NCBI GenBank assembly: GCA_008633435.1 | Contig: RKSL01000037.1 | Location: 1 to 56,503, forward strand | Reading direction: 5' to 3' | Length of the DNA stretch: 56,503 bases | Source of the DNA: Candidatus Desulfobulbus rimicarensis | Lineage (GTDB): Bacteria; Desulfobacterota; Desulfobulbia; Desulfobulbales; Desulfobulbaceae | Part shown: positions 1 through 56,503 of the stretch, piece after piece | How positions within the stretch are numbered: position 1 is the stretch's first letter | Layout of the letters: every line of letters begins with the position of its first letter | Translations under genes and position numbers: made by a program | Notes under the pieces: model-generated | What the model saw: only the letters and a program-made list of their open reading frames with translations | Database searches by the model: none | What the model was told of the DNA's origin: nothing

Positions 1-49
1 AGGCTTGGTGGTTCGTCTGCAGCAGGTGTGCCCGAGTGACATCTTTCAT
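1..49 (-). CDS. Possible start of a gene downstream of phoR (cut by window edge)
   Basis: An ATG on the minus strand opens a reading frame of 16 codons that runs off the window (MKDVTRAHLLQTNHQA). It lies 33 bases after the phoR stop and has an AGGG about 9 bases upstream, so it may be the next gene of the phoBR operon. Too little is present to say what it encodes, and a chance frame is possible. Confidence 0.3.
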   Translation of the reverse strand, partial: MKDVTRAHLLQTNHQA

Positions 50-82
50 CAAAAGACACCCTCTTTTTATCCTCGCCATCTG

Positions 83-1882
83 TCATGGAGCTGGCAGGAT
101 GAGGGTAAACAACGAGCCTTCCCCCAGAGTGCTTTGTAGTTCAACTGTTCCGTTATGGGACTCAGCAATATGCTTGACAATGGCCAGGCCAAGGCCTGTG
201 CCGCCATGTTCTCGACTTCTGGCTTTATCACAGCGATAGAAACGTTCAAAGATTCGTTTCTGATGTTCCGAGGCAATACCCGGGCCTTCATCCTGAACCT
301 GCAGACAGAGGTTTTTCTCCCCATTTTCCCGTTCAACTATTTCGGCAGAAAGTGAGACTGTTGAATCTTCCGGACTATAGGTAACTGCATTGGTCAACAG
401 GTTGATTACTGCCTGTTCAACCATCGGGCGATTTAACCTGGCTTTGAGGTTTTCAGGAATGCAGCGCAGGGTAAAGGTAATATTCTTCTGTTGAGCACTC
501 ACGCTACAGGTCTGAACAGCTGTTTCAAGAATCGATTTTATTTCCTCTTCACGCAGCTCCATGGCATTGTTTTCCGTGGTGTCTTCTATGCGGGCAAGGG
601 TTAACAAGTCATCAACAATGGCATCAAGCCGCACGGCCTGTTTATGAATAATCCCTAAAAAGTTTACCGCAGCTCCGGCATCATCAATGGCTCCATCAAG
701 GAGAGTTTCCACATAACCGCGAATTGCAGTTATGGGTGTTTTCAGCTCGTGGGAAACATTGGCAACAAAACTTTGCCTGATATTTTCCAGCTGATTTATT
801 CTCGTCAAATCATTAATGACCACCAGGCTCCCCATTTTTGTATTCTCTCCATCCTGCAACGGGTGAGCATGGCAGCGTAAATTCACCTGCTGTCCGTTTT
901 CAATCAGGCAGAGATCACGGGCAAGGGCATCGTCTATACAAAGAGAGTCATTAAGGAACTTCTGCAAAACTCTGTTGCGCAAAACACCTTCAAAGGCTAC
1001 TCCCTGTACTGCCTTATGATCAACATGAAACAGTTCAGCAGCAGCTCTGTTCATTCGTATTATGCGATGGTCATGGGCAAGAGCCAGTACCCCGTCATTC
1101 ATGCTGCCGAACACAGCCTCAAGCTCGTTGCGCTGCTGGCTGATTATTCGAATTCGACTGTTGAGCTGTCCGGCCATATGATTAAGCGCATGAGAAAGCT
1201 CTGCCATTTCCCGAGGCACAGAGCTTGCCTTAATGAGAATTGGCTGATCTGTTTCCCCACTGACCATGCGTTCAGCGCCACGGCGCATTTCTTCAAGGGG
1301 GCGGCTTATCCGGCGGGCAAGATAATACGACAATGCAGCTGCCACCAGCCCAATGCAAAAAATGCCATACATGATTTTTTTGTGGATCACAGCAAGCACG
1401 GTATCAAGAGTGGCCACAGAAACCGACAGACGCAGCACCCCTTTTTCCGGTGCCTGCTGGATGAGTGGAATGGCCACATAGAGCATGTTCTGCTGCAAGG
1501 TTTTGCTAAACCTTAGCGATGAACCTGTGGTGCCGGAAAACGCCTGGACAATTTCAGGACGCTTACCGTGATTATCCATCTGGGCTGGATTTTCATTGGA
1601 ATCGGCTAGAACAGTGCCGTCACCATTTATCACAGTAATCCGGGTAGAAGCTGCCCGACCAATAGTTCGGCAGAAATCCTGAAGCCCCCGAATATTGTCC
1701 CGGAGCAGAAGATTAACATGTGGCCTGAGCAGAATCGAACGATCCTGGATATCCTTTCGCATTTCACTGTAGTGAAAAGACTGCACCATCCTGGTGCCAT
1801 ACCAGCCAGCAGCAGCAAAGGAAATAATGATAATGAGAATTGCTGCAGGAAAAATCTGCCAGAAAAATCTTCGGTTTTTCAT
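83..1882 (-). CDS. phoR: Phosphate regulon sensor histidine kinase PhoR
   Basis: Inner-membrane sensor kinase that, in the known family, reads the state of the Pst transporter through PhoU and phosphorylates PhoB. The 599-residue protein has a first membrane segment at about 8-30, a periplasmic loop of about 135 residues, and a second membrane segment near 170-190. HAMP, then PAS (about 255-360) follow. The HisKA motif SHELKTP carries the phosphorylated His near 380. The ATPase domain shows NLLTNA, DEGPGI and GGTGLGLAIV. The gene starts 29 bases after the phoB stop, so phoB-phoR is one minus-strand operon. The periplasmic domain is larger than in E. coli PhoR, as is usual outside enterics. 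The ribosome binding site is weak, which may indicate translational coupling to phoB. Confidence 0.93.
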   Translation of the reverse strand: MKNRRFFWQIFPAAILIIIISFAAAGWYGTRMVQSFHYSEMRKDIQDRSILLRPHVNLLLRDNIRGLQDFCRTIGRAASTRITVINGDGTVLADSNENPAQMDNHGKRPEIVQAFSGTTGSSLRFSKTLQQNMLYVAIPLIQQAPEKGVLRLSVSVATLDTVLAVIHKKIMYGIFCIGLVAAALSYYLARRISRPLEEMRRGAERMVSGETDQPILIKASSVPREMAELSHALNHMAGQLNSRIRIISQQRNELEAVFGSMNDGVLALAHDHRIIRMNRAAAELFHVDHKAVQGVAFEGVLRNRVLQKFLNDSLCIDDALARDLCLIENGQQVNLRCHAHPLQDGENTKMGSLVVINDLTRINQLENIRQSFVANVSHELKTPITAIRGYVETLLDGAIDDAGAAVNFLGIIHKQAVRLDAIVDDLLTLARIEDTTENNAMELREEEIKSILETAVQTCSVSAQQKNITFTLRCIPENLKARLNRPMVEQAVINLLTNAVTYSPEDSTVSLSAEIVERENGEKNLCLQVQDEGPGIASEHQKRIFERFYRCDKARSREHGGTGLGLAIVKHIAESHNGTVELQSTLGEGSLFTLILPAP

Positions 1883-1911
1883 ATGATTACCACAAGAAAT
1901 ATTCAGAGAAG

Positions 1912-2610
1912 CTACTCTTTAAGACGATATCCTATACCACGTACGGTTTCTATATATTCTCCCATTCTGCCCAGTTTTTTGCGAAGGCCAAAAATCTGCA
2001 CATCCACGGCCCGGGGAGTAATAAGATAATCGTAGCCACGAATCCGGTCAATTATTTGCTGCCTGCTGAATACCCATCCCGGCCGGGTTGCCAACTGCTC
2101 AAGAATGGTAAACTCTGTGGTTGTCAGATGAATCGGTTTATCCTCAACCAGAACCTCATGTCGACCAGGGTGGATAACCAAGGAGTGAATGGCAATGCTT
2201 TCCTGGACCGGTTCCTGGTCGAGCAGTTTTTTCTCATGTTTTCTACGTAACAATGCCTGAACCCGGGCAATGAGTACCCTGGGGCTGAACGGTTTAGTGA
2301 CGTAATCATCAGCGCCGCAACTTAACCCTGTTACTATATCATCTTCTTCACTCTTAGCGGTGAGCATGATGATGCAGGGCTGGGTAAAATCTTTTTTGGC
2401 ACGAATAACTGTACAGACCTCGGTACCGTCCTTTCCGGGCAGCATCAGATCAAGAAGAATAAGATCAACTCTTTCTTGTTCAAGTATCTCTAATGCCTCT
2501 TCACCGGAATCGGCACAGGTCACATTGAATCCTGCTTTAATAAGATTATAACTGACAAGTTGCTGGATATCTGCGTCGTCTTCAACGACAAGTATGTTTG
2601 CTTTAGCCAC
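1912..2610 (-). CDS. phoB: Phosphate regulon response regulator PhoB
   Basis: OmpR-type response regulator: an N-terminal receiver with the acidic pair VVEDD, phospho-acceptor Asp in ILLDLMLPG, and the conserved TAK and VTKPF positions, followed by a winged-helix DNA-binding domain. I place the start at a GTG (2608-2610), preceded by GCAGGAG with 8-base spacing, giving 232 residues, close to the usual PhoB length. A longer version starting at an ATG at 2670 is possible: it has a GAGGGGGG 8-9 bases upstream and would add 20 residues not expected in the family. Four 11-bp repeats lie 40 bases above that ATG, consistent with autoregulation. phoR follows after 29 bases. Confidence 0.92.
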   Translation of the reverse strand: MAKANILVVEDDADIQQLVSYNLIKAGFNVTCADSGEEALEILEQERVDLILLDLMLPGKDGTEVCTVIRAKKDFTQPCIIMLTAKSEEDDIVTGLSCGADDYVTKPFSPRVLIARVQALLRRKHEKKLLDQEPVQESIAIHSLVIHPGRHEVLVEDKPIHLTTTEFTILEQLATRPGWVFSRQQIIDRIRGYDYLITPRAVDVQIFGLRKKLGRMGEYIETVRGIGYRLKE

Positions 2611-2709
2611 AGAGGATGCTCCTGCAGGTATGTTACGAATTGGAATCACGTCAATAGTGTCATGAAGCATTTTACCTGCCCCCCCTCAGCTTGCAACAAA
2701 AAAGCCCAC

Positions 2710-2753
2710 CCTAACACTATCCTAATACAACTGTAACAAAACCCTAAAACAAT
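2710..2753 (+). promoter_or_regulatory. Tandem Pho-box-like 11-bp repeats before phoB
   Basis: Four directly adjoining 11-mers read on the plus strand: CCTAACACTAT, CCTAATACAAC, TGTAACAAAAC, CCTAAAACAAT. The 11-bp period with a conserved core and AT-rich remainder matches how PhoB dimers bind tandem half-sites. The same core occurs before phoU and pstS. The orientation is opposite to phoB transcription. The binding role is inferred from position, period and gene context. Confidence 0.75.
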
Positions 2754-2791
2754 CAGTTACAACACGCACAAGAATTTAAGAAAAGAGTGAT

Positions 2792-2827
2792 GGGTGCCTT
2801 GAAAATTTAGAATTTTTCAAGGTGGCC
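2792..2827. repeat. 36-bp palindromic repeat, copy 1
   Basis: GGGTGC, then CCTTGAAAA and TTTTTCAAGG arms around an AT-rich centre, then TGGCC. It is nearly identical to the element at 28193-28228 (only a few differences in 36 bases). It sits about 115 bases after the stop of the HD-GYP gene and may act as a transcription terminator or mRNA end. Confidence 0.6.
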
Positions 2828-2942
2828 TGATGTCATTTAAGCACAGATAAGCGCAAACCCGGCATGACCGCACGTACCTCTTGTTTTTCTCGTAACTGTG
2901 GTATGGAAAAGGCAGAAATACGCTTATAAGACAAAGCCGGGA

Positions 2943-3998
2943 TTATTGAAAGGATGTGACAAGTTCAGGCACAACATCAGCGGTAAAAATGTCCACCAGT
3001 TCTGCGTCAAACTGACGACCTGTACACTGACGCAGCTCAGCAACAGCCTGCACTGCAGAAAAATTTCGACGATAATTCCGGCGAGAGGTCATGGCATCAT
3101 AGCTATCAACAATAGTTATTATTCGTGTTAACAGATCAATTTCATTTTCACCAATACCATCAGGATAGCCTTTGCCGTCAAGACGCTCGTGGTGATGGCG
3201 AATGATTAGGCTTTTCCGTTCCATAAACCGCAAAGGCTCAACAATTTTGGCGCCAACCTCGGGATGTTTTTTAATCAGTTCCCACTCTTCCGGGGTCAAC
3301 TTACCTGATTTTTGAATACAGGAGAGATCAATAACCAGTTTGCCAATATCATGGAACTGTGCAGCCCGGCGCAGGACAAGACGATCCTCAGCTGAAATAT
3401 CCACATAATCAGCAATGCGCATGGAAAGGTCTGTAACGCGACAGGTGTGGCCGGCAGTATACTCATCTTTTTCCTCCATTGCCGCCTGCAACGAGGACAT
3501 AAGTCGAACGGTGGAGTGTTCCAGATGCTCACTATATCGCTCAAGAATAATATTTTGTTCAGCCAGTTCCCGGGTTTTTTTCTGTACTTCTCTTTCCAGG
3601 GTCTTTTTATAGAGATGCTCTTGACGAATATACGTCCGTTTTTCAACCGCACGCTTAATCTTGATATTGAACAAATCAAGATCATCAATGGGCTTTGTTA
3701 AAAAATCATAAGCTCCAAGATTGATGGCCTTAACCGCATAGTCTATGGAGCCAGCACCTGTAAGAAACAGCACAGGAATATCGATATTTTGCTGATTAAG
3801 ACGATCGAGAGTTTCAAAACCATCAAGATCGGGCATATTAATATCGAGGATAATGACATCATACTCGTCATTGACCGTTGTCAGCACATCTCTTCCAGAA
3901 CAGACCCCAACCACTGCATAGCCGAACATGGTGAGAATATTTTCCACCGTTGTCCGTACAGCATTATCGTCATCTGCTATGAGAATTTTTGTCTGCAT
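2943..3998 (-). CDS. Response regulator with HD-GYP output domain (c-di-GMP phosphodiesterase type)
   Basis: Cytoplasmic two-component protein of 351 residues. A receiver domain (1-120) shows ILIADDD, the phospho-acceptor in IILDINMPDLDG, and FLTKP. A helical, probably coiled-coil linker spans about 125-165. The C-terminal HD-GYP domain shows the metal-binding AAQFHDIGK and HHERLDGKGYPDG motifs with all key residues intact, so c-di-GMP hydrolysis is expected from the family. It lies between phoB and the divergent phoU-pst genes, sharing the 388-bp region 3999-4386 with phoU. No cognate kinase lies next to it; PhoR or a distant kinase may act on it. The start follows a GGGTGG-like site. Confidence 0.88.
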   Translation of the reverse strand: MQTKILIADDDNAVRTTVENILTMFGYAVVGVCSGRDVLTTVNDEYDVIILDINMPDLDGFETLDRLNQQNIDIPVLFLTGAGSIDYAVKAINLGAYDFLTKPIDDLDLFNIKIKRAVEKRTYIRQEHLYKKTLEREVQKKTRELAEQNIILERYSEHLEHSTVRLMSSLQAAMEEKDEYTAGHTCRVTDLSMRIADYVDISAEDRLVLRRAAQFHDIGKLVIDLSCIQKSGKLTPEEWELIKKHPEVGAKIVEPLRFMERKSLIIRHHHERLDGKGYPDGIGENEIDLLTRIITIVDSYDAMTSRRNYRRNFSAVQAVAELRQCTGRQFDAELVDIFTADVVPELVTSFQ

Positions 3999-4126
3999 GG
4001 TCAGCCCACCCTGAACTTTTCAAAAGTCATCTGTAAATAGAGTATTTCTTAAGTAAATTCTCTCATAAATCGAATCAATTGCAAGATCAAATATCATTTT
4101 TCATCATTTTCAAGAACCACCAATTC

Positions 4127-4170
4127 CCTAATGCAATCCTAACAAAATTCTAACCCAACCCTAAAAGATA
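4127..4170 (+). promoter_or_regulatory. Tandem Pho-box-like 11-bp repeats before phoU-pst
   Basis: Four adjoining 11-mers: CCTAATGCAAT, CCTAACAAAAT, TCTAACCCAAC, CCTAAAAGATA. Period and core match the array before phoB. They lie 217 bases above the phoU start, in the divergent region between the HD-GYP gene (start 3998) and phoU, so they could serve either gene. The orientation is forward for phoU. A long leader follows that contains a degenerate copy of a dispersed repeat. Confidence 0.78.
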
Positions 4171-4240
4171 TTTATTTAAAAGAGATTAGCAACTATCGCT
4201 GCTCCAGGTCAAGCTACTCAAACACGTTTCTCTGGTACAA

Positions 4241-4363
4241 ATTGTCTGACCAGCAAGACTGGATCAAAACGAGACCGACAACAAAGAGCAAAGACTTCGA
4301 ACCATGCACGGTGGTTATTGCGGCATGGCAACCATACATAGCGTTTTGAAACACTTTCATAAA
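4241..4363. repeat. Degenerate copy of ~100-bp intergenic repeat
   Basis: Within the phoU leader, ACCAGCAAGACTGGATCAAA, GGTTATTGCGGCATGGCA and ACTTTCATAAAC align in order with the repeat units at 14885-15080 and 24661-24757. Divergence is high, so this is a probable old copy. Besides the Pho boxes and this repeat, the 388-bp gap 3999-4386 shows only the phoU ribosome binding site GGAGG. Confidence 0.4.
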
Positions 4364-4386
4364 CACTGATCCGCAAGGAGGGTAGA

Positions 4387-5049
4387 GTGCCCCATCAAAT
4401 AACGTTCCACCGAGAAATTGAAAAGCTGAAACAAAAATTTATGATTCTTGGCTCCATGGTTGAAGACAGACTGCAAAAGACCAGTCTTGCCATGAAGTCC
4501 CGTTCATCGGAGCTTCTTGAACAAATTATCAGCTCTGACTGGGAAATTGATGAAATGGAAATAGAGGTTGAAGAAGAATGTCTGAAGATTCTAGCTCTGC
4601 ACCAGCCGGTGGCCAGCGATCTCCGGCTGCTCATTGCCATAATAAAAATTAACAATGAGCTGGAACGCATTGCTGATAATGCCGTCAATATTGCCCAGCG
4701 CATTCAAACCATAAGCAAAGACTCCACCCTTGAATTCACCATTGATTACGAGCCAATGTTTGGCATAGTCCTGAACATGTTCAAACTGGGGCTTGATGCT
4801 CTTGTTACAGAAAACTCTGATCTTGCCCGCCGGATTTTCATTGAAGATGAAACAGTTAACCAGCTTCGTAATCAGGCCTATAAAGACGTTATACGCGAAC
4901 TGACCAAAGAAGCTGGCCATGGAAAATGTCTGGTGAATCTTTACCTGATGGCGCGCCATCTTGAGCGTATCGGCGATCGAATCAAAAACATTGCCGAAGA
5001 AGTCATCTATCTTGTTGAAGGAAAAATAGTCCGGGGGGAATCGCATTAA
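4387..5049 (+). CDS. phoU: Phosphate signalling complex protein PhoU
   Basis: Cytoplasmic all-helical protein of 220 residues, made of two PhoU repeats (about 10-100 and 115-210) with the acidic metal-binding helices (EIDEMEIEVEEECL; ERIADNAVNIAQRI; ERIGDRIKNIAEEV). In the family it couples Pst transport activity to PhoR and restrains uptake. The start is GTG, with GGAGG five bases before it. It heads the plus-strand order phoU-pstC-pstA-pstS-pstB, with one base between its stop and pstC, unlike the enteric order where phoU is last. PhoB-like repeats lie 217 bases upstream. Confidence 0.95.
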   Translation: MPHQITFHREIEKLKQKFMILGSMVEDRLQKTSLAMKSRSSELLEQIISSDWEIDEMEIEVEEECLKILALHQPVASDLRLLIAIIKINNELERIADNAVNIAQRIQTISKDSTLEFTIDYEPMFGIVLNMFKLGLDALVTENSDLARRIFIEDETVNQLRNQAYKDVIRELTKEAGHGKCLVNLYLMARHLERIGDRIKNIAEEVIYLVEGKIVRGESH

Positions 5050-5050
5050 C

Positions 5051-6436
5051 ATGCACTTGTCATTTTTTCTCCTGATCCTGCTCGCCCTTTCTTCTGGTGC
5101 CTATATGTTGGGCAAACAGAAGGCTCTGCAGTTTACCAGGGAACGGGGTGCAGCCGCCATCCACTCCCGGCCGGGCTATTACGGGCTGTTGCTGGCTCTC
5201 TGGTGCGCCCTGCCCTCATTGTTTATTTTTCTGTTCTGGACATTTTTTTCAGATACAGTCCTCACCTCACTTGCGATCAATACTCTGCCTGAATCACTGC
5301 AAAATCTTGCCCCGGATCAACTCAACCTGATGGTCAATGACTTGCGTAACCTTGTTGCCGGTCATGTTGCGCCCCGTGATATTGACCCGGTGCTACAGCT
5401 TGCCGCTGACAAATACAACAGCATGGCCAGTATCAGCAAACTTGCCCTTGGCGCAGTCATGTTCTGCGCAGCTACGGTCTCATCCCTGCTGGTGTACAAA
5501 CGTATCGTGCCTGAAATGCGAGCTCGGAACAGGGTTGAAAGAATTATCAAAATCGCCCTGATGCTCTGCTCTGTCATTGCCATTCTTACCACCATAGGCA
5601 TTGTTGTTTCTGTGCTCTTTGAGTCGATCAGATTTTTTAAACAGGTCCCCATAACCGACTTTCTCTTCGGGCTGAAATGGAGTCCTCAAATGGCCATGCG
5701 AGCCGACCAGGCGGGAAGCTCAGGAAGTTTTGGGGCTGTTCCTATAATGGCGGGAACCTTTCTGATCTCAGGAATCGCTCTGACCGTTGCCGTGCCCACC
5801 GGGCTTATGTCGGCAATTTATCTCTCTGAATATGCCGGGCCAAGAGTGCGGACATGGGCAAAACCTATTATGGAAATTCTGGCAGGTGTCCCCACGGTGG
5901 TCTACGGTTTTTTTGCCGCTCTGGTCGTCTCCCCGTTCATTCGTAACAGCGGTGAAATGTTTGGCCTGCAGGTTTCTTCTGAAAGTGCTCTTGCTGCTGG
6001 TCTTGTCATGGGGGTGATGATAATCCCATTTATTTCTTCACTCTCAGATGATGTCATCAATGCCGTGCCCCAGGCCATGCGGGATGGCTCATACGGACTG
6101 GGCGCGACCAAGAGTGAAACAATAACCAACGTTATCATTCCTGCAGCCCTGCCTGGCATTGTCGGCGGGGTGCTGCTAGCCGCCTCAAGAGCCATTGGCG
6201 AAACCATGATTGTAGTCATGGCTGCCGGACTATCCGCCAACCTGACTGCAAATCCACTACATGCTGTGACCACAGTGACTGTACAGATAGTTACCCTGCT
6301 GGTCGGAGATCAGGAGTTTGACAGCCCCAAGACTCTGGCCGCCTTTGCCCTGGGTCTGCTTCTTTTTCTGGTGACTCTGGTTTTTAATGTTGTTGCCCTT
6401 TATGTGGTTCGAAAATACCGTGAAGAATATGAATAA
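5051..6436 (+). CDS. pstC: Phosphate ABC transporter permease PstC
   Basis: Inner-membrane permease of 461 residues that pairs with PstA to move phosphate delivered by PstS. The C-terminal part (about 170-461) holds the usual six membrane segments and the permease EAA-type loop (DGSYGLGATKSETITNVIIP). Ahead of it is an extension of about 165 residues with three more hydrophobic segments and a soluble loop (about 69-128), making it much longer than the ~320-residue E. coli protein. Long forms are common in other proteobacterial lineages. It is coupled to phoU (1-bp gap) and overlaps pstA by 8 bases. Confidence 0.93.
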   Translation: MHLSFFLLILLALSSGAYMLGKQKALQFTRERGAAAIHSRPGYYGLLLALWCALPSLFIFLFWTFFSDTVLTSLAINTLPESLQNLAPDQLNLMVNDLRNLVAGHVAPRDIDPVLQLAADKYNSMASISKLALGAVMFCAATVSSLLVYKRIVPEMRARNRVERIIKIALMLCSVIAILTTIGIVVSVLFESIRFFKQVPITDFLFGLKWSPQMAMRADQAGSSGSFGAVPIMAGTFLISGIALTVAVPTGLMSAIYLSEYAGPRVRTWAKPIMEILAGVPTVVYGFFAALVVSPFIRNSGEMFGLQVSSESALAAGLVMGVMIIPFISSLSDDVINAVPQAMRDGSYGLGATKSETITNVIIPAALPGIVGGVLLAASRAIGETMIVVMAAGLSANLTANPLHAVTTVTVQIVTLLVGDQEFDSPKTLAAFALGLLLFLVTLVFNVVALYVVRKYREEYE

Positions 6437-7742
6437 TACCAAACACTCAGCAGCATATACACCACATGACGCCAGCAGTCGTGAAGAATCGACCATGCAG
6501 CGGGTTAACGTCGGCCTTGCCCGGCGATATCGCCGGGAGCGACTGTTTCGTTACTGCGGACTTGGGGCAATTATTGCCAGTATCGGCTTCCTGCTCCTGC
6601 TCTTTATTTCCATAACCGCTAATGGCTGGACAGCTTTTATCCAAACAGAGATTCTCCTTGATATAAAATTCAGTGCCGAACATTTTGATGTGGATAACCT
6701 CTCTGCGGCAAATTACGGCGCACTGGTCAAGAGCAGTATGCGACAACTTTTTCCCGATGTGAAAAACCGACGTGAAAAGCGCAAACTTTATAAACTTGTC
6801 AGCTCTGGAGCTGTCTATCGCCTCCAGAAAATGGTGATGAAAGATACCGGTATTATCGGCACCACACAAGCTGTCTGGCTGCCTGCAGATGACGAAGTTG
6901 ACATGTTTGCCAAAGGGCGTGTTGATCGAGATCTTGCTGAAAATAACCGTCGTTTAAATGATAAGCAGATCCACTGGATTGATACACTCTCAGCAACAGG
7001 CAGGCTGAAGAAAAAATTCAACACCACGTTTTTTACGGCTGGAGATTCCCGGGAACCAGAACTTGCAGGTATTCGGGGTGCAACAGCAGGTTCCCTCTTT
7101 ACCCTGGCAGTCACCCTTTTTCTGTCGTTTCCCATAGGGGTTGCCACGGCTGTATATCTTGAAGAATTTGCGCCAAAGAACAAATGGACAGATCTGGTTG
7201 AGGTGAACATCAACAACCTGGCAGCCGTGCCCTCCATTGTTTTTGGGCTGCTAGGGCTGGCATTTTTCTTAAACATTCTCGGCATGCCCAGATCAGCTCC
7301 GCTGGTTGGCGGTCTCGTTCTCACTCTGATGACTCTGCCCACCATTATCATTGCTTCCCGGGCTTCGCTGAAATCCGTGCCGCCATCCATCAAAGAGGCA
7401 GCACTTGGTGTCGGTGCATCCAAGATGCAGGCGATCACCCATCACATTCTGCCGCTGGCGCTTCCGGGCATGATGACCGGAACAATCATCGGCATGGCTC
7501 AGGCATTGGGGGAAACAGCCCCGCTGCTGATGATAGGCATGGTCGCCTTTATTGTAGACGTTCCTGGTTCTGTCACTGATCCGGCAACGGTACTGCCGGT
7601 GCAGATATATCTCTGGGCTGATTCACCTGAGCGTGCTTTTGTCGAGCGGACATCAGCTGCAATCATGGTCTTGCTGGCCTTTCTTATCTCAATGAATGCC
7701 ATTGCGGTCTTTCTCCGCAGAAAATTTGAACGTCGCTGGTAG
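6429..7742 (+). CDS. pstA: Phosphate ABC transporter permease PstA (long form)
   Basis: Second permease of the Pst transporter, 437 residues from an ATG overlapping the pstC stop. An in-frame ATG at 6495 is an alternative start. After a first membrane segment comes a loop of roughly 150 residues of the DUF3333 type found in long PstA proteins, probably periplasmic. The permease core follows, with the EAA loop EAALGVGASKMQAITHHILP, and ends in the basic tail RRKFERRW. E. coli PstA is about 296 residues, so the extra length lies mainly in the loop. The Pho-box-like pair and pstS follow. Confidence 0.93.
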   Translation: MNNTKHSAAYTPHDASSREESTMQRVNVGLARRYRRERLFRYCGLGAIIASIGFLLLLFISITANGWTAFIQTEILLDIKFSAEHFDVDNLSAANYGALVKSSMRQLFPDVKNRREKRKLYKLVSSGAVYRLQKMVMKDTGIIGTTQAVWLPADDEVDMFAKGRVDRDLAENNRRLNDKQIHWIDTLSATGRLKKKFNTTFFTAGDSREPELAGIRGATAGSLFTLAVTLFLSFPIGVATAVYLEEFAPKNKWTDLVEVNINNLAAVPSIVFGLLGLAFFLNILGMPRSAPLVGGLVLTLMTLPTIIIASRASLKSVPPSIKEAALGVGASKMQAITHHILPLALPGMMTGTIIGMAQALGETAPLLMIGMVAFIVDVPGSVTDPATVLPVQIYLWADSPERAFVERTSAAIMVLLAFLISMNAIAVFLRRKFERRW

Positions 7743-7770
7743 CTGCAGCATAACTGTTTCCGAACACTTG

Positions 7771-7792
7771 CCTAATCAAACCCTAACAATGC
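7771..7792 (+). promoter_or_regulatory. Pho-box-like repeat pair before pstS
   Basis: CCTAATCAAAC and CCTAACAATGC are two adjoining 11-mers with the same core as the arrays at phoB and phoU. They end 64 bases before the pstS ATG. The following 11-mers fit poorly, so this is a two-unit site. It suggests an extra internal promoter that lets the binding protein be made in excess of the permeases. Confidence 0.65.
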
Positions 7793-7855
7793 ATGAGTAA
7801 ATACTAATCGTCATCTTGTAAGAAACCCCTTTATTTACTTTTTTAGGAGACATCC

Positions 7856-8917
7856 ATGTTGAAAAAAACGATTGCATTATCAGCTGTTGCGTCTTTTGCC
7901 CTGCTCTGGACCGCAACCAGCCAGGCAGCTGGCGGGCGTGATTACATCGCCATTGTCGGCTCTTCCACTGTCTACCCCTTTGCCACCACAGTAGCCGAAC
8001 AGTTTGGCAAAACCACTAAATTTAAAACCCCTAAAATCGAATCGACCGGTTCTGGCGGCGGTATGAAACTTTTTTGTGCCGGTTCTGGTATTGAAACCCC
8101 GGACATCACCAATGCCTCGCGTCGGATAAAACATTCTGAATATGAAAAATGTCAGAAAAACGGGGTAAAAGAGATAACAGAAATTAAAATTGGTTATGAC
8201 GGTATTGTTATCGCCAATGCCAAGACTGCAGAGCGGCTCAAGCTCACCAAAAAAGACCTCTATTTAGCTCTTGCCAAGGACGTTCCCAGTCCGGATGGCA
8301 GTGAAAAACTGGTAGCCAACCCCTATACCACCTGGAAAGATGTCAATCCGGCTCTGCCCGACACCAAGATCGAAGTGCTTGGCCCACCGCCCACATCCGG
8401 TACCCGTGATGCCTTTGTCGAGCTCGCCATGGAAGGCGGATGTAAAACAATCGACTGGATCAAGGCTATCAAGAAAAAAGATAAAAAACAGTTTAAGGCC
8501 ATCTGTCATACAGTTCGTGAAGACGGTGCCTATATTGAGGCCGGTGAAAACGACAATCTGATTGTCCAGAAACTCGCAGCCAACCCCAAGGCACTGGGAA
8601 TTTTCGGTTTCAGTTTTCTTGACCAGAATGGGGATAAGATTCAGGGTTCGCTTGTCAACGGTGAAGAACCGACATTTGAGAACATTGCAGCAGGCAAATA
8701 TCCTGTTTCCCGACCTCTCTTCTTTTACGTAAAAAAATCCCATGTAGGCGTGATACCGGGCATGGTTGAATACTTAAACGAATTCACCAGTGATAAAGCC
8801 TGGGGTGAAGAAGGGTACCTTGCAGACAAAGGGTTGATCCCCATGCCAGCAGAGGAACGCAGCCGGTTTGCAGCAGATGCCAAGGCCCTTAAGCCTCTGG
8901 TTTTAACAAAAGAATAA
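7856..8917 (+). CDS. pstS: Phosphate-binding periplasmic protein PstS
   Basis: A 353-residue substrate-binding protein with a signal peptide (MLKKTIALSAVASFALLWTA, cleavage after SQA near residue 24). Phosphate-binding elements are visible: GSSTVYPF near the N-terminus, STGSGGGMKLFC, TNASRRIK, and PPTSGTRDAFVELA. TAGGAG lies six bases before the ATG. A Pho-box-like pair precedes the gene. An IS66-type MITE is inserted two bases after the stop and separates it from pstB. Protein-coding sequence is intact. Confidence 0.95.
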   Translation: MLKKTIALSAVASFALLWTATSQAAGGRDYIAIVGSSTVYPFATTVAEQFGKTTKFKTPKIESTGSGGGMKLFCAGSGIETPDITNASRRIKHSEYEKCQKNGVKEITEIKIGYDGIVIANAKTAERLKLTKKDLYLALAKDVPSPDGSEKLVANPYTTWKDVNPALPDTKIEVLGPPPTSGTRDAFVELAMEGGCKTIDWIKAIKKKDKKQFKAICHTVREDGAYIEAGENDNLIVQKLAANPKALGIFGFSFLDQNGDKIQGSLVNGEEPTFENIAAGKYPVSRPLFFYVKKSHVGVIPGMVEYLNEFTSDKAWGEEGYLADKGLIPMPAEERSRFAADAKALKPLVLTKE

Positions 8918-8919
8918 TT

Positions 8920-9094
8920 GTAACTATTCAGCTGTACCCAATCTTCAGGCGGTCAGTCCGCCTCGCATAGACGGGTTAAAGCTCGTTGGCCTGCTCGGAG
9001 TCTCACAGGTTCGCTGACTTACCTGAATCTCAGGTCATCTGATCAGTTACACTCAGTGGTTTTGCAAGTTTTTTGCACCCACCTGAAGAGTTAC
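8920..9094 (+). mobile_element. MITE with IS66-type ends between pstS and pstB
   Basis: A 175-bp non-coding element that begins GTAACTATTCAGCTG and ends CACCTGAAGAGTTAC, forming terminal inverted repeats. It is flanked by a perfect 8-bp direct repeat, GAATAATT (8912-8919 and 9095-9102), as expected for a target duplication. GTAA ends and 8-bp duplications are typical of the IS66 family. It is homologous, in opposite orientation, to the 107-bp element at 34350-34456, sharing ends and an inner stretch (CTTCAG-CGGTCAG / GGGTTA-AGC-CGTTGG), but carries about 70 extra bases. It encodes no transposase. Confidence 0.82.
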
Positions 9095-9119
9095 GAATAA
9101 TTAATCATTACCAATTATA

Positions 9120-9146
9120 CTGCCGAAGCCTGTACAGCTTCGGCAG
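9120..9146 (+). promoter_or_regulatory. Stable hairpin in the pstB leader
   Basis: A perfect 10-bp stem, CTGCCGAAGC / GCTTCGGCAG, with a seven-base loop, ends 12 bases before the pstB ATG and just ahead of its AAGGA. There is no T-run, so this is more likely an mRNA processing or stability structure between pstS and pstB than a terminator. Confidence 0.55.
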
Positions 9147-9158
9147 TTAAGGATAACC

Positions 9159-10016
9159 ATGGTCACAATGGCAGCTCCAGCAGCAACAGCACGAACAGCC
9201 AGAACAGACAACAAAGTCGACCGGGAAGATAGGTCAACAGTAGGGCATCAATTTGTTGATAATGCCAGAATGACCTGCCGGGACGTCAATGTCTATTACG
9301 GGGAAAAACACGCGATAAAAAACGTGTCCATTGATGTTGGTCGCAACGAGGTGCTTGCCATGATCGGCCCGTCAGGCTGTGGCAAATCTACCTTTTTACG
9401 CTGCCTGAACCGGATGAACGACACTGTTGACACCTGTCGTGTTTATGGTGAGATTCGGCTGGATGAGCTGGACATTTACGATAAATCCGTCGACGTTGTT
9501 CCCTTGCGGGCTCAGGTGGGCATGGTCTTTCAAAAACCCAATCCCTTTCCCAAGTCAATTTATGAAAACGTGGCCTATGGCCCGAAAATTCATGGTCTGT
9601 CGGCTAACCGTACAGAGCTTGATCATATTGTCGAAAGCTCGCTTAAAAAAGCTGGCCTCTGGACAGAGGTCAATGATCGTCTCGATCAGCCCGGAACCGG
9701 GCTATCTGGCGGGCAGCAGCAACGGCTCTGCATTGCAAGAGCCATTGCGGTACGCCCGGAGGTCATCCTTATGGACGAACCCTGCTCAGCTCTTGATCCC
9801 ATTGCAACAGCAACGGTTGAAGATCTGATTGCCGAATTGCAGGAACAGTACACCATTGTGATAGTCACCCATAACATGCAGCAGGCTGCCCGGGTTTCCC
9901 AGCGGACAGCCTATTTTCACCTGGGTGATCTGATTGAAGTGGGTAAAACTGATCGGGTTTTTACCAATCCCCGCCATAAACTGACTGAGGATTATATTAC
10001 CGGCCGTTTTGGCTGA
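9159..10016 (+). CDS. pstB: Phosphate ABC transporter ATP-binding protein PstB
   Basis: Cytoplasmic ATPase of the Pst transporter, 285 residues. It shows the Walker A motif [10 protein letters not shown]-loop ([11 protein letters not shown]), signature [14 protein letters not shown], Walker [14 protein letters not shown] and the switch His in VTHNM. About 35 N-terminal residues are a poorly conserved extension, and an internal start (for example M at residue 37, [11 protein letters not shown]) cannot be excluded; AAGGATAACC before the first ATG supports the longer form. It ends the pst cluster and faces ppk2 tail to tail across 34 bases. A MITE and a hairpin separate it from pstS. Confidence 0.95.
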
Positions 10017-10050
10017 TCAGACCTGATGACAACTTCAGCTCTGTACTGTT

Positions 10051-11175
10051 CTAACCGACAAAACTGCCCAGCTTAATGCGTTGGGCATCCATTATTTCCT
10101 TCTCGCGGGAACCCGAAATAACCACTTTTGAGTCAGGCACAAAATTCAGATCATTATTGCCCCGCTCATAGGGTACCGCATTTAAAATCACCTTCATGGC
10201 ATTAAGACGGGCTTCATGTTTATTATTTGAGCGGATTATTGTCCATGGTGCGATGTTGGTGTGGGTTTTCTTTAACATCTCATATTTCTGATTGGTAAAA
10301 TCATCCCAACGATCCTGGGCCTGCACGTCAATTTCAGAGAGTTTCCATTGCCGGAGCGGGTCGGTTTTACGCCGTTTAAACCGTTTAGCCTGTTCTTCTT
10401 TAGTCACTGAGAAATAGAGTTTCACAAGAATCGTTCCCTGCCTGACCAGGTCCTTTTCAAATCCCACCACGCCCCGCATGAAGTTCTTATACTCTTCAGG
10501 CGTACAAAAACCAAACACAGGCTCAACAACAGCCCTGTTGTACCAGCTACGGTCAAAGATCACGACTTCACCACCCCGGGGAAAATGGGCAGTATACTTT
10601 TGGAAAAACCATTGCGTTTTTTCCTGATCATTAGGCTTTGCCATGGCTACAATGCGGTAATGCTTTTCATTCATATAGCGGGTCACCCGACGGATTGTGC
10701 CACCTTTACCTGCTGCGTCACGTCCTTCAAACAGAATAATCATCCGTTTGCGATTATTCTCAAGGCATTTCTGCATCCGGATCAGTTCGGCCTGGTAAGG
10801 TTTGAGCGCCTCTTCCCGGTGAAAACGCTTCACTGCCTTACGCTGGAACTTATTTAACCCGGGCCCCCCTTGTTTAAGATCAGCAAACTCTTTAAATAAC
10901 TCTTTAAGAACAATAGGTTTTTTCTTGTAGAGAACTACTTCAGGATTCACAATATCCGCCGTAATTTTTTCTTTTTTTCCAGATGATTTTTTGCTTTTTA
11001 ATAATTTGACTTTTTTACCAAAGCCTCGTTTTCCACTCTTTACCGCACTCTTGGCCTTGCTCTTTTCCTGTTTTGTTGCCGTGTTTACTTTTGTCTCACG
11101 TTGTTCTTTTTTGCCTTTCTTATCTTTTTGTTCAGCAGGAACAGTTTTTTTATTACTCTTCTTTCCAACAACCAT
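10051..11175 (-). CDS. ppk2: Polyphosphate kinase 2 family protein
   Basis: Cytoplasmic nucleotide kinase that uses polyphosphate as phosphate donor or acceptor. The PPK2 core (about 90-374) shows Walker A GRDAAGKGG, the lid region RRVTRYMNEKHYR, Walker B VVIFDRSWYNRAVVEPVFGF, and PLRQWKLSEID. The start is an ATG with GGGAGG eight bases upstream, giving 374 residues; an in-frame TTG-type start 51 bases earlier lacks support. The first 80 or so residues are very lysine-rich and of low complexity, perhaps for binding polyphosphate. Whether ADP, GDP or AMP is preferred cannot be read from sequence. It adjoins the pst genes, tying phosphate uptake to polyphosphate turnover. Confidence 0.9.
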   Translation of the reverse strand: MVVGKKSNKKTVPAEQKDKKGKKEQRETKVNTATKQEKSKAKSAVKSGKRGFGKKVKLLKSKKSSGKKEKITADIVNPEVVLYKKKPIVLKELFKEFADLKQGGPGLNKFQRKAVKRFHREEALKPYQAELIRMQKCLENNRKRMIILFEGRDAAGKGGTIRRVTRYMNEKHYRIVAMAKPNDQEKTQWFFQKYTAHFPRGGEVVIFDRSWYNRAVVEPVFGFCTPEEYKNFMRGVVGFEKDLVRQGTILVKLYFSVTKEEQAKRFKRRKTDPLRQWKLSEIDVQAQDRWDDFTNQKYEMLKKTHTNIAPWTIIRSNNKHEARLNAMKVILNAVPYERGNNDLNFVPDSKVVISGSREKEIMDAQRIKLGSFVG

Positions 11176-11296
11176 TGCAGCCACCTCCCGACAGTTTATT
11201 CTCAACGCAACCAGGTAATACCACAAGCTGGCAGCCCCTCCCCTTCTCTATTTCATGCTCAAAATATCCCATCGCTTCCAGCCAGTCAATACAGAA

Positions 11297-11329
11297 AAAA
11301 TACAGGTAAAATACATAGAAAAATACTGT
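11297..11329. promoter_or_regulatory. Three 11-bp direct repeats upstream of ppk2
   Basis: AAAATACAGGT, AAAATACATAG and AAAAATACTGT adjoin in exact 11-bp phase, about 120 bases above the ppk2 ATG. The period resembles the Pho-box arrays but the core differs. A regulatory role is conjecture. Confidence 0.35.
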
Positions 11330-11358
11330 ATTAAAATTCCTTGATCACTTGTCTGTTA

Positions 11359-13011
11359 TCAGGATCTGAAATGCGTTGCCAGATAGGTGCGCAGGCTGAT
11401 TTTTTCACCGTTAATGCCTAATTTTTTGCGAAGATTATTACGATATGTCTCAACAGTGCGCACTCCTATCCTGAGCACTCCGGCAATCTCCTTGCTGGTT
11501 TTTCCCTGCCGGACAAGGTCGACAATGACACTTTCCCGGGGAGAAAGTTTGAGCATAATTTCCCGTGCCTTTGGCGAAAACTGTTCAGTAATCGAGGCGA
11601 TATGGGCTGAAATTATCTGTATAATTTCAGCCTGCTTATCAGTGAGTGGAGATTGGCGGAGCAGATGAAGATAAGGGTGAACAAACTCCTGCAGTCTAAG
11701 TGCAATCTGTTCTTCAACCCGTTCTTTGGTTCTGATATGCTGATCAAGCATTACCTTAAGGGCAATATTTGCATCTTCGGCTTCTTTCTTCTTCTGTTCA
11801 AGCTCCAGAAGTGCTCTTTTTTGCGCAGTAATATCCCTTGAAATAAGGCCAAAACCGATACGAACCTGGTCATTGTTGACAATACAAAACACAGTTGTAG
11901 CCAGAAAACGGCTTTGATTACGGCCACATTGTTCAATGATACATTCACAACGCTGCTCCTTGTCTGCCTTGGCCACGGCCTCAAGAAACTGATGCTGATT
12001 TTTGACGTCCGCATATAAAACAGCCCCGTTGTGGCCTACTGCCTCATCCGGGGCGCAACTGCTGTCGTAGAGTTTTTCAGCAGCATGATTATGCAAAAGA
12101 ATAGTCAGCGAGGTGTCCATGATAGTGATGGCCATATCCCCGGTTGACTGGAGCATACTGTCTAGAATTGGTGCGTGTTCAACCTGTTGTCTGGCCTGGA
12201 TAAGCTGGGTTTCTTTTTGGCGAATCACTCCTTTAAGATGATCAGTGTAACTGGTGCGCAATCCTTTGACCAAATCTGTTTCCGTGACAATCCCCACACA
12301 ATGGCCACTGCTGTTTGTTACTACAAGACGGCGCAATCGTTTCTGCGACAAGATCTTTGCCGCTTCATGGCTTGAGACATCGGAGAACACTGTCTGCACC
12401 GGCGCACTCATCACCTTATGCAAGAGCAAACGATCAAGTGGTTTGCCGGAACGAATAAAACCAAGCACATCCCGCTCAGTGATAATCCCAAGGGGATAGC
12501 CATTATCCTCCATGACAAGTGAGCTGATATGACGCTCATTCATTATCTGCACAGCCTTGAACACAGAGAGTGAAGACCGCATCGTGACAATATCCCGACT
12601 CATAATCTGACCAACGGTTTTAAACTCCATGAAGTATTCAAGCCCGAGATGGGCAAGAAAATCTGTGGAGGTGATAATGCCGACCAGAATACCATCATGA
12701 TCGAGTACAACCAGATGGCGATAACGATGCTGCAGCAACAGTTGATAGGCCTCTCTATAATCCATGTCAACCAAAGCTGTCAGTGGCGGGCGGCTCATCA
12801 GCTGATCAATGGACCAGGAAGAATCTATTATGCCACCCGCCCGAATCTGAATAAGAGCACGCTCAGTAAAAATACCAAGGGGGCTGCGATCTCTGGCAAC
12901 AACAAGAGCGCTGAGCTGTTTCTGCTCCATCAGAGCAAGGGCCTGCCCAACAGCAGTTTCCGGGGTGACGGTGACAACAGGAGTTGTCATGATATCCTGT
13001 AACGTATTCAC
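11359..13011 (-). CDS. Four-CBS / PAS / LuxR-type transcriptional regulator
   Basis: A 550-residue soluble protein. Residues 1-270 carry two CBS pairs (four CBS motifs; for example DIMTTPVVTV, QIMSRDIVTM, KVMSAPVQTV), a module that often binds adenine nucleotides or S-adenosylmethionine. A PAS-like domain follows (about 285-400), then a helical stretch. The C-terminal LuxR/FixJ helix-turn-helix (LSPRESVIVDLVRQGKTSKE ... VRTVETYRNNLRKKLGI) should bind DNA. There is no receiver domain, so it looks like a one-component regulator. It starts 57 bases after the FucA-like aldolase gene on the same strand, hence probably co-transcribed with mtnA. Its ligand and targets are unknown. Confidence 0.8.
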   Translation of the reverse strand: MNTLQDIMTTPVVTVTPETAVGQALALMEQKQLSALVVARDRSPLGIFTERALIQIRAGGIIDSSWSIDQLMSRPPLTALVDMDYREAYQLLLQHRYRHLVVLDHDGILVGIITSTDFLAHLGLEYFMEFKTVGQIMSRDIVTMRSSLSVFKAVQIMNERHISSLVMEDNGYPLGIITERDVLGFIRSGKPLDRLLLHKVMSAPVQTVFSDVSSHEAAKILSQKRLRRLVVTNSSGHCVGIVTETDLVKGLRTSYTDHLKGVIRQKETQLIQARQQVEHAPILDSMLQSTGDMAITIMDTSLTILLHNHAAEKLYDSSCAPDEAVGHNGAVLYADVKNQHQFLEAVAKADKEQRCECIIEQCGRNQSRFLATTVFCIVNNDQVRIGFGLISRDITAQKRALLELEQKKKEAEDANIALKVMLDQHIRTKERVEEQIALRLQEFVHPYLHLLRQSPLTDKQAEIIQIISAHIASITEQFSPKAREIMLKLSPRESVIVDLVRQGKTSKEIAGVLRIGVRTVETYRNNLRKKLGINGEKISLRTYLATHFRS

Positions 13012-13068
13012 AACAGGCTCACCAGAGTATGGTCTAAAACATTCCCGGTAATTTTTCCTTTCAGCACC

Positions 13069-13719
13069 TCAGGAACCAGGATTACGGTAGGATGCAAACT
13101 GTTGCAACACAGCCTCCATCTGCTGATCATCAAGCAGTTTCGGTGTGCCGATCTGCAAGCTCTGGCAGTACACTCTGGCCAGATTCTCAACTTCAATGGC
13201 CAGTGCCAGTACCTTATCAAGATTTTCTGCATGACAGATCATGCCATGATGCGACATGAGACACGCTTTGCGCCCATCAAGTGCGGCCATAACATTATCA
13301 GAGAGCTGCTCAGTGCCAAAAAGCGCATACGCAGCACATCGAATAGAATTGCCCCCGGCCAGGGCAATCATGTAATGAAACGCAGGAATTTCCCGATCAA
13401 GACAGGCAAGCGTTGTACACCAGGGCGGATGCACATGCAGCACGGCCCCGGCTTCGGGAACATTTTGATATATATCACGGTGCAAACGCCATTCTGAAGA
13501 GGGTGTATTGATCCCGCTGCAGCGGCCATTCATGGCCACCAGAACAATATCATCAGGCGTGCTTTGCTCATAAGGAAGAGCCGAAGGGGTAATAACCATC
13601 CCCGCTTCACTGCGAACACTCACATTGCCGGAGCTGCCCTGGTTGAGACCAATACTGTTCATTTTCAGCGCAATATCGAGTACTGCCTGTTGTTCTTTCC
13701 GACTGTTCTCTGCCATCAT
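13069..13719 (-). CDS. FucA-like class II aldolase, probable 5-(methylthio)ribulose-1-phosphate aldolase
   Basis: A 216-residue zinc-dependent class II aldolase closely resembling L-fuculose-1-phosphate aldolase. Visible features are SSEWRLH with the catalytic Glu, HVHPP giving two zinc-binding His, FHYMIALAGGNSI, and SHHGMI with the third His. It overlaps the mtnA stop by four bases (ATGA), so the two are translationally coupled. In the dihydroxyacetone phosphate shunt, MtnA makes 5-methylthioribulose-1-phosphate (or the 5-deoxy analogue) and a FucA-like aldolase cleaves it to DHAP and an aldehyde. That role is inferred from adjacency; MtnB-type dehydratase is an alternative but the FucA-like sequence argues against it. 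Confidence 0.8.
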   Translation of the reverse strand: MMAENSRKEQQAVLDIALKMNSIGLNQGSSGNVSVRSEAGMVITPSALPYEQSTPDDIVLVAMNGRCSGINTPSSEWRLHRDIYQNVPEAGAVLHVHPPWCTTLACLDREIPAFHYMIALAGGNSIRCAAYALFGTEQLSDNVMAALDGRKACLMSHHGMICHAENLDKVLALAIEVENLARVYCQSLQIGTPKLLDDQQMEAVLQQFASYRNPGS

Positions 13720-14798
13720 CCATGTTCCGGATAAAGAGAGAGCAATCCGGCCCGGCTGGCTTCACACACGCCCCGCTCGGTGATCAACCCGGTGACAAGA
13801 CGGGCAGGAGTGACATCAAAGGCAGGATTAGCCGCCACGGTTCCTGCCGGTGCAATCCGTACCCGGGTAATATTCTCGCCAGTGGTTGTACCCGCCACAT
13901 TCAGCACCTCTTCTTCACCGCGCTCTTCAATGGGAATCAATGCGCCGGAATCCAGTGTCCAGTCGATGGTTGATCCGGGCAGGGCGACATAAAAGGGCAG
14001 AGAATTATCATGTGCTGCCAACGCCTTCAGATAGGTGCCTATCTTATTACAGACATCACCATTGGCTGCTGTCCGGTCGGTGCCCACTATGCAGAGATCG
14101 ACTTTTCCCTGCTGCATCAGGTGCCCACCGGCATTATCAACAATGAGATGGTGCGCTATACCGGCCGCTTCAAGTTCCCAGGCCGTTAAATGTGCCCCCT
14201 GATTACGGGGACGGGTTTCGTCCACCCAGACATGGAGATCAATCCCCTGCTCCCTTGCCTTGTAAATCGGGGCAAGAGCTGTGCCCCAGTCAACAGTTGC
14301 CAGCCAGCCGGCATTACAATGGGTAAGGATATTCACCGAACCTTTCCCGTGCTGATGCTGCCTGATTAATCCTGCACCATGCTGCCCAAGGGCTTCGTTT
14401 ATGGCCACATCCTCATCACAGATTTTCGCGGCTTCCCGGTATGCCGCCTCAACCCGCTCCTCCGGGATAAGCGACAGCAGAACTGTCCGCATTCTTTCCA
14501 AGGCCCAACGAAGATTCACGGCCGTGGGTCTTGCGTTCAGCAGACAGGCACAGGCCCTTTCGAGTCCGGCATCAGAGCTGTCTTCAAGCAAAGCAAGACA
14601 AATACCGCAAGCTGTCGTTGCGCCAATAAGAGGAGCTCCCCGAACAAGCATATCGCTGATTGCCGTAACTGCATTCTGTAGCGTCTCAAGACGTATTGTT
14701 ACAAACTGATGAGGAAGTTTTGTCTGGTCAATTATACCAAAATAATGGGTGTTTTCTTCCCTCCAGATTGATCGATAAGGCTTGCCATTAACCAACAT
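13716..14798 (-). CDS. mtnA: S-methyl-5-thioribose-1-phosphate isomerase MtnA
   Basis: Converts 5-methylthioribose-1-phosphate (and probably 5-deoxyribose-1-phosphate) to the ribulose form, in salvage of methylthioadenosine and 5'-deoxyadenosine made by SAM enzymes. The 360-residue protein has the family's RGAPLIG motif, the catalytic Cys in THCNAG and the catalytic Asp in VGTDRTAANGD. The ATG follows AGGA by seven bases. A strong hairpin with a T-run lies directly upstream. The next gene is a FucA-like aldolase that overlaps it by four bases. No MtnP, MtnK or nucleosidase gene is in the window. Confidence 0.93.
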   Translation of the reverse strand: MLVNGKPYRSIWREENTHYFGIIDQTKLPHQFVTIRLETLQNAVTAISDMLVRGAPLIGATTACGICLALLEDSSDAGLERACACLLNARPTAVNLRWALERMRTVLLSLIPEERVEAAYREAAKICDEDVAINEALGQHGAGLIRQHQHGKGSVNILTHCNAGWLATVDWGTALAPIYKAREQGIDLHVWVDETRPRNQGAHLTAWELEAAGIAHHLIVDNAGGHLMQQGKVDLCIVGTDRTAANGDVCNKIGTYLKALAAHDNSLPFYVALPGSTIDWTLDSGALIPIEERGEEEVLNVAGTTTGENITRVRIAPAGTVAANPAFDVTPARLVTGLITERGVCEASRAGLLSLYPEHG

Positions 14799-14821
14799 AA
14801 TGAATTCCTGGGAGGTGTGTG

Positions 14822-14878
14822 AAAAAAAGAGGACGCTGACCTGCCCGGTACTTCGAGCGAAGTACCGGGCAGGTCAGC
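14822..14878 (-). terminator. Strong intrinsic terminator or attenuator ahead of mtnA
   Basis: A perfect inverted repeat of about 21 bp per arm (14835-14855 and 14858-14878, GCTGACCTGCCCGGTACTTCG on the plus strand). On the minus strand it is followed, six bases after the stem, by seven T, then the mtnA ribosome binding site. It could end transcription arriving from the lipoprotein genes or act as an attenuator in the mtnA leader. Confidence 0.6.
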
Positions 14879-14884
14879 AACGTA

Positions 14885-14981
14885 TAAACCAGCAAGGCTG
14901 GACCAAATTCGCCAACCACAAAAAACCAAAAAAGTCGGTCACTGCGGCGTGGCACGTTCGTAGATGCTGCAACTTTCAGAT
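14885..14981. repeat. ~100-bp intergenic repeat unit, first of a tandem pair
   Basis: Runs from ATAAACCAGCAAGGCTGGAC to AACTTTCAGATAAACC and is followed head to tail by a second unit starting at 14982. Shared internal stretches are CGCCAACCACAAAAAACC and GTCGGTCACTGCGGCGTG. A third unit lies at 24661. Open frames across these units produce look-alike peptides on the minus strand, which I regard as a by-product of the repeat. Confidence 0.65.
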
Positions 14982-15220
14982 AAACCAGCAAGGCTGAACC
15001 ATGTTCGCCAACCACAAAAAACCATGAAAGTCGGTCACTGCGGCGTGACAAGCTCACAGGTGCTGCGACTTTCAGATGAGCCGCATTCCCGGCGCGCCGG
15101 GCACAACAAAGGATGAACCAGAAGCCCGGAATGTCGATTTGCAGTGATAAAGCCGCAGGAGGAAACTAACTCTGTCTTCTGTCCTCTGGTTTCTGTTTTC
15201 TGTTTTCTGTTACGGATAAA
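14982..15220. repeat. Composite intergenic repeat, copy 1
   Basis: A ~240-bp block. The first ~100 bases are the CAGCAAGGCTGAACC unit. Then come ATTCCCGGC-CGCCGG-CAC, CAACAAAGGATGAA, GCAGTGATAA-GCCGCAGG and a purine/pyrimidine-biased tail of CTGT(C/T)TTCTG repeats ending TACGGATAAA. It aligns end to end with 24661-24888. No gene is apparent between 14799 and 15247 other than this repeat, the tandem unit before it and the mtnA leader hairpin. Confidence 0.7.
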
Positions 15221-15247
15221 CAAATGAACAATGCCTTGAGCCATGAA

Positions 15248-15649
15248 CTACTGCCCGGCAGGATGTGGTACCAGCTCCGGTGTCCAGAAGAGGACGCCAG
15301 CTTTAACAGCTTCATTTAAAAACACTTCTCCATCCCACTCCCTGACCTGATCATAATAGCCGGCATGCATGACTTTTAATGTTATTTTTGCCCCCGGCAC
15401 ATCATCTTCAACAAACTGACGGACAATCCGAATTGGCGTATGACCAAGATAAATCCATTCTGAGGAACGGGGACGATTCGGCCCACTGACTTTTAAAGCA
15501 ACATGCGAACCTTCCGGCTCGGAATTAATTTTAAACTGTACGGTTTGAATATCTGAGGCACAACCGTTTATACCGGCTACAAGGAGCACCGCAACAAGAA
15601 CAAAAGTTATTTTCTTTAGAAAATCAACTGCCTGAGAATATCTCTTCAT
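15248..15649 (-). CDS. Small lipoprotein with PEGA-like domain (downstream of pair)
   Basis: About 133 residues from an ATG with GGAAG five bases upstream (a GTG six bases earlier is also in frame). An N-terminal hydrophobic stretch ends at a Cys (GINGCAS), suggesting a lipoprotein, though the lipobox is imperfect. The rest resembles a PEGA domain: NSEPEGSHVALKVSG, then YLGHTPIRI, then KVMHAGYYD. It follows the other lipoprotein directly (2-bp gap from the chosen start), so the two form a pair under one promoter. Function unknown; surface or periplasmic scaffolding is a guess from the fold. Confidence 0.65.
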   Translation of the reverse strand: MKRYSQAVDFLKKITFVLVAVLLVAGINGCASDIQTVQFKINSEPEGSHVALKVSGPNRPRSSEWIYLGHTPIRIVRQFVEDDVPGAKITLKVMHAGYYDQVREWDGEVFLNEAVKAGVLFWTPELVPHPAGQ

Positions 15650-15651
15650 GA

Positions 15652-16005
15652 TCACTTCCTTTTCTGCAATTCAACAGTTATCGGTTGCGGTTCAGCGGCT
15701 GCGGCCTCACGACTCGCATGACGGGTATTCACCCAAAAAGAGGTTATGTCATTCTTATACCCTTTTTTGGTTACTTCCACGGTCACATATTCGGGTTTAC
15801 CATCCTTTCCTTCCCAGGTCACCTGAACCGGCGTCATTCCCAGATTGGTATCATCCCGCAAATTAACAACCTGAGCTCCCGGGGGAATGGTTATAAACTT
15901 TACATCACCATATGTTTTACTGCTGCCGCAGGCTGCGAGCTGCAAAACAGCCAGACATGCAAGCAGGTACAACACCCAACAGCCTCTGTTGCTGCCTCTC
16001 TCCAT
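15652..16005 (-). CDS. Small lipoprotein with PEGA-like domain (first of pair)
   Basis: About 117 residues from an ATG preceded by CAGGAG at seven bases. A signal sequence ends in the good lipobox LAAC (CLAVLQLAACGSS). The mature part has a PEGA-like pattern: IPPGAQVVNLRDDTNLGMTP, then EVTKKGYKND. Sequence similarity to the following gene is limited to this pattern, so they may be diverged duplicates. A 20-bp perfect palindrome lies 25 bases above the start. Function unknown. Confidence 0.7.
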   Translation of the reverse strand: MERGSNRGCWVLYLLACLAVLQLAACGSSKTYGDVKFITIPPGAQVVNLRDDTNLGMTPVQVTWEGKDGKPEYVTVEVTKKGYKNDITSFWVNTRHASREAAAAEPQPITVELQKRK

Positions 16006-16029
16006 ATCATTTCTCCTGGATTGTTGTGT

Positions 16030-16049
16030 ATAACAGGGGCCCCTGTTAT
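16030..16049. promoter_or_regulatory. Perfect 20-bp palindrome before the lipoprotein pair
   Basis: ATAACAGGGGCCCCTGTTAT reads the same on both strands and lies between the LysR-regulator stop (16086) and the lipoprotein start (16005). No T-run follows on either side, so an operator for a dimeric regulator is more likely than a terminator. The protein that would bind is not identified. Confidence 0.5.
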
Positions 16050-16085
16050 CATTCTGATATTTCATCTATGTACCATCATTATGAC

Positions 16086-17054
16086 TTAATCTTTTTTATT
16101 ATACTCACTCAGTAAAGTCTGGAGTTTCCATGGCGAAGACAAGCACTCTTTCCCCAGGCCACATTCTGTTATGACTTCACAAAAATTAAGGAATTCATCC
16201 ATAAGACGGGTAGTCACCTTGTCTTTATGCTGAATAATCCGCAACTGTCGCCGCATGTTCAGCCCTTCAATTTGCAGACTTTTCAACCAGCCCTGCTCTA
16301 TCTCTCTGCAAATTGTCAATTGTGAAAGACAGGCCGCACTGACTCCTGATTCCACAGATTTTTTGATAGCCTCGGTATGCCCCATCCTGGTAACAACTTT
16401 GAGCTGAGAGACATGCTTACCGAGTTTTTTCCGAAAGACTTCAGCAGTTCCAGAGCCCTCTTCGCGCATCACCCAGGTTGTTTCCTGCAGGTCTTTGGGC
16501 ACCTGAAAGATCTCTTTACCGGCCAGGGGATGGGTCTGACTGACAATCACCACAAGTTCATCCTCAAACCAGGGAACTGCACGAATATTTTCATCACTCA
16601 CGCCACCTTCAACAAATCCCAGATCCATCACCCCCTGGGAAACAAGATGCTCTGCCTGTTGAGTGTTGGCCACCAGCATGTTAATACGTGCTTCCGGGTG
16701 AAGCCGCATAAACGCTCCCGTAAGATAAGGTAGCACATAGTTACCTACAGTGGAACTGGCAATAATCTCAAGCGATCCGGCAACAGCATTACGCTTTTCA
16801 GTAAGCATGGACTCAACATTCCAGACCTGAAAGGTAATATCCTTGGCCATTGGCAACAGATAACGCCCCCGGTCATTGAGCAGTAAACTACGGCCATGTC
16901 TGTCAAAAAGCGGGCCGCCCAGTTGATTCTCCAGCTCGCCCAATGCCATACTGACAGCTGACTGAGTGAGAAAAAGCTCCTTACTGGCTCGCGTTACCTG
17001 CTGAGTTTCAGCAACAGCAATAAATATTTCAAGTTGTCTGAGTGTGACTGACAT
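16086..17054 (-). CDS. LysR-family transcriptional regulator (CysL/YeiE-like)
   Basis: A 322-residue protein with an N-terminal winged helix-turn-helix (1-60, TLRQLEIFIAVAETQQVTRA ... TQSAVSMALGELE) and a periplasmic-binding-protein-like effector domain (about 90-300; IIASSTVGNYVLP, GVSAACLSQLTI). The effector domain looks most like the CysL/YeiE/CbbR branch, which responds to sulfur or carbon metabolites, but the ligand cannot be read from sequence. The 291-bp gap 17055-17345 upstream is AT-rich and contains a GTTGA-TCAAC inverted repeat at 17199-17213. The regulator lies between the methyl-cycle operon and the lipoprotein pair. Confidence 0.85.
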   Translation of the reverse strand: MSVTLRQLEIFIAVAETQQVTRASKELFLTQSAVSMALGELENQLGGPLFDRHGRSLLLNDRGRYLLPMAKDITFQVWNVESMLTEKRNAVAGSLEIIASSTVGNYVLPYLTGAFMRLHPEARINMLVANTQQAEHLVSQGVMDLGFVEGGVSDENIRAVPWFEDELVVIVSQTHPLAGKEIFQVPKDLQETTWVMREEGSGTAEVFRKKLGKHVSQLKVVTRMGHTEAIKKSVESGVSAACLSQLTICREIEQGWLKSLQIEGLNMRRQLRIIQHKDKVTTRLMDEFLNFCEVITECGLGKECLSSPWKLQTLLSEYNKKD

Positions 17055-17345
17055 AGATTATCCTGTCTTGATTAAAGAAAGAGTGGTACGCCCGCATCAA
17101 TAACTGAACATCAATCGATATGTAAATATTCCTTAATGATTTAAACAGTTTACCTTATGCAATGTGGTAAATAATTGTTTTTACATCATAACATTCCGGT
17201 TGATCAGGTCAACAGATTTTGCAGAATAGCGTTGAACCCCACTGCCTAAACATGTAGAGAGTACCACAAGTAGAGCAAAACAGCACCAGTTTAGTCTGCA
17301 TTTTTCTCCAAAACAGGACGGATTCGCAAACAGCCGTCAACATCA

Positions 17346-18662
17346 TCACCCATCCTGCTGCCATTGTTCCAGAAGCATCAATGCTTTTTTTGAACGAAAC
17401 GTGCCTCGATCCCGTTTCTTCATTCTCTTCTCTAACGGTGGAAACAGGCCAAAATTCACATTCGAGGGCTGAAAACGGGAAGGATCAGATTGCGTTAAAT
17501 GGGCGATTAATGCCCCAAGTGCTGTAGCTGGAGGGGGCGGGACGATCTCATTGCCGCGCAGTACAGCACTGGTGTTTATCCCTGCCAACAACCCCATAGC
17601 TGCAGATTCTACATATCCTTCCACCCCTGACAGCTGGCCTGCCAGAAAAAGTCCGGGACGATTCTTCATCTGGAGGCCAGAGTCGAGCAATTCAGGAGCA
17701 CAGATAAAGGTGTTGCGGTGTATTGATCCCAGACGTATAAATTCTGCCTGTTCAAGCCCTGGAATAGTTCTAAAAACTCGTTTTTGCTCACTGTAGGTAA
17801 GTTTTGTCTGAAACCCGACGAGATTATACATTGTCCGATCAAGGTTTTCCGCTCTGAGCTGTACCACGGCATGAAAAACCTTGCCAGTTACCGGGTGGGC
17901 CAGCCCCACAGGTTTCATGGGGCCGAACCGTAATGTATCCGTCCCCCGTTCACACATCACCTCAACGGGTAGGCATCCTTCAAAATATTTCGTTTTTTCA
18001 AATTCTTTCAACGGTACAGTATGGGCATTACCAAGCATTTCAATGAACGCTGTATATTCAGACCTGGAGAAAGGACAGTTCAGGTAATCACCAGGGGTAT
18101 CATCATCCCAGCGTGACTTACGATAAATCCTATCCATGTCAAGCGATTCAGCATCAACAATGGGGGCAATGGCATCATAAAAGGCAAGGTGTTTTTCCCC
18201 GGTAAGCTCCACCAGGCTCTTGGTCATATCCTCGGAAGTGAGAGGCCCGGTGGCAAGGATGACCGGCCCCCCAGACGATGGCAGCCTGGTCACTTCTTCC
18301 CGGATTAGTGTTATATTTTCATGCTGTTCAACTGCTCTGGAGACTTTCCGGGAAAACTTTTCCCGATCAACAGCAAGGGCAGAACCGGCAGGAACTTGAG
18401 TCGCATCAGCAGCGCGCATTATCAAAGAATCACAACGCCGCATCTCCTCTTTCAGTAACCCGACAGCGGAGTCAACCGCATTTGAACGAAGAGAATTTGA
18501 GCAGACCAGCTCAGCAAGCTGGGTTGATTCATGGGCAGGGCTGAATCGTTCCGGCTTCATCTCATACAGTTCAACCTGTACTCCCCGCTGTGCGGCCTGC
18601 CAGGCAGCTTCACAACCGGCCAGGCCAGCACCTATTATTTTCAGTTTTGTGTTCATGGTCAT
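17346..18662 (-). CDS. trmFO: tRNA m5U54 methyltransferase TrmFO (folate/FAD dependent)
   Basis: Methylates uridine 54 of the tRNA T-loop using methylene-tetrahydrofolate and FADH2. The 438-residue protein opens with the FAD-binding Rossmann motif IIGAGLAGCEAAWQAAQRG. It has the family's LVCSNSLRS region with a conserved Cys, PAGSALAVDR, and near the end GQLSGVEGYVESAAMGLLAG. The ATG overlaps the stop of the preceding 3D-domain gene (ATGA), so I take this start over one 33 bases further out. It is the last gene of the methyl-cycle operon and, like MTHFR there, uses a folate one-carbon carrier. Confidence 0.94.
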   Translation of the reverse strand: MTMNTKLKIIGAGLAGCEAAWQAAQRGVQVELYEMKPERFSPAHESTQLAELVCSNSLRSNAVDSAVGLLKEEMRRCDSLIMRAADATQVPAGSALAVDREKFSRKVSRAVEQHENITLIREEVTRLPSSGGPVILATGPLTSEDMTKSLVELTGEKHLAFYDAIAPIVDAESLDMDRIYRKSRWDDDTPGDYLNCPFSRSEYTAFIEMLGNAHTVPLKEFEKTKYFEGCLPVEVMCERGTDTLRFGPMKPVGLAHPVTGKVFHAVVQLRAENLDRTMYNLVGFQTKLTYSEQKRVFRTIPGLEQAEFIRLGSIHRNTFICAPELLDSGLQMKNRPGLFLAGQLSGVEGYVESAAMGLLAGINTSAVLRGNEIVPPPPATALGALIAHLTQSDPSRFQPSNVNFGLFPPLEKRMKKRDRGTFRSKKALMLLEQWQQDG

Positions 18663-19219
18663 TGAATAATTACCTTTACCCGACGACGCCCCCATAACAA
18701 GGCATCATGATGTGATTCAAAATAGAGATCAATGCGATCTGGACCTTTGATTGCTCCGCCCCGATCAAGCACAACCCCCCAGCCCCATCCTGGAACAAAC
18801 ATACGGGTGCCAAAAGGGTAATAACTGGTATCTGCGGCAATGGTGCCGTCATGGCTGAGCCAAAGCCAGGGAAAGACAACCCGAAAGGGTATCATCCAGG
18901 GCCGTGAAAGAGTGTTCAGAGAAACCAGACCGGGCTGCGGTTCAACAGGAATGGTATTTGCCGCTGTTCTTCCTGTATATGGTCGGCCTTTCCCCTGCCC
19001 GGCACGTACATAACGATTCCAGAAATTGAGCTTCAGATATGTCCAGCTTCCCCGCTCCCAGCTGCAGCATTGAGAACACCCGCAATATGCAGTCGTCTCT
19101 ATCATTCTCGTTTTCTGGGTAGCGCAGCCAGACAACAGCACCAAAGAGAAAAGGGCATAGAGAAATATCCCCATGCCCTTGACGACCGACAATGCCGAAC
19201 AGGATGAACTGTCAGGCAT
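18659..19219 (-). CDS. 3D-domain lipoprotein (MltA/RlpA-like beta-barrel)
   Basis: About 186 residues from an ATG 10 bases after the ahcY stop; a later ATG at 19174 would still leave the signal sequence. The signal ends in the lipobox LLSGC, so the protein should be membrane anchored. The mature domain has a Cys-rich start (AYCGCSQCCSWERG) and the 3D pattern of aspartates: IAADTSYYPFGTRM, VLDRGGAIKGPDRIDLYF, then SHHDALLWGRR. Such double-psi barrels are linked to peptidoglycan cleavage. Its place between ahcY and trmFO has no obvious metabolic reason. Confidence 0.82.
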   Translation of the reverse strand: MPDSSSCSALSVVKGMGIFLYALFSLVLLSGCATQKTRMIETTAYCGCSQCCSWERGSWTYLKLNFWNRYVRAGQGKGRPYTGRTAANTIPVEPQPGLVSLNTLSRPWMIPFRVVFPWLWLSHDGTIAADTSYYPFGTRMFVPGWGWGVVLDRGGAIKGPDRIDLYFESHHDALLWGRRRVKVIIQ

Positions 19220-19229
19220 AAGTAGACGC

Positions 19230-20516
19230 TTAATACCGATAATATTCCGGTTTATATGGCCCGTCAACTGCAACACCAATATATTCTGCCTGTTCTTTGC
19301 TCAGTGTTGTCAAATGAGCATCGATTTTTTTCAGGTGCAGTCTTGCCACCATCTCATCGAGTTTTTTGGGCAGAAAATAGACCTTATTTTCGTACTGTTC
19401 AGAATTTTTCCACAACTCCATCTGCGCGAGCACCTGGTTGGTAAATGAATTACTCATAACAAAGCTTGGATGCCCGGTGGCACAGCCAAGATTGACCAGG
19501 CGTCCTTCGGCCAGCACAATAATCCGTTTGCCGTCGGGAAAAATGACATGGTCAACCTGAGGTTTAATATTCTCCCACTCAAGATCACGGATTCCGGCAA
19601 TGTCAATTTCTGAATCAAAATGGCCGATATTGCAAACAATAGCCTGATCCTTCATGACATCCATGTGCGCCCTGGTAATGACCTGCAGATTACCGGTACA
19701 GGTGACAAAAAGATCACCAAGAGGGGCGGCCTCTTCCATGGTAACAACCTTAAATCCTTCCATGGACGCCTGCAGCGCACAGATAGGATCAATTTCCGTC
19801 ACCATCACTGTCGCCCCCATGCCCCGTAACGCCTGAGCACAGCCCTTACCCACATCACCGTAACCGACAACCACCCCGACTTTCCCGGCAATCATTACAT
19901 CAGTTGCCCGTTTAATGCCGTCAATCAGCGATTCCCGGCAGCCGTAGAGGTTGTCAAATTTTGATTTAGTTACCGAGTCATTGACATTAAAGGCCGGAGT
20001 CAACAGCTTGCCATCCCGTGCCATTTCATTTAAACGATGAACGCCCGTGGTTGTTTCCTCAGATATACCCCGCACATCCTTGAGAAGTTCAGGATATTTA
20101 TCATGCATAAGCAGGGTGAGATCACCACCATCATCAAGAATCATGTTAGGACGCCAGTCGTCGGGGCCAAAGATAGTCTTTTCTATGCACCACCAGAACT
20201 CTTCTTCACTTTCCCCTTTCCAGGCAAAGGTGGGGATGCCTGCTGCAGCCATAGCCGAAGCAGCCTGATCCTGGGTGGAAAAAATGTTACAGGAAGACCA
20301 GCGCAATTCTGCGCCGAGATCAACCAGAGTTTCCATCAGCACCGCGGTCTGGATGGTCATGTGCAGACAACCGGCTATGCGGGCGCCCTTAAGAGGTTTT
20401 GATTCACCATACTCTTCACGAAGAGCCATTAAGCCCGGCATCTCAGTTTCGGCAATGGCGACTTCCTTGCGTCCCCATGCTGCCAGTTCCATGTCTGCTA
20501 CTTTATAATCACTCAT
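19230..20516 (-). CDS. ahcY: S-adenosylhomocysteine hydrolase
   Basis: Splits S-adenosylhomocysteine into adenosine and homocysteine, using bound NAD. The 428-residue cytoplasmic enzyme shows the NAD-binding [18 protein letters not shown], substrate-region motifs ([25 protein letters not shown]), GHFDSEID and the C-terminal KPEYYRY. The 40-odd-residue insertion of the eukaryotic-type branch is absent or short. It sits 75 bases after metK and 10 bases before the 3D lipoprotein gene. No SAH-riboswitch fold was recognised in the 75-base gap. Confidence 0.95.
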
Positions 20517-20591
20517 TTCTGTATTAACTCCGCTCTGCCTGTTTGCAGAATGTATGTACTTTTATGCTCATATGCCGTTTACTCCGAGTGG

Positions 20592-21755
20592 TTACACACC
20601 GGCAGCACTTTTTAATTCTTCAGCTTTATCGGTACGCTCCCAGGTAAACTCAGGAAGCTCACGCCCAAAATGGCCATACGCGGCCGTTCTATGATAAATT
20701 GGTCGCAACAGATCCAAATGCTGGACAATGGCTTTGGGTCGCAGATCAAAAACCTCGCCGATCAGCTCAATGAGGCGTTCATCAGAGACCTTGCAGGTAC
20801 CAAAGGTTTTAACATTAATAGAAACCGGCTTGGAAATACCAATCGCATAGGCAACCTGAACCTCAACCTCTGTGGCCAGACCTGCGGCAACAATATTTTT
20901 AGCCACATATCTACCCATATACGAGGACGAGCGATCAACCTTGGATGGATCCTTGCCGGAAAATGCGCCACCGCCATGGGAACCTCTGCCCCCATAGGAA
21001 TCGACAATAATTTTACGTCCTGTCACCCCGCAATCACCCACAGGGCCACCGATCACGAATCGTCCAGTGGGATTGATAAAAAATTTCGTCTTGTCATCAA
21101 GCATGTCTGCGGGCAGAATCGGTTTGATGATTTCTTCCATGATGCCTTCTTTTAGATCAGCATAGGAAACATCAGGGCTATGCTGAGAGGAAAGCACTAC
21201 AGCCTCAATCCTTTTGGCCACATTATCCTCATACTCAATGGTCACCTGACTCTTGGCATCAGGACGCAGCCAGGGCAGCACCCCGGCTTTTCGTACTTCA
21301 GACTGCCTTTTGACCAGCAGGTGGGCATAAGTGATGGGCATGGGCATCAGCACGCTGGTTTCGTCACAGGCATACCCAAACATCAAGCCCTGATCACCCG
21401 CGCCCTGATCCAGATCAAGACCGGTACCTTCATCTACGCCCTGGGCAATATCTGAGGATTGCTTATCGATGGAGGTCATTACCGCACACGACTGCCAATC
21501 AAAGCCCATATCAGAGGAATTATAACCAATTTCACGGATGGTCTGGCGGACAATATCGGGCATGTCAACCCAGGCCGAGGTGGTAATCTCACCGGCGATC
21601 ATCGCAAGACCCGTTGTCACCAGGCTCTCACAGGCCACGCGGGCATGAGGATCCTGGGAAAGAAGTGCATCAAGAATAGCATCGGAAATCTGGTCGGCAA
21701 CCTTGTCGGGATGCCCCTCTGAAACCGATTCAGAGGTAAAAAGATGACTCGACAT
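20592..21755 (-). CDS. metK: Methionine adenosyltransferase MetK
   Basis: Makes S-adenosylmethionine from methionine and ATP. The 387-residue protein shows the family signatures: [24 protein letters not shown], and the P-loop-like [16 protein letters not shown]. It starts 20 bases after the stop of the homocysteine methyltransferase/MTHFR gene and is preceded by AGGAG, so it is expressed from the same operon. With its neighbours it closes the activated methyl cycle. Confidence 0.96.
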
Positions 21756-21775
21756 AAAAAACTCCTGTTAAATGT

Positions 21776-23662
21776 TTACGCAGTGGCAGATGTCTTTGCC
21801 CTGCCACTGCCCTTCCAGCCGGCCTCCCGAACCTGAAGAACAAAATCAACAACAATATCCCATTTGTTTAATGGACTGATCAAATAAAGACCATCAACAA
21901 ACGATGAAATATCTTCTATCAACCTGGCTGTATAGTCAAGGGCAACCTTGCGCTGATCGGCAACCTTATCAAATCCTGCCAGTTTTTTTCGTAAATCTTC
22001 CGGTACGGATATACCGGGAACCTCGTTATGAAGAAACTCGGCATTACGGGATGATATCAAAGGAAATATACCGGGAAACATCAATATATCTACATGAGCT
22101 ACCCGTTCCATCATCTGCTCGACTTCAGCGCGGGAAAAAAGAGGCTGGGTCATGGCATAGCGGGCACCCAACGCTGCCTTTTTCTCAAGACGGCTGATCT
22201 GCAGGCCAGGATTGGACGGTCTGAAGCTAAAGGCTGCACCAATTGAAAAATTTGTCTGTTCTTTCACAGACCTGCCAGCCATGTTCACCCCACGATTCAA
22301 GCCATCTAGCATCCGGATAAGCCCGTTTGAACGCAGATCAAAAACACCGCTTACTCCAGGCTGATCTGTACCTGCGGCCGAATCTCCGGAAACAGCAAGC
22401 ACTGCTTCAATACCCAGCAGATGCGCTTCCATCATCCGGGATTGCAGCCCCAACGCGTTAAGATCCCGACCGGTTTGATGGATAATTGTCTGCACACCTA
22501 TTTGCTGACGGATCAAGGAGGCAACGCCCAGGTTTCCGGCTCGTAAAATAGCCAACGGATTTTCACCAAGGGAGATGGCATCCACACCTGCCTCAGCAAG
22601 TTTCCCTGCACCGCGAAGAACAGGGGCAACGTCAAGATGGGTGGGCGGGTCTAGTTCTGCTATGATCGGCAGATGTCCTGCAGCAAGGCCTGTAAGGAAC
22701 CCACCGACACGGGATTCACCAACAATCTCCTCATCAGCTGCACCGGAGACTTCAACCTGCGTGCCGCGAATACGTACCGGTTTAATCCGCAAAGCCGAAC
22801 GAAATTCCTGCACATGCGCAGGTGTTGTGCCGCAACAACCGCCAATAAGATGCACGCCTTTGCGGATCATTTCCCGTGCCCGTATGGCCATATAGCCCGG
22901 CTGTGCCGGATAGATCATCCGATGTCCGACCATTTCCGGCATTCCTGCATTGGGAAAGGCAGATAGAGGAATCCCCTCACCCGCCAGAGGCGACATTTTC
23001 TCTATGGCAAGCACCATGGCATCAATACCCCGACCGCAGTTGGTTCCCACCACATCAGCACCTGCGGCCTGCATTTCACGGGCACAGGTCAGGGCATCAT
23101 CACCACGCACCGTTGTTGCCCGGGCCGGAAACACCATCTGGCTGATCACCGGTAATCCCGGAGCAACTTCTTTGGCCACAGCAATGGCCAGGAGTATTTC
23201 ATCAAGGTTGGAAAACGTCTCAATGATTAATACATCCACCCCGCCGGCAACAAGTCCGCGCATCTGCTCGCGAAAACTTCCCCGGATATCCTCAAGAGTT
23301 ATATCTTCTTCATCAAGTGGAAAGCTGATCCCGGATGGCCCCACCGATCCGGCAACATACACCTGGTGTCCGGCTGCTTTACAGGCAATCTCTGCCCCGG
23401 CACAGTTCACAGCAAAAACCTGCTCTCCTGCCCCTGCTTCACGCAGTTTAAAACGACCAGCTCCAAAAGTATTGGTTTCTATGAGCTGGCTGCCAGCCCT
23501 GATATATTCTTCGTGAGCACTGAACACAACATCACGGGCCTGCACATTGAGCAGATCAAGATTACGCCCCCGCTTTACCCCCCGTTCAAAGAGGTAGGAG
23601 CCAAGCGCACCATCAGCCAAAACCACATGGTTTTGTATATATTCACGAAAATCAGGTTTCAT
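21776..23662 (-). CDS. Bifunctional homocysteine S-methyltransferase / methylenetetrahydrofolate reductase
   Basis: A 628-residue fusion. The N-terminal half (about 1-290) is a homocysteine methyltransferase of the betaine/cobalamin-independent Zn type: LADGALGSYLFERG, ETNTFGA, and the zinc ligands in GTNCGRG and GGCCGTTP. The C-terminal half (about 330-615) is MetF-like: AELDPPTHLDVAPVL, GDSAAGTDQPG, and QPLFSRAEVEQMM. Similar fusions (YitJ-like) are known in bacteria. It could pass a methyl group from methylene-THF to homocysteine within one protein; the actual methyl donor of the first domain is not settled by sequence. It heads the operon with metK, ahcY, 3D lipoprotein and trmFO. Confidence 0.9.
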   Translation of the reverse strand: MKPDFREYIQNHVVLADGALGSYLFERGVKRGRNLDLLNVQARDVVFSAHEEYIRAGSQLIETNTFGAGRFKLREAGAGEQVFAVNCAGAEIACKAAGHQVYVAGSVGPSGISFPLDEEDITLEDIRGSFREQMRGLVAGGVDVLIIETFSNLDEILLAIAVAKEVAPGLPVISQMVFPARATTVRGDDALTCAREMQAAGADVVGTNCGRGIDAMVLAIEKMSPLAGEGIPLSAFPNAGMPEMVGHRMIYPAQPGYMAIRAREMIRKGVHLIGGCCGTTPAHVQEFRSALRIKPVRIRGTQVEVSGAADEEIVGESRVGGFLTGLAAGHLPIIAELDPPTHLDVAPVLRGAGKLAEAGVDAISLGENPLAILRAGNLGVASLIRQQIGVQTIIHQTGRDLNALGLQSRMMEAHLLGIEAVLAVSGDSAAGTDQPGVSGVFDLRSNGLIRMLDGLNRGVNMAGRSVKEQTNFSIGAAFSFRPSNPGLQISRLEKKAALGARYAMTQPLFSRAEVEQMMERVAHVDILMFPGIFPLISSRNAEFLHNEVPGISVPEDLRKKLAGFDKVADQRKVALDYTARLIEDISSFVDGLYLISPLNKWDIVVDFVLQVREAGWKGSGRAKTSATA

Positions 23663-23847
23663 TATTTTTTGTGTTTACCGGCAGGCAAAGTTGCCACTAA
23701 GCCATAACCCCTTATGGTTTCGTACTTCTCCAGGACAAATAAAAATGCACCATAGCTGAACATAAGAGGATATACCTACACAAACTCACAAACAAGTTCA
23801 ACAAAAATAGCACAGGTTTTTAATGGGTAATCAGCAGAGAAAGCAAC

Positions 23848-24600
23848 TCACCCCTGAATGGCATAGCCGCCATCGACAACAACAACCTGACCGTGGATCA
23901 TGGCCGCGCCCCCACTGCAGAGAAACAAGGCAAGGTCTGCCACATCCTCAGGTGTTGTCAAGCGACCAAGTGGGGTGCGGGCCAGAGAGGTATCAATAAT
24001 TTCATCGCGGTTGGGAAATTTTTTCAATGCATCAGTATCCACGACACCGGCACTGATTGTATTAACGGTAATTCCCCTGGGGCCCAGTTCAACGGCCAGA
24101 TGCCGCACCAGGGATTCGAGAGCGGCCTTTGAAGCCCCTACCACGGTGTAGTTCGGTACAGCACGAACAGCGCCAAGACTGGACACGGCAAGAATTCGCC
24201 CTCCCTGCCCCATCATCGGCGCAGCATGTTGAGCAAGAGAGAGCAAGGCTCGGGCATTAATATCCATGGCCCAGTTCCAGTGACGGGTCGTCAGCTCCAT
24301 GGCCGGTTTCAGTACACCGGATGCCGCGTTGGAAACAAGAATATCCAGTCGATTGTAACCATTCTGGATTTCCTCAAACATCCGTTCTACATCGGCTTCC
24401 TTGGCAACATTTGCCTTAACAGCCAGGCAGCGAACCCCCTGTTCCTCAATGGCTGCAACCGTTTCTTCTGCATCACGCCGGTGACGCACATAATTCACCA
24501 CAATATTGACGCCGTTTGCGGCAAGACGAACAGCAATGGCCCGGCCAATCCCGCGGGAGCCTCCGGTAATGAGTGCTACTTTTCCCTGTAATTCCTGCAT
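23848..24600 (-). CDS. fabL: Enoyl-[ACP] reductase III, FabL-type SDR
   Basis: A 250-residue short-chain dehydrogenase/reductase with the NAD(P) motif TGGSRGIGRA, SNAAS, and a Tyr-x6-Lys catalytic pair (YTVVGASK). The six-residue spacing, unlike Tyr-x3-Lys of ordinary SDRs, marks the FabL enoyl-ACP reductase group; GVSKAALE-like context and the C-terminal GQVVVVDGGYAIQG agree. Likely role: last reduction step of fatty-acid elongation. It is transcribed alone; the 185 bases between it and the methyl-cycle operon contain only a small CCATAA/TTATGG inverted repeat, and a composite repeat lies upstream of it. Confidence 0.85.
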   Translation of the reverse strand: MQELQGKVALITGGSRGIGRAIAVRLAANGVNIVVNYVRHRRDAEETVAAIEEQGVRCLAVKANVAKEADVERMFEEIQNGYNRLDILVSNAASGVLKPAMELTTRHWNWAMDINARALLSLAQHAAPMMGQGGRILAVSSLGAVRAVPNYTVVGASKAALESLVRHLAVELGPRGITVNTISAGVVDTDALKKFPNRDEIIDTSLARTPLGRLTTPEDVADLALFLCSGGAAMIHGQVVVVDGGYAIQG

Positions 24601-24660
24601 CTATTTTCTCCCTGCAAAGCGCATTTTTTCTCTGGTAAAAATTTGTTCCCCCAGCATGGC

Positions 24661-24888
24661 AGCATGGCTGAACCATAATCGCCAGCCACAAAAAGCTTTG
24701 AAAGCTGGTCACTGCGGCGCGGCACGTTGGTAGCTGCTGCGACTTTCGGATAAACCATCATTCCCGGCCCGCCGGACACAACAAAGGATGAAACAGAAGC
24801 CCGAAATGTAGATTCGCAGTGATAATGCCGCAGGCAGAGACTAACGCTGTCTTCTGTCCTCTGGTTTCTGTCTTCTGTTACGGATAAA
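24661..24888. repeat. Composite intergenic repeat, copy 2
   Basis: Aligns with 14982-15220 over its full length: GGCTGAACCAT-ATCGCCA, TGGTCACTGCGGCG, CTGCTGCGACTTTC, ATTCCCGGCCCGCCGG, CACAACAAAGGATGAA, GCAGTGATAATGCCGCAGG, and the CTGTCTTCTG tail ending TACGGATAAAA. It fills most of the 322-bp gap between fabL and the DUF362 gene. No coding region is credible there. Confidence 0.7.
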
Positions 24889-24922
24889 ATCTACTCCGTA
24901 CTCACCTTCTTTGCAAGTGTAC

Positions 24923-25864
24923 TCAAGCTCGCCTAAACAAGCTCAGCCAGAGGCGCCCCATACTATTTTTCAAAAAACGAAACAGATTAAAACGAATGGG
25001 CACAAGCTGCTCAGGAATACGAAAATCAGCCACCTTAACCTGCTGAGGCAAAGCAAGTGGAAACTCCAGCCCCGAAAGTGTACTGCCGGGAAGTCCGGCC
25101 TGACGACAGGCAATCATCACAGGGCTTTGCCCGGGTCGCACACCAAGAATCTCAAGAAGAGCCCGATCAAGGGCCACCGGATTAGTTGAAGCGGCAATAA
25201 CGTTCAACAAAAAAGCTTCACCATGCAGGGGGCCGGTTCCATGCATGGCTGTTATGCCGTCCGCAATGGTAAGAGAATCCGGCAGGACATCAAGGAGCTG
25301 GATAATCCTGTCACAAAAGCTGCCCCCCTTGCCCCCGTAAACCATGTGCCAACTGGGTTTTCGCAGACCTGCCAGGCAACCAAAACAGTTTTTGACCGCA
25401 AGCGTCACTCCGGTCTGACCATGGGCTTTAACCCGGGGAAGATTAACCAGCAGATCGCAATCCAAAGCCTGAGCAGCCATCCCTGCCGTTTCCCCACAGG
25501 GCAAGACAACCTGACGAACAGTGGTAAAATCAACCAGGGTAACCCCCATCCCCAGAAGCTCATCGGCTATACCAAGACGCGCAAGAGCAACACTTGAGGT
25601 ACCAAATGCCGGAGAATCCCCAATGGCTACCTTGGCGCCATGGTCAAGAAACCAACGGGCAACCGCAACGATAAACGCTGGTTCAGTACAGGGCAACGAA
25701 CCATATTTCACTGAAATGAGATTGGGTTTGAGTAATACTGCACAAGAATGCAGTTCAGGCAGGTCGTGTAGCGCGCCGAGCACCCTGTCAAGTTGCTCAG
25801 CAAGCTCTGCCTTTGCATAATCAGGGCAGGAGGAAATGGCGACAACAGCTGAGTCAAGGCGCAT
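24923..25864 (-). CDS. DUF362 domain protein
   Basis: A 313-residue cytoplasmic protein of the DUF362 family: VLLKPNLISVKYG near the start, the core around DLLVNLPRVKAHGQTGVTLAVKNCFGCL, and IADGITAMHGTGP. The iron-sulfur ferredoxin region seen in some relatives is absent. Biochemical function is not established for the family. The ATG at 25864 follows directly after a terminator-like hairpin and T-run with no ribosome binding site; an in-frame TTG at 25885 is inside that hairpin. Translation may be leaderless or driven from a weak site, so the start is uncertain. Confidence 0.78.
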   Translation of the reverse strand: MRLDSAVVAISSCPDYAKAELAEQLDRVLGALHDLPELHSCAVLLKPNLISVKYGSLPCTEPAFIVAVARWFLDHGAKVAIGDSPAFGTSSVALARLGIADELLGMGVTLVDFTTVRQVVLPCGETAGMAAQALDCDLLVNLPRVKAHGQTGVTLAVKNCFGCLAGLRKPSWHMVYGGKGGSFCDRIIQLLDVLPDSLTIADGITAMHGTGPLHGEAFLLNVIAASTNPVALDRALLEILGVRPGQSPVMIACRQAGLPGSTLSGLEFPLALPQQVKVADFRIPEQLVPIRFNLFRFLKNSMGRLWLSLFRRA

Positions 25865-25867
25865 AAC

Positions 25868-25907
25868 AAAAAAAATCCAGCCCAACCAACAGAGGTTGAA
25901 CTGGATT
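25868..25907 (-). terminator. Intrinsic terminator just before the DUF362 gene
   Basis: On the minus strand AATCCAG...AACC / GGTT...CTGGATT forms a hairpin followed at once by a run of T. It would end transcription from the acnA side. The 290-bp gap 25886-26175 is AT-rich and otherwise shows no clear gene, although a 62-codon plus-strand frame at 25921-26109 has a good ribosome binding site. Confidence 0.7.
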
Positions 25908-26175
25908 AAGGAGAGAAGAGATGAAGAATACTCTATTTAAAGCATCAAGCATGCCAATTACTCAAAAAAGATTGGTGAATAAAATTTACTCTATTATTAC
26001 ACACTGTTACATTGAAAAAGAGGGTACTCTGCCATCAATCCCCCCTAGCAAAAAAGTACAATTTTCTATACCACAAAAGGGGGCAATACGTTCTCCAGCA
26101 TTACAATAAGAGCAAAATATCAAAGCGATACCAACTTATTCAACTTTTGATAAACAATATCATTTACTGAATACA

Positions 26176-28107
26176 TCATTCACCCTTGGCCCAGTTAAGT
26201 AAGCCGCCGGCAATGAGAATCTCCCGATGCCGTTTGGATAAATCAATGACTGCCTGCAGCTTTTTCCCGTTAACCAGCACATCAATAGTGGTGGCTCCTT
26301 CTGCCAGCGCATTCCTGATACCGGAAATAACCATATCAGCCCCCTGCTCTACCTTGTCGTAATCTGCCGGTTCGGCAAAGGTGAGCGGTAGAATACCGAA
26401 GTTAATAAGATTTGCCTTATGAATACGGGCAAAACTCTTCACAAGCTTCACCTGCACGCCCAGATACCTGGGGGCCAGGGCCGCATGCTCCCGGCTTGAC
26501 CCCTGTCCGTAATTATCGCCACCAATCACTGCACCAAAATGTCCGGCAGACATGGCTTCTTTCATGTCACAGGCGAAACACTCGCTGACCTGAGAAAAAA
26601 CATACTCACTGATAGCCGGAATATTGCTGCGCAACGGCAGAATTTTTGCTCCGGCCGGCATGATATGATCCGTGGTAATATTATCAGCCAGCTTCAACAT
26701 AACCTTGCCTTCCCAGGTTTCAGGCATGGGCGAAAACTCGGGAAACGGGGCAATATTAGGGCCACGGATAATTTCGACCTCCGTGCCCTCGGGCAGGGGC
26801 GGCTCAATACGTTCATCACCGGGAAGATATTTTTCAGGCAGAGTAAAGTCAGGGTACTCGCCCAGCTCTCTCGGGTCAGTAATGACCCCTTTTATGGCAG
26901 AAGCTGCGGCTACTTCAGGGCTGCAGAGATAGACTTTATCGCCCTGGTTCCCCGAACGTCCCGGAAAATTTCTGGAAAACGTCCGCAACGAGATCATCCC
27001 TGTCGGCGGAGCCTGTCCCATACCGATACATCCCAGGCATCCGGATTGATGAATTCTCGCTCCAGCCTGCAACAGCGGCAGCACATTACCTTCGGCGGTC
27101 AGGTTTTCCAATGCCTGTCGACTGCCAGGATTCACCTCAAAACTCACCTCGCGGGCGACTTCACGTCCCTCCATTATTTTTGCAACCGCTGTCAAATCTC
27201 GCAGGGAAGAATTGGTGCATGAACCAACCAGCACCTGCGCCACCGGCTTACCGGCAACCTCACTCACCTTGACCACATTATCAGGCGATGAAGGACAGGC
27301 AATCATCGGCTCCAGGGTTGACATGTCTATTTCCAACACCTTGTCATAGACAGCGTCTGCATCGGCAACCAGCTCCTGCCATTGCTCTTCACGCCCCTGC
27401 GCGGCCATGTATATGCGAGTGTTCTCATCAGAGGGAAAGACCGAGGTCGTGGCCCCAAGTTCTGCACCAAAATTAGTGATTGTAGCTCGATCTGTAAGGC
27501 TCAACTCGGCCACTCCAGGGCCGAAATACTCCATAATATAGCCGACACCACCCTTCACAGTAAGCTGCCGCAACACCTCAAGCAGGACATCACGTGCAGC
27601 CACCCAGGGGCGAAGCTTACCAGTCAGCTTAATGCCGTAGATCTCAGGCATAACCAGGTAAAACGGTTTACCGGCCATGGCCATGGCCACATCAAGGCCG
27701 CCCGCCCCCATGGCAAGCATGCCCAGCCCGCCACCTGTTGGGGTATGGGAATCAGAGCCAAGCAATGTTTTACCCGGCACCCCGAAACGTTCAAGATGCA
27801 CCTGGTGGCAGATGCCATTACCTGGAGGGGAAAAATGAAGGCCAAATTTCCGGGCAACACCCTGCAGGAAAACGTGGTCATCAGCATTTTTAAAATCTGA
27901 CTGCACCAGATTATGATCCACGTAGCTCACCGACAACTCAGTTTTCACCCTTGGGATGCCAATGGCCTCAAACTCGAGATACGCCATGGTTCCAGTGGCA
28001 TCCTGGGTAAGAGTCTGGTCTATGCGCAACGCAATCTCTTCACCTTTTTTCAGCTCTCCCTCAACCAGGTGTGCTGCCAGTATTTTTTCCGCAACTGTCT
28101 TGCCCAT
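26176..28107 (-). CDS. acnA: Aconitate hydratase (short, mitochondrial-like form)
   Basis: Isomerises citrate and isocitrate in the TCA cycle with a [4Fe-4S] cluster. The 643-residue protein carries the cluster Cys residues in VGSCTNSS and GCLGCIG, the substrate motifs GSDSHTPTGGG and TRIYMAAQG-type region, and the mobile swivel domain at the C-terminus (TDHIMPAGAKILPLRS, GDNYGQGSSREHAALAPR, SFARIHKANLINFGILPL). It is shorter than the ~890-residue E. coli AcnA and resembles the compact form of anaerobic deltaproteobacteria. AGGAG precedes the ATG, and a terminator-like hairpin ends directly before that site. Confidence 0.93.
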   Translation of the reverse strand: MGKTVAEKILAAHLVEGELKKGEEIALRIDQTLTQDATGTMAYLEFEAIGIPRVKTELSVSYVDHNLVQSDFKNADDHVFLQGVARKFGLHFSPPGNGICHQVHLERFGVPGKTLLGSDSHTPTGGGLGMLAMGAGGLDVAMAMAGKPFYLVMPEIYGIKLTGKLRPWVAARDVLLEVLRQLTVKGGVGYIMEYFGPGVAELSLTDRATITNFGAELGATTSVFPSDENTRIYMAAQGREEQWQELVADADAVYDKVLEIDMSTLEPMIACPSSPDNVVKVSEVAGKPVAQVLVGSCTNSSLRDLTAVAKIMEGREVAREVSFEVNPGSRQALENLTAEGNVLPLLQAGARIHQSGCLGCIGMGQAPPTGMISLRTFSRNFPGRSGNQGDKVYLCSPEVAAASAIKGVITDPRELGEYPDFTLPEKYLPGDERIEPPLPEGTEVEIIRGPNIAPFPEFSPMPETWEGKVMLKLADNITTDHIMPAGAKILPLRSNIPAISEYVFSQVSECFACDMKEAMSAGHFGAVIGGDNYGQGSSREHAALAPRYLGVQVKLVKSFARIHKANLINFGILPLTFAEPADYDKVEQGADMVISGIRNALAEGATTIDVLVNGKKLQAVIDLSKRHREILIAGGLLNWAKGE

Positions 28108-28118
28108 CTCTACTCCTT

Positions 28119-28160
28119 AAAAAAACAGGGGCTGCTCCGGTTGTCCCGAAGCTCCCCTGT
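28119..28160 (-). terminator. Terminator-like hairpin immediately before the acnA ribosome binding site
   Basis: On the minus strand ACAGGGG...CCCCTGT pair, with an inner GC-rich stem (CGAAGC / GCTCCGG region, one mismatch and a small bulge), followed by seven T and then AAGGAG. It may be the serA terminator or an attenuator of acnA. Confidence 0.6.
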
Positions 28161-28192
28161 CATCCTGTTATATGGTGTGTAAAAAGGTGTTA

Positions 28193-28228
28193 GGGTGCTT
28201 TGAAAAATTAAAATTTTTCAAGGTGGCC
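28193..28228. repeat. 36-bp palindromic repeat, copy 2
   Basis: GGGTGC, then TTTGAAAAATT and AATTTTTCAAGG arms, then TGGCC; nearly the same as 2792-2827. It ends one base before the serA stop codon, so here it follows a gene directly on the minus strand and could define the 3' end of the serA mRNA. Confidence 0.6.
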
Positions 28229-28229
28229 G

Positions 28230-29411
28230 TTACTGAAACGCTATGACCCGTGTTCTGATAACCCCTTCATTGGCTTCAATTTCTCTTTGGACTTCTGCCG
28301 GCACCGGCCCCGAACAATCAATAATATTGTAACCGATGGTGCCATTACTCTCATTGGTGTAGCTCATGATATTGATATCATGCGCCCCGAGAGTATTCGT
28401 CACCTGGCCTATCATGCCCGGTTTATCGTGATTAATCATGATAAGACGGGAATGTACCTGCACAGTCGGAATATTTTCCACATTGGGAAAGTTGACACTA
28501 TGGGTAATATTACCATATTCAAGATAGCTTTTCAGCTCCTTGACAGCCATGCTGGCACAATTTTCTTCTGACTCAGATGTTGATGCGCCAAGATGCGGAG
28601 TGAGCAGAATCTTCTCATTTCCTATCAATTTCTCCGATGGAAAGTCAGAAATATGTCCACAGATCTTACCCGAGGCTATGGCAGCTAGTACCGCATCCTC
28701 ATCAACAACCGGGCCACGAGCATAATTAAAGAGCAGGGCACCATCTTTCATCATGTCAATAAACTCGGTGGAAACAAGACCCGTTGTATTTTTATTGAGC
28801 GGCACATGCACAGAGACAAAATCTGCCTGACCAAGTACTTCACGCCTCGACTTAGCCAGCTTAACCTCTGGTAGCAGGCCGTGAATATTGTCCATCACCG
28901 GAAAGGGATCAAATCCGACAACCTTCATGCCATGGTGGATGCCCATATTGGCCACCCGGACACCGATCTGACCAAGCCCTATAATGCCAAGAGTTTTTCC
29001 CGACATCTCAAACCCTTTGAACATTTTTTTCCGTGCCTCAACCTCAGCATTCAGCTCTTCACCTTTCATGTCGCTCAGACCCGCGCAAAAGGCTACGCCC
29101 TTGTCAACATTTCTCACCCAGATGCCCAACATGGTAAACACCAGTTCAACCACTGCATTGGCATTAGCCCCGGGAGCATTGAACACACAAATGCCTTGAC
29201 TAGAGGCCTCTTCAACCGGAATATTGTTAACACCTGAACCGGCTCTGGCAATGGCAAGCAGTTCAGGAAACCCGCCAAGCTCAACAGGAGAACTGCGCAC
29301 AATCAGCCCCTGGGGATTATTCTCGTTCTCATCCACGCTGTATCGCTCATCAAAAAGGTCAAGCCCTTCTGCGGCAATGGCATTCATTTTTTTAATGCGA
29401 AAGGTTTCCAT
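28230..29411 (-). CDS. serA: D-3-phosphoglycerate dehydrogenase SerA
   Basis: First step of serine synthesis: oxidises 3-phosphoglycerate with NAD. The 393-residue protein has the D-isomer dehydrogenase core with the catalytic Arg (IARAGSGVNNI), NAD motif GLGQIGVRVAN, the Glu/His catalytic pair region (SDFPSE, LTPHLGAST), and a C-terminal ACT domain (IMINHDKPGMIGQVTNTLG) for serine feedback. I start it at the ATG preceded by GGAGG; the frame stays open for 53 more codons upstream with no ribosome binding site. It precedes acnA on the same strand but a palindromic repeat and a terminator-like hairpin separate them. SerC-type genes are not adjacent. Confidence 0.92.
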   Translation of the reverse strand: METFRIKKMNAIAAEGLDLFDERYSVDENENNPQGLIVRSSPVELGGFPELLAIARAGSGVNNIPVEEASSQGICVFNAPGANANAVVELVFTMLGIWVRNVDKGVAFCAGLSDMKGEELNAEVEARKKMFKGFEMSGKTLGIIGLGQIGVRVANMGIHHGMKVVGFDPFPVMDNIHGLLPEVKLAKSRREVLGQADFVSVHVPLNKNTTGLVSTEFIDMMKDGALLFNYARGPVVDEDAVLAAIASGKICGHISDFPSEKLIGNEKILLTPHLGASTSESEENCASMAVKELKSYLEYGNITHSVNFPNVENIPTVQVHSRLIMINHDKPGMIGQVTNTLGAHDINIMSYTNESNGTIGYNIIDCSGPVPAEVQREIEANEGVIRTRVIAFQ

Positions 29412-29748
29412 ACTTCCTCCACGGCCTGTGACCAGACCTTTAAATTCATATTCTGTCTCACTGTCACCCTGCCCGCATATTTCACAAGCGGCCTGCGGCG
29501 GCGCCCCTTGTGAAAGCTGCGTGCTAAAAAACAGGAAAACATCCCGTAGCTCCGGGGTGACCCTGCCCAAAAAATAGAGAAAAAAATCTGCTTTTCGTCA
29601 ACGAGCTGAAAGGTTCAGAACTACAATGAATCTGCTGTTTTTGTCAAGCAAAACACAAGGAGTTTACATCCAATATTGTGAATCCCGGCAAAGAGGAGTA
29701 TTCTGTCCAGACACTTTTCAACGTAATCAACCAGAATTGTACATTCCA
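29412..29748. other. Divergent intergenic region between serA and the M1-ChaN gene
   Basis: About 337 bases between two divergent starts. It must contain both promoters. The serA side stays open in the serA frame for 53 codons and includes CEICG, which I consider unused. No clear operator, repeat or RNA gene was seen. Confidence 0.4.
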
Positions 29749-32700
29749 ATGAAATATTACAGCCTGCCAGTTTTCTTGTATTTTTTCCTTGTATTCTCCT
29801 TTATTACGCCTTCTTCCCTGCTGGCGGCAACTCAATTACCCAGCCAGCACATAGCCCTTTCTTTTGATATTACCCACCATACGATTTTCGGTAATTCAAC
29901 CTTTTCAGTGCCAGCAGACACAGAGCTGCTCCTCTCATTTCAAGGGCTGGAAAACATTGTTTTCACAGAAACAACAGCACAAAAAAACGTACCAATACCA
30001 ATTACGGCGCAAAAAACAGTTAGAGTGCATCCCCAAAACCACAAAAAAATGTTTTCGGCCTCATGGCAGCTTGCACTTGCCCCTGCCCATCCCGGCGCCT
30101 CCAATACCATAGAAAAAAATGGCATTGCCCTGACAGGCCGGTGGCACCCGACGGCCGACCAGGACATGATGTTTACTTTACGCGCCAGACTGCCAAAAGG
30201 ATTTTCCGGAATAACTGAAGCCAACACACTGACCACAACCCCCTACCAGGGATACCGTCTGCTCACAGCCAACGCTCCGCAACCCTTACAGTCGATAACC
30301 TTTGTGGCAGGCCCTTATACAATCCGCTCCCGTCAAGCAGGAAAAATCACCATTTACAGCTATTTTTTCCGTGAAGATGCCCATCTTGCCCGCAACTATC
30401 TCGCCAAAGCAGCAGACTATATACAACGCTATGAAAAGCGTATTGGCCCCTTTCCTTACAAACGCTATTCCATTGTGGAGAACCGGCAGCCCACCGGCTA
30501 TGGAATGCCCGGTTTCACCCTGCTCGGCCAGGCAGTGATTCGGCTTCCCTTTATTAAAGAGACTTCGCTTGGCCATGAAATACTCCATTCGTGGTTTGGT
30601 AATGCACTCAGAACTGATGGCACAGGTAACTGGTGCGAAGGGCTCACCACCGCTCTTGCTGACCAGAGCTATGCCGCCGCAAAAAATCAGGGGCAGCTCT
30701 ACCGTAAAAAACAAACTATTCGTTACCAGGCTCATGTCCACCCGGGCAACCTCACCACGCTGCTTGATTTCCACAGCAGCAGCGATACCCAGCCCATGGC
30801 TGGAAAACTGCGGGCAATCGGGTACGATAAAGGCAGCATGTTCTTTCATATGCTCCGCAACCTTGTGGGAGACAACCATTTTTTTCTTGCCCTGAAAACC
30901 CTCTATAAAAACAACAAATTCCAGAAAATTGGCTGGGACGATATCGAAACCGCTTTTTGTGAAGCCACAGGTGAGGACCTCACCCGGTTCTTTGGCCAAT
31001 GGCTTCTGCGCAGCGATATTCCGGAAATAGCCATTCAGGAAGCCGGGATTGGCTGGCAGGATGGCAGGAACACAGCCAGCTTCACAGTGACCCAGGCAAA
31101 CAAAAATCCTTATCTCCTCAAAATTCCTGTTCTCATCCACACCCTGCTTGGCACAACCCGAACAGACATCACGGTAGCTGAGCGTCAGGAGCAGATCACT
31201 GTGCCGGTGGACAGCCTGCCGATTTCCATCGAACTTGACCCGGACAACGACATCCTGCGCATGCTTAAGACCAACGAGCTTCCCCCGGTTTGGGAGCGTT
31301 TTACAGGGGCTGCCCATAAAACCGTTCTTCTTCCGCCCAAAGATCAGCTTGATATTTTCCTGCCCCTGATGGCAAAGCTGCAGCGCATGGGGTGTGTACT
31401 GCGGTCGTCAAGCGAGGTGACCAATGCTGATTTTACCCGAGGCAGCTTTCTTTTTCTGGGAGATTTCCGGCAAAGCCGCAGCCTCTTTGGCCCACTCACC
31501 CATCCGGCAACTGGTTTTACCCTTGAAGTTCGCAACAACCCACTGGCTCCGGGGCAGGTCATGGTGCTGGTCAGCTCTGGTTCTGCAGCAGAAACCGGCA
31601 AAATCATCCGTAAACTCAACCATTATGGCAGTGCGTCTTATCTCCATTTCCAGTCGGGAATACTCAAAAAACAGTTCACAACCCCTGCAGAAAACGGCAT
31701 CAGACAGCAGATTCTCACCCCGGCTTCCGGCATTCCAGTGGCCAAGACACTGCCCCTGCCGCAAATAGTCGACCGCCTTTCCCATAGCCGGGTGGTCTAT
31801 ATTGGTGAGACCCACACCGACTACGGCGCTCATCTGCTGCAACTGCAGATCATCCAGGCATTACATGCCAGAAACCGGGAGCTGATGATCGGAATGGAGA
31901 TGTTCCCCCGCAGCGCCCAGTCTGCCCTTGATGCCTATATTGCCGGCGAAATAGCGACTGAACAGGAATTTTTACAACGCTCACAATATTTTTCAGCATG
32001 GGGTTATGATTATCGCCTCTACCGCGATATCATCGGCTTTGCCAGGGCACACCATATTCCGGTGAAGGGGCTTAATCTCGAAAAAAAAATTGTCAGCACG
32101 GTTTTTAAAGATGGCACAACCGATACAATACCCCAGGCACAATCGCAGCAGGTGGCCGCAGAACGGGATCTCACCCTGCCAGGATACCAGCAACGGCTCA
32201 GAACAATTCATGCCGCCCACGCTGCATCACCCCATGGCGGCACCTTTGCTGGTTTTTTACAAGCCCAGGCCATCTGGGATGAAACCATGGCCGAGTCCAT
32301 CGTTGATGCGCTTGAAAAAAATCCGGATACAACAATGATTGTGCTTGCAGGAACCGGCCATGTATATAAAGATTCCTCGATTCCACCCCGGGTTGCCAGA
32401 CGAATGCAACTCACCCAGGCGGTTCTGATTGCCAATACCGGGCTGGACACCGGAACCACCTTGGGGCAACACGCGGATTACCTGATGTTTACCCCGCAGG
32501 TAGAACTGCCCCCGGCCGGAAAAATCGGGGTCATGCTTTCGGAGACATCTCCGGAAGATGACACGCCCAAAAGGGTGACAATAACCTCTGTGAACGCACA
32601 GGGAAAAGGGCGTGCTGCAGGGCTTAAGCCCGGTGACATCATTCTTGAACTCGATGATATCCCGGTAACAGCGATAGGCACTATTAAAGCTCTGCTCATG

Positions 32701-32832
32701 GGCAGGCAGCCAGGAGAGATGATCAAACTGACAATCCAACGGGGAAAAACAAAAACATCCCGTGTTTTCCCCGTTGAGTTATCCAATATGGAGCAGACAA
32801 TGCTGATGCCCCCGGGACATCCCCAAAAATGA
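29749..32832 (+). CDS. Exported M1-family peptidase - ChaN - PDZ fusion protein
   Basis: A 1027-residue protein starting at an ATG followed by a signal peptide (FLYFFLVFSFITPSSLLAAT). Residues about 20-540 form an M1 gluzincin peptidase: the zinc motif HEILH at about 276-280 and the second Glu in NWCEGLTT 19 residues on. Residues about 670-910 match ChaN, a haem- or iron-linked family: VVYIGETHTDYGAH, MIGMEMFPRSAQ, and LAGTGHVYKDSSIP. Residues about 940-1015 form a PDZ domain (GKGRAAGLKPGDIILELDD). The fusion suggests a periplasmic or surface protease linked to ligand binding. It overlaps dusB by four bases. No strong ribosome binding site was seen. Confidence 0.85.
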   Translation: MKYYSLPVFLYFFLVFSFITPSSLLAATQLPSQHIALSFDITHHTIFGNSTFSVPADTELLLSFQGLENIVFTETTAQKNVPIPITAQKTVRVHPQNHKKMFSASWQLALAPAHPGASNTIEKNGIALTGRWHPTADQDMMFTLRARLPKGFSGITEANTLTTTPYQGYRLLTANAPQPLQSITFVAGPYTIRSRQAGKITIYSYFFREDAHLARNYLAKAADYIQRYEKRIGPFPYKRYSIVENRQPTGYGMPGFTLLGQAVIRLPFIKETSLGHEILHSWFGNALRTDGTGNWCEGLTTALADQSYAAAKNQGQLYRKKQTIRYQAHVHPGNLTTLLDFHSSSDTQPMAGKLRAIGYDKGSMFFHMLRNLVGDNHFFLALKTLYKNNKFQKIGWDDIETAFCEATGEDLTRFFGQWLLRSDIPEIAIQEAGIGWQDGRNTASFTVTQANKNPYLLKIPVLIHTLLGTTRTDITVAERQEQITVPVDSLPISIELDPDNDILRMLKTNELPPVWERFTGAAHKTVLLPPKDQLDIFLPLMAKLQRMGCVLRSSSEVTNADFTRGSFLFLGDFRQSRSLFGPLTHPATGFTLEVRNNPLAPGQVMVLVSSGSAAETGKIIRKLNHYGSASYLHFQSGILKKQFTTPAENGIRQQILTPASGIPVAKTLPLPQIVDRLSHSRVVYIGETHTDYGAHLLQLQIIQALHARNRELMIGMEMFPRSAQSALDAYIAGEIATEQEFLQRSQYFSAWGYDYRLYRDIIGFARAHHIPVKGLNLEKKIVSTVFKDGTTDTIPQAQSQQVAAERDLTLPGYQQRLRTIHAAHAASPHGGTFAGFLQAQAIWDETMAESIVDALEKNPDTTMIVLAGTGHVYKDSSIPPRVARRMQLTQAVLIANTGLDTGTTLGQHADYLMFTPQVELPPAGKIGVMLSETSPEDDTPKRVTITSVNAQGKGRAAGLKPGDIILELDDIPVTAIGTIKALLMGRQPGEMIKLTIQRGKTKTSRVFPVELSNMEQTMLMPPGHPQK

Positions 32833-33758
32833 ACATCGGCCCCATTACTCTGAAAAGCCCCTTTATCCTGGCTCCGCTGGCCGGATATACCGACCTTGCC
32901 TTTCGGCTGCTCTGTCGTGAAATGGGCGCTGGAATGACGGTCTCGGAGATGATCAGCTCAAACGGGTTGGTTCATGGTCAACAGAAAACTCTGGCCATGC
33001 TTAAAACTGTTCCGGAAGAGTCTCCCTTCTGTATCCAGCTCTTTGGTAATGATCCGGAAATCATGGGAAAGGCTGCGGCCATCGCTTCAAACCACCCAGC
33101 TCAAATACTGGATATCAATATGGGCTGCCCAGTGCGAAAGGTCGTAAAAAAAGGTTCAGGCGCAGCATTAATGAAAGATTTTGAACGAGCCGAACAGCTG
33201 ATACAAGCCGTTATCAGCAATACAAATCTACCGGTAACTGTAAAATTTCGTAGCGGCTGGACAGATGATGCCATCACGGCCCCTCAATTCGCTGCCATGG
33301 CAGAAAACGCTGGAGCCGCTGCAGTTACAGTCCACGCCAGAACCTGGAAACAGCAGTTTGGCGGCAGAGCAGACTGGCAGGTTATTACCCGGGTATGCCA
33401 GGCCGTTTCCATTCCTGTCATTGGCAATGGCGATATACTCTGCTACCAGGACGGCCTTGACATGATAGCTGAAACCGGATGCCACGGGGTCATGATAGGG
33501 CGTGGTGCCCTGGGCAACCCCTGGGTCTTTAGACAAGGTAAAACCCCGGAGACTCTCCCGGCAAGACTCCCGGTCATCCAGAGGCACATGCAACACGCCG
33601 CAACCCATCTTGACACGACCCGGCTCCTCTTCCGCATAAAAAACCATGCCTGCCGCTACCTGAGCGGCCTGCCCGGAGCTGTTAAAATACGCCAGCAGAT
33701 CACTGACTGCCCGGACATGGATGGGCTGCAAACAGCACTTGCGCAGCTCGCGAGCTGA
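32829..33758 (+). CDS. dusB: tRNA-dihydrouridine synthase DusB
   Basis: Reduces uridines in the tRNA D-arm with FMN and NADPH. The 309-residue TIM-barrel protein begins LKSPFILAPLAGYTD, carries the family motif DINMGCPVRKVVKKGSGAAL with the catalytic Cys, and ends with IPVIGNGDI and GVMIGRGALGNPW for FMN phosphate binding. Its ATG overlaps the stop of the M1-ChaN-PDZ gene (ATGA), so it is translationally coupled to a functionally unrelated gene. Confidence 0.93.
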   Translation: MNIGPITLKSPFILAPLAGYTDLAFRLLCREMGAGMTVSEMISSNGLVHGQQKTLAMLKTVPEESPFCIQLFGNDPEIMGKAAAIASNHPAQILDINMGCPVRKVVKKGSGAALMKDFERAEQLIQAVISNTNLPVTVKFRSGWTDDAITAPQFAAMAENAGAAAVTVHARTWKQQFGGRADWQVITRVCQAVSIPVIGNGDILCYQDGLDMIAETGCHGVMIGRGALGNPWVFRQGKTPETLPARLPVIQRHMQHAATHLDTTRLLFRIKNHACRYLSGLPGAVKIRQQITDCPDMDGLQTALAQLAS

Positions 33759-33912
33759 CATGATAGCTTTTGCACCTGGTCATTTTTTAAAAACAGTTCA
33801 GAAATACCATAAAAATCAAGTACTTCATACTCTACTTGCAAATGCTTTCCTAGCTGGTGTATAAAGTACGAGTACTCGTTGCGATTTCCCTTTCATTTTT
33901 CCCAAGGTTACC

Positions 33913-34341
33913 ATGAAACGTTCTCAAATCTGGGCACTGTTGTGTTGCCTCACCTTTGTCGGCCAACTCTTTGTTGCGCCAGCATCATATGCTAAAATGT
34001 ATACCTGGACTGACCGAACAGGCAAGATCCGGCGCACGTATTATCCGCCCCCTGCTGATCAGGTTCAAAAAAAGAAACCGTCCAGACAATTGAAGCAACA
34101 AGCGGTTGGCAAAAACACTGTCGACCTGTACACAACCTCATGGTGTCCTTACTGCAAAAAGGCTATACAATTTTTTCAGTCAAGGGGGATTACCCCACGA
34201 ATATACAATATAGAAACAGATAAAAGAGCGGCTGCCAGAAAGAAAAAACTGGACGGGCGCAGCGGCGTGCCTTTTGCCGTTGTCAACGGCAAAAAGATCC
34301 ACGGTTTTTCAGCCAGAGCCTACAAGGCCGCGCTGAAATAA
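33913..34341 (+). CDS. Exported DUF4124-glutaredoxin protein
   Basis: A 142-residue protein with a signal peptide (MKRSQIWALLCCLTFVGQLF, probable cleavage after SYA), a short DUF4124-like segment (KMYTWTDRTGKIRRTYYPPP), a basic linker, and a C-terminal glutaredoxin fold with the redox motif CPYC (TTSWCPYCKKAIQFF) and the cis-Pro region SGVPFAVVNG. It should act outside the cytoplasm as a thiol-disulfide protein. An 8-base flank followed by a MITE begins right after the stop. AAGG lies just upstream of the ATG. A CGAGTACTCG palindrome lies about 30 bases before the gene. Confidence 0.85.
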   Translation: MKRSQIWALLCCLTFVGQLFVAPASYAKMYTWTDRTGKIRRTYYPPPADQVQKKKPSRQLKQQAVGKNTVDLYTTSWCPYCKKAIQFFQSRGITPRIYNIETDKRAAARKKKLDGRSGVPFAVVNGKKIHGFSARAYKAALK

Positions 34342-34349
34342 GAAGAGAT

Positions 34350-34456
34350 GTAACTCTTCAGGTGGGGGTTGGAAGTGTGCATAACCAACGGGCTATAACC
34401 CGCCTGTGCGGGGAGGTCTGATCGTCTGAAGATCAGGGACACAGCTGAAGAGTTAC
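34350..34456 (-). mobile_element. MITE with IS66-type ends downstream of the glutaredoxin gene
   Basis: A 107-bp element with ends GTAACTCTTCAGGTG and CAGCTGAAGAGTTAC. Flanks GAAGAGAT (34342-34349) and CAAGAGAT (34457-34464) match in seven of eight bases, as expected for an 8-bp target duplication with one change. It is the reverse orientation of the pstS-pstB element at 8920-9094, with shared inner CGGGTTATAGCCCGTTGG-like sequence. It lies between the convergent glutaredoxin gene and tilS, so its internal palindromes may act as a terminator. Confidence 0.82.
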
Positions 34457-34463
34457 CAAGAGA

Positions 34464-35495
34464 TTACCCAAAGAGTTTTCCACGCCAGGGTAGCTGTCCG
34501 GCAGGATAGGAAAATTCAAGATGGGCGCAATGCACCCCTACCCGCAAACCCCGGCTGAGATGCAGTTCACTGCGATTTCGTCCGGATTCTGCAGCTTGGC
34601 AGACAGCCAGGATATGATCGTAACTTGCCTTGGCGCCAAGCCCCCAGAGCAGCTTTTCTACCACTCGGCGCTGTAATGCAGGATGCAGCTCGCAAAAAGG
34701 TTGTCGGATAAGCTGCAACACCGGATCGCTGTCAGCGGCACTGCCCACTTCGCACAGGACATCTGCTGCAGCGTTGTCAGTTAATTCTTCAAGAAGAGTT
34801 TCGTCCCGGGCAAGACTGTCTGCGGTTTTGCGAAGTGATTTACGAATGCCCGGATCAAATTTTTCCTCCAGAAAAGGGAGCAACTGGTGACGCACCCGGT
34901 TACGGAGAAAGCTGTCGTCCTCGTTGGAGGAATCCAGACAAAACGAGATCTCCTGCCTGACAAGCCAGTTGAGCAATTCTTTTTTTTCTATATTTAACAA
35001 AGGACGAACAATATCTGCACTTCGCGGCGTCATCCCGGAGATCCCTTTCCGGCCACTGCCACGCAGCAGCCGTAACAAGACCTCTTCGGCCTGATCATCT
35101 GCGGTATGGCCAACAGCAATATAATCGGCCTGTTGCTGCCCCATTATTTCACGCAATACCTGGTAACGAAGTTCACGTGCAGCATGCTCAATGCTTAAAT
35201 GTGACTGGAGGGCAAAGGCTGAAACATCCACCTGTCGGACAAAACAGGGCAGGTTCAGTTTTTTGGTTGCTGCCTCCACAACCATGGCCTCGGTCCGGGT
35301 CTCATCGGGTCGCAAACCGTGATCAACCCAGACGACACTCAAGGTAAGCCCCAGTCGATGCTGGATCCCCGAAAGCAGATGGAGCAGCGCCATTGAATCC
35401 GGCCCACCGGAGACGGCAACTACCAATGACTCACCGGGCTGCACACCGCAAAGAGAAGTCAAGGCCGACTGAAAATGAGTGGAAAGGGAACGCAT
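34464..35495 (-). CDS. tilS: tRNA(Ile)-lysidine synthase TilS
   Basis: Modifies C34 of tRNA-Ile (CAU) to lysidine so that it reads AUA. The 343-residue protein has the PP-loop ATPase motif VVAVSGGPDSMALL near 25-38, then GHTADDQAEEVLLRLLRGSGRKG and the RNRVRHQLLP motif. It ends after about 340 residues, shorter than E. coli TilS, with a reduced C-terminal domain, as in many non-enteric bacteria. The stop lies seven bases from the MITE at 34456; the flanking 8-bp duplication touches the last codon. Confidence 0.93.
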   Translation of the reverse strand: MRSLSTHFQSALTSLCGVQPGESLVVAVSGGPDSMALLHLLSGIQHRLGLTLSVVWVDHGLRPDETRTEAMVVEAATKKLNLPCFVRQVDVSAFALQSHLSIEHAARELRYQVLREIMGQQQADYIAVGHTADDQAEEVLLRLLRGSGRKGISGMTPRSADIVRPLLNIEKKELLNWLVRQEISFCLDSSNEDDSFLRNRVRHQLLPFLEEKFDPGIRKSLRKTADSLARDETLLEELTDNAAADVLCEVGSAADSDPVLQLIRQPFCELHPALQRRVVEKLLWGLGAKASYDHILAVCQAAESGRNRSELHLSRGLRVGVHCAHLEFSYPAGQLPWRGKLFG

Positions 35496-35574
35496 AATAT
35501 CGAAAATCCATGAAAATAAAACAGGGGCAAAGCTCTCAGGATGTCCGTAAACCCGCTACCTGATCAGCATAAAC

Positions 35575-35618
35575 AAAAAGCTGCAATATCTGAGAAAGCT
35601 CCCATCAGATATTGCAGC
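35575..35618 (-). terminator. Intrinsic terminator after the small membrane protein gene
   Basis: A 14-bp perfect stem, GCTGCAATATCTGA / TCAGATATTGCAGC, followed on the minus strand by TTTTTG. It lies 18 bases past the stop of the small membrane protein gene and ends the pnt-side transcript before tilS. Confidence 0.85.
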
Positions 35619-35635
35619 GCCGCGTAAAAAAGCGT

Positions 35636-35848
35636 TTAATCGTCTTTTGGCACAGAGGGGAGAAAACCAAAAAACCGGGCACCAAGATAGAGTAATCCCA
35701 GCAATACCGAAATGCCTACCAGGCCATCCAGGGCACGCTCAAGAACAGTTGCGATACCGGCTTCTACCCGGAAATTCATAATAAAAAAGACAAGAAGAGC
35801 CACAGAAATCAAGGCTGTACTCTTCACAGAACCACCATATTTTGCCAT
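35636..35848 (-). CDS. Small membrane protein, 70 residues
   Basis: Not recognised as a named family. It has two hydrophobic segments (about 12-27 and 42-62; STALISVALLVFFIMNF and LVGISVLLGLLYLGARFFGF) joined by a short amphipathic stretch, and a charged tail SVPKDD. GAGGA lies four bases before the ATG, and a clear terminator follows, so it is likely a real gene. It comes 138 bases after pntB on the same strand and could be the last gene of that transcript. It resembles the small YgaP/DUF378-type inner-membrane proteins only in outline. Confidence 0.7.
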   Translation of the reverse strand: MAKYGGSVKSTALISVALLVFFIMNFRVEAGIATVLERALDGLVGISVLLGLLYLGARFFGFLPSVPKDD

Positions 35849-35986
35849 TATGTCCTCGAGTTGCAGATGCCCTCACAGTGTGTAGCAACTGCAGGAGGGC
35901 TGTGATTTTGTTGGGTTCCCGTTCGTTTGTACAGGAGCCGGAAAACGCACTTCTTCTTTTACTCTATCAAAAAACAGTCGGAAGAA

Positions 35987-37369
35987 TCAATCACCTTTAA
36001 ATTCTGCAACCAGATCCTGAATAGAGGCCTTGGCATCACCAAAATACATCCGGGCATTTTCTGCAAAGAACAATGCGTTCTGAATACCGGCAAAACCAGG
36101 ATTCATTGAGCGTTTGAGGACAATAACTGTTTTTGCCCGATGGGTTTCAATAATCGGCATACCGTAAATAGGGCTTGATTCATCGTCAAGGGCTGCCGGA
36201 TTCACGACATCATTTGCCCCGATAACCACACAGACATCAACCATATCCATACGAGGGTTAATGTCATCCATCTCAACCAACTGATCATAAGGCACATTGG
36301 CCTCAGCCAGCAACACATTCATGTGGCCGGGCATACGACCGGCAACAGGATGAATGGCATAGGAAACTTCCGTGTCATTTGCCTCCAGCAGGTCGCCAAG
36401 CTCTTTGACAACATGCTGGGCCTGGGCAACAGCAAGGCCATACCCCGGAACAAACACCACTGAATCAGCGGCTTCAAGAATATAATACACATCTTCTGCT
36501 GTGGCCGGACGAATTTCCCCCTGAGGGCCATCGCCCTCAGAATGCGCAGCTGTTTTGGTGCCAAATCCGGAAAACAACACATTGGACAGCGACCTGTTCA
36601 TGGCCTTGCACATAATTTTTGTAAGAATAATACCGGAGGCGCCGACAAGAGCACCGGCAACGATCAGGATAGTATTGGAAATAACAAAACCTGCGGCACA
36701 GGCGGCAAGCCCGGAATAACTGTTGAGCAACGATATAACCACCGGCATATCAGCGCCGCCAATGGGGATAGTCGAAGTGACCCCAAATCCCAGGGCAACA
36801 AGAACAATTATGACAAACAGGGTATAACCAAATCCTGATGCCGGAGTCATACAAAAAAGAGCTGCCGCACCAAGCGCTGTTACAAGAATTGCCGCATTAA
36901 TCAGGTGCTGCCCCTTAAAGACCACAGCCTTCTGGGTGATCTTTCCGGACAACTTGCCAAAAGCGACCATGGAGCCGGTAAAGGTGACCCCGCCGATAAA
37001 GGCAGATAAGAAGGCGACAATAGCAATAAACACTGACATTTCCGGATGCTGGTGATACTCTGCCCAGGCCAGCAGCAGGCTGGAAATACCACCAAACCCG
37101 TTAAACAGAGCAACCATTTCCGGCATGGAAGTCATCTCCACTCTTACAGCGGCGACAACCCCCACACCCGTACCAATGGCCATGCCGAGAATGATCCATT
37201 TATAATCAAGTCCCTGGGCAAGCAGGGTCACAACAATAGCCACAAACATCCCCAGCGCAGAGAACAGATTACCCCTGCGGGCCGTAGACGGAGAACTCAG
37301 CATTTTCAAGCCGAGAATAAACAGCGCCCCGGAAAAAATATAGGCAAAATTTATGAAAAGAGGACTCAT
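35987..37369 (-). CDS. pntB: Proton-translocating NAD(P) transhydrogenase subunit beta PntB
   Basis: A 460-residue inner-membrane subunit. About nine membrane segments fill residues 1-260, and the C-terminal NADP-binding domain III shows GYGLAVAQAQHVVKELGDLL, HPVAGRMPGHMNVLLAEA, and GANDVVNPAA. With PntA1 and PntA2 it exchanges hydride between NADH and NADP+ using the proton gradient. The three genes overlap by four bases each, order pntA1-pntA2-pntB. The split alpha subunit is typical of many non-enteric bacteria. Confidence 0.95.
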   Translation of the reverse strand: MSPLFINFAYIFSGALFILGLKMLSSPSTARRGNLFSALGMFVAIVVTLLAQGLDYKWIILGMAIGTGVGVVAAVRVEMTSMPEMVALFNGFGGISSLLLAWAEYHQHPEMSVFIAIVAFLSAFIGGVTFTGSMVAFGKLSGKITQKAVVFKGQHLINAAILVTALGAAALFCMTPASGFGYTLFVIIVLVALGFGVTSTIPIGGADMPVVISLLNSYSGLAACAAGFVISNTILIVAGALVGASGIILTKIMCKAMNRSLSNVLFSGFGTKTAAHSEGDGPQGEIRPATAEDVYYILEAADSVVFVPGYGLAVAQAQHVVKELGDLLEANDTEVSYAIHPVAGRMPGHMNVLLAEANVPYDQLVEMDDINPRMDMVDVCVVIGANDVVNPAALDDESSPIYGMPIIETHRAKTVIVLKRSMNPGFAGIQNALFFAENARMYFGDAKASIQDLVAEFKGD

Positions 37370-37680
37370 TTGGTTCCTCCTTGCTCTTTTTTCTCTTTTT
37401 TCTTAAACATTTCCAACATACGGTTCGTGACCACATATCCGCCAACCACATTGATGGTGGCAAAAGTCACCGCCAAGGTGCCGAGAATGGCGGAAAAAAC
37501 AAGATTATCAGAATGAAGCGATGCCAGAGCGCCGATCAGGGTGATCCCTGAGATAGCATTGGAGCCGGACATCAGCGGGGTATGCAGGGTTGAAGGGACT
37601 TTGGAAATAAGCTCAAAGCCCAGAAAAATAGCCAACACAAAAACAAAGGTTAAATAGACCGATTCCATTGACGACCTCAC
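37366..37680 (-). CDS. NAD(P) transhydrogenase subunit alpha 2 (membrane part)
   Basis: A 104-residue membrane subunit with three hydrophobic segments: about 5-25, 35-55 and 60-85 (LVFSAILGTLAVTFATINVVGGYVVTNRML). It supplies the domain II helices that in E. coli are fused to the end of PntA. The family motif LMSGSNAISGITLIGAL is present. The tail is lysine-rich. It overlaps both neighbours by four bases. Confidence 0.93.
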   Translation of the reverse strand: MRSSMESVYLTFVFVLAIFLGFELISKVPSTLHTPLMSGSNAISGITLIGALASLHSDNLVFSAILGTLAVTFATINVVGGYVVTNRMLEMFKKKEKKEQGGTK

Positions 37681-38813
37681 TTATTCATAATGGACTTATA
37701 CATTTCACTGACGATTTCACCGTTATGGGTGATCAGAGCACCCTGCATGATTTCGTCTTCCCGGTTCAGGACAAATACAGCAGCGTCTTTATCCCAGAAA
37801 TGATCAACAAAATTCCCCAGATTTGACGAATACATCTGGCTGGCCGTTTCTGCAACCCGCCCGGGAAGATTACCAAGACCAATAACCTTGACCCCTTCAA
37901 TTTCAACAATTGTATCAACTTCAGAGCCTTCGACATTGCCGCCGGTTTCAACAGCCATATCAATAATAACAGAACCCGGTTGCATACCGGCAAGCATTTC
38001 CCGGTCAACGATCCTGGGGGCAGGTCGTCCAAAAAGCTGCGCCGTGGTAATGACCACATCGGCGGCTTTACAGGCTTTGGCCATTTCTTCTTTCTGCTTG
38101 GCCATCTGTTCAGGAGTAAGCTCTTTGGCATAGCCGTCTTTGGTCTGACCGGTTTCGCCAAGATCGACCTTAACAAATTTAGCTCCCAGCGATTTTACCT
38201 GCTCTTCCACAACCGGACGGGTATCAAAGGCCTCAACCCTGGCTCCTAAGCGCTTGGCAGTAGCTATGGCCTGGAGTCCGGCAACACCGACACCAATAAT
38301 AAACACCCGGGCCGGTTTTATGGTACCGGCTGGAGTTGTCATCATCGGAAAGACCTTATCCAGATGCTCTGCCCCGAGAATGACCGCCACGTAACCACCC
38401 AGGTTGGCCTGAGATGATAACACGTCCATTTTCTGGGCAACTGTTGTCCGGGGAATCATTTCCAGACTGACCGCTGAAATACCGGCATCTTTTAAGGTGT
38501 CAACCAGGTCGACTTCATTAAAAGGATCCAGATAGCTCACATGAATACACCCCTTTTTCATGGTCTCTATTTCATCCATGGGGGGTTTACGCAACCTGAG
38601 AACCATATCGGCTGTTGCAAGCATTTCCTCTCGGGAGCTGCCAATGGCTGCACCTGCTTCGACATATTCACTATCCTCAAATCTACAGGGCAGGCCTGTT
38701 CCGGCCTCAACAACGATTTCTGCTCCCAGCTTGACCAGTTTGGCCACGGTTGCCGGGATCAGGGGAACACGATTTTCCCCTGGAGAGAGTTCCTTCATGA
38801 CCGCAATTTTCAT
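37677..38813 (-). CDS. NAD(P) transhydrogenase subunit alpha 1 (NAD-binding part)
   Basis: A 378-residue soluble subunit of the AlaDH/PNT family that binds NAD(H). Visible are the N-terminal KELSPGENRVPLIPATVAKL, SQANLGGYVAV, the nucleotide motif GVGVAGLQAIATAKRLGARV and VDMAVETGGNVEGS. AAGGAG precedes the ATG. The gene heads the pnt operon. The 213-bp gap above it to mpl holds a TTGACA at about 38911-38906 on the minus strand that could be a -35 element, but the matching -10 is weak. Confidence 0.94.
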   Translation of the reverse strand: MKIAVMKELSPGENRVPLIPATVAKLVKLGAEIVVEAGTGLPCRFEDSEYVEAGAAIGSSREEMLATADMVLRLRKPPMDEIETMKKGCIHVSYLDPFNEVDLVDTLKDAGISAVSLEMIPRTTVAQKMDVLSSQANLGGYVAVILGAEHLDKVFPMMTTPAGTIKPARVFIIGVGVAGLQAIATAKRLGARVEAFDTRPVVEEQVKSLGAKFVKVDLGETGQTKDGYAKELTPEQMAKQKEEMAKACKAADVVITTAQLFGRPAPRIVDREMLAGMQPGSVIIDMAVETGGNVEGSEVDTIVEIEGVKVIGLGNLPGRVAETASQMYSSNLGNFVDHFWDKDAAVFVLNREDEIMQGALITHNGEIVSEMYKSIMNK

Positions 38814-39026
38814 AGCGTCACTCCTTACGGGTTACAAGAATACAAATTTAAAAGCCGACAGGCATCTTCCCTGCCGCCTGTTTCTACTCGATCAGCCTCT
38901 TGTCAAGTCGAAACAAAGATACAACGGCTTGATGTTTTTTACACGTGATAATGATGCAACTGTTAAAGAATAGTTATTGATACACACGTGACAAACCAGC
39001 CGATTATACCCTTTTTCCCCATGCAA

Positions 39027-40469
39027 CTATTGGTGCTCAAGGAGGGTCAGCAGCCGCTGGTGAATATTATCAAATCCGCCATTGGACAACACGGCAATGA
39101 TATCACCGGGGCGGGAATGATCTCCCAGATAAGCCAGAATAGCGTCAGTGTCCGGGAAATAGCTGGCAGCAATCTGTTGATCCTGCAGCGAGCGGACAAG
39201 TTGTTGTGAGGAAAACTGCTCCTCTGCGGGTACACTGGCAAGGGGAACTATCTCCGGCACAATTACGCAATCGGCTCCGGTAAAAGCGCTCGCATACTGT
39301 TGTTGAAACACTGCCCTCCTGCTGGAGTTAGTGCGAGGTTCAAAAACTACAACCAGGCGACGCTCGGGCCAGGCCAGCCGCAACGCCCGGATGGTTTCTT
39401 TCACTGCGGTTGGGTGATGGGCAAAGTCATCTATCACCTTGATATTGTTAACCTCACCCCTCACCTGCTGCCGACGTTTCACCCCTTCAAAGCCGGCCAA
39501 TCCCTCTCGTATTTTCTCACGGCCAATGCCAAGATGATCCATGAGCGCAATAACAGCCAGTCCATTCAGGCCGTTGTGCATCCCCGGCATGGGCAGGGAA
39601 AATTCACCATAGGGCTTGCCGCCCTTAAGTGCAGTGAAGGTACTTGTCAGGCCATGGTGAGATAACTCTACAATACGCCAGTCACATTCTGCCCCAGTCC
39701 CGTAGCTGATAACAGTCCCCCGACATCTCGCTGCCAGTTCCGCGACCACCGGATCATCCCCGCAGGCGACCAGAGCACCGTCCCGGGGGATCAGCCCGAT
39801 AAACTGCCTGAAAGAGTCTTTAATCTGCTCAAGATCGGCAAAAATATCTGCGTGATCAAATTCTATGGAGGTCAAAATAGCGTTGTGGGGGCGATAATGA
39901 AGAAACTTGGAAACCTTATTAAAAAAAGCCGTATCATACTCGTCCCCTTCAACCACAAACAGCTCGCCCCTGCCGATACGGTAATTGGTGCCAAAGGCTT
40001 CGACTATACCGCCGATAAGAAACCCCGGGGACATTCCAGCACGGTAAAGTGCTGTTGCCAGCATTGAGGACGTTGTTGTTTTGCCATGTGTTCCGGCAAC
40101 AACCAGGGGGACGTGATCTTGCAGAAAAAAATGTCCCAAAGCCTGGGGCATGGAAAGGTAAGGTATTCGTAATGCCGCCAGCTCTTCGGCCTCGGCAAAA
40201 ACAGCCTGAATCACATTCCCGACAATGACGAGATCCGGGTGTGCTGCCAGATTTTCGGCTCTGTAGCCTTCCATCACCTCAATACCGGCACTGGCAAGAA
40301 AATCTGACATGGGCGGATAGACATTCTGGTCTGACCCGGTCACCTTATAGCCCTTTTCTTTGAGCATCCCGGCCATGGCGGCCATGCCGGTACCACACAC
40401 CCCCATGATATGAATATGATGGAGCTGGTCAGGGATGTGGTTCAGCCCGGGATTGAGTTGTGCAGCCAT
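39027..40469 (-). CDS. mpl: UDP-MurNAc:L-Ala-D-Glu-meso-DAP ligase Mpl
   Basis: Murein peptide recycling enzyme that attaches recovered tripeptide to UDP-N-acetylmuramic acid. The 480-residue Mur-ligase fold begins HIHIMGVCGTGMAAMAGML, has the ATP motif AGTHGKTTTSSMLA, FVVEGDEYDTAFF, and IDDFAHHPTAVKETI typical of Mpl and MurC. MGVCGTGM and the EGDEYD context favour Mpl over MurC. The start shares one base with the stop of the small gene upstream (TAATG), suggesting coupling. It implies a meso-DAP cell wall and peptide recycling. Confidence 0.9.
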   Translation of the reverse strand: MAAQLNPGLNHIPDQLHHIHIMGVCGTGMAAMAGMLKEKGYKVTGSDQNVYPPMSDFLASAGIEVMEGYRAENLAAHPDLVIVGNVIQAVFAEAEELAALRIPYLSMPQALGHFFLQDHVPLVVAGTHGKTTTSSMLATALYRAGMSPGFLIGGIVEAFGTNYRIGRGELFVVEGDEYDTAFFNKVSKFLHYRPHNAILTSIEFDHADIFADLEQIKDSFRQFIGLIPRDGALVACGDDPVVAELAARCRGTVISYGTGAECDWRIVELSHHGLTSTFTALKGGKPYGEFSLPMPGMHNGLNGLAVIALMDHLGIGREKIREGLAGFEGVKRRQQVRGEVNNIKVIDDFAHHPTAVKETIRALRLAWPERRLVVVFEPRTNSSRRAVFQQQYASAFTGADCVIVPEIVPLASVPAEEQFSSQQLVRSLQDQQIAASYFPDTDAILAYLGDHSRPGDIIAVLSNGGFDNIHQRLLTLLEHQ

Positions 40470-40648
40470 TAAAAATTCTTTGCTGAGTCTTTAACGGTTT
40501 TGAAAACCCGCTCATAGGTTTCTTCAAAGTTGGCCGGGGTTAAACGACCTACTTCAATAAATTTAACCACAATTTCCTTGGTCACTTTAAAAATTGCCTC
40601 GTCCGTAATCGGACGATTATGTGACGCTGTTTTCTGCTGATCAGACAT
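40469..40648 (-). CDS. Small conserved-looking protein, 59 residues
   Basis: No named family recognised. The chosen ATG has GGAG six bases upstream; a start 18 bases earlier is less supported. The sequence is helical and charged (TDEAIFKVTKEIVVKFIEVG ... ANFEETYERVFKTVKDS) with no membrane segment. The stop overlaps the mpl start by one base, so it is in an operon with mpl. The tidy spacing and good ribosome binding site make it likely real. Function unknown. Confidence 0.7.
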   Translation of the reverse strand: MSDQQKTASHNRPITDEAIFKVTKEIVVKFIEVGRLTPANFEETYERVFKTVKDSAKNF

Positions 40649-40772
40649 GGATAACTCCGTCGGCAACGGCTATGGAGCTTCTACTGCAGCAAGCCGTAAC
40701 ACTATAAAACGCAAAATGGACTGTAAACACTCCAGAAAAAAACGAAAAATAAAAGAACAAAACACAAAAAAC

Positions 40773-40825
40773 AAAAAACCCCTGTTACCGGGAAGAAGGC
40801 CAATTCTAGTCCAGGGCAACAGGGG
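40773..40825 (-). terminator. Intrinsic terminator downstream of the periplasmic protein gene
   Basis: On the minus strand CCCCTGTTGCC and GGTAACAGGGG pair over 11 positions with one G-U wobble and are followed by TTTTTTG and a further T-run. It lies 75 bases after the stop at 40900 and separates that gene from the small gene and mpl. Confidence 0.8.
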
Positions 40826-40899
40826 CTCTCTTCTCTCACAGGAAAAACCTATGCAGCACTCCCCGGGAGAATTTTCCGGCTGACAGAAAACAGACCTTG

Positions 40900-41502
40900 T
40901 CAGTTTTTAGCCAGCAGCACAAAATCTATTGCACTGGCATAATCAAGCAGGGTCTGCTTATCAACCTGATTGCCCTTAACAGTAACCATGAACCGGTTGG
41001 CCACCACAATATCCACTTCTCCTTTGTGTGCCTTGTCGTCAAATTTAAGGATTGCCCGCTGGCCTTGAACAGTAATCAACGAACCTCCTGCCGCACCGGC
41101 AAACATGGGATTATTAAGCATCATCATAACCGATTGCAACACAGGGGAGTCTGAAACAATTTCCATGGCAACAGTGGAAGTGCCTTTGGAGTAGTCACGA
41201 CTCACCGTCACTCCGCCCCCAAAAACAGCCGTACCCAGCGTCTGGGCACTGGCCGGTTTTGCCTGCCAGCCTGGCAGCGGTTCGGGCAGCAGATCTTTCA
41301 TGTGCTCACTCTTTTTCTGGCGAACAAGCTGGGAGGCGTAATCAAGATTGGAAGCGGCTCCGGCATAATCACCTACCCGGTACTGTTTAACCGCCTGATC
41401 AATGGTCGTCAGGATATCATCAGTCCCCTCCGCGGCCATTACCAAACCTGGCAAACAAGCTGCAAGCAAAAAAAGAAGGGTATACAAAACTTGTGGCTTC
41501 AT
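40900..41502 (-). CDS. Periplasmic protein of unknown function, ~200 residues
   Basis: Not recognised. From an ATG with GGAG nine bases upstream it has a signal peptide (VLYTLLFLLAACLPGLVMAA, cleavage likely before EGTDD). A helical stretch follows (about 25-70; IDQAVKQYRVGDYAGAASNLDYASQLVRQKK, TPR-like), then a domain of about 120 residues with GTAVFGGGVTVSRDYS, VAMEIVSDSPVLQSV, and VTVKGNQVDKQTLLDYASAI. It is monocistronic: a terminator follows, and the divergent P-loop/phosphatase gene lies upstream. The Cys in LLAAC could suggest a lipobox, but the stronger Ala-Ala site follows. Confidence 0.7.
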   Translation of the reverse strand: MKPQVLYTLLFLLAACLPGLVMAAEGTDDILTTIDQAVKQYRVGDYAGAASNLDYASQLVRQKKSEHMKDLLPEPLPGWQAKPASAQTLGTAVFGGGVTVSRDYSKGTSTVAMEIVSDSPVLQSVMMMLNNPMFAGAAGGSLITVQGQRAILKFDDKAHKGEVDIVVANRFMVTVKGNQVDKQTLLDYASAIDFVLLAKN

Positions 41503-41847
41503 TGGTTGTTTCTCCACAAAAAAATATCATAATATATTGTGATGTGATACCAGTTAATCAGCCCCTGTGTCAAGAAGAGATGAATTGCACAGTGCGCTGC
41601 GTTCTACTCAGAGCTTTGCTTTTCATGGCAGATAAACCGGGTCAAATACAGCTCATTCCTGCTGAATGCTCCTGAAAAACTCCGCGCACATGGTGTGCAT
41701 ATAGACTTGTTGGTTGCATTTTTTTCGGATAGTATCAGCAACTGAACAGGGCGTAATCAGATTCACCCCCCCTGACCACCAACACTATAAACCTTGCGGC
41801 AGAGGCAAACACTCCCACGCAACGTTTCAGAGTTTTGCAGGATACCC
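41503..41847. other. Divergent intergenic region upstream of the P-loop/PPP gene
   Basis: About 345 bases between two divergent genes. It holds TATCA...TGATA arms near 41524-41548 and a TATAAA at about 41785 that might serve as a -10 element for the plus-strand gene. No gene, Pho-box array or known repeat was seen. Confidence 0.35.
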
Positions 41848-43935
41848 ATGGCTGATCCGTTTAGAAAAAAACTTGTCCCGATAACAAAACTGCAAAACGT
41901 TCGCGGAGTGGATCTTCCCATTGGCCTGGATTTTATCCAGCTGGTGGTCACCGGCCCACCCGGAGCTGGAAAAACATATTATATCAACACGATACATGGC
42001 TGGCCAAATGAAGGCTACCTCGATCTCACCCGCAAGGGCTGGTGGAAAGACCGCTCACTCACCTACCGGCCTCGAGAAGTTCACCTTGGCCTGCCTTTTG
42101 AGGGGATGCCGCAGGCCCTGGCAGTTTTTGACCAGCAATGGCTTGAGGCCTCCCCGCCCCTGAAACTGCAGCTGGGACGGTTTCAACTGCCTCCGGACGG
42201 CAGCAGATTCTTTGAGACCAATTGGCGAAAACGATATATTTTTGAATTTCTGCTGCCAACTGCCGAGGTAATTTTCAAACAACGTCAATCCCGACAATCT
42301 GAGGGATATTTCCCTGTTGATGAAGACCTTTCCCTGGAAATGGTCAAACGCCAGCTGGCAATTTATCAGGAAGTTGTGCTCTACATGCACCGGGTCAAGA
42401 TGCAGGTCTATGTTCGGGAATCGCTTGACAAGCCCCCAATGTGCATTGTTGAAGAAAATGACGCCGGTATCCCGCGCTGGGCCACGGCTCAACCCCCACC
42501 CCGGCCAAGCCTGAAAACCATGGATGGCTGGCGCAGGCTCATCCTGCGGCGTGATCCCATCAACTGGATAACCGTTACCAACAGCTGGCAACCCATTACC
42601 AGGGAAGGACGGGTAGCCCATGACGGCCATCCCTTTGAACTCAAAATTGGTAAGCGGAGGCTGCGTTTTTATCCGGAACTTCCCCTGGGGGTTCGCAAAA
42701 AATATCTGCGTCGCAACTGGCTGGTAACTGACCCGCGGACTTTTGGTTCGCGTATCTGCGGATTTACCCGAATTCGTCCTGCTGATACAGTGATGATTGG
42801 CCGGGCAAATCAAGAATATCAGGCAATTTTCTCCTTTGGCAAAGACGTTGGCAAACGCCATGTCAACATCACCAACGAAAAAGGGGATATCATCATCACC
42901 CCTCTTGAGGAAGACCGCCGGGTTGAGATAACCAGCTTAACCGATACAGACCGTGAATCCCGGGTAGAAACACGACGCTATGTGGCCATTGAAGAGATCC
43001 GCTCTATTTACGGCGGAGACATTGCTCTGTTATCACCCGAAAATGCCCTGGCACTTCTTAAAGAGGTCAACTCCCTGCTCGAAAGAGAACGCTACCGTCC
43101 TCTCAACTCTGAAGGACACCCGGGAGGGCTGATTGAAATTCCCGAAGAAAAGATTCCCATTATTGTCGGTGATCTTCATGCCCAGGTAAATAACCTGTTG
43201 AAAATTCTAACAGAAAACCGCTTTCTGGACGCACTTGAAGCAGAATCGGCATGTCTGATTATTCTCGGAGATGCTGTACACTCGGAGATCCCCGGTGAAA
43301 TGCGTACAATGGAAGACTCTATACTTATCATGGATATTATCCTTACCATGAAAAAACGTTTTCCAGACAATGTCTTTTATCTCCGTGGTAACCACGACAG
43401 TTTTGCCAGTTCAATCAGTAAAGACACTGTTCCCCAGGGAGTGGTCATGCAGCAGCAACTGCTCGATCTCCGCGGCAAGGAATATATGAATGAAATGGCA
43501 CGTTATTACGAGCTTCTTGCCTATGTTATTACATCGAAGAATTTTGTTGCCTGCCATGCCGGGCCTTCCCACAAGAAAGTTACCCGGTCAAAGCTCATCA
43601 ATCTGCATAAACATCCAAAAATCAGACATGATCTGATCTGCAGCCGCCTCAAACGCCCCAACTATCTGGCTGGATATTCCAAAGGAGATGTCAAACGGTT
43701 TCGCAAGGGGCTGGGGCTGGCAAAGAGCACTCCATTCATTGTCGGCCACACGCCCATTGATCCTTCGGGCAGTGTATGGCGCAATGTTGCTGATATTAAA
43801 GGACATCACATCATTTACAGTGGCAGGCCCAGTGGCCCGGCTGTTTTTGTGCAACTCAACGGCCAGATGATCCCCCTGCGCTACCCGGCAGAACCACTGA
43901 TAAAACTTATTGGTAAAATCGGCAAAAAAGGGTAG
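41848..43935 (+). CDS. P-loop / FHA-like / PPP-type metallophosphatase fusion protein
   Basis: A 695-residue soluble protein from an ATG with AGGA five bases upstream. Residues 36-43 are a clear P-loop (GPPGAGKT). A middle part of about 300 residues is unfamiliar, except that about 300-370 resembles an FHA fold (MIGRANQEY, then FGKDVGKRHVNI, then IIITPLEEDRRVEI). The C-terminal ~260 residues are a PPP-type phosphatase: GDLHAQ (~441), GDAVHSE (~473), RGNHDS (~512), HAGPSH (~569), GHTP (~632); the usual GDxVDRG is altered to GDAVHSE. It may both phosphorylate and dephosphorylate a substrate, as Pnkp-type repair proteins do, but order and middle region differ. DUF47 and PiT genes follow 62 bases on. 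Confidence 0.75.
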   Translation: MADPFRKKLVPITKLQNVRGVDLPIGLDFIQLVVTGPPGAGKTYYINTIHGWPNEGYLDLTRKGWWKDRSLTYRPREVHLGLPFEGMPQALAVFDQQWLEASPPLKLQLGRFQLPPDGSRFFETNWRKRYIFEFLLPTAEVIFKQRQSRQSEGYFPVDEDLSLEMVKRQLAIYQEVVLYMHRVKMQVYVRESLDKPPMCIVEENDAGIPRWATAQPPPRPSLKTMDGWRRLILRRDPINWITVTNSWQPITREGRVAHDGHPFELKIGKRRLRFYPELPLGVRKKYLRRNWLVTDPRTFGSRICGFTRIRPADTVMIGRANQEYQAIFSFGKDVGKRHVNITNEKGDIIITPLEEDRRVEITSLTDTDRESRVETRRYVAIEEIRSIYGGDIALLSPENALALLKEVNSLLERERYRPLNSEGHPGGLIEIPEEKIPIIVGDLHAQVNNLLKILTENRFLDALEAESACLIILGDAVHSEIPGEMRTMEDSILIMDIILTMKKRFPDNVFYLRGNHDSFASSISKDTVPQGVVMQQQLLDLRGKEYMNEMARYYELLAYVITSKNFVACHAGPSHKKVTRSKLINLHKHPKIRHDLICSRLKRPNYLAGYSKGDVKRFRKGLGLAKSTPFIVGHTPIDPSGSVWRNVADIKGHHIIYSGRPSGPAVFVQLNGQMIPLRYPAEPLIKLIGKIGKKG

Positions 43936-43997
43936 AGAAGACCTGTATTTTATAACAACCATTCAACTGATTATCATCCACTAAGGAGAACAAGCTG

Positions 43998-44684
43998 ATG
44001 GCTATGAAAACAACCAGCCCCCTGGCTGGCTTACTTCGGAGATCACCTTTTAAGCCCATTCAGGAACACATGCGAACAGTGTTTTCCTGTGTTTCCCTTT
44101 TGCAACCACTTTTTGAGGCGCTCTCTGCAAAAGACGCAGAAAAAGTCAAGGAACTGGCCACCCGGATTGGCAGCCTGGAAACAGAGGCTGATAAACAAAA
44201 AAGTGTGTTCCGACTGCACATGCCAAAAACGCTGTTCATGCCTGTTGATCGCCGCGACCTGCTCAACCTTCTGCGCGACCAGGATGGACTGGCAGATGAC
44301 GCGGAAAAAATCAGCCAGATCCTTATCAGCAGGGATATGGAAACACCAGATGCTATCAAGCCCCTTCTGGACGAACTCCTTACCGGGACACTTGCCATCT
44401 GCTCTGAGGCCAAACTGATGATTGAAGAACTTGACGAGCTGGTTCAGGTCGGTTTTGGAGGACGAGAACACGATAAGGTTATTGAAATGATTGCCGGAGT
44501 TCGATCAAGCGAGGACACCCTTGATCAGACACTGCACCAGATCAAACGGTCACTCTTTGCCATAGAAGACACGCTGTCACCGGTTTCCATAATGTTCTGG
44601 TACCAGATTTTTGATCTGCTGGGGAACATGTCCAATCAGGCAGAGAATATGTCGGACAGGCTGCTGCTCTTTTTGTCCAAGTAA
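43998..44684 (+). CDS. DUF47 (PhoU-like) protein paired with PiT
   Basis: A 228-residue all-helical protein of the TIGR00153/DUF47 family, related to PhoU, with acidic helices such as ATRIGSLETEADKQKS and DQDGLADDAEKISQIL. The family is usually encoded next to PiT phosphate transporters and is thought to regulate them. Here the PiT gene follows after 130 bases. AAGGAG precedes the ATG. The P-loop/PPP protein gene ends 62 bases upstream on the same strand. Confidence 0.9.
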   Translation: MAMKTTSPLAGLLRRSPFKPIQEHMRTVFSCVSLLQPLFEALSAKDAEKVKELATRIGSLETEADKQKSVFRLHMPKTLFMPVDRRDLLNLLRDQDGLADDAEKISQILISRDMETPDAIKPLLDELLTGTLAICSEAKLMIEELDELVQVGFGGREHDKVIEMIAGVRSSEDTLDQTLHQIKRSLFAIEDTLSPVSIMFWYQIFDLLGNMSNQAENMSDRLLLFLSK

Positions 44685-44814
44685 GCAGTTTGCACTGAGC
44701 ACAATATTGTACGCGGCCATGGGGAGGCTGCGGGCAACATCATCCTATTGTTGCAGTTGTATATCTATACCATGAGTTTTCAACCGATTTTCGGTAACTG
44801 AGGAGAGAGAGAAG

Positions 44815-46080
44815 ATGGAAATTATTTCAGCATACGGCACCATTCTGATTGTGCTGGCAATGGTTTTTGGGCTGTACATGACCTGGGGGGTCGGAGCCAA
44901 TGATCTAGCCAATGCCATGGGTACCTCTGTTGGGGCCGGCGCAGTTTCAGTCAAACAGGCCATTGGCATTGCCATTGTCTTTGAATTTGCGGGCGCTGTA
45001 CTTGCCGGCGGACACGTGACTAAAACAATTCGTAAGGGTATTATTGACCCCACCGCAATTATTGACCACCCGGAAATTCTGGTTTACGGAATGCTGGCCG
45101 CTCTGCTGGCTGCAGCGGTCTGGCTGATGATTGCTTCGACTAAAGGGTGGCCTGTGTCAACAACCCATTCCATTGTGGGTGCGCTGATCGGCTTTGCCCT
45201 GGTCGGCATTGGCCCGGACGCGGTAAACTGGGGGAAAATAACAAAAATCATTGCCAGCTGGGTTATATCTCCCCTGATTGGCGGTACAATTTCTTTCCTG
45301 CTGGTCATGAGTACCAGAAAGCTCATTTTTGACACGGAAAACCCTCTAAAAAATGCCAAGAAATTTGCACCAATGTACATCTTTCTTGTCGGCTTTGTCA
45401 TCTCGCTGGTCACCCTGTTCAAGGGATTAAAACATCTCCATATTGATTTAAGTGGAAGCGCGAGTTTTATGCTGGCCATTGGTATCGGCGGCCTCACAGC
45501 ACTGCTGGGTTGGATCCTGGTACGAAAAGTTGCTGAAGACCCGGAGGCTGATCGGGATTTTCATTTTGCCAGCGTGGAAAAGGTTTTCACGCCGATGATG
45601 CTCTTTACAGCCTGTTCCATGGCTTTTGCCCACGGCTCAAACGATGTGGCAAACGGTATCGGCCCGCTGGCTGCAGTTGTCTCCATTGTCTCTTCTGGTG
45701 GCGAAGTCATGCAAAAATCGGAAATGCCGATCTGGATTCTTTTTCTCGGTGGTACCGGCATTGTTATCGGCCTGATTACTCTTGGCTACCGGGTCATGCT
45801 CACTGTCGGCACCAAGATCACCGAGCTTACACCTTCGCGTGGATTTTGCGCAGAACTGGCAGCCGCTTCAACAGTTGTCCTGGCCTCACGAACCGGACTT
45901 CCTGTCTCAACCACCCATATTCTTGTCGGCTCTGTGCTTGGTGTCGGCCTTGCCCGGGGTATTGGCGCCCTTGACCTGCGGGTTGTGATGAACATTATTA
46001 TTTCCTGGCTTGTAACCTTGCCCGCCGGTGCTGTGATGGCCATGGTGTTCTTCTTTTTTCTGAAAGGAATTTTTGGCTGA
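44815..46080 (+). CDS. PiT-family inorganic phosphate transporter
   Basis: A 421-residue inner-membrane protein with about ten to eleven hydrophobic segments. Both halves carry the PiT signature: GANDLANAMGTSVGAGAVS near the start and AHGSNDVANGIGPLAAV past the middle, with paired PVSTTHSIVG and PVSTTHILVG motifs. It takes up phosphate with protons or Na+ at low affinity and complements the high-affinity Pst system at the start of the window. GGAGAG precedes the ATG. The role of DUF47 as its partner follows from family knowledge. No Pho-box-like array was seen upstream. Confidence 0.93.
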   Translation: MEIISAYGTILIVLAMVFGLYMTWGVGANDLANAMGTSVGAGAVSVKQAIGIAIVFEFAGAVLAGGHVTKTIRKGIIDPTAIIDHPEILVYGMLAALLAAAVWLMIASTKGWPVSTTHSIVGALIGFALVGIGPDAVNWGKITKIIASWVISPLIGGTISFLLVMSTRKLIFDTENPLKNAKKFAPMYIFLVGFVISLVTLFKGLKHLHIDLSGSASFMLAIGIGGLTALLGWILVRKVAEDPEADRDFHFASVEKVFTPMMLFTACSMAFAHGSNDVANGIGPLAAVVSIVSSGGEVMQKSEMPIWILFLGGTGIVIGLITLGYRVMLTVGTKITELTPSRGFCAELAAASTVVLASRTGLPVSTTHILVGSVLGVGLARGIGALDLRVVMNIIISWLVTLPAGAVMAMVFFFFLKGIFG

Positions 46081-46112
46081 CCAGACCACTTCGACATATC
46101 AGGCATGGTACT

Positions 46113-46160
46113 GCAGAGATTCAACTGAAAAACTTTACAGGGCAGCAGTTGAATCTCTGC
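46113..46160. terminator. Hairpin between convergent PiT and rsmE genes
   Basis: A perfect 15-bp inverted repeat, GCAGAGATTCAACTG / CAGTTGAATCTCTGC, with an 18-base loop. The right arm lies inside the last codons of rsmE. No long T-run follows, so a factor-dependent or bidirectional terminator is possible rather than a classic intrinsic one. Confidence 0.5.
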
Positions 46161-46890
46161 TGAAAATTTGGGCACATAGTTGTAACTGAGCAAGTAAGGC
46201 CACCACAGCCGTATCTACATGCAGTATCCTGCTGCCCATTGAGAATCCAACAAACCCCTGCCTGGCAAAGCATTCCATCTCAAAGGTATTCCATCCCCCT
46301 TCCGGGCCAACAGCCAAAATATTCTTTGAAGACTTGCCAGCCTGGTTCACAGCTGAGGGAAGCCGGGTGGCAACAGTGGGATGGGCAATCAACCTGTTTC
46401 CGGTCAAGGTGGGGACAATATCCTCCACAAAGGGTTTGAAGCGATGATACAGGGTTATCTCCGGCAACCGGGTGTCCACAGCCTGCTCAAGCCCGTCCAG
46501 AAGTAAATTACGTAATTTTTCCGGATGCAAAACCGGGGAATGAAAAAACGACTTTTCCACCTTGGCTGAACGGATAAGATGAAAATGACGTACCCCAAGA
46601 ACTGTGGCCTGTTTAATGATTCTCTGCACCATTATGGGACGGGGCAATGCCAGAATTAACTCCACCTCAGGAACCTCCGGCGGAGGAGCATCAAGATGGA
46701 CAGCCAGCCCAACCCCATGTTCATTAAGGGCAGTTATCCTGCCCTGCCCCATCCTGCCGTTGACCATACCGATACGCACGGTATCCCCGACAGTTAAACG
46801 GAGAATTTTTCTGATGTGTTCAGCTCTGCGATCATTGAGCACCAGCTGGTTTTCGTCCAACTCGTGGGGTTCGAATAAAATAAGGTTCAT
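46135..46890 (-). CDS. rsmE: 16S rRNA m3U1498 methyltransferase RsmE
   Basis: SAM-dependent SPOUT methyltransferase acting on U1498 of 16S rRNA. The 251-residue protein has the N-terminal PUA-like part (RRAEHIRKILRLTVGDTVRI), then the family motifs LILALPRPIMVQRIIKQATV, AVGPEGGW and GSRILHVDTAVVALL that form the SAM knot. It is divergent from waaA across 129 bases and convergent with PiT. It is unlinked in function to its neighbours. Confidence 0.93.
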   Translation of the reverse strand: MNLILFEPHELDENQLVLNDRRAEHIRKILRLTVGDTVRIGMVNGRMGQGRITALNEHGVGLAVHLDAPPPEVPEVELILALPRPIMVQRIIKQATVLGVRHFHLIRSAKVEKSFFHSPVLHPEKLRNLLLDGLEQAVDTRLPEITLYHRFKPFVEDIVPTLTGNRLIAHPTVATRLPSAVNQAGKSSKNILAVGPEGGWNTFEMECFARQGFVGFSMGSRILHVDTAVVALLAQLQLCAQIFSRDSTAAL

Positions 46891-47019
46891 GGCAGTTTGA
46901 CAAGAGTATGGAAATGCGTGATAATCAAAAGTTGTACCATCTATGTTCCGGGTTACAATTAATGATCGCTGAATCTACCCCCCCCTGGACAACCTTGCAA
47001 ATCAATAAACACTACGCCC

Positions 47020-48303
47020 ATGATCCTGGCTTATAATTTTCTGCTTACCCTGCTGACAATACTCTTGTTACCTGGTATTGCCTGTATTGTCCTTGGCCGG
47101 AAAAAATACCGGGGAAAGACCATGGAGCGACTTGGCGTTTCCACAAGCACCAGCAAAATAAGCAAGACGCTGGCTGACATCCCGGACAAAACAAAGGTGA
47201 TCTGGATACATGCGCTGTCTGTTGGCGAGGTGACCTCTGCGCTTCCCCTGGTCAGGGCTTTGCATAAAGAAATGACAAACGCTGCAATTGTCTTCACCGT
47301 TGCAACCAGTAGCGGTCGGGAGACTGCGGAAAAGATCATTGCCCCCTACGTCACTGCGATTGCCTACTCTCCATTTGATTTCTGGTTTTCGGTTAAACGC
47401 TATATTAAGGCGATCAGGCCGGATCTTTGTATTTTGATAGAGACAGATTTCTGGCCCAACTGGCTTCACCTGCTCAACAAAAACAACTGTGCTGTTATGC
47501 TGGCCAATGGACGAATATCACAACAATCCTTTGCCACTTACCGCAGATTTCGTCTGTTCTTTCTTCCCCTGTTTCGCTGCTTTTCCCTGCTGTCCATGCA
47601 GACTGCCGCAGATGGCAACCACATGATTGGCCTCGGAATTCATCCCGGAAAAATCATCACTCTGGGCAATCTGAAATATGCCCTTGATGCGGACAACCTT
47701 CCTGTCTGTCCAGAACGAAAAGAACTAGGGATTGCCCCGGCCCATACAATACTCCTGTGCGGTTCAACCCATTCAGGAGAAGAAAAGCTGCTTTTTGCAG
47801 CCTTTGCCAGGCTTGCTCAACACCACCCTCTGTTTCTCATTATTGCACCTAGAGATATCAGCCGAGCGCAAAAACTCGTCCAACTGGCAGCATCTTATGG
47901 ACTCAAAGCCCGTACCAGAAGCAGCCACGGTAGTGGTGGCACAGTGTTAATCCTTGATACCATTGGCGAACTGGCAAGCTGCTACCGACTGGCCACCCTG
48001 GCCTTTGTCGGCGGCAGCCTGGTTGCCCGGGGAGGGCATAATCCCTTAGAACCTGCAGCATGCGGTGTAGCGGTACTCTTTGGGCCACACATGGAAGATT
48101 TTGCGGAAATTGCCAGGGATCTTCTTGAGTGTGGCGGGGCAAAAACCATTACCCGGCACTCTCTTGAAGAAACCATCAACACGCTGCTGACAACAACAAA
48201 ACTTCAACAAGATATGGCTCAAAATGCCAAAAGCCTTATCCTCAGGCATCAGGGCTGTATGGAGCGCCACCTCCAGGCAATCGGGAAACTGCTCAACCAC
48301 TGA
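47020..48303 (+). CDS. waaA: 3-deoxy-D-manno-octulosonic acid transferase WaaA (KdtA)
   Basis: Adds Kdo to lipid A precursor on the inner face of the inner membrane. The 427-residue GT30 protein has an N-terminal membrane anchor (about 3-26), WIHALSVGEVTSALPLVRAL, the substrate motif ETDFWPNWL, and C-terminal FVGGSLVARGGHNPLEPAACG that binds CMP-Kdo. It shows the organism builds lipopolysaccharide. comEC starts eight bases after its stop. No strong ribosome binding site is visible before the first ATG. Confidence 0.93.
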   Translation: MILAYNFLLTLLTILLLPGIACIVLGRKKYRGKTMERLGVSTSTSKISKTLADIPDKTKVIWIHALSVGEVTSALPLVRALHKEMTNAAIVFTVATSSGRETAEKIIAPYVTAIAYSPFDFWFSVKRYIKAIRPDLCILIETDFWPNWLHLLNKNNCAVMLANGRISQQSFATYRRFRLFFLPLFRCFSLLSMQTAADGNHMIGLGIHPGKIITLGNLKYALDADNLPVCPERKELGIAPAHTILLCGSTHSGEEKLLFAAFARLAQHHPLFLIIAPRDISRAQKLVQLAASYGLKARTRSSHGSGGTVLILDTIGELASCYRLATLAFVGGSLVARGGHNPLEPAACGVAVLFGPHMEDFAEIARDLLECGGAKTITRHSLEETINTLLTTTKLQQDMAQNAKSLILRHQGCMERHLQAIGKLLNH

Positions 48304-48311
48304 ACCAGGTC

Positions 48312-50822
48312 ATGGCTCTTTTTGAAACACTTCAAAGATTCAGGTGCTGGCTTCTGCATAACATGCTGCTGCCTGTTACCTTCTGCTTTATAGTCGGCAT
48401 TATCATCGCTGCATTTTTTCCTGCGTTCATTCCAAAATTCCTTTACCACATCCTCGTCCTGCTGCTTTGCGCCGGAACAGGCATGCTCTATCACCGGAAA
48501 AATAACGCCGGAATTTTCTGCTGTTTTTCTCTGTTTTTACTGTTGGGTTATGTCCACATGATTCAGCATACAGATAATCAGTTACGACTGGAAACAGTTG
48601 CCGCAAAACTTCGACAATCTGCCCAGGTGAGTTTACTGGGCAGGATGAAAACCATGGCAGAATGCAGCCAGGATAAATGCCGTTTTGACTTTGAGGTGTA
48701 TAAACTGCTCATCCATGACTCCAACCAGCAATGGGCGGATGTGGACGGTACAGTCCGCCTTACACTTCACGGCTCCCTGAACGAACAACCGGGCAGGCTG
48801 CTGCTGATCAGGGCAAAAGCAGGGCCAATAACAAACTTTAAAACACCTGGCGCCTTTAACTATAAAGGCTATATGGCAGCAAAAAATATTTTTATCAGTG
48901 GCTGGATTCAAGATACACAAAATATTCTGCCGGTTATTGACCACACAGGCGAATTTCTCACTTCATACAGATATCTCCCGGAACGAGTGCGCCAACAGGT
49001 TGCCCGTTTTATCAGCACAAATCTTTCCAATGACGTCGCAGGAATCTACCAGGCGTTGCTGGTCGGCAGCCGGGCTGGTGTGTCTCCCCTGATACTTGAA
49101 CAGTTCAAGGCGACAGGAACCATGCATTTACTGGCAATTTCCGGCCTTCACATGGGGCTTCTCGGTTTGATGATCGGCTCAATACTTAACTGGCTGCTCA
49201 GACGCTCTGAATGGCTTTTACTTCATACCCATGTCCCAGGACTTGCCCTGTTGGGCACACTGCCCGTTCTCCTTGGATATGGTTTTATAGCCGGGATGAA
49301 TACCCCTGTGTTACGCGCCCTGGTCATGTCCTCCATCCTGCTCTTTTCCATCATCCTCAGAAAACACTACGATCTTCTTCATCTGGTGGCTGCTGCGGCA
49401 CTGTTCATCCTGGTGGCAACCCCCCATGCCCTGTTCACAGCATCGTTTCAACTATCTTTTGCAGCAGTCACAGCCATGGCTCTTTTTCTACCACCCATAA
49501 AGTCTTCCCCTGTTGCAGAAGACGAGCCTGATAGAAAGCGTTTTCTGGTCGTCAAGTACTTTCGTACTGCCCTGTTGATTTCGTTTGCAGCAACCGCCGG
49601 CACTCTGCCCTTTATGCTCTATCATTTTAACCGATTTTCCCCGATTGGCCCGGTAATGAACCTGATCATTGAACCTTTACTCTGCTTCTGGGCTCTTCCC
49701 CTCGGAATTATTGCCATACCCTTCATGGCAATCGCTCCTCAGCTGGCAATATTTTTGCTTAAAATCGGCAGCATGGGCATTATTGCTAGTAAGCAATGTA
49801 GCGCAATTGGAGCATCTCTCCCCTTGTCATCAATCTGGACTATTACCCCGTCTCCCGGCGAGATACTTGCCTACGGAGCCATTCTGCTGGCATTTCTTTG
49901 CAGGAATAAACGGCCTCTTAATTTGCTGCCAATTGCACTGGCCAGCTGCATCCTCCTGGTACATTTTACCATGGGGATTTTCCTGCCCTCAAAGCCCTTA
50001 ACCAGCCAGGTAACATTTCTTGATGTAGGACAAGGAAACTCCACATTTTTACACCTCCCAGATGGCTCCCGTATTCTTGTCGATGGAGGGGGCGGGAGAA
50101 ACAGCAGTTTTAATACCGGTGAGCGTATTATTGCCCCCTACCTCTGGAAACAGCGTATCTGGCGACTTGATCAAGCCGTGATCACCCATCCCCACAGCGA
50201 TCATTTCAATGGTATGGATTTTATTATCCCACACTTTCGACCGCAAATTGTATACGTTAATGGTGATGACAGGGGGGAGGGCAACTATGCCGAAATTCTC
50301 AAACTTGCCCGGCAGACAGGCGCAGACATTCGTATTCCTGAAACAGGGCAAATCCTTGCTCAGCAGAAAGATTACCAGCTTACTGTTCTGGGGATGAACG
50401 GAATATTGGACAAGACCAGACCAAGTGTCAACGACCGTTGTCTGGTCTTACGTTATACACACGGCAGACGCAGCTTTTTTCTTCCTGCTGATATCAGCGC
50501 AGAAAGCGAAAATTGTCTCCTGGATAACTGGCAGAATCTACACTCGGATGTCCTCCTTGCCTCACACCATGGCAGTGCAACAGCGAGCAGTCCATCCTTT
50601 ATCAAGGCCGTCTCTCCGTCATTAATTGTCGTCTCAGCAGGAAAAAACGGTAAAAAATATTATCCGGCGCCAAAGAATATTATCGCCTGGAAAAAGCAGC
50701 ACATCAAAACCTATATTACCAGAAATATGGGGACAATTACCTGTACAACAAATGGAAACAGTTTGGGCTGCATCCCCTTCACGCAGAAAACGCAGCCCAA
50801 AAACAACACTGACTCAAAGTGA
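48312..50822 (+). CDS. comEC: ComEC/Rec2-type DNA internalisation protein
   Basis: An 836-residue inner-membrane channel candidate for uptake of single-stranded DNA. N-terminal hydrophobic segments (about 15-80) precede an OB-like DUF4131 region. The competence domain has GTMHLLAISGLHMGLLGL followed by several membrane segments (about 260-540). A C-terminal metallo-beta-lactamase domain (about 565-800) shows FLDVGQGNSTF, ITHPHSDHFNGM and SHHGS. All ComEC domains are present and intact, so natural transformation is possible. It is joined to waaA by eight bases and meets pilT tail to tail 14 bases on. Confidence 0.93.
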   Translation: MALFETLQRFRCWLLHNMLLPVTFCFIVGIIIAAFFPAFIPKFLYHILVLLLCAGTGMLYHRKNNAGIFCCFSLFLLLGYVHMIQHTDNQLRLETVAAKLRQSAQVSLLGRMKTMAECSQDKCRFDFEVYKLLIHDSNQQWADVDGTVRLTLHGSLNEQPGRLLLIRAKAGPITNFKTPGAFNYKGYMAAKNIFISGWIQDTQNILPVIDHTGEFLTSYRYLPERVRQQVARFISTNLSNDVAGIYQALLVGSRAGVSPLILEQFKATGTMHLLAISGLHMGLLGLMIGSILNWLLRRSEWLLLHTHVPGLALLGTLPVLLGYGFIAGMNTPVLRALVMSSILLFSIILRKHYDLLHLVAAAALFILVATPHALFTASFQLSFAAVTAMALFLPPIKSSPVAEDEPDRKRFLVVKYFRTALLISFAATAGTLPFMLYHFNRFSPIGPVMNLIIEPLLCFWALPLGIIAIPFMAIAPQLAIFLLKIGSMGIIASKQCSAIGASLPLSSIWTITPSPGEILAYGAILLAFLCRNKRPLNLLPIALASCILLVHFTMGIFLPSKPLTSQVTFLDVGQGNSTFLHLPDGSRILVDGGGGRNSSFNTGERIIAPYLWKQRIWRLDQAVITHPHSDHFNGMDFIIPHFRPQIVYVNGDDRGEGNYAEILKLARQTGADIRIPETGQILAQQKDYQLTVLGMNGILDKTRPSVNDRCLVLRYTHGRRSFFLPADISAESENCLLDNWQNLHSDVLLASHHGSATASSPSFIKAVSPSLIVVSAGKNGKKYYPAPKNIIAWKKQHIKTYITRNMGTITCTTNGNSLGCIPFTQKTQPKNNTDSK

Positions 50823-50836
50823 GCTTGAAGCAAAAA

Positions 50837-51919
50837 TTAAATTTCAGTGAAATCCGTTGGAGGCTTACGCAGAAATTTTACAAATTTTTGTTTTTCAACA
50901 CAGTTGATATAGGCATCTTCTGCACTGATTTTCTTTTTCTCCAGAAGCTCCATAATGGCATCATCCACTGTCTGCATGCCATATTTTTTACCGGTCTGCA
51001 TGACAGAAGGGATCTGGTAGGTTTTTGCCTCTCGAATGAGATTTCGTACCGCCGGGGTACAAATCAAAATTTCCAGAGCTGCAACCCGCCCTTTAATATC
51101 AACCCGCTTAAACAATGCCTGGGAGACCACGGCCTTAAGAGCATCTGCCAAGGTGGAACGTACCTGCCCCTGCTGATTCGCCGGAAAAATTTCAACCACA
51201 CGGTCAACTGTTTTCATGGCATTCATGGTATGCAACGTACCAAAAACAAGATGCCCGGTCATGGAGGCTTCCATGGCAAGAGAAATCGTTTCCAGATCAC
51301 GAAGCTCACCAACCAGAATAATATCTGGATCTTCACGCAAAGCGCCACGAAGTGCTGCGCTGAAACTCTTTGTATGCGTCCCCACCTCCCGGTGGTTAAT
51401 GATACATTTATTACTCTTATGAACAAACTCAATGGGATCTTCAATGGTCAGAATATGATCGCTTCGGGTTTTGTTTGCCTCATCAATGATTGCAGCAAGT
51501 GTTGTCGATTTACCCGACCCTGTTGGCCCGGTTACCAAGACCAGCCCTTTGGGAAGACTGGCAAGTTTGCCAATGACCTTAGGCAGCCCCAGTTGGTCAC
51601 AGGAGAGAATATCGCTTGGAATCTCACGAAACACTGCACCAATGCCATATTTTTGTTCAAAAAAGTTACAACGGTAACGGGCAAGACCTGGGATTTCATA
51701 ACCAAAATCCATGTCGCCGGTTTCTTCAAAGATCTTTATCTTATCTTCCGGACAGATTTCATACAACATTGATTTTAAGCTGTCATTGTCCATGGTTTTA
51801 AACTTCACCCGTTCAATGTCACCACGAACCCGCAACACCGGCTGCTGACCGGCTATCATGTGAAGGTCAGAAGCCCCTTCATCGTTCATTAGCTTAAAAA
51901 AAGCATCTATCTGCGCCAT
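50837..51919 (-). CDS. pilT: Type IV pilus retraction ATPase PilT
   Basis: Hexameric cytoplasmic ATPase that pulls in type IV pili. The 360-residue protein has the N-terminal PAS-like domain (1-100), Walker A VTGPTGSGKSTTLAA, the Asp box TIEDPIEF, Walker B LREDPDIILVGELRD, and His box GTLHTMNA. The C-terminal part carries the ADALKAVVSQ-AAIRNLIRE-type retraction region (here VRNLIREAKTYQI). It adjoins comEC, whose product would take up DNA drawn in by pili. AGGAG lies before the ATG. No pilin or pilB gene is in the window. Confidence 0.94.
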   Translation of the reverse strand: MAQIDAFFKLMNDEGASDLHMIAGQQPVLRVRGDIERVKFKTMDNDSLKSMLYEICPEDKIKIFEETGDMDFGYEIPGLARYRCNFFEQKYGIGAVFREIPSDILSCDQLGLPKVIGKLASLPKGLVLVTGPTGSGKSTTLAAIIDEANKTRSDHILTIEDPIEFVHKSNKCIINHREVGTHTKSFSAALRGALREDPDIILVGELRDLETISLAMEASMTGHLVFGTLHTMNAMKTVDRVVEIFPANQQGQVRSTLADALKAVVSQALFKRVDIKGRVAALEILICTPAVRNLIREAKTYQIPSVMQTGKKYGMQTVDDAIMELLEKKKISAEDAYINCVEKQKFVKFLRKPPTDFTEI

Positions 51920-51999
51920 TTCTCTCTCCTATTCCATGGACGAAAGTTTACAAAACATCACTTATTATGACTCTATAAAATGTATAATATCACAAATTT

Positions 52000-52683
52000 T
52001 TAAAACACTACAGTTTTACGAATATAACTGACAATTTCATCCACATCGTCCATTATTTCAAAAAGCATGAGATCGTCTTCTCCAATTTTCCCGTTGGCCA
52101 GTTGTTGATCTCTGATCCAGTCGACAAGCCCGGTCCAGAATGACGAACCGACCAGAAGAATAGGGAAAGGTTTTACCTTCTTAGTTTGAATTAACGTGAG
52201 TGATTCAAACAACTCATCCATGGAGCCAAAACCGCCCGGCATACAGATAAAGCCCATGGAATATTTCAAAAACATCACCTTACGTACAAAGAAATACCTG
52301 AAGTCCAGAGAAAGATTTGTATAAGGATTCCCCTCCTGTTCGTGGGGCAAATCAATATTAAGCCCAATGGACAGGCCATCTGCATCTGCAGCTCCACGGT
52401 TGGCCGCTTCCATTATTCCCGGCCCTCCGCCGGTAATAATTCCGTAACCGTGCTCAGAGAGTTTCCGGGCGATTTCCCGGGCCATCTGGTAATCAGGATG
52501 ATCTTCTGAGGTTCGGGCCGATCCATAAATTGAAACTGAAGGCCGTTTAACAGTCGACAAGGTATCAAAACCTTCGACAAACTCTGATAAAATCCGAAAC
52601 ATTCTCCACGATTCCCCGGAATTCATTTTTTCCAGACAATACTGATGCTCCCTGCTTGCTCTTTTCTGAAACAATGCGTTCAT
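52000..52683 (-). CDS. LOG-family (TIGR00730) nucleotide phosphoribohydrolase-like protein
   Basis: A 227-residue Rossmann-type protein with the LOG family motifs GGGPGIMEAANRGA and PGGFGSMDELFE; the latter has Ser where many members have Thr. Family members release free cytokinin-like bases or recycle purine monophosphates. The N-terminal ~40 residues are helical and precede SVSIYGSARTSEDHPDY. It shares the minus strand with the TPR gene upstream (22 bases) and selA, so the three may be co-transcribed. Substrate is not defined by sequence. Confidence 0.85.
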   Translation of the reverse strand: MNALFQKRASREHQYCLEKMNSGESWRMFRILSEFVEGFDTLSTVKRPSVSIYGSARTSEDHPDYQMAREIARKLSEHGYGIITGGGPGIMEAANRGAADADGLSIGLNIDLPHEQEGNPYTNLSLDFRYFFVRKVMFLKYSMGFICMPGGFGSMDELFESLTLIQTKKVKPFPILLVGSSFWTGLVDWIRDQQLANGKIGEDDLMLFEIMDDVDEIVSYIRKTVVF

Positions 52684-52705
52684 ACTTGATCCTTTATTAA
52701 AGCTC

Positions 52706-54811
52706 TTAATATTTACTCGTATTCTTCAATTTTCTGAGACGTTGCTGAGCCAATTTCAGGCACTTCCTGCCTGCCGTATTCATGCTCAACACCCGCTGAT
52801 AGCTCTGTCTTGCCTTGCGATAATGCCCAATTTTATCATAAATTTCTGCCCGAAGTAAAACCGCCCGGTCATTATTTTTCTGCTGCTGAACAACTTGCCT
52901 GACCAAGGCTAACGCCTCTGTGTAGCGCTTGAGATAAAACAAGACCTCTGCCTTGCGGTAAAGATGGGCAGATTCAGTTTCATCCATTTGTATAGCCTTA
53001 TCACAAAGACTCAACCCAACCTCTTCCCCCTCCCCTTCCAGAACATACAACAAACCGAGCATGCTCAAACTGTCGGCATTATGAGGGTAAAGTTGCAAAG
53101 AACGTTGCAGAAAACAGATGGCTTCCCGATTTTTACCAGCCCCGAGACAAGCCTCACCAATGATCCTGAAAAACATAAACTCCTCAGGCTCATCCCTGCT
53201 GGCAAGCCAACTGTTGAGCAAATCAACAGCCTGTTCATACTGTTCCGCCTGACAATACAACCTCCCCAGCTGCAGATAATGCTCAAGAGTTGTCTGCTCA
53301 TCATGGTCTGGCGAACTTAACGCCACCTCAAAGCATTGCACTGCGCTGGCATAATCACCAATCAATCGACAGCTCATAGCCTTGTTGACAAGGGCCATGT
53401 GATTATCGGGAAGCGAACCAAGCACACGCGAAAAACACTCAATCGCCTGCCGGTGCCTGCCCACCCCGGCCAAGGCAACGCCAAGACTGTTTAACAGGTT
53501 GACTTCTCCTGGTTGCATTATAAGCCCCTGGCGATATTCTTTAAGGGCGCGTTTATAATCGCCCTCGTCAAGATACAAATCGCCACTGACATTAAATGTT
53601 AAAGAGTCACAGGCAACAATGGCATCTTCCCCATAAAAGCTGCCATGCATGATGGCCTTTCTGCAATGCCGAAGACAATCAACCTTGCTCGACCCGATGG
53701 TATTTGGCCAGGCACAGTAACCAACGGCGATACTCTGACCGGAGCTTTTTTGTACCTCTTTGATAATGTTGTCTATTCTTACTGCTGTTTGTTTTTTTGT
53801 TTGATCAGCAAACACGACAAATTGTCCAATTCCAGGGGCGTTAAAACTTGTTTCGCCGGGTTCATGCAGCATTGTAGACAGGGCAACCATCTCACCATTT
53901 TGACAGGAAAATAGAGCAAGACCAAACTTATCAACACCGCACCATTTCCGTTGTATACGCCGTAAAACAGCCGCTTCAGGTAGGGCAAACGGGTGTTGCG
54001 TACTCTGCTGCAGAGATGCAGCATCACAAAGGCTGTACGGGCCTCGCCGTTCAGCCTCAGCAAGAGCCTCCCAACATCTGTTCAAAACAGGCTCCCGCAA
54101 TTCTACCTCACCAAACAGGGAAAAACCTATATGAATCCTGGATAATTTTTCTCGTTTAAGACGGGTAATCAATCGTCGTGCAAAATGACACGCCTCTTTG
54201 TGATCCTGTGGCCGTCCCAGAAAGCCGAATACCCCCTGACCAAAACAAAAAACCGGCTCCCCGGTGACAGCCTCCAGCAACGTGGCTGTCGAGCACACGG
54301 CCTGATACCTTCCGGTAACAGTCCTTCGCCTTGAAACAGTGGCAACAAAAAACAGTGCTTTCCAGCAAGAGGGCTCCTCTGGCCCTGCCAGTAATGCCCT
54401 CTGATTATACAATCCTGTCACCGGGTCGACATAACGCAGGCGTTGAAGCGCAAACTGCTTGAGAATTCCCTGTTGTAATTCAACGAGCCAATCCGCATCC
54501 ATTTTTTGAAAAAACAGCGGATCAACATCATAAATAATAAGATCTGCCCGTTCCTGAAGTGTTGCTGAGGGCAAAGGGATAACCAAATTCGTTTTAAGCA
54601 GAAAAGGCCGACTCTGCCGGGGTTGTGATCGGAGAATTTCTTCAGAATAGTCCAGCCCCAATTGCCTCAGAAAAGACGCGTGAAAACAAAATCCCACAGA
54701 TGCCGGGAGCGGTAATAACCGTGTAACCTCTTGAATCAGGCTGTCAGGAAAAAGCAGTGCATCAAAGACTCTAAAGCCAGGTTCGGTATCCGATAAACAA
54801 GGAATCATCAA
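52706..54811 (-). CDS. Degenerate GGDEF-like / TPR protein
   Basis: A 701-residue cytoplasmic protein. Residues about 110-260 look like a decayed GGDEF fold: DPVTGLYNQRALL as the usual D-xLTGLxNRR entry, and FCFGQGVFGFLGR where the GGDEF signature should be, so no cyclase activity is expected. A second similar stretch may span about 285-420 (FVVFADQTKKQ ... SIAVGYCAWP). At least seven TPR-like units follow (about 420-690; YKRALKEYRQGLIMQPGEVN and similar). It overlaps the selA stop by four bases. A scaffold or signal-receptor role is inferred; no known partner. Confidence 0.7.
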   Translation of the reverse strand: MMIPCLSDTEPGFRVFDALLFPDSLIQEVTRLLPLPASVGFCFHASFLRQLGLDYSEEILRSQPRQSRPFLLKTNLVIPLPSATLQERADLIIYDVDPLFFQKMDADWLVELQQGILKQFALQRLRYVDPVTGLYNQRALLAGPEEPSCWKALFFVATVSRRRTVTGRYQAVCSTATLLEAVTGEPVFCFGQGVFGFLGRPQDHKEACHFARRLITRLKREKLSRIHIGFSLFGEVELREPVLNRCWEALAEAERRGPYSLCDAASLQQSTQHPFALPEAAVLRRIQRKWCGVDKFGLALFSCQNGEMVALSTMLHEPGETSFNAPGIGQFVVFADQTKKQTAVRIDNIIKEVQKSSGQSIAVGYCAWPNTIGSSKVDCLRHCRKAIMHGSFYGEDAIVACDSLTFNVSGDLYLDEGDYKRALKEYRQGLIMQPGEVNLLNSLGVALAGVGRHRQAIECFSRVLGSLPDNHMALVNKAMSCRLIGDYASAVQCFEVALSSPDHDEQTTLEHYLQLGRLYCQAEQYEQAVDLLNSWLASRDEPEEFMFFRIIGEACLGAGKNREAICFLQRSLQLYPHNADSLSMLGLLYVLEGEGEEVGLSLCDKAIQMDETESAHLYRKAEVLFYLKRYTEALALVRQVVQQQKNNDRAVLLRAEIYDKIGHYRKARQSYQRVLSMNTAGRKCLKLAQQRLRKLKNTSKY

Positions 54812-56223
54812 TTCACACTGGTGTCGATATTGGACAGAGCCTGCGTAAAGCCGTTTTCAACAAGAGGTATCTCGTCATCTGCAACTGTCCGCAGATCAAG
54901 GAGTAGCTGGTCATCCTCAATACGGCAGATTATTGGTATAGACAAGGCGCGAAGGGATGCCTCCAGCCGATTCACACCAATACCGGCAGGGACTACTGCC
55001 ACAGCTCGACTGGCCAGATTCTGCTCGGGCATGGCACCACCGCCTACCCGCGACATGACATCCACAACTTTGCACTCCAATTGCCCGGCAAGATTTTTTC
55101 GTAACCGTCTGATCAGACGTTGTGCCCGCTTATTGACCATTTCAACAGGGGTCGAAATCATCGATAACGTAGGAACATTTTCATACAGTGTTTCAGGATC
55201 ACGGTAAAACCGCAGAATAGACTCCAGTCCGGCAAGAGTAAATTTATCAATGCGCATGGCACGGTTGATCGGATTTTGTTTAATCCGCTCAATAATGGTT
55301 TTTCGGCCAAGGATAATCCCTGCCTGCGGGCCACCAAGTAATTTATCACCGCTGAACGTGACTACGTCAATTCCCGAAGCAACAACTTCCTGGACAGTAG
55401 GCTCTTTTTCAAGGCCAAACTGACTTAGATCCACCAGACAGCCAGATCCCAAGTCTTCTACAACAGGCAGTCCATGTTCTCTGCCCAAAGTGACAAGTTC
55501 TTCATTGGAGACCATTGAGGTAAATCCAATGATACGGTAATTGCTGCAATGAACCTTCAGCAAGGCTCCCGTCTCCTCAGTTAACGCCTGACGATAATCC
55601 TTCAAATGGGTACGGTTGGTCGCCCCCACTTCGACAAGGCGCGCCCCACTCCTTGCCATGACATCAGGAATTCTAAATGAACCGCCTATTTCCACCAGCT
55701 GCCCACGTGAGACGATAACCTCCCGTCCTTGAGCAAGTGTCTCAAGCACAATAAAAACAGCTGCAGCATTATTATTGACGACTAAAGCCGCTTCTGCACC
55801 AGTGAGTTCACAAAGTAGCTCTTCTACAAGAGCATAACGACTGCCACGCTTACCCGTGGACAGGTTAAACTCAAGATTGGAATATCTCCCTCCGGCCTGG
55901 TGAAGCATCTGCATGGTTGACTCGGGTAAAATTGATCGGCCGAGATTAGTATGAATTATAACCCCGGTACCATTGATAATACGTTTAAACTGGGGAGCCT
56001 GTCGGCGGATTAGCTCTTTATGAATTGTTTCCAGAAAAAAAGGCAGGGTTAACGATTCAGCTTGAACCTGTTGCCCCTGAAGAATTTTTTGTCTGGTCGC
56101 TTCAAGAACCGCTCGAACAATGTTTTTAACCAGTCCAAGTGAAACATTTTCAAATTCCTGCTCCTGATGAATAGCGAGGAGACACTCGTCAACTTTGGGA
56201 ATACGGCGCAGAAGTGATTGCAT
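54808..56223 (-). CDS. selA: L-seryl-tRNA(Sec) selenium transferase SelA
   Basis: Converts seryl-tRNA(Sec) to selenocysteinyl-tRNA with selenophosphate and PLP. The 471-residue protein has the N-terminal domain that contacts tRNA (MQSLLRRIPKVDECL), INGTGVIIHTNLGRS, VVNNNAAAVF, and the PLP-binding Lys in FSGDKLLGGPQAG. Its presence implies that the organism makes selenoproteins; selB, selC and selD are not in the window. It is followed, with four-base overlap, by the GGDEF-like/TPR gene, an unusual neighbour where selB is often found. Confidence 0.95.
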   Translation of the reverse strand: MQSLLRRIPKVDECLLAIHQEQEFENVSLGLVKNIVRAVLEATRQKILQGQQVQAESLTLPFFLETIHKELIRRQAPQFKRIINGTGVIIHTNLGRSILPESTMQMLHQAGGRYSNLEFNLSTGKRGSRYALVEELLCELTGAEAALVVNNNAAAVFIVLETLAQGREVIVSRGQLVEIGGSFRIPDVMARSGARLVEVGATNRTHLKDYRQALTEETGALLKVHCSNYRIIGFTSMVSNEELVTLGREHGLPVVEDLGSGCLVDLSQFGLEKEPTVQEVVASGIDVVTFSGDKLLGGPQAGIILGRKTIIERIKQNPINRAMRIDKFTLAGLESILRFYRDPETLYENVPTLSMISTPVEMVNKRAQRLIRRLRKNLAGQLECKVVDVMSRVGGGAMPEQNLASRAVAVVPAGIGVNRLEASLRALSIPIICRIEDDQLLLDLRTVADDEIPLVENGFTQALSNIDTSVN

Positions 56224-56503
56224 AATTCTCTACAGAAAATTTAAATTAATGATGACAACCTTTGGGATTTATACACCAAAAACTGAGCTTATGATACGAT
56301 AAAAAAGCAAACGATGGCAAACCAAATAAAATAAATACATCGGAAATCAAGCCAGTTATAGGGATGGCGAAAAAAAAAGATGTAAAGTGATAAAAAAGCG
56401 TTGACGGGGTCAAAACGATAGGTTAGGTTCTCGCCCCGTTGCTTGACGAAAACATTTGAGCAACATCGTCACTTTCTCAAAAAAAAGATTGACGCTTTTT
56501 GCG
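56224..56503 (+). promoter_or_regulatory. AT-rich tail with three TTGACG promoter-like elements
   Basis: About 280 bases upstream of selA with no gene seen. On the plus strand TTGACG occurs at 56401-56406, 56443-56448 and 56489-56494. The first is followed after 17 bases by TAGGTT (56424-56429) and then a GC-rich stretch CTCGCCCCG, as in stringently controlled promoters. ACGGGG and CCCCGT also form an inverted repeat there. A stable-RNA operon may begin beyond the window; this is inference. Confidence 0.35.

Follow-up and report, generated by a model that had tools for sequence, protein, structure and literature searches.

What does a protein that joins a putative kinase to a phosphatase do directly in front of a transporter gene? 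The question is raised by one locus in the window (the whole stretch of 56,503 nucleotides analysed here, from Candidatus Desulfobulbus rimicarensis), in which an ORF (41848..43935, + strand) encodes a 695-aa kinase / FHA-like / PPP-phosphatase fusion protein, whose outline is supported by an alignment of 71 members (A2) and whose gene is present as a single copy in its own genome (2.9 Mb, 295 contigs). As the original prediction had stated, the fusion gene lies directly before a gene for a DUF47 / PhoU_div / TIGR00153 protein (43998..44684, + strand; Pfam E 3.3e-46, TIGR00153 above cut-off), which by our own identification belongs to the PitR class, and a gene for a 421-aa PiT-family transporter with GANDLANA and GSNDVANG motifs (44815..46080, + strand; PHO4 E 7e-122). 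All three genes share a strand and are separated by gaps of 62 bp (fusion gene to DUF47) and 130 bp (DUF47 to PiT).

Results

The fusion protein is a conserved family with two putative, conserved active sites

The 23 relatives found in genome contigs come from records titled Desulfobulbaceae, Desulfocapsa, Desulfofustis, Candidatus Electrothrix and similar, and alignment A2 was built by adding further genomes to this set. The length and motifs of the fusion protein are kept in the 71 aligned sequences, and relatives are 48-82% identical to the copy in the window. Pfam assigns residues 439-583 of the window copy to Metallophos (E 2.5e-7); its P-loop gives sub-threshold AAA matches only. The reading frame is broken at L019/L096 and at L097, through either sequencing error or decay, and two genomes (G149, G189) hold the gene as fragments only.

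The kinase part (approximately residues 25-200; 41920..42447, + strand) was delimited by a low-confidence AlphaFold model of residues 1-245 (pLDDT 61, pTM 0.64; limited alignment depth) and its VIA matches. Its Walker A motif, the originally noted GPPGAGKT (residues 36-43; 41953..41976, + strand), is undecayed, with G36, P37, P38, G39, G41, K42 and T/S43 in 71/71 members, which rules out a chance P-loop. K42 is joined in all members by the LID arginines R146 and R149, giving the motif set of a P-loop kinase, and D59 and the pair W65-W66 are likewise invariant (D95, 70/71). D59 opens a D59-x-x-R62 pattern (42022..42033, + strand), in the region presumed to provide the catalytic base of a kinase that acts on hydroxyls, and we infer from this pattern that the kinase part is of that kind, with the qualification that position 62 varies (R in 47, Q in 17 and K in 5 of the 71). 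Almost all VIA rows for the model are P-loop kinases of the adenylate/deoxynucleoside/thymidylate/polynucleotide group, the best of them at Z 5.3 against this low-confidence model and with many rows tied; in a profile comparison with AAA_33 kinases, the P-loop alone aligns.

The phosphatase part (residues 382-686; 42991..43905, + strand) is matched by Metallophos in 71/71 members, and in a full-length model (mean pLDDT 76) it aligns to human PP5 (3h64) with Z 26.0 and rmsd 3.1 over 266 residues. The Foldseek and VIA rows for this model cover the PPP part only, and are thus uninformative on the FHA or kinase parts. Its motifs are GDLH (441-444), GDAVHSE (474-480), GNHD (514-517), H570 and GHTP (633-636). 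Six metal ligands (D442, H444, D475, N515, H570, H634) and the general-acid H516, with roles assigned by motif alignment, are present in 71/71, as are H478 and D517; the earlier description of an intact PPP-type metal set at 441-640 with an unusual GDAVHSE block holds. That block (43267..43287, + strand) is itself conserved (G474, D475, A476 and H478 in 71/71, S479 in 68/71, E480 in 67/71). Since the family has GDAVHSE and GNHD where the GDxVDRG and GNHE signatures are absent, including the Arg of GDxVDRG, we call the part a divergent PPP-fold enzyme rather than a canonical PPP member. Mapped by eye across a loop of different length, His478 and Ser479 take the places of PP1 Asp95 and Arg96, and Arg603 (64/71) is a possible equivalent of PP1 Arg221. 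The last motif of the domain tells phosphomonoesterase (GHTP) from diesterase (GHxH) families; because it is GHTP here, a phosphomonoesterase is the more likely identity.

Between the two enzymes lies a region that resembles an FHA domain (residues 305-365; 42760..42942, + strand). The window copy has G318-R319 and R337-H338, followed by N343, G346 and D347. When the middle regions were scanned alone, Pfam FHA matched 27 of the 71 (best E 5e-4), with no match for the window's own copy; hhalign against a local set of FHA domains from related genomes scored 26.8 (Prob 27%) with the GR and RH pairs in register, the best of 40 column-shuffled controls reaching 17.2. The assignment as a degenerate, FHA-like region is therefore weak yet reproducible. 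Among the residues of the FHA phospho-binding set, G318 (71/71), R319 (61/71) and H338 (69/71) are well kept, whereas Ser335 is limited to 14/71 and the middle region of the alignment shows no recognisable NG pair. With the SxxH serine so infrequent and no NG pair recognisable, canonical phosphopeptide binding is doubtful; the predicted FHA-like motif set near 315-370 survives as a resemblance in sequence profile, and a canonical phosphopeptide-binding domain is not supported.

The fusion gene travels with one DUF47-PiT pair

Across 243 genomes of one order, the fusion gene or a fragment of it was found in 75, from two families only, and its carriers are described as sediment bacteria. A total of 77 carriers had been reported; G171 and G196 proved to be false matches to ABC (ModC-like) ATPases, and G187 has, as its second match, a phosphatase distinct from the fusion protein. 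Outside the order, 395 genomes of the phylum yielded no full-length relative and phosphatase-domain matches only. A mobile or phage gene was rejected, as searches of plasmid, phage and IMG/VR sequences gave no match and PADLOC gave no hit. At L098 (4900-5865), a separate phosphatase gene adjoins what reads from its sequence as a phage- or plasmid-like polymerase gene.

At 63 of the 67 readable loci, the same strand carries DUF47 57-459 bp downstream of the fusion gene, and PiT comes next after DUF47 wherever the DNA is long enough. The 12 other carriers comprise six contig edges, two fragments and four real exceptions, all four in one genus. Two of these (G131, G232) have the cognate DUF47-PiT pair elsewhere, unlinked; the other two (G067, G164) have an intact fusion gene and neither cognate partner, and the gene can therefore act, or at least survive, alone. 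In the loci of this genus (L061-L064), where the fusion gene was retained after loss or relocation of DUF47-PiT, three of four have GltB-type neighbours. At L010 (8088-8398), DUF47 alone is missing and the fusion gene directly precedes PiT. The triad stays intact in several flanking contexts, including GltB-type genes upstream, MutL upstream and, in the window, Mpl and a 205-aa gene upstream; MutL and GltB neighbours depend on lineage, whereas the linkage to DUF47-PiT is constant. The 205-aa protein is divergent (window 40900-41517), has no significant Pfam or NCBIfam match, and stays adjacent to the fusion gene at L002, L020 and L024. Adjacency, FHA likeness of the middle region and decay of the P-loop had been set beforehand as the points on which the original prediction could fail, and on all three the findings favoured it.

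No terminator-like site was found on the + strand between the fusion gene and DUF47, which agrees with co-transcription without showing it. Upstream of the fusion gene, an E. coli-type Pho box did not rise above shuffles, and alignment of the upstream DNA of the fusion-gene loci gave no clear regulatory block. Some 37 kb away, at window 83-6436, NCBIfam models point to genes for a PhoR-like kinase, a PhoB-like regulator, PhoU and PstC, the last two above cut-off.

The partners are also distinct in sequence. PiTs linked to a fusion gene are 77-90% identical to that of the window, against 46-50% for most relatives without the fusion gene, and the corresponding values for DUF47 are 56-74% and 31-36%; judged by these identities, the partner PiT and DUF47 proteins form a subfamily of their own. 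Rank correlation of pairwise identities with those of the fusion protein was 0.40 for PiT and 0.69 for DUF47. The trees of the fusion protein and DUF47 agree in grouping three genomes of family f1 (G111, G161, G144) with three of family f12 (G241, G226, G216), with support of 100/100 and 98/97, respectively, and this shared nesting of f1 genomes among those of f12 indicates a shared transfer between families. Loss is shared as well: G149 and G189, with fusion-gene fragments only, have only distant PiT and DUF47 types, and G099, from genus g8 (taken to be Electrothrix), has neither the fusion gene nor DUF47. One published Electrothrix strain, which may be a different genome from G099, is without PiT (PMC12093952).

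G065 has cognate-type DUF47-PiT but no fusion gene, and in G205 and G193 second copies of this type likewise stand without one. These second copies (L119, L120) have a LysR-type gene upstream, and L119 also has a CYTH-like gene nearby. Next to DUF47-PiT loci without the fusion gene there is often a histidine kinase gene, a response regulator gene or both (L107, L109, L111, L112, L115); these are PhoR/PhoB-like in L107 and include an NtrC-type regulator in L109. In Aeromonas caviae (L172, 2142-5266), a DUF47-PiT pair (PiT 58% identical) sits beside a divergent CYTH/CHAD-like gene with no fusion gene; the record is labelled plasmid, yet at 4.9 Mb is chromosome-sized.

Discussion

Linkage leads us to infer that the fusion protein controls phosphate uptake. 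We think it modestly probable that this bifunctional kinase/phosphatase is a dedicated accessory providing a reversible phospho-switch for one PitR(DUF47)-PiT phosphate uptake module. The kinase would add a phosphate to a hydroxyl of a shared target, be it PitR, PiT or a small signal molecule, and the PPP domain would take it off again, with the FHA-like region positioning or sensing; the balance between the two activities could then tune Pi import, or PitR's report to the PhoR/PhoB system. This reading is favoured because the DUF47 linkage is so regular and persists through changing flanks, because the fusion gene still precedes PiT when DUF47 is missing, and because the partners belong to one subfamily, with agreeing trees and co-loss; the invariance of the expected catalytic residues of both enzymes supports it further. 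It fits with published work in which PitR proteins, as partners of PitA, have an effect on PhoR in S. aureus (PMC13170248), and in which two Asp motifs in PiT are taken as a mark of phosphate transport (PMC5840216); the PiT of the window retains both. The PhoR-like, PhoB-like, PhoU and PstC genes elsewhere in the window count in its favour too. Counting against it are the carriers without partners or with unlinked ones and the partner pairs that stand alone, as well as the lack of an E. coli-type Pho box, the low confidence of the kinase model and the missing GDxVDRG Arg. A more specific version, to which we give low probability and which is drawn by analogy, is that the fusion protein both produces and removes a phosphorylated messenger (or a phospho-mark) which the PhoU-like PitR reads, so that the kinase/phosphatase balance gates uptake through PiT, with a logic like that of the eukaryotic PPIP5K-SPX system.

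The conservation of both active sites would also suit an enzyme of metabolism, rather than a regulator, that phosphorylates and/or dephosphorylates a Pi-linked compound (polyphosphate, a phosphosugar or a nucleotide) and lies beside the transporter because the two supply one Pi pool. PiT-DUF47 pairs elsewhere adjoin genes of CYTH or CYTH-CHAD type, as their domains read from sequence, which points to polyphosphate-like chemistry, and PiT-bearing cable bacteria have genes for polyphosphate kinase and are able to contain polyphosphate (PMC12093952, PMC10030654). We nevertheless regard this as unlikely, since without regulation an opposed kinase and phosphatase in one chain would cycle futilely, since an FHA-like region suggests signalling, and since pairing with one DUF47 subfamily favours a regulator. 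A Pnkp-like polynucleotide kinase-phosphatase that heals nucleic-acid ends, its place beside a transporter being an accident of inheritance, is distinctly unlikely. The protein has the kinase-then-PPP order of bacterial Pnkp, the domain kinds of mammalian PNKP and the D59-x-x-R62 pattern; structures of the C. thermocellum Pnkp kinase (4gp7, 4mde) turn up in the structural comparison at Z 4.6, level with other entries, and some lineages have MutL as a neighbour. However, R62 is replaced by Q in 17/71, the PNKP ligase domain PF16542 is absent from the window's own genome, and the constant neighbours are DUF47-PiT, MutL and GltB being lineage-dependent; no ligase or Hen1 was noticed among conserved neighbours, whereas pnkp reportedly always shares an operon with hen1 (PMC4411300). 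With no ligase domain and with transport genes as the conserved neighbours, Pnkp-type repair is less likely, and the claim that a repair or RNA-end role was equally open is not supported. Finally, the same switch might act on a transporter of another anion such as sulfate, since CysP, a PiT-family member, carries sulfate, since sulfate reducers have a group of PiTs with a mean length of 412 aa (PMC5840216), and since the best NCBIfam match of the window's PiT is the sulfate permease CysP, far under cut-off (123 of 400 bits). The GANDLANA and GSNDVANG motifs keep the Asp residues tied to phosphate transport (PMC5840216), the DUF47 partner appears to be a PitR-class protein, a class associated with PitA (PMC13170248), and Na+-dependent phosphate transport is the annotated function of the Electrothrix PiT (PMC12093952), making this very unlikely.

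If the phospho-switch reading is right, the locus bears on a wider problem. How PhoU-class proteins sense phosphate and relay that information is still unsettled, and a fusion that is passed on together with one PitR-PiT module would supply a tangible chemical candidate and open the way to a direct genetic test. The range of known kinase-phosphatase fusions also gains a domain arrangement, from cable bacteria and related organisms that in some cases store polyphosphate.

Comparison with known systems

What is new here is a kinase / FHA-like / PPP architecture linked to a transporter-regulator pair that was already known; a phosphate switch built on such a fusion was described in no paper that we found. 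As in PitR-PitA modules, DUF47 stands directly before the PiT transporter, and unlike in them a third gene, for the kinase/phosphatase, comes first; the text of a PitR survey (PMC13170248) mentions neither metallophosphoesterase, FHA nor 'Desulf'.

The phosphatase part shares the fold and metal ligands (residues 382-686) of eukaryotic-type PPP phosphatases (PP5, PP1, calcineurin), and differs from them in His478/Ser479 for PP1 Asp95/Arg96 and in GNHD for GNHE. Bacterial Pnkp (kinase-PPP-ligase, with Hen1) likewise starts with a P-loop kinase and continues with a PPP-type phosphatase, so that of the differences in order, length and middle region originally named, the one in order does not stand. 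The differences that stand are these: the fusion protein ends with its PPP domain and has no C-terminal ligase/adenylyltransferase, about 180 residues with the FHA-like part separate its two enzymes, and it has GDAVHSE for GDxVDRG and a transporter neighbourhood. Mammalian PNKP (FHA, HAD phosphatase, kinase) is also a single chain built from these three kinds of domain, in another order and with an unrelated phosphatase fold. PPIP5K/VIH/Vip1 proteins also join an N-terminal kinase, a C-terminal phosphatase and a small signalling domain (PMC11836120, PMC6731061), and in PPIP5K this one-chain pair controls a messenger in phosphate homeostasis (PMC11836120); they are eukaryotic, have histidine-phosphatase and GAF domains, and are not homologous to the fusion protein as far as known, making the likeness a working analogy rather than a relationship.
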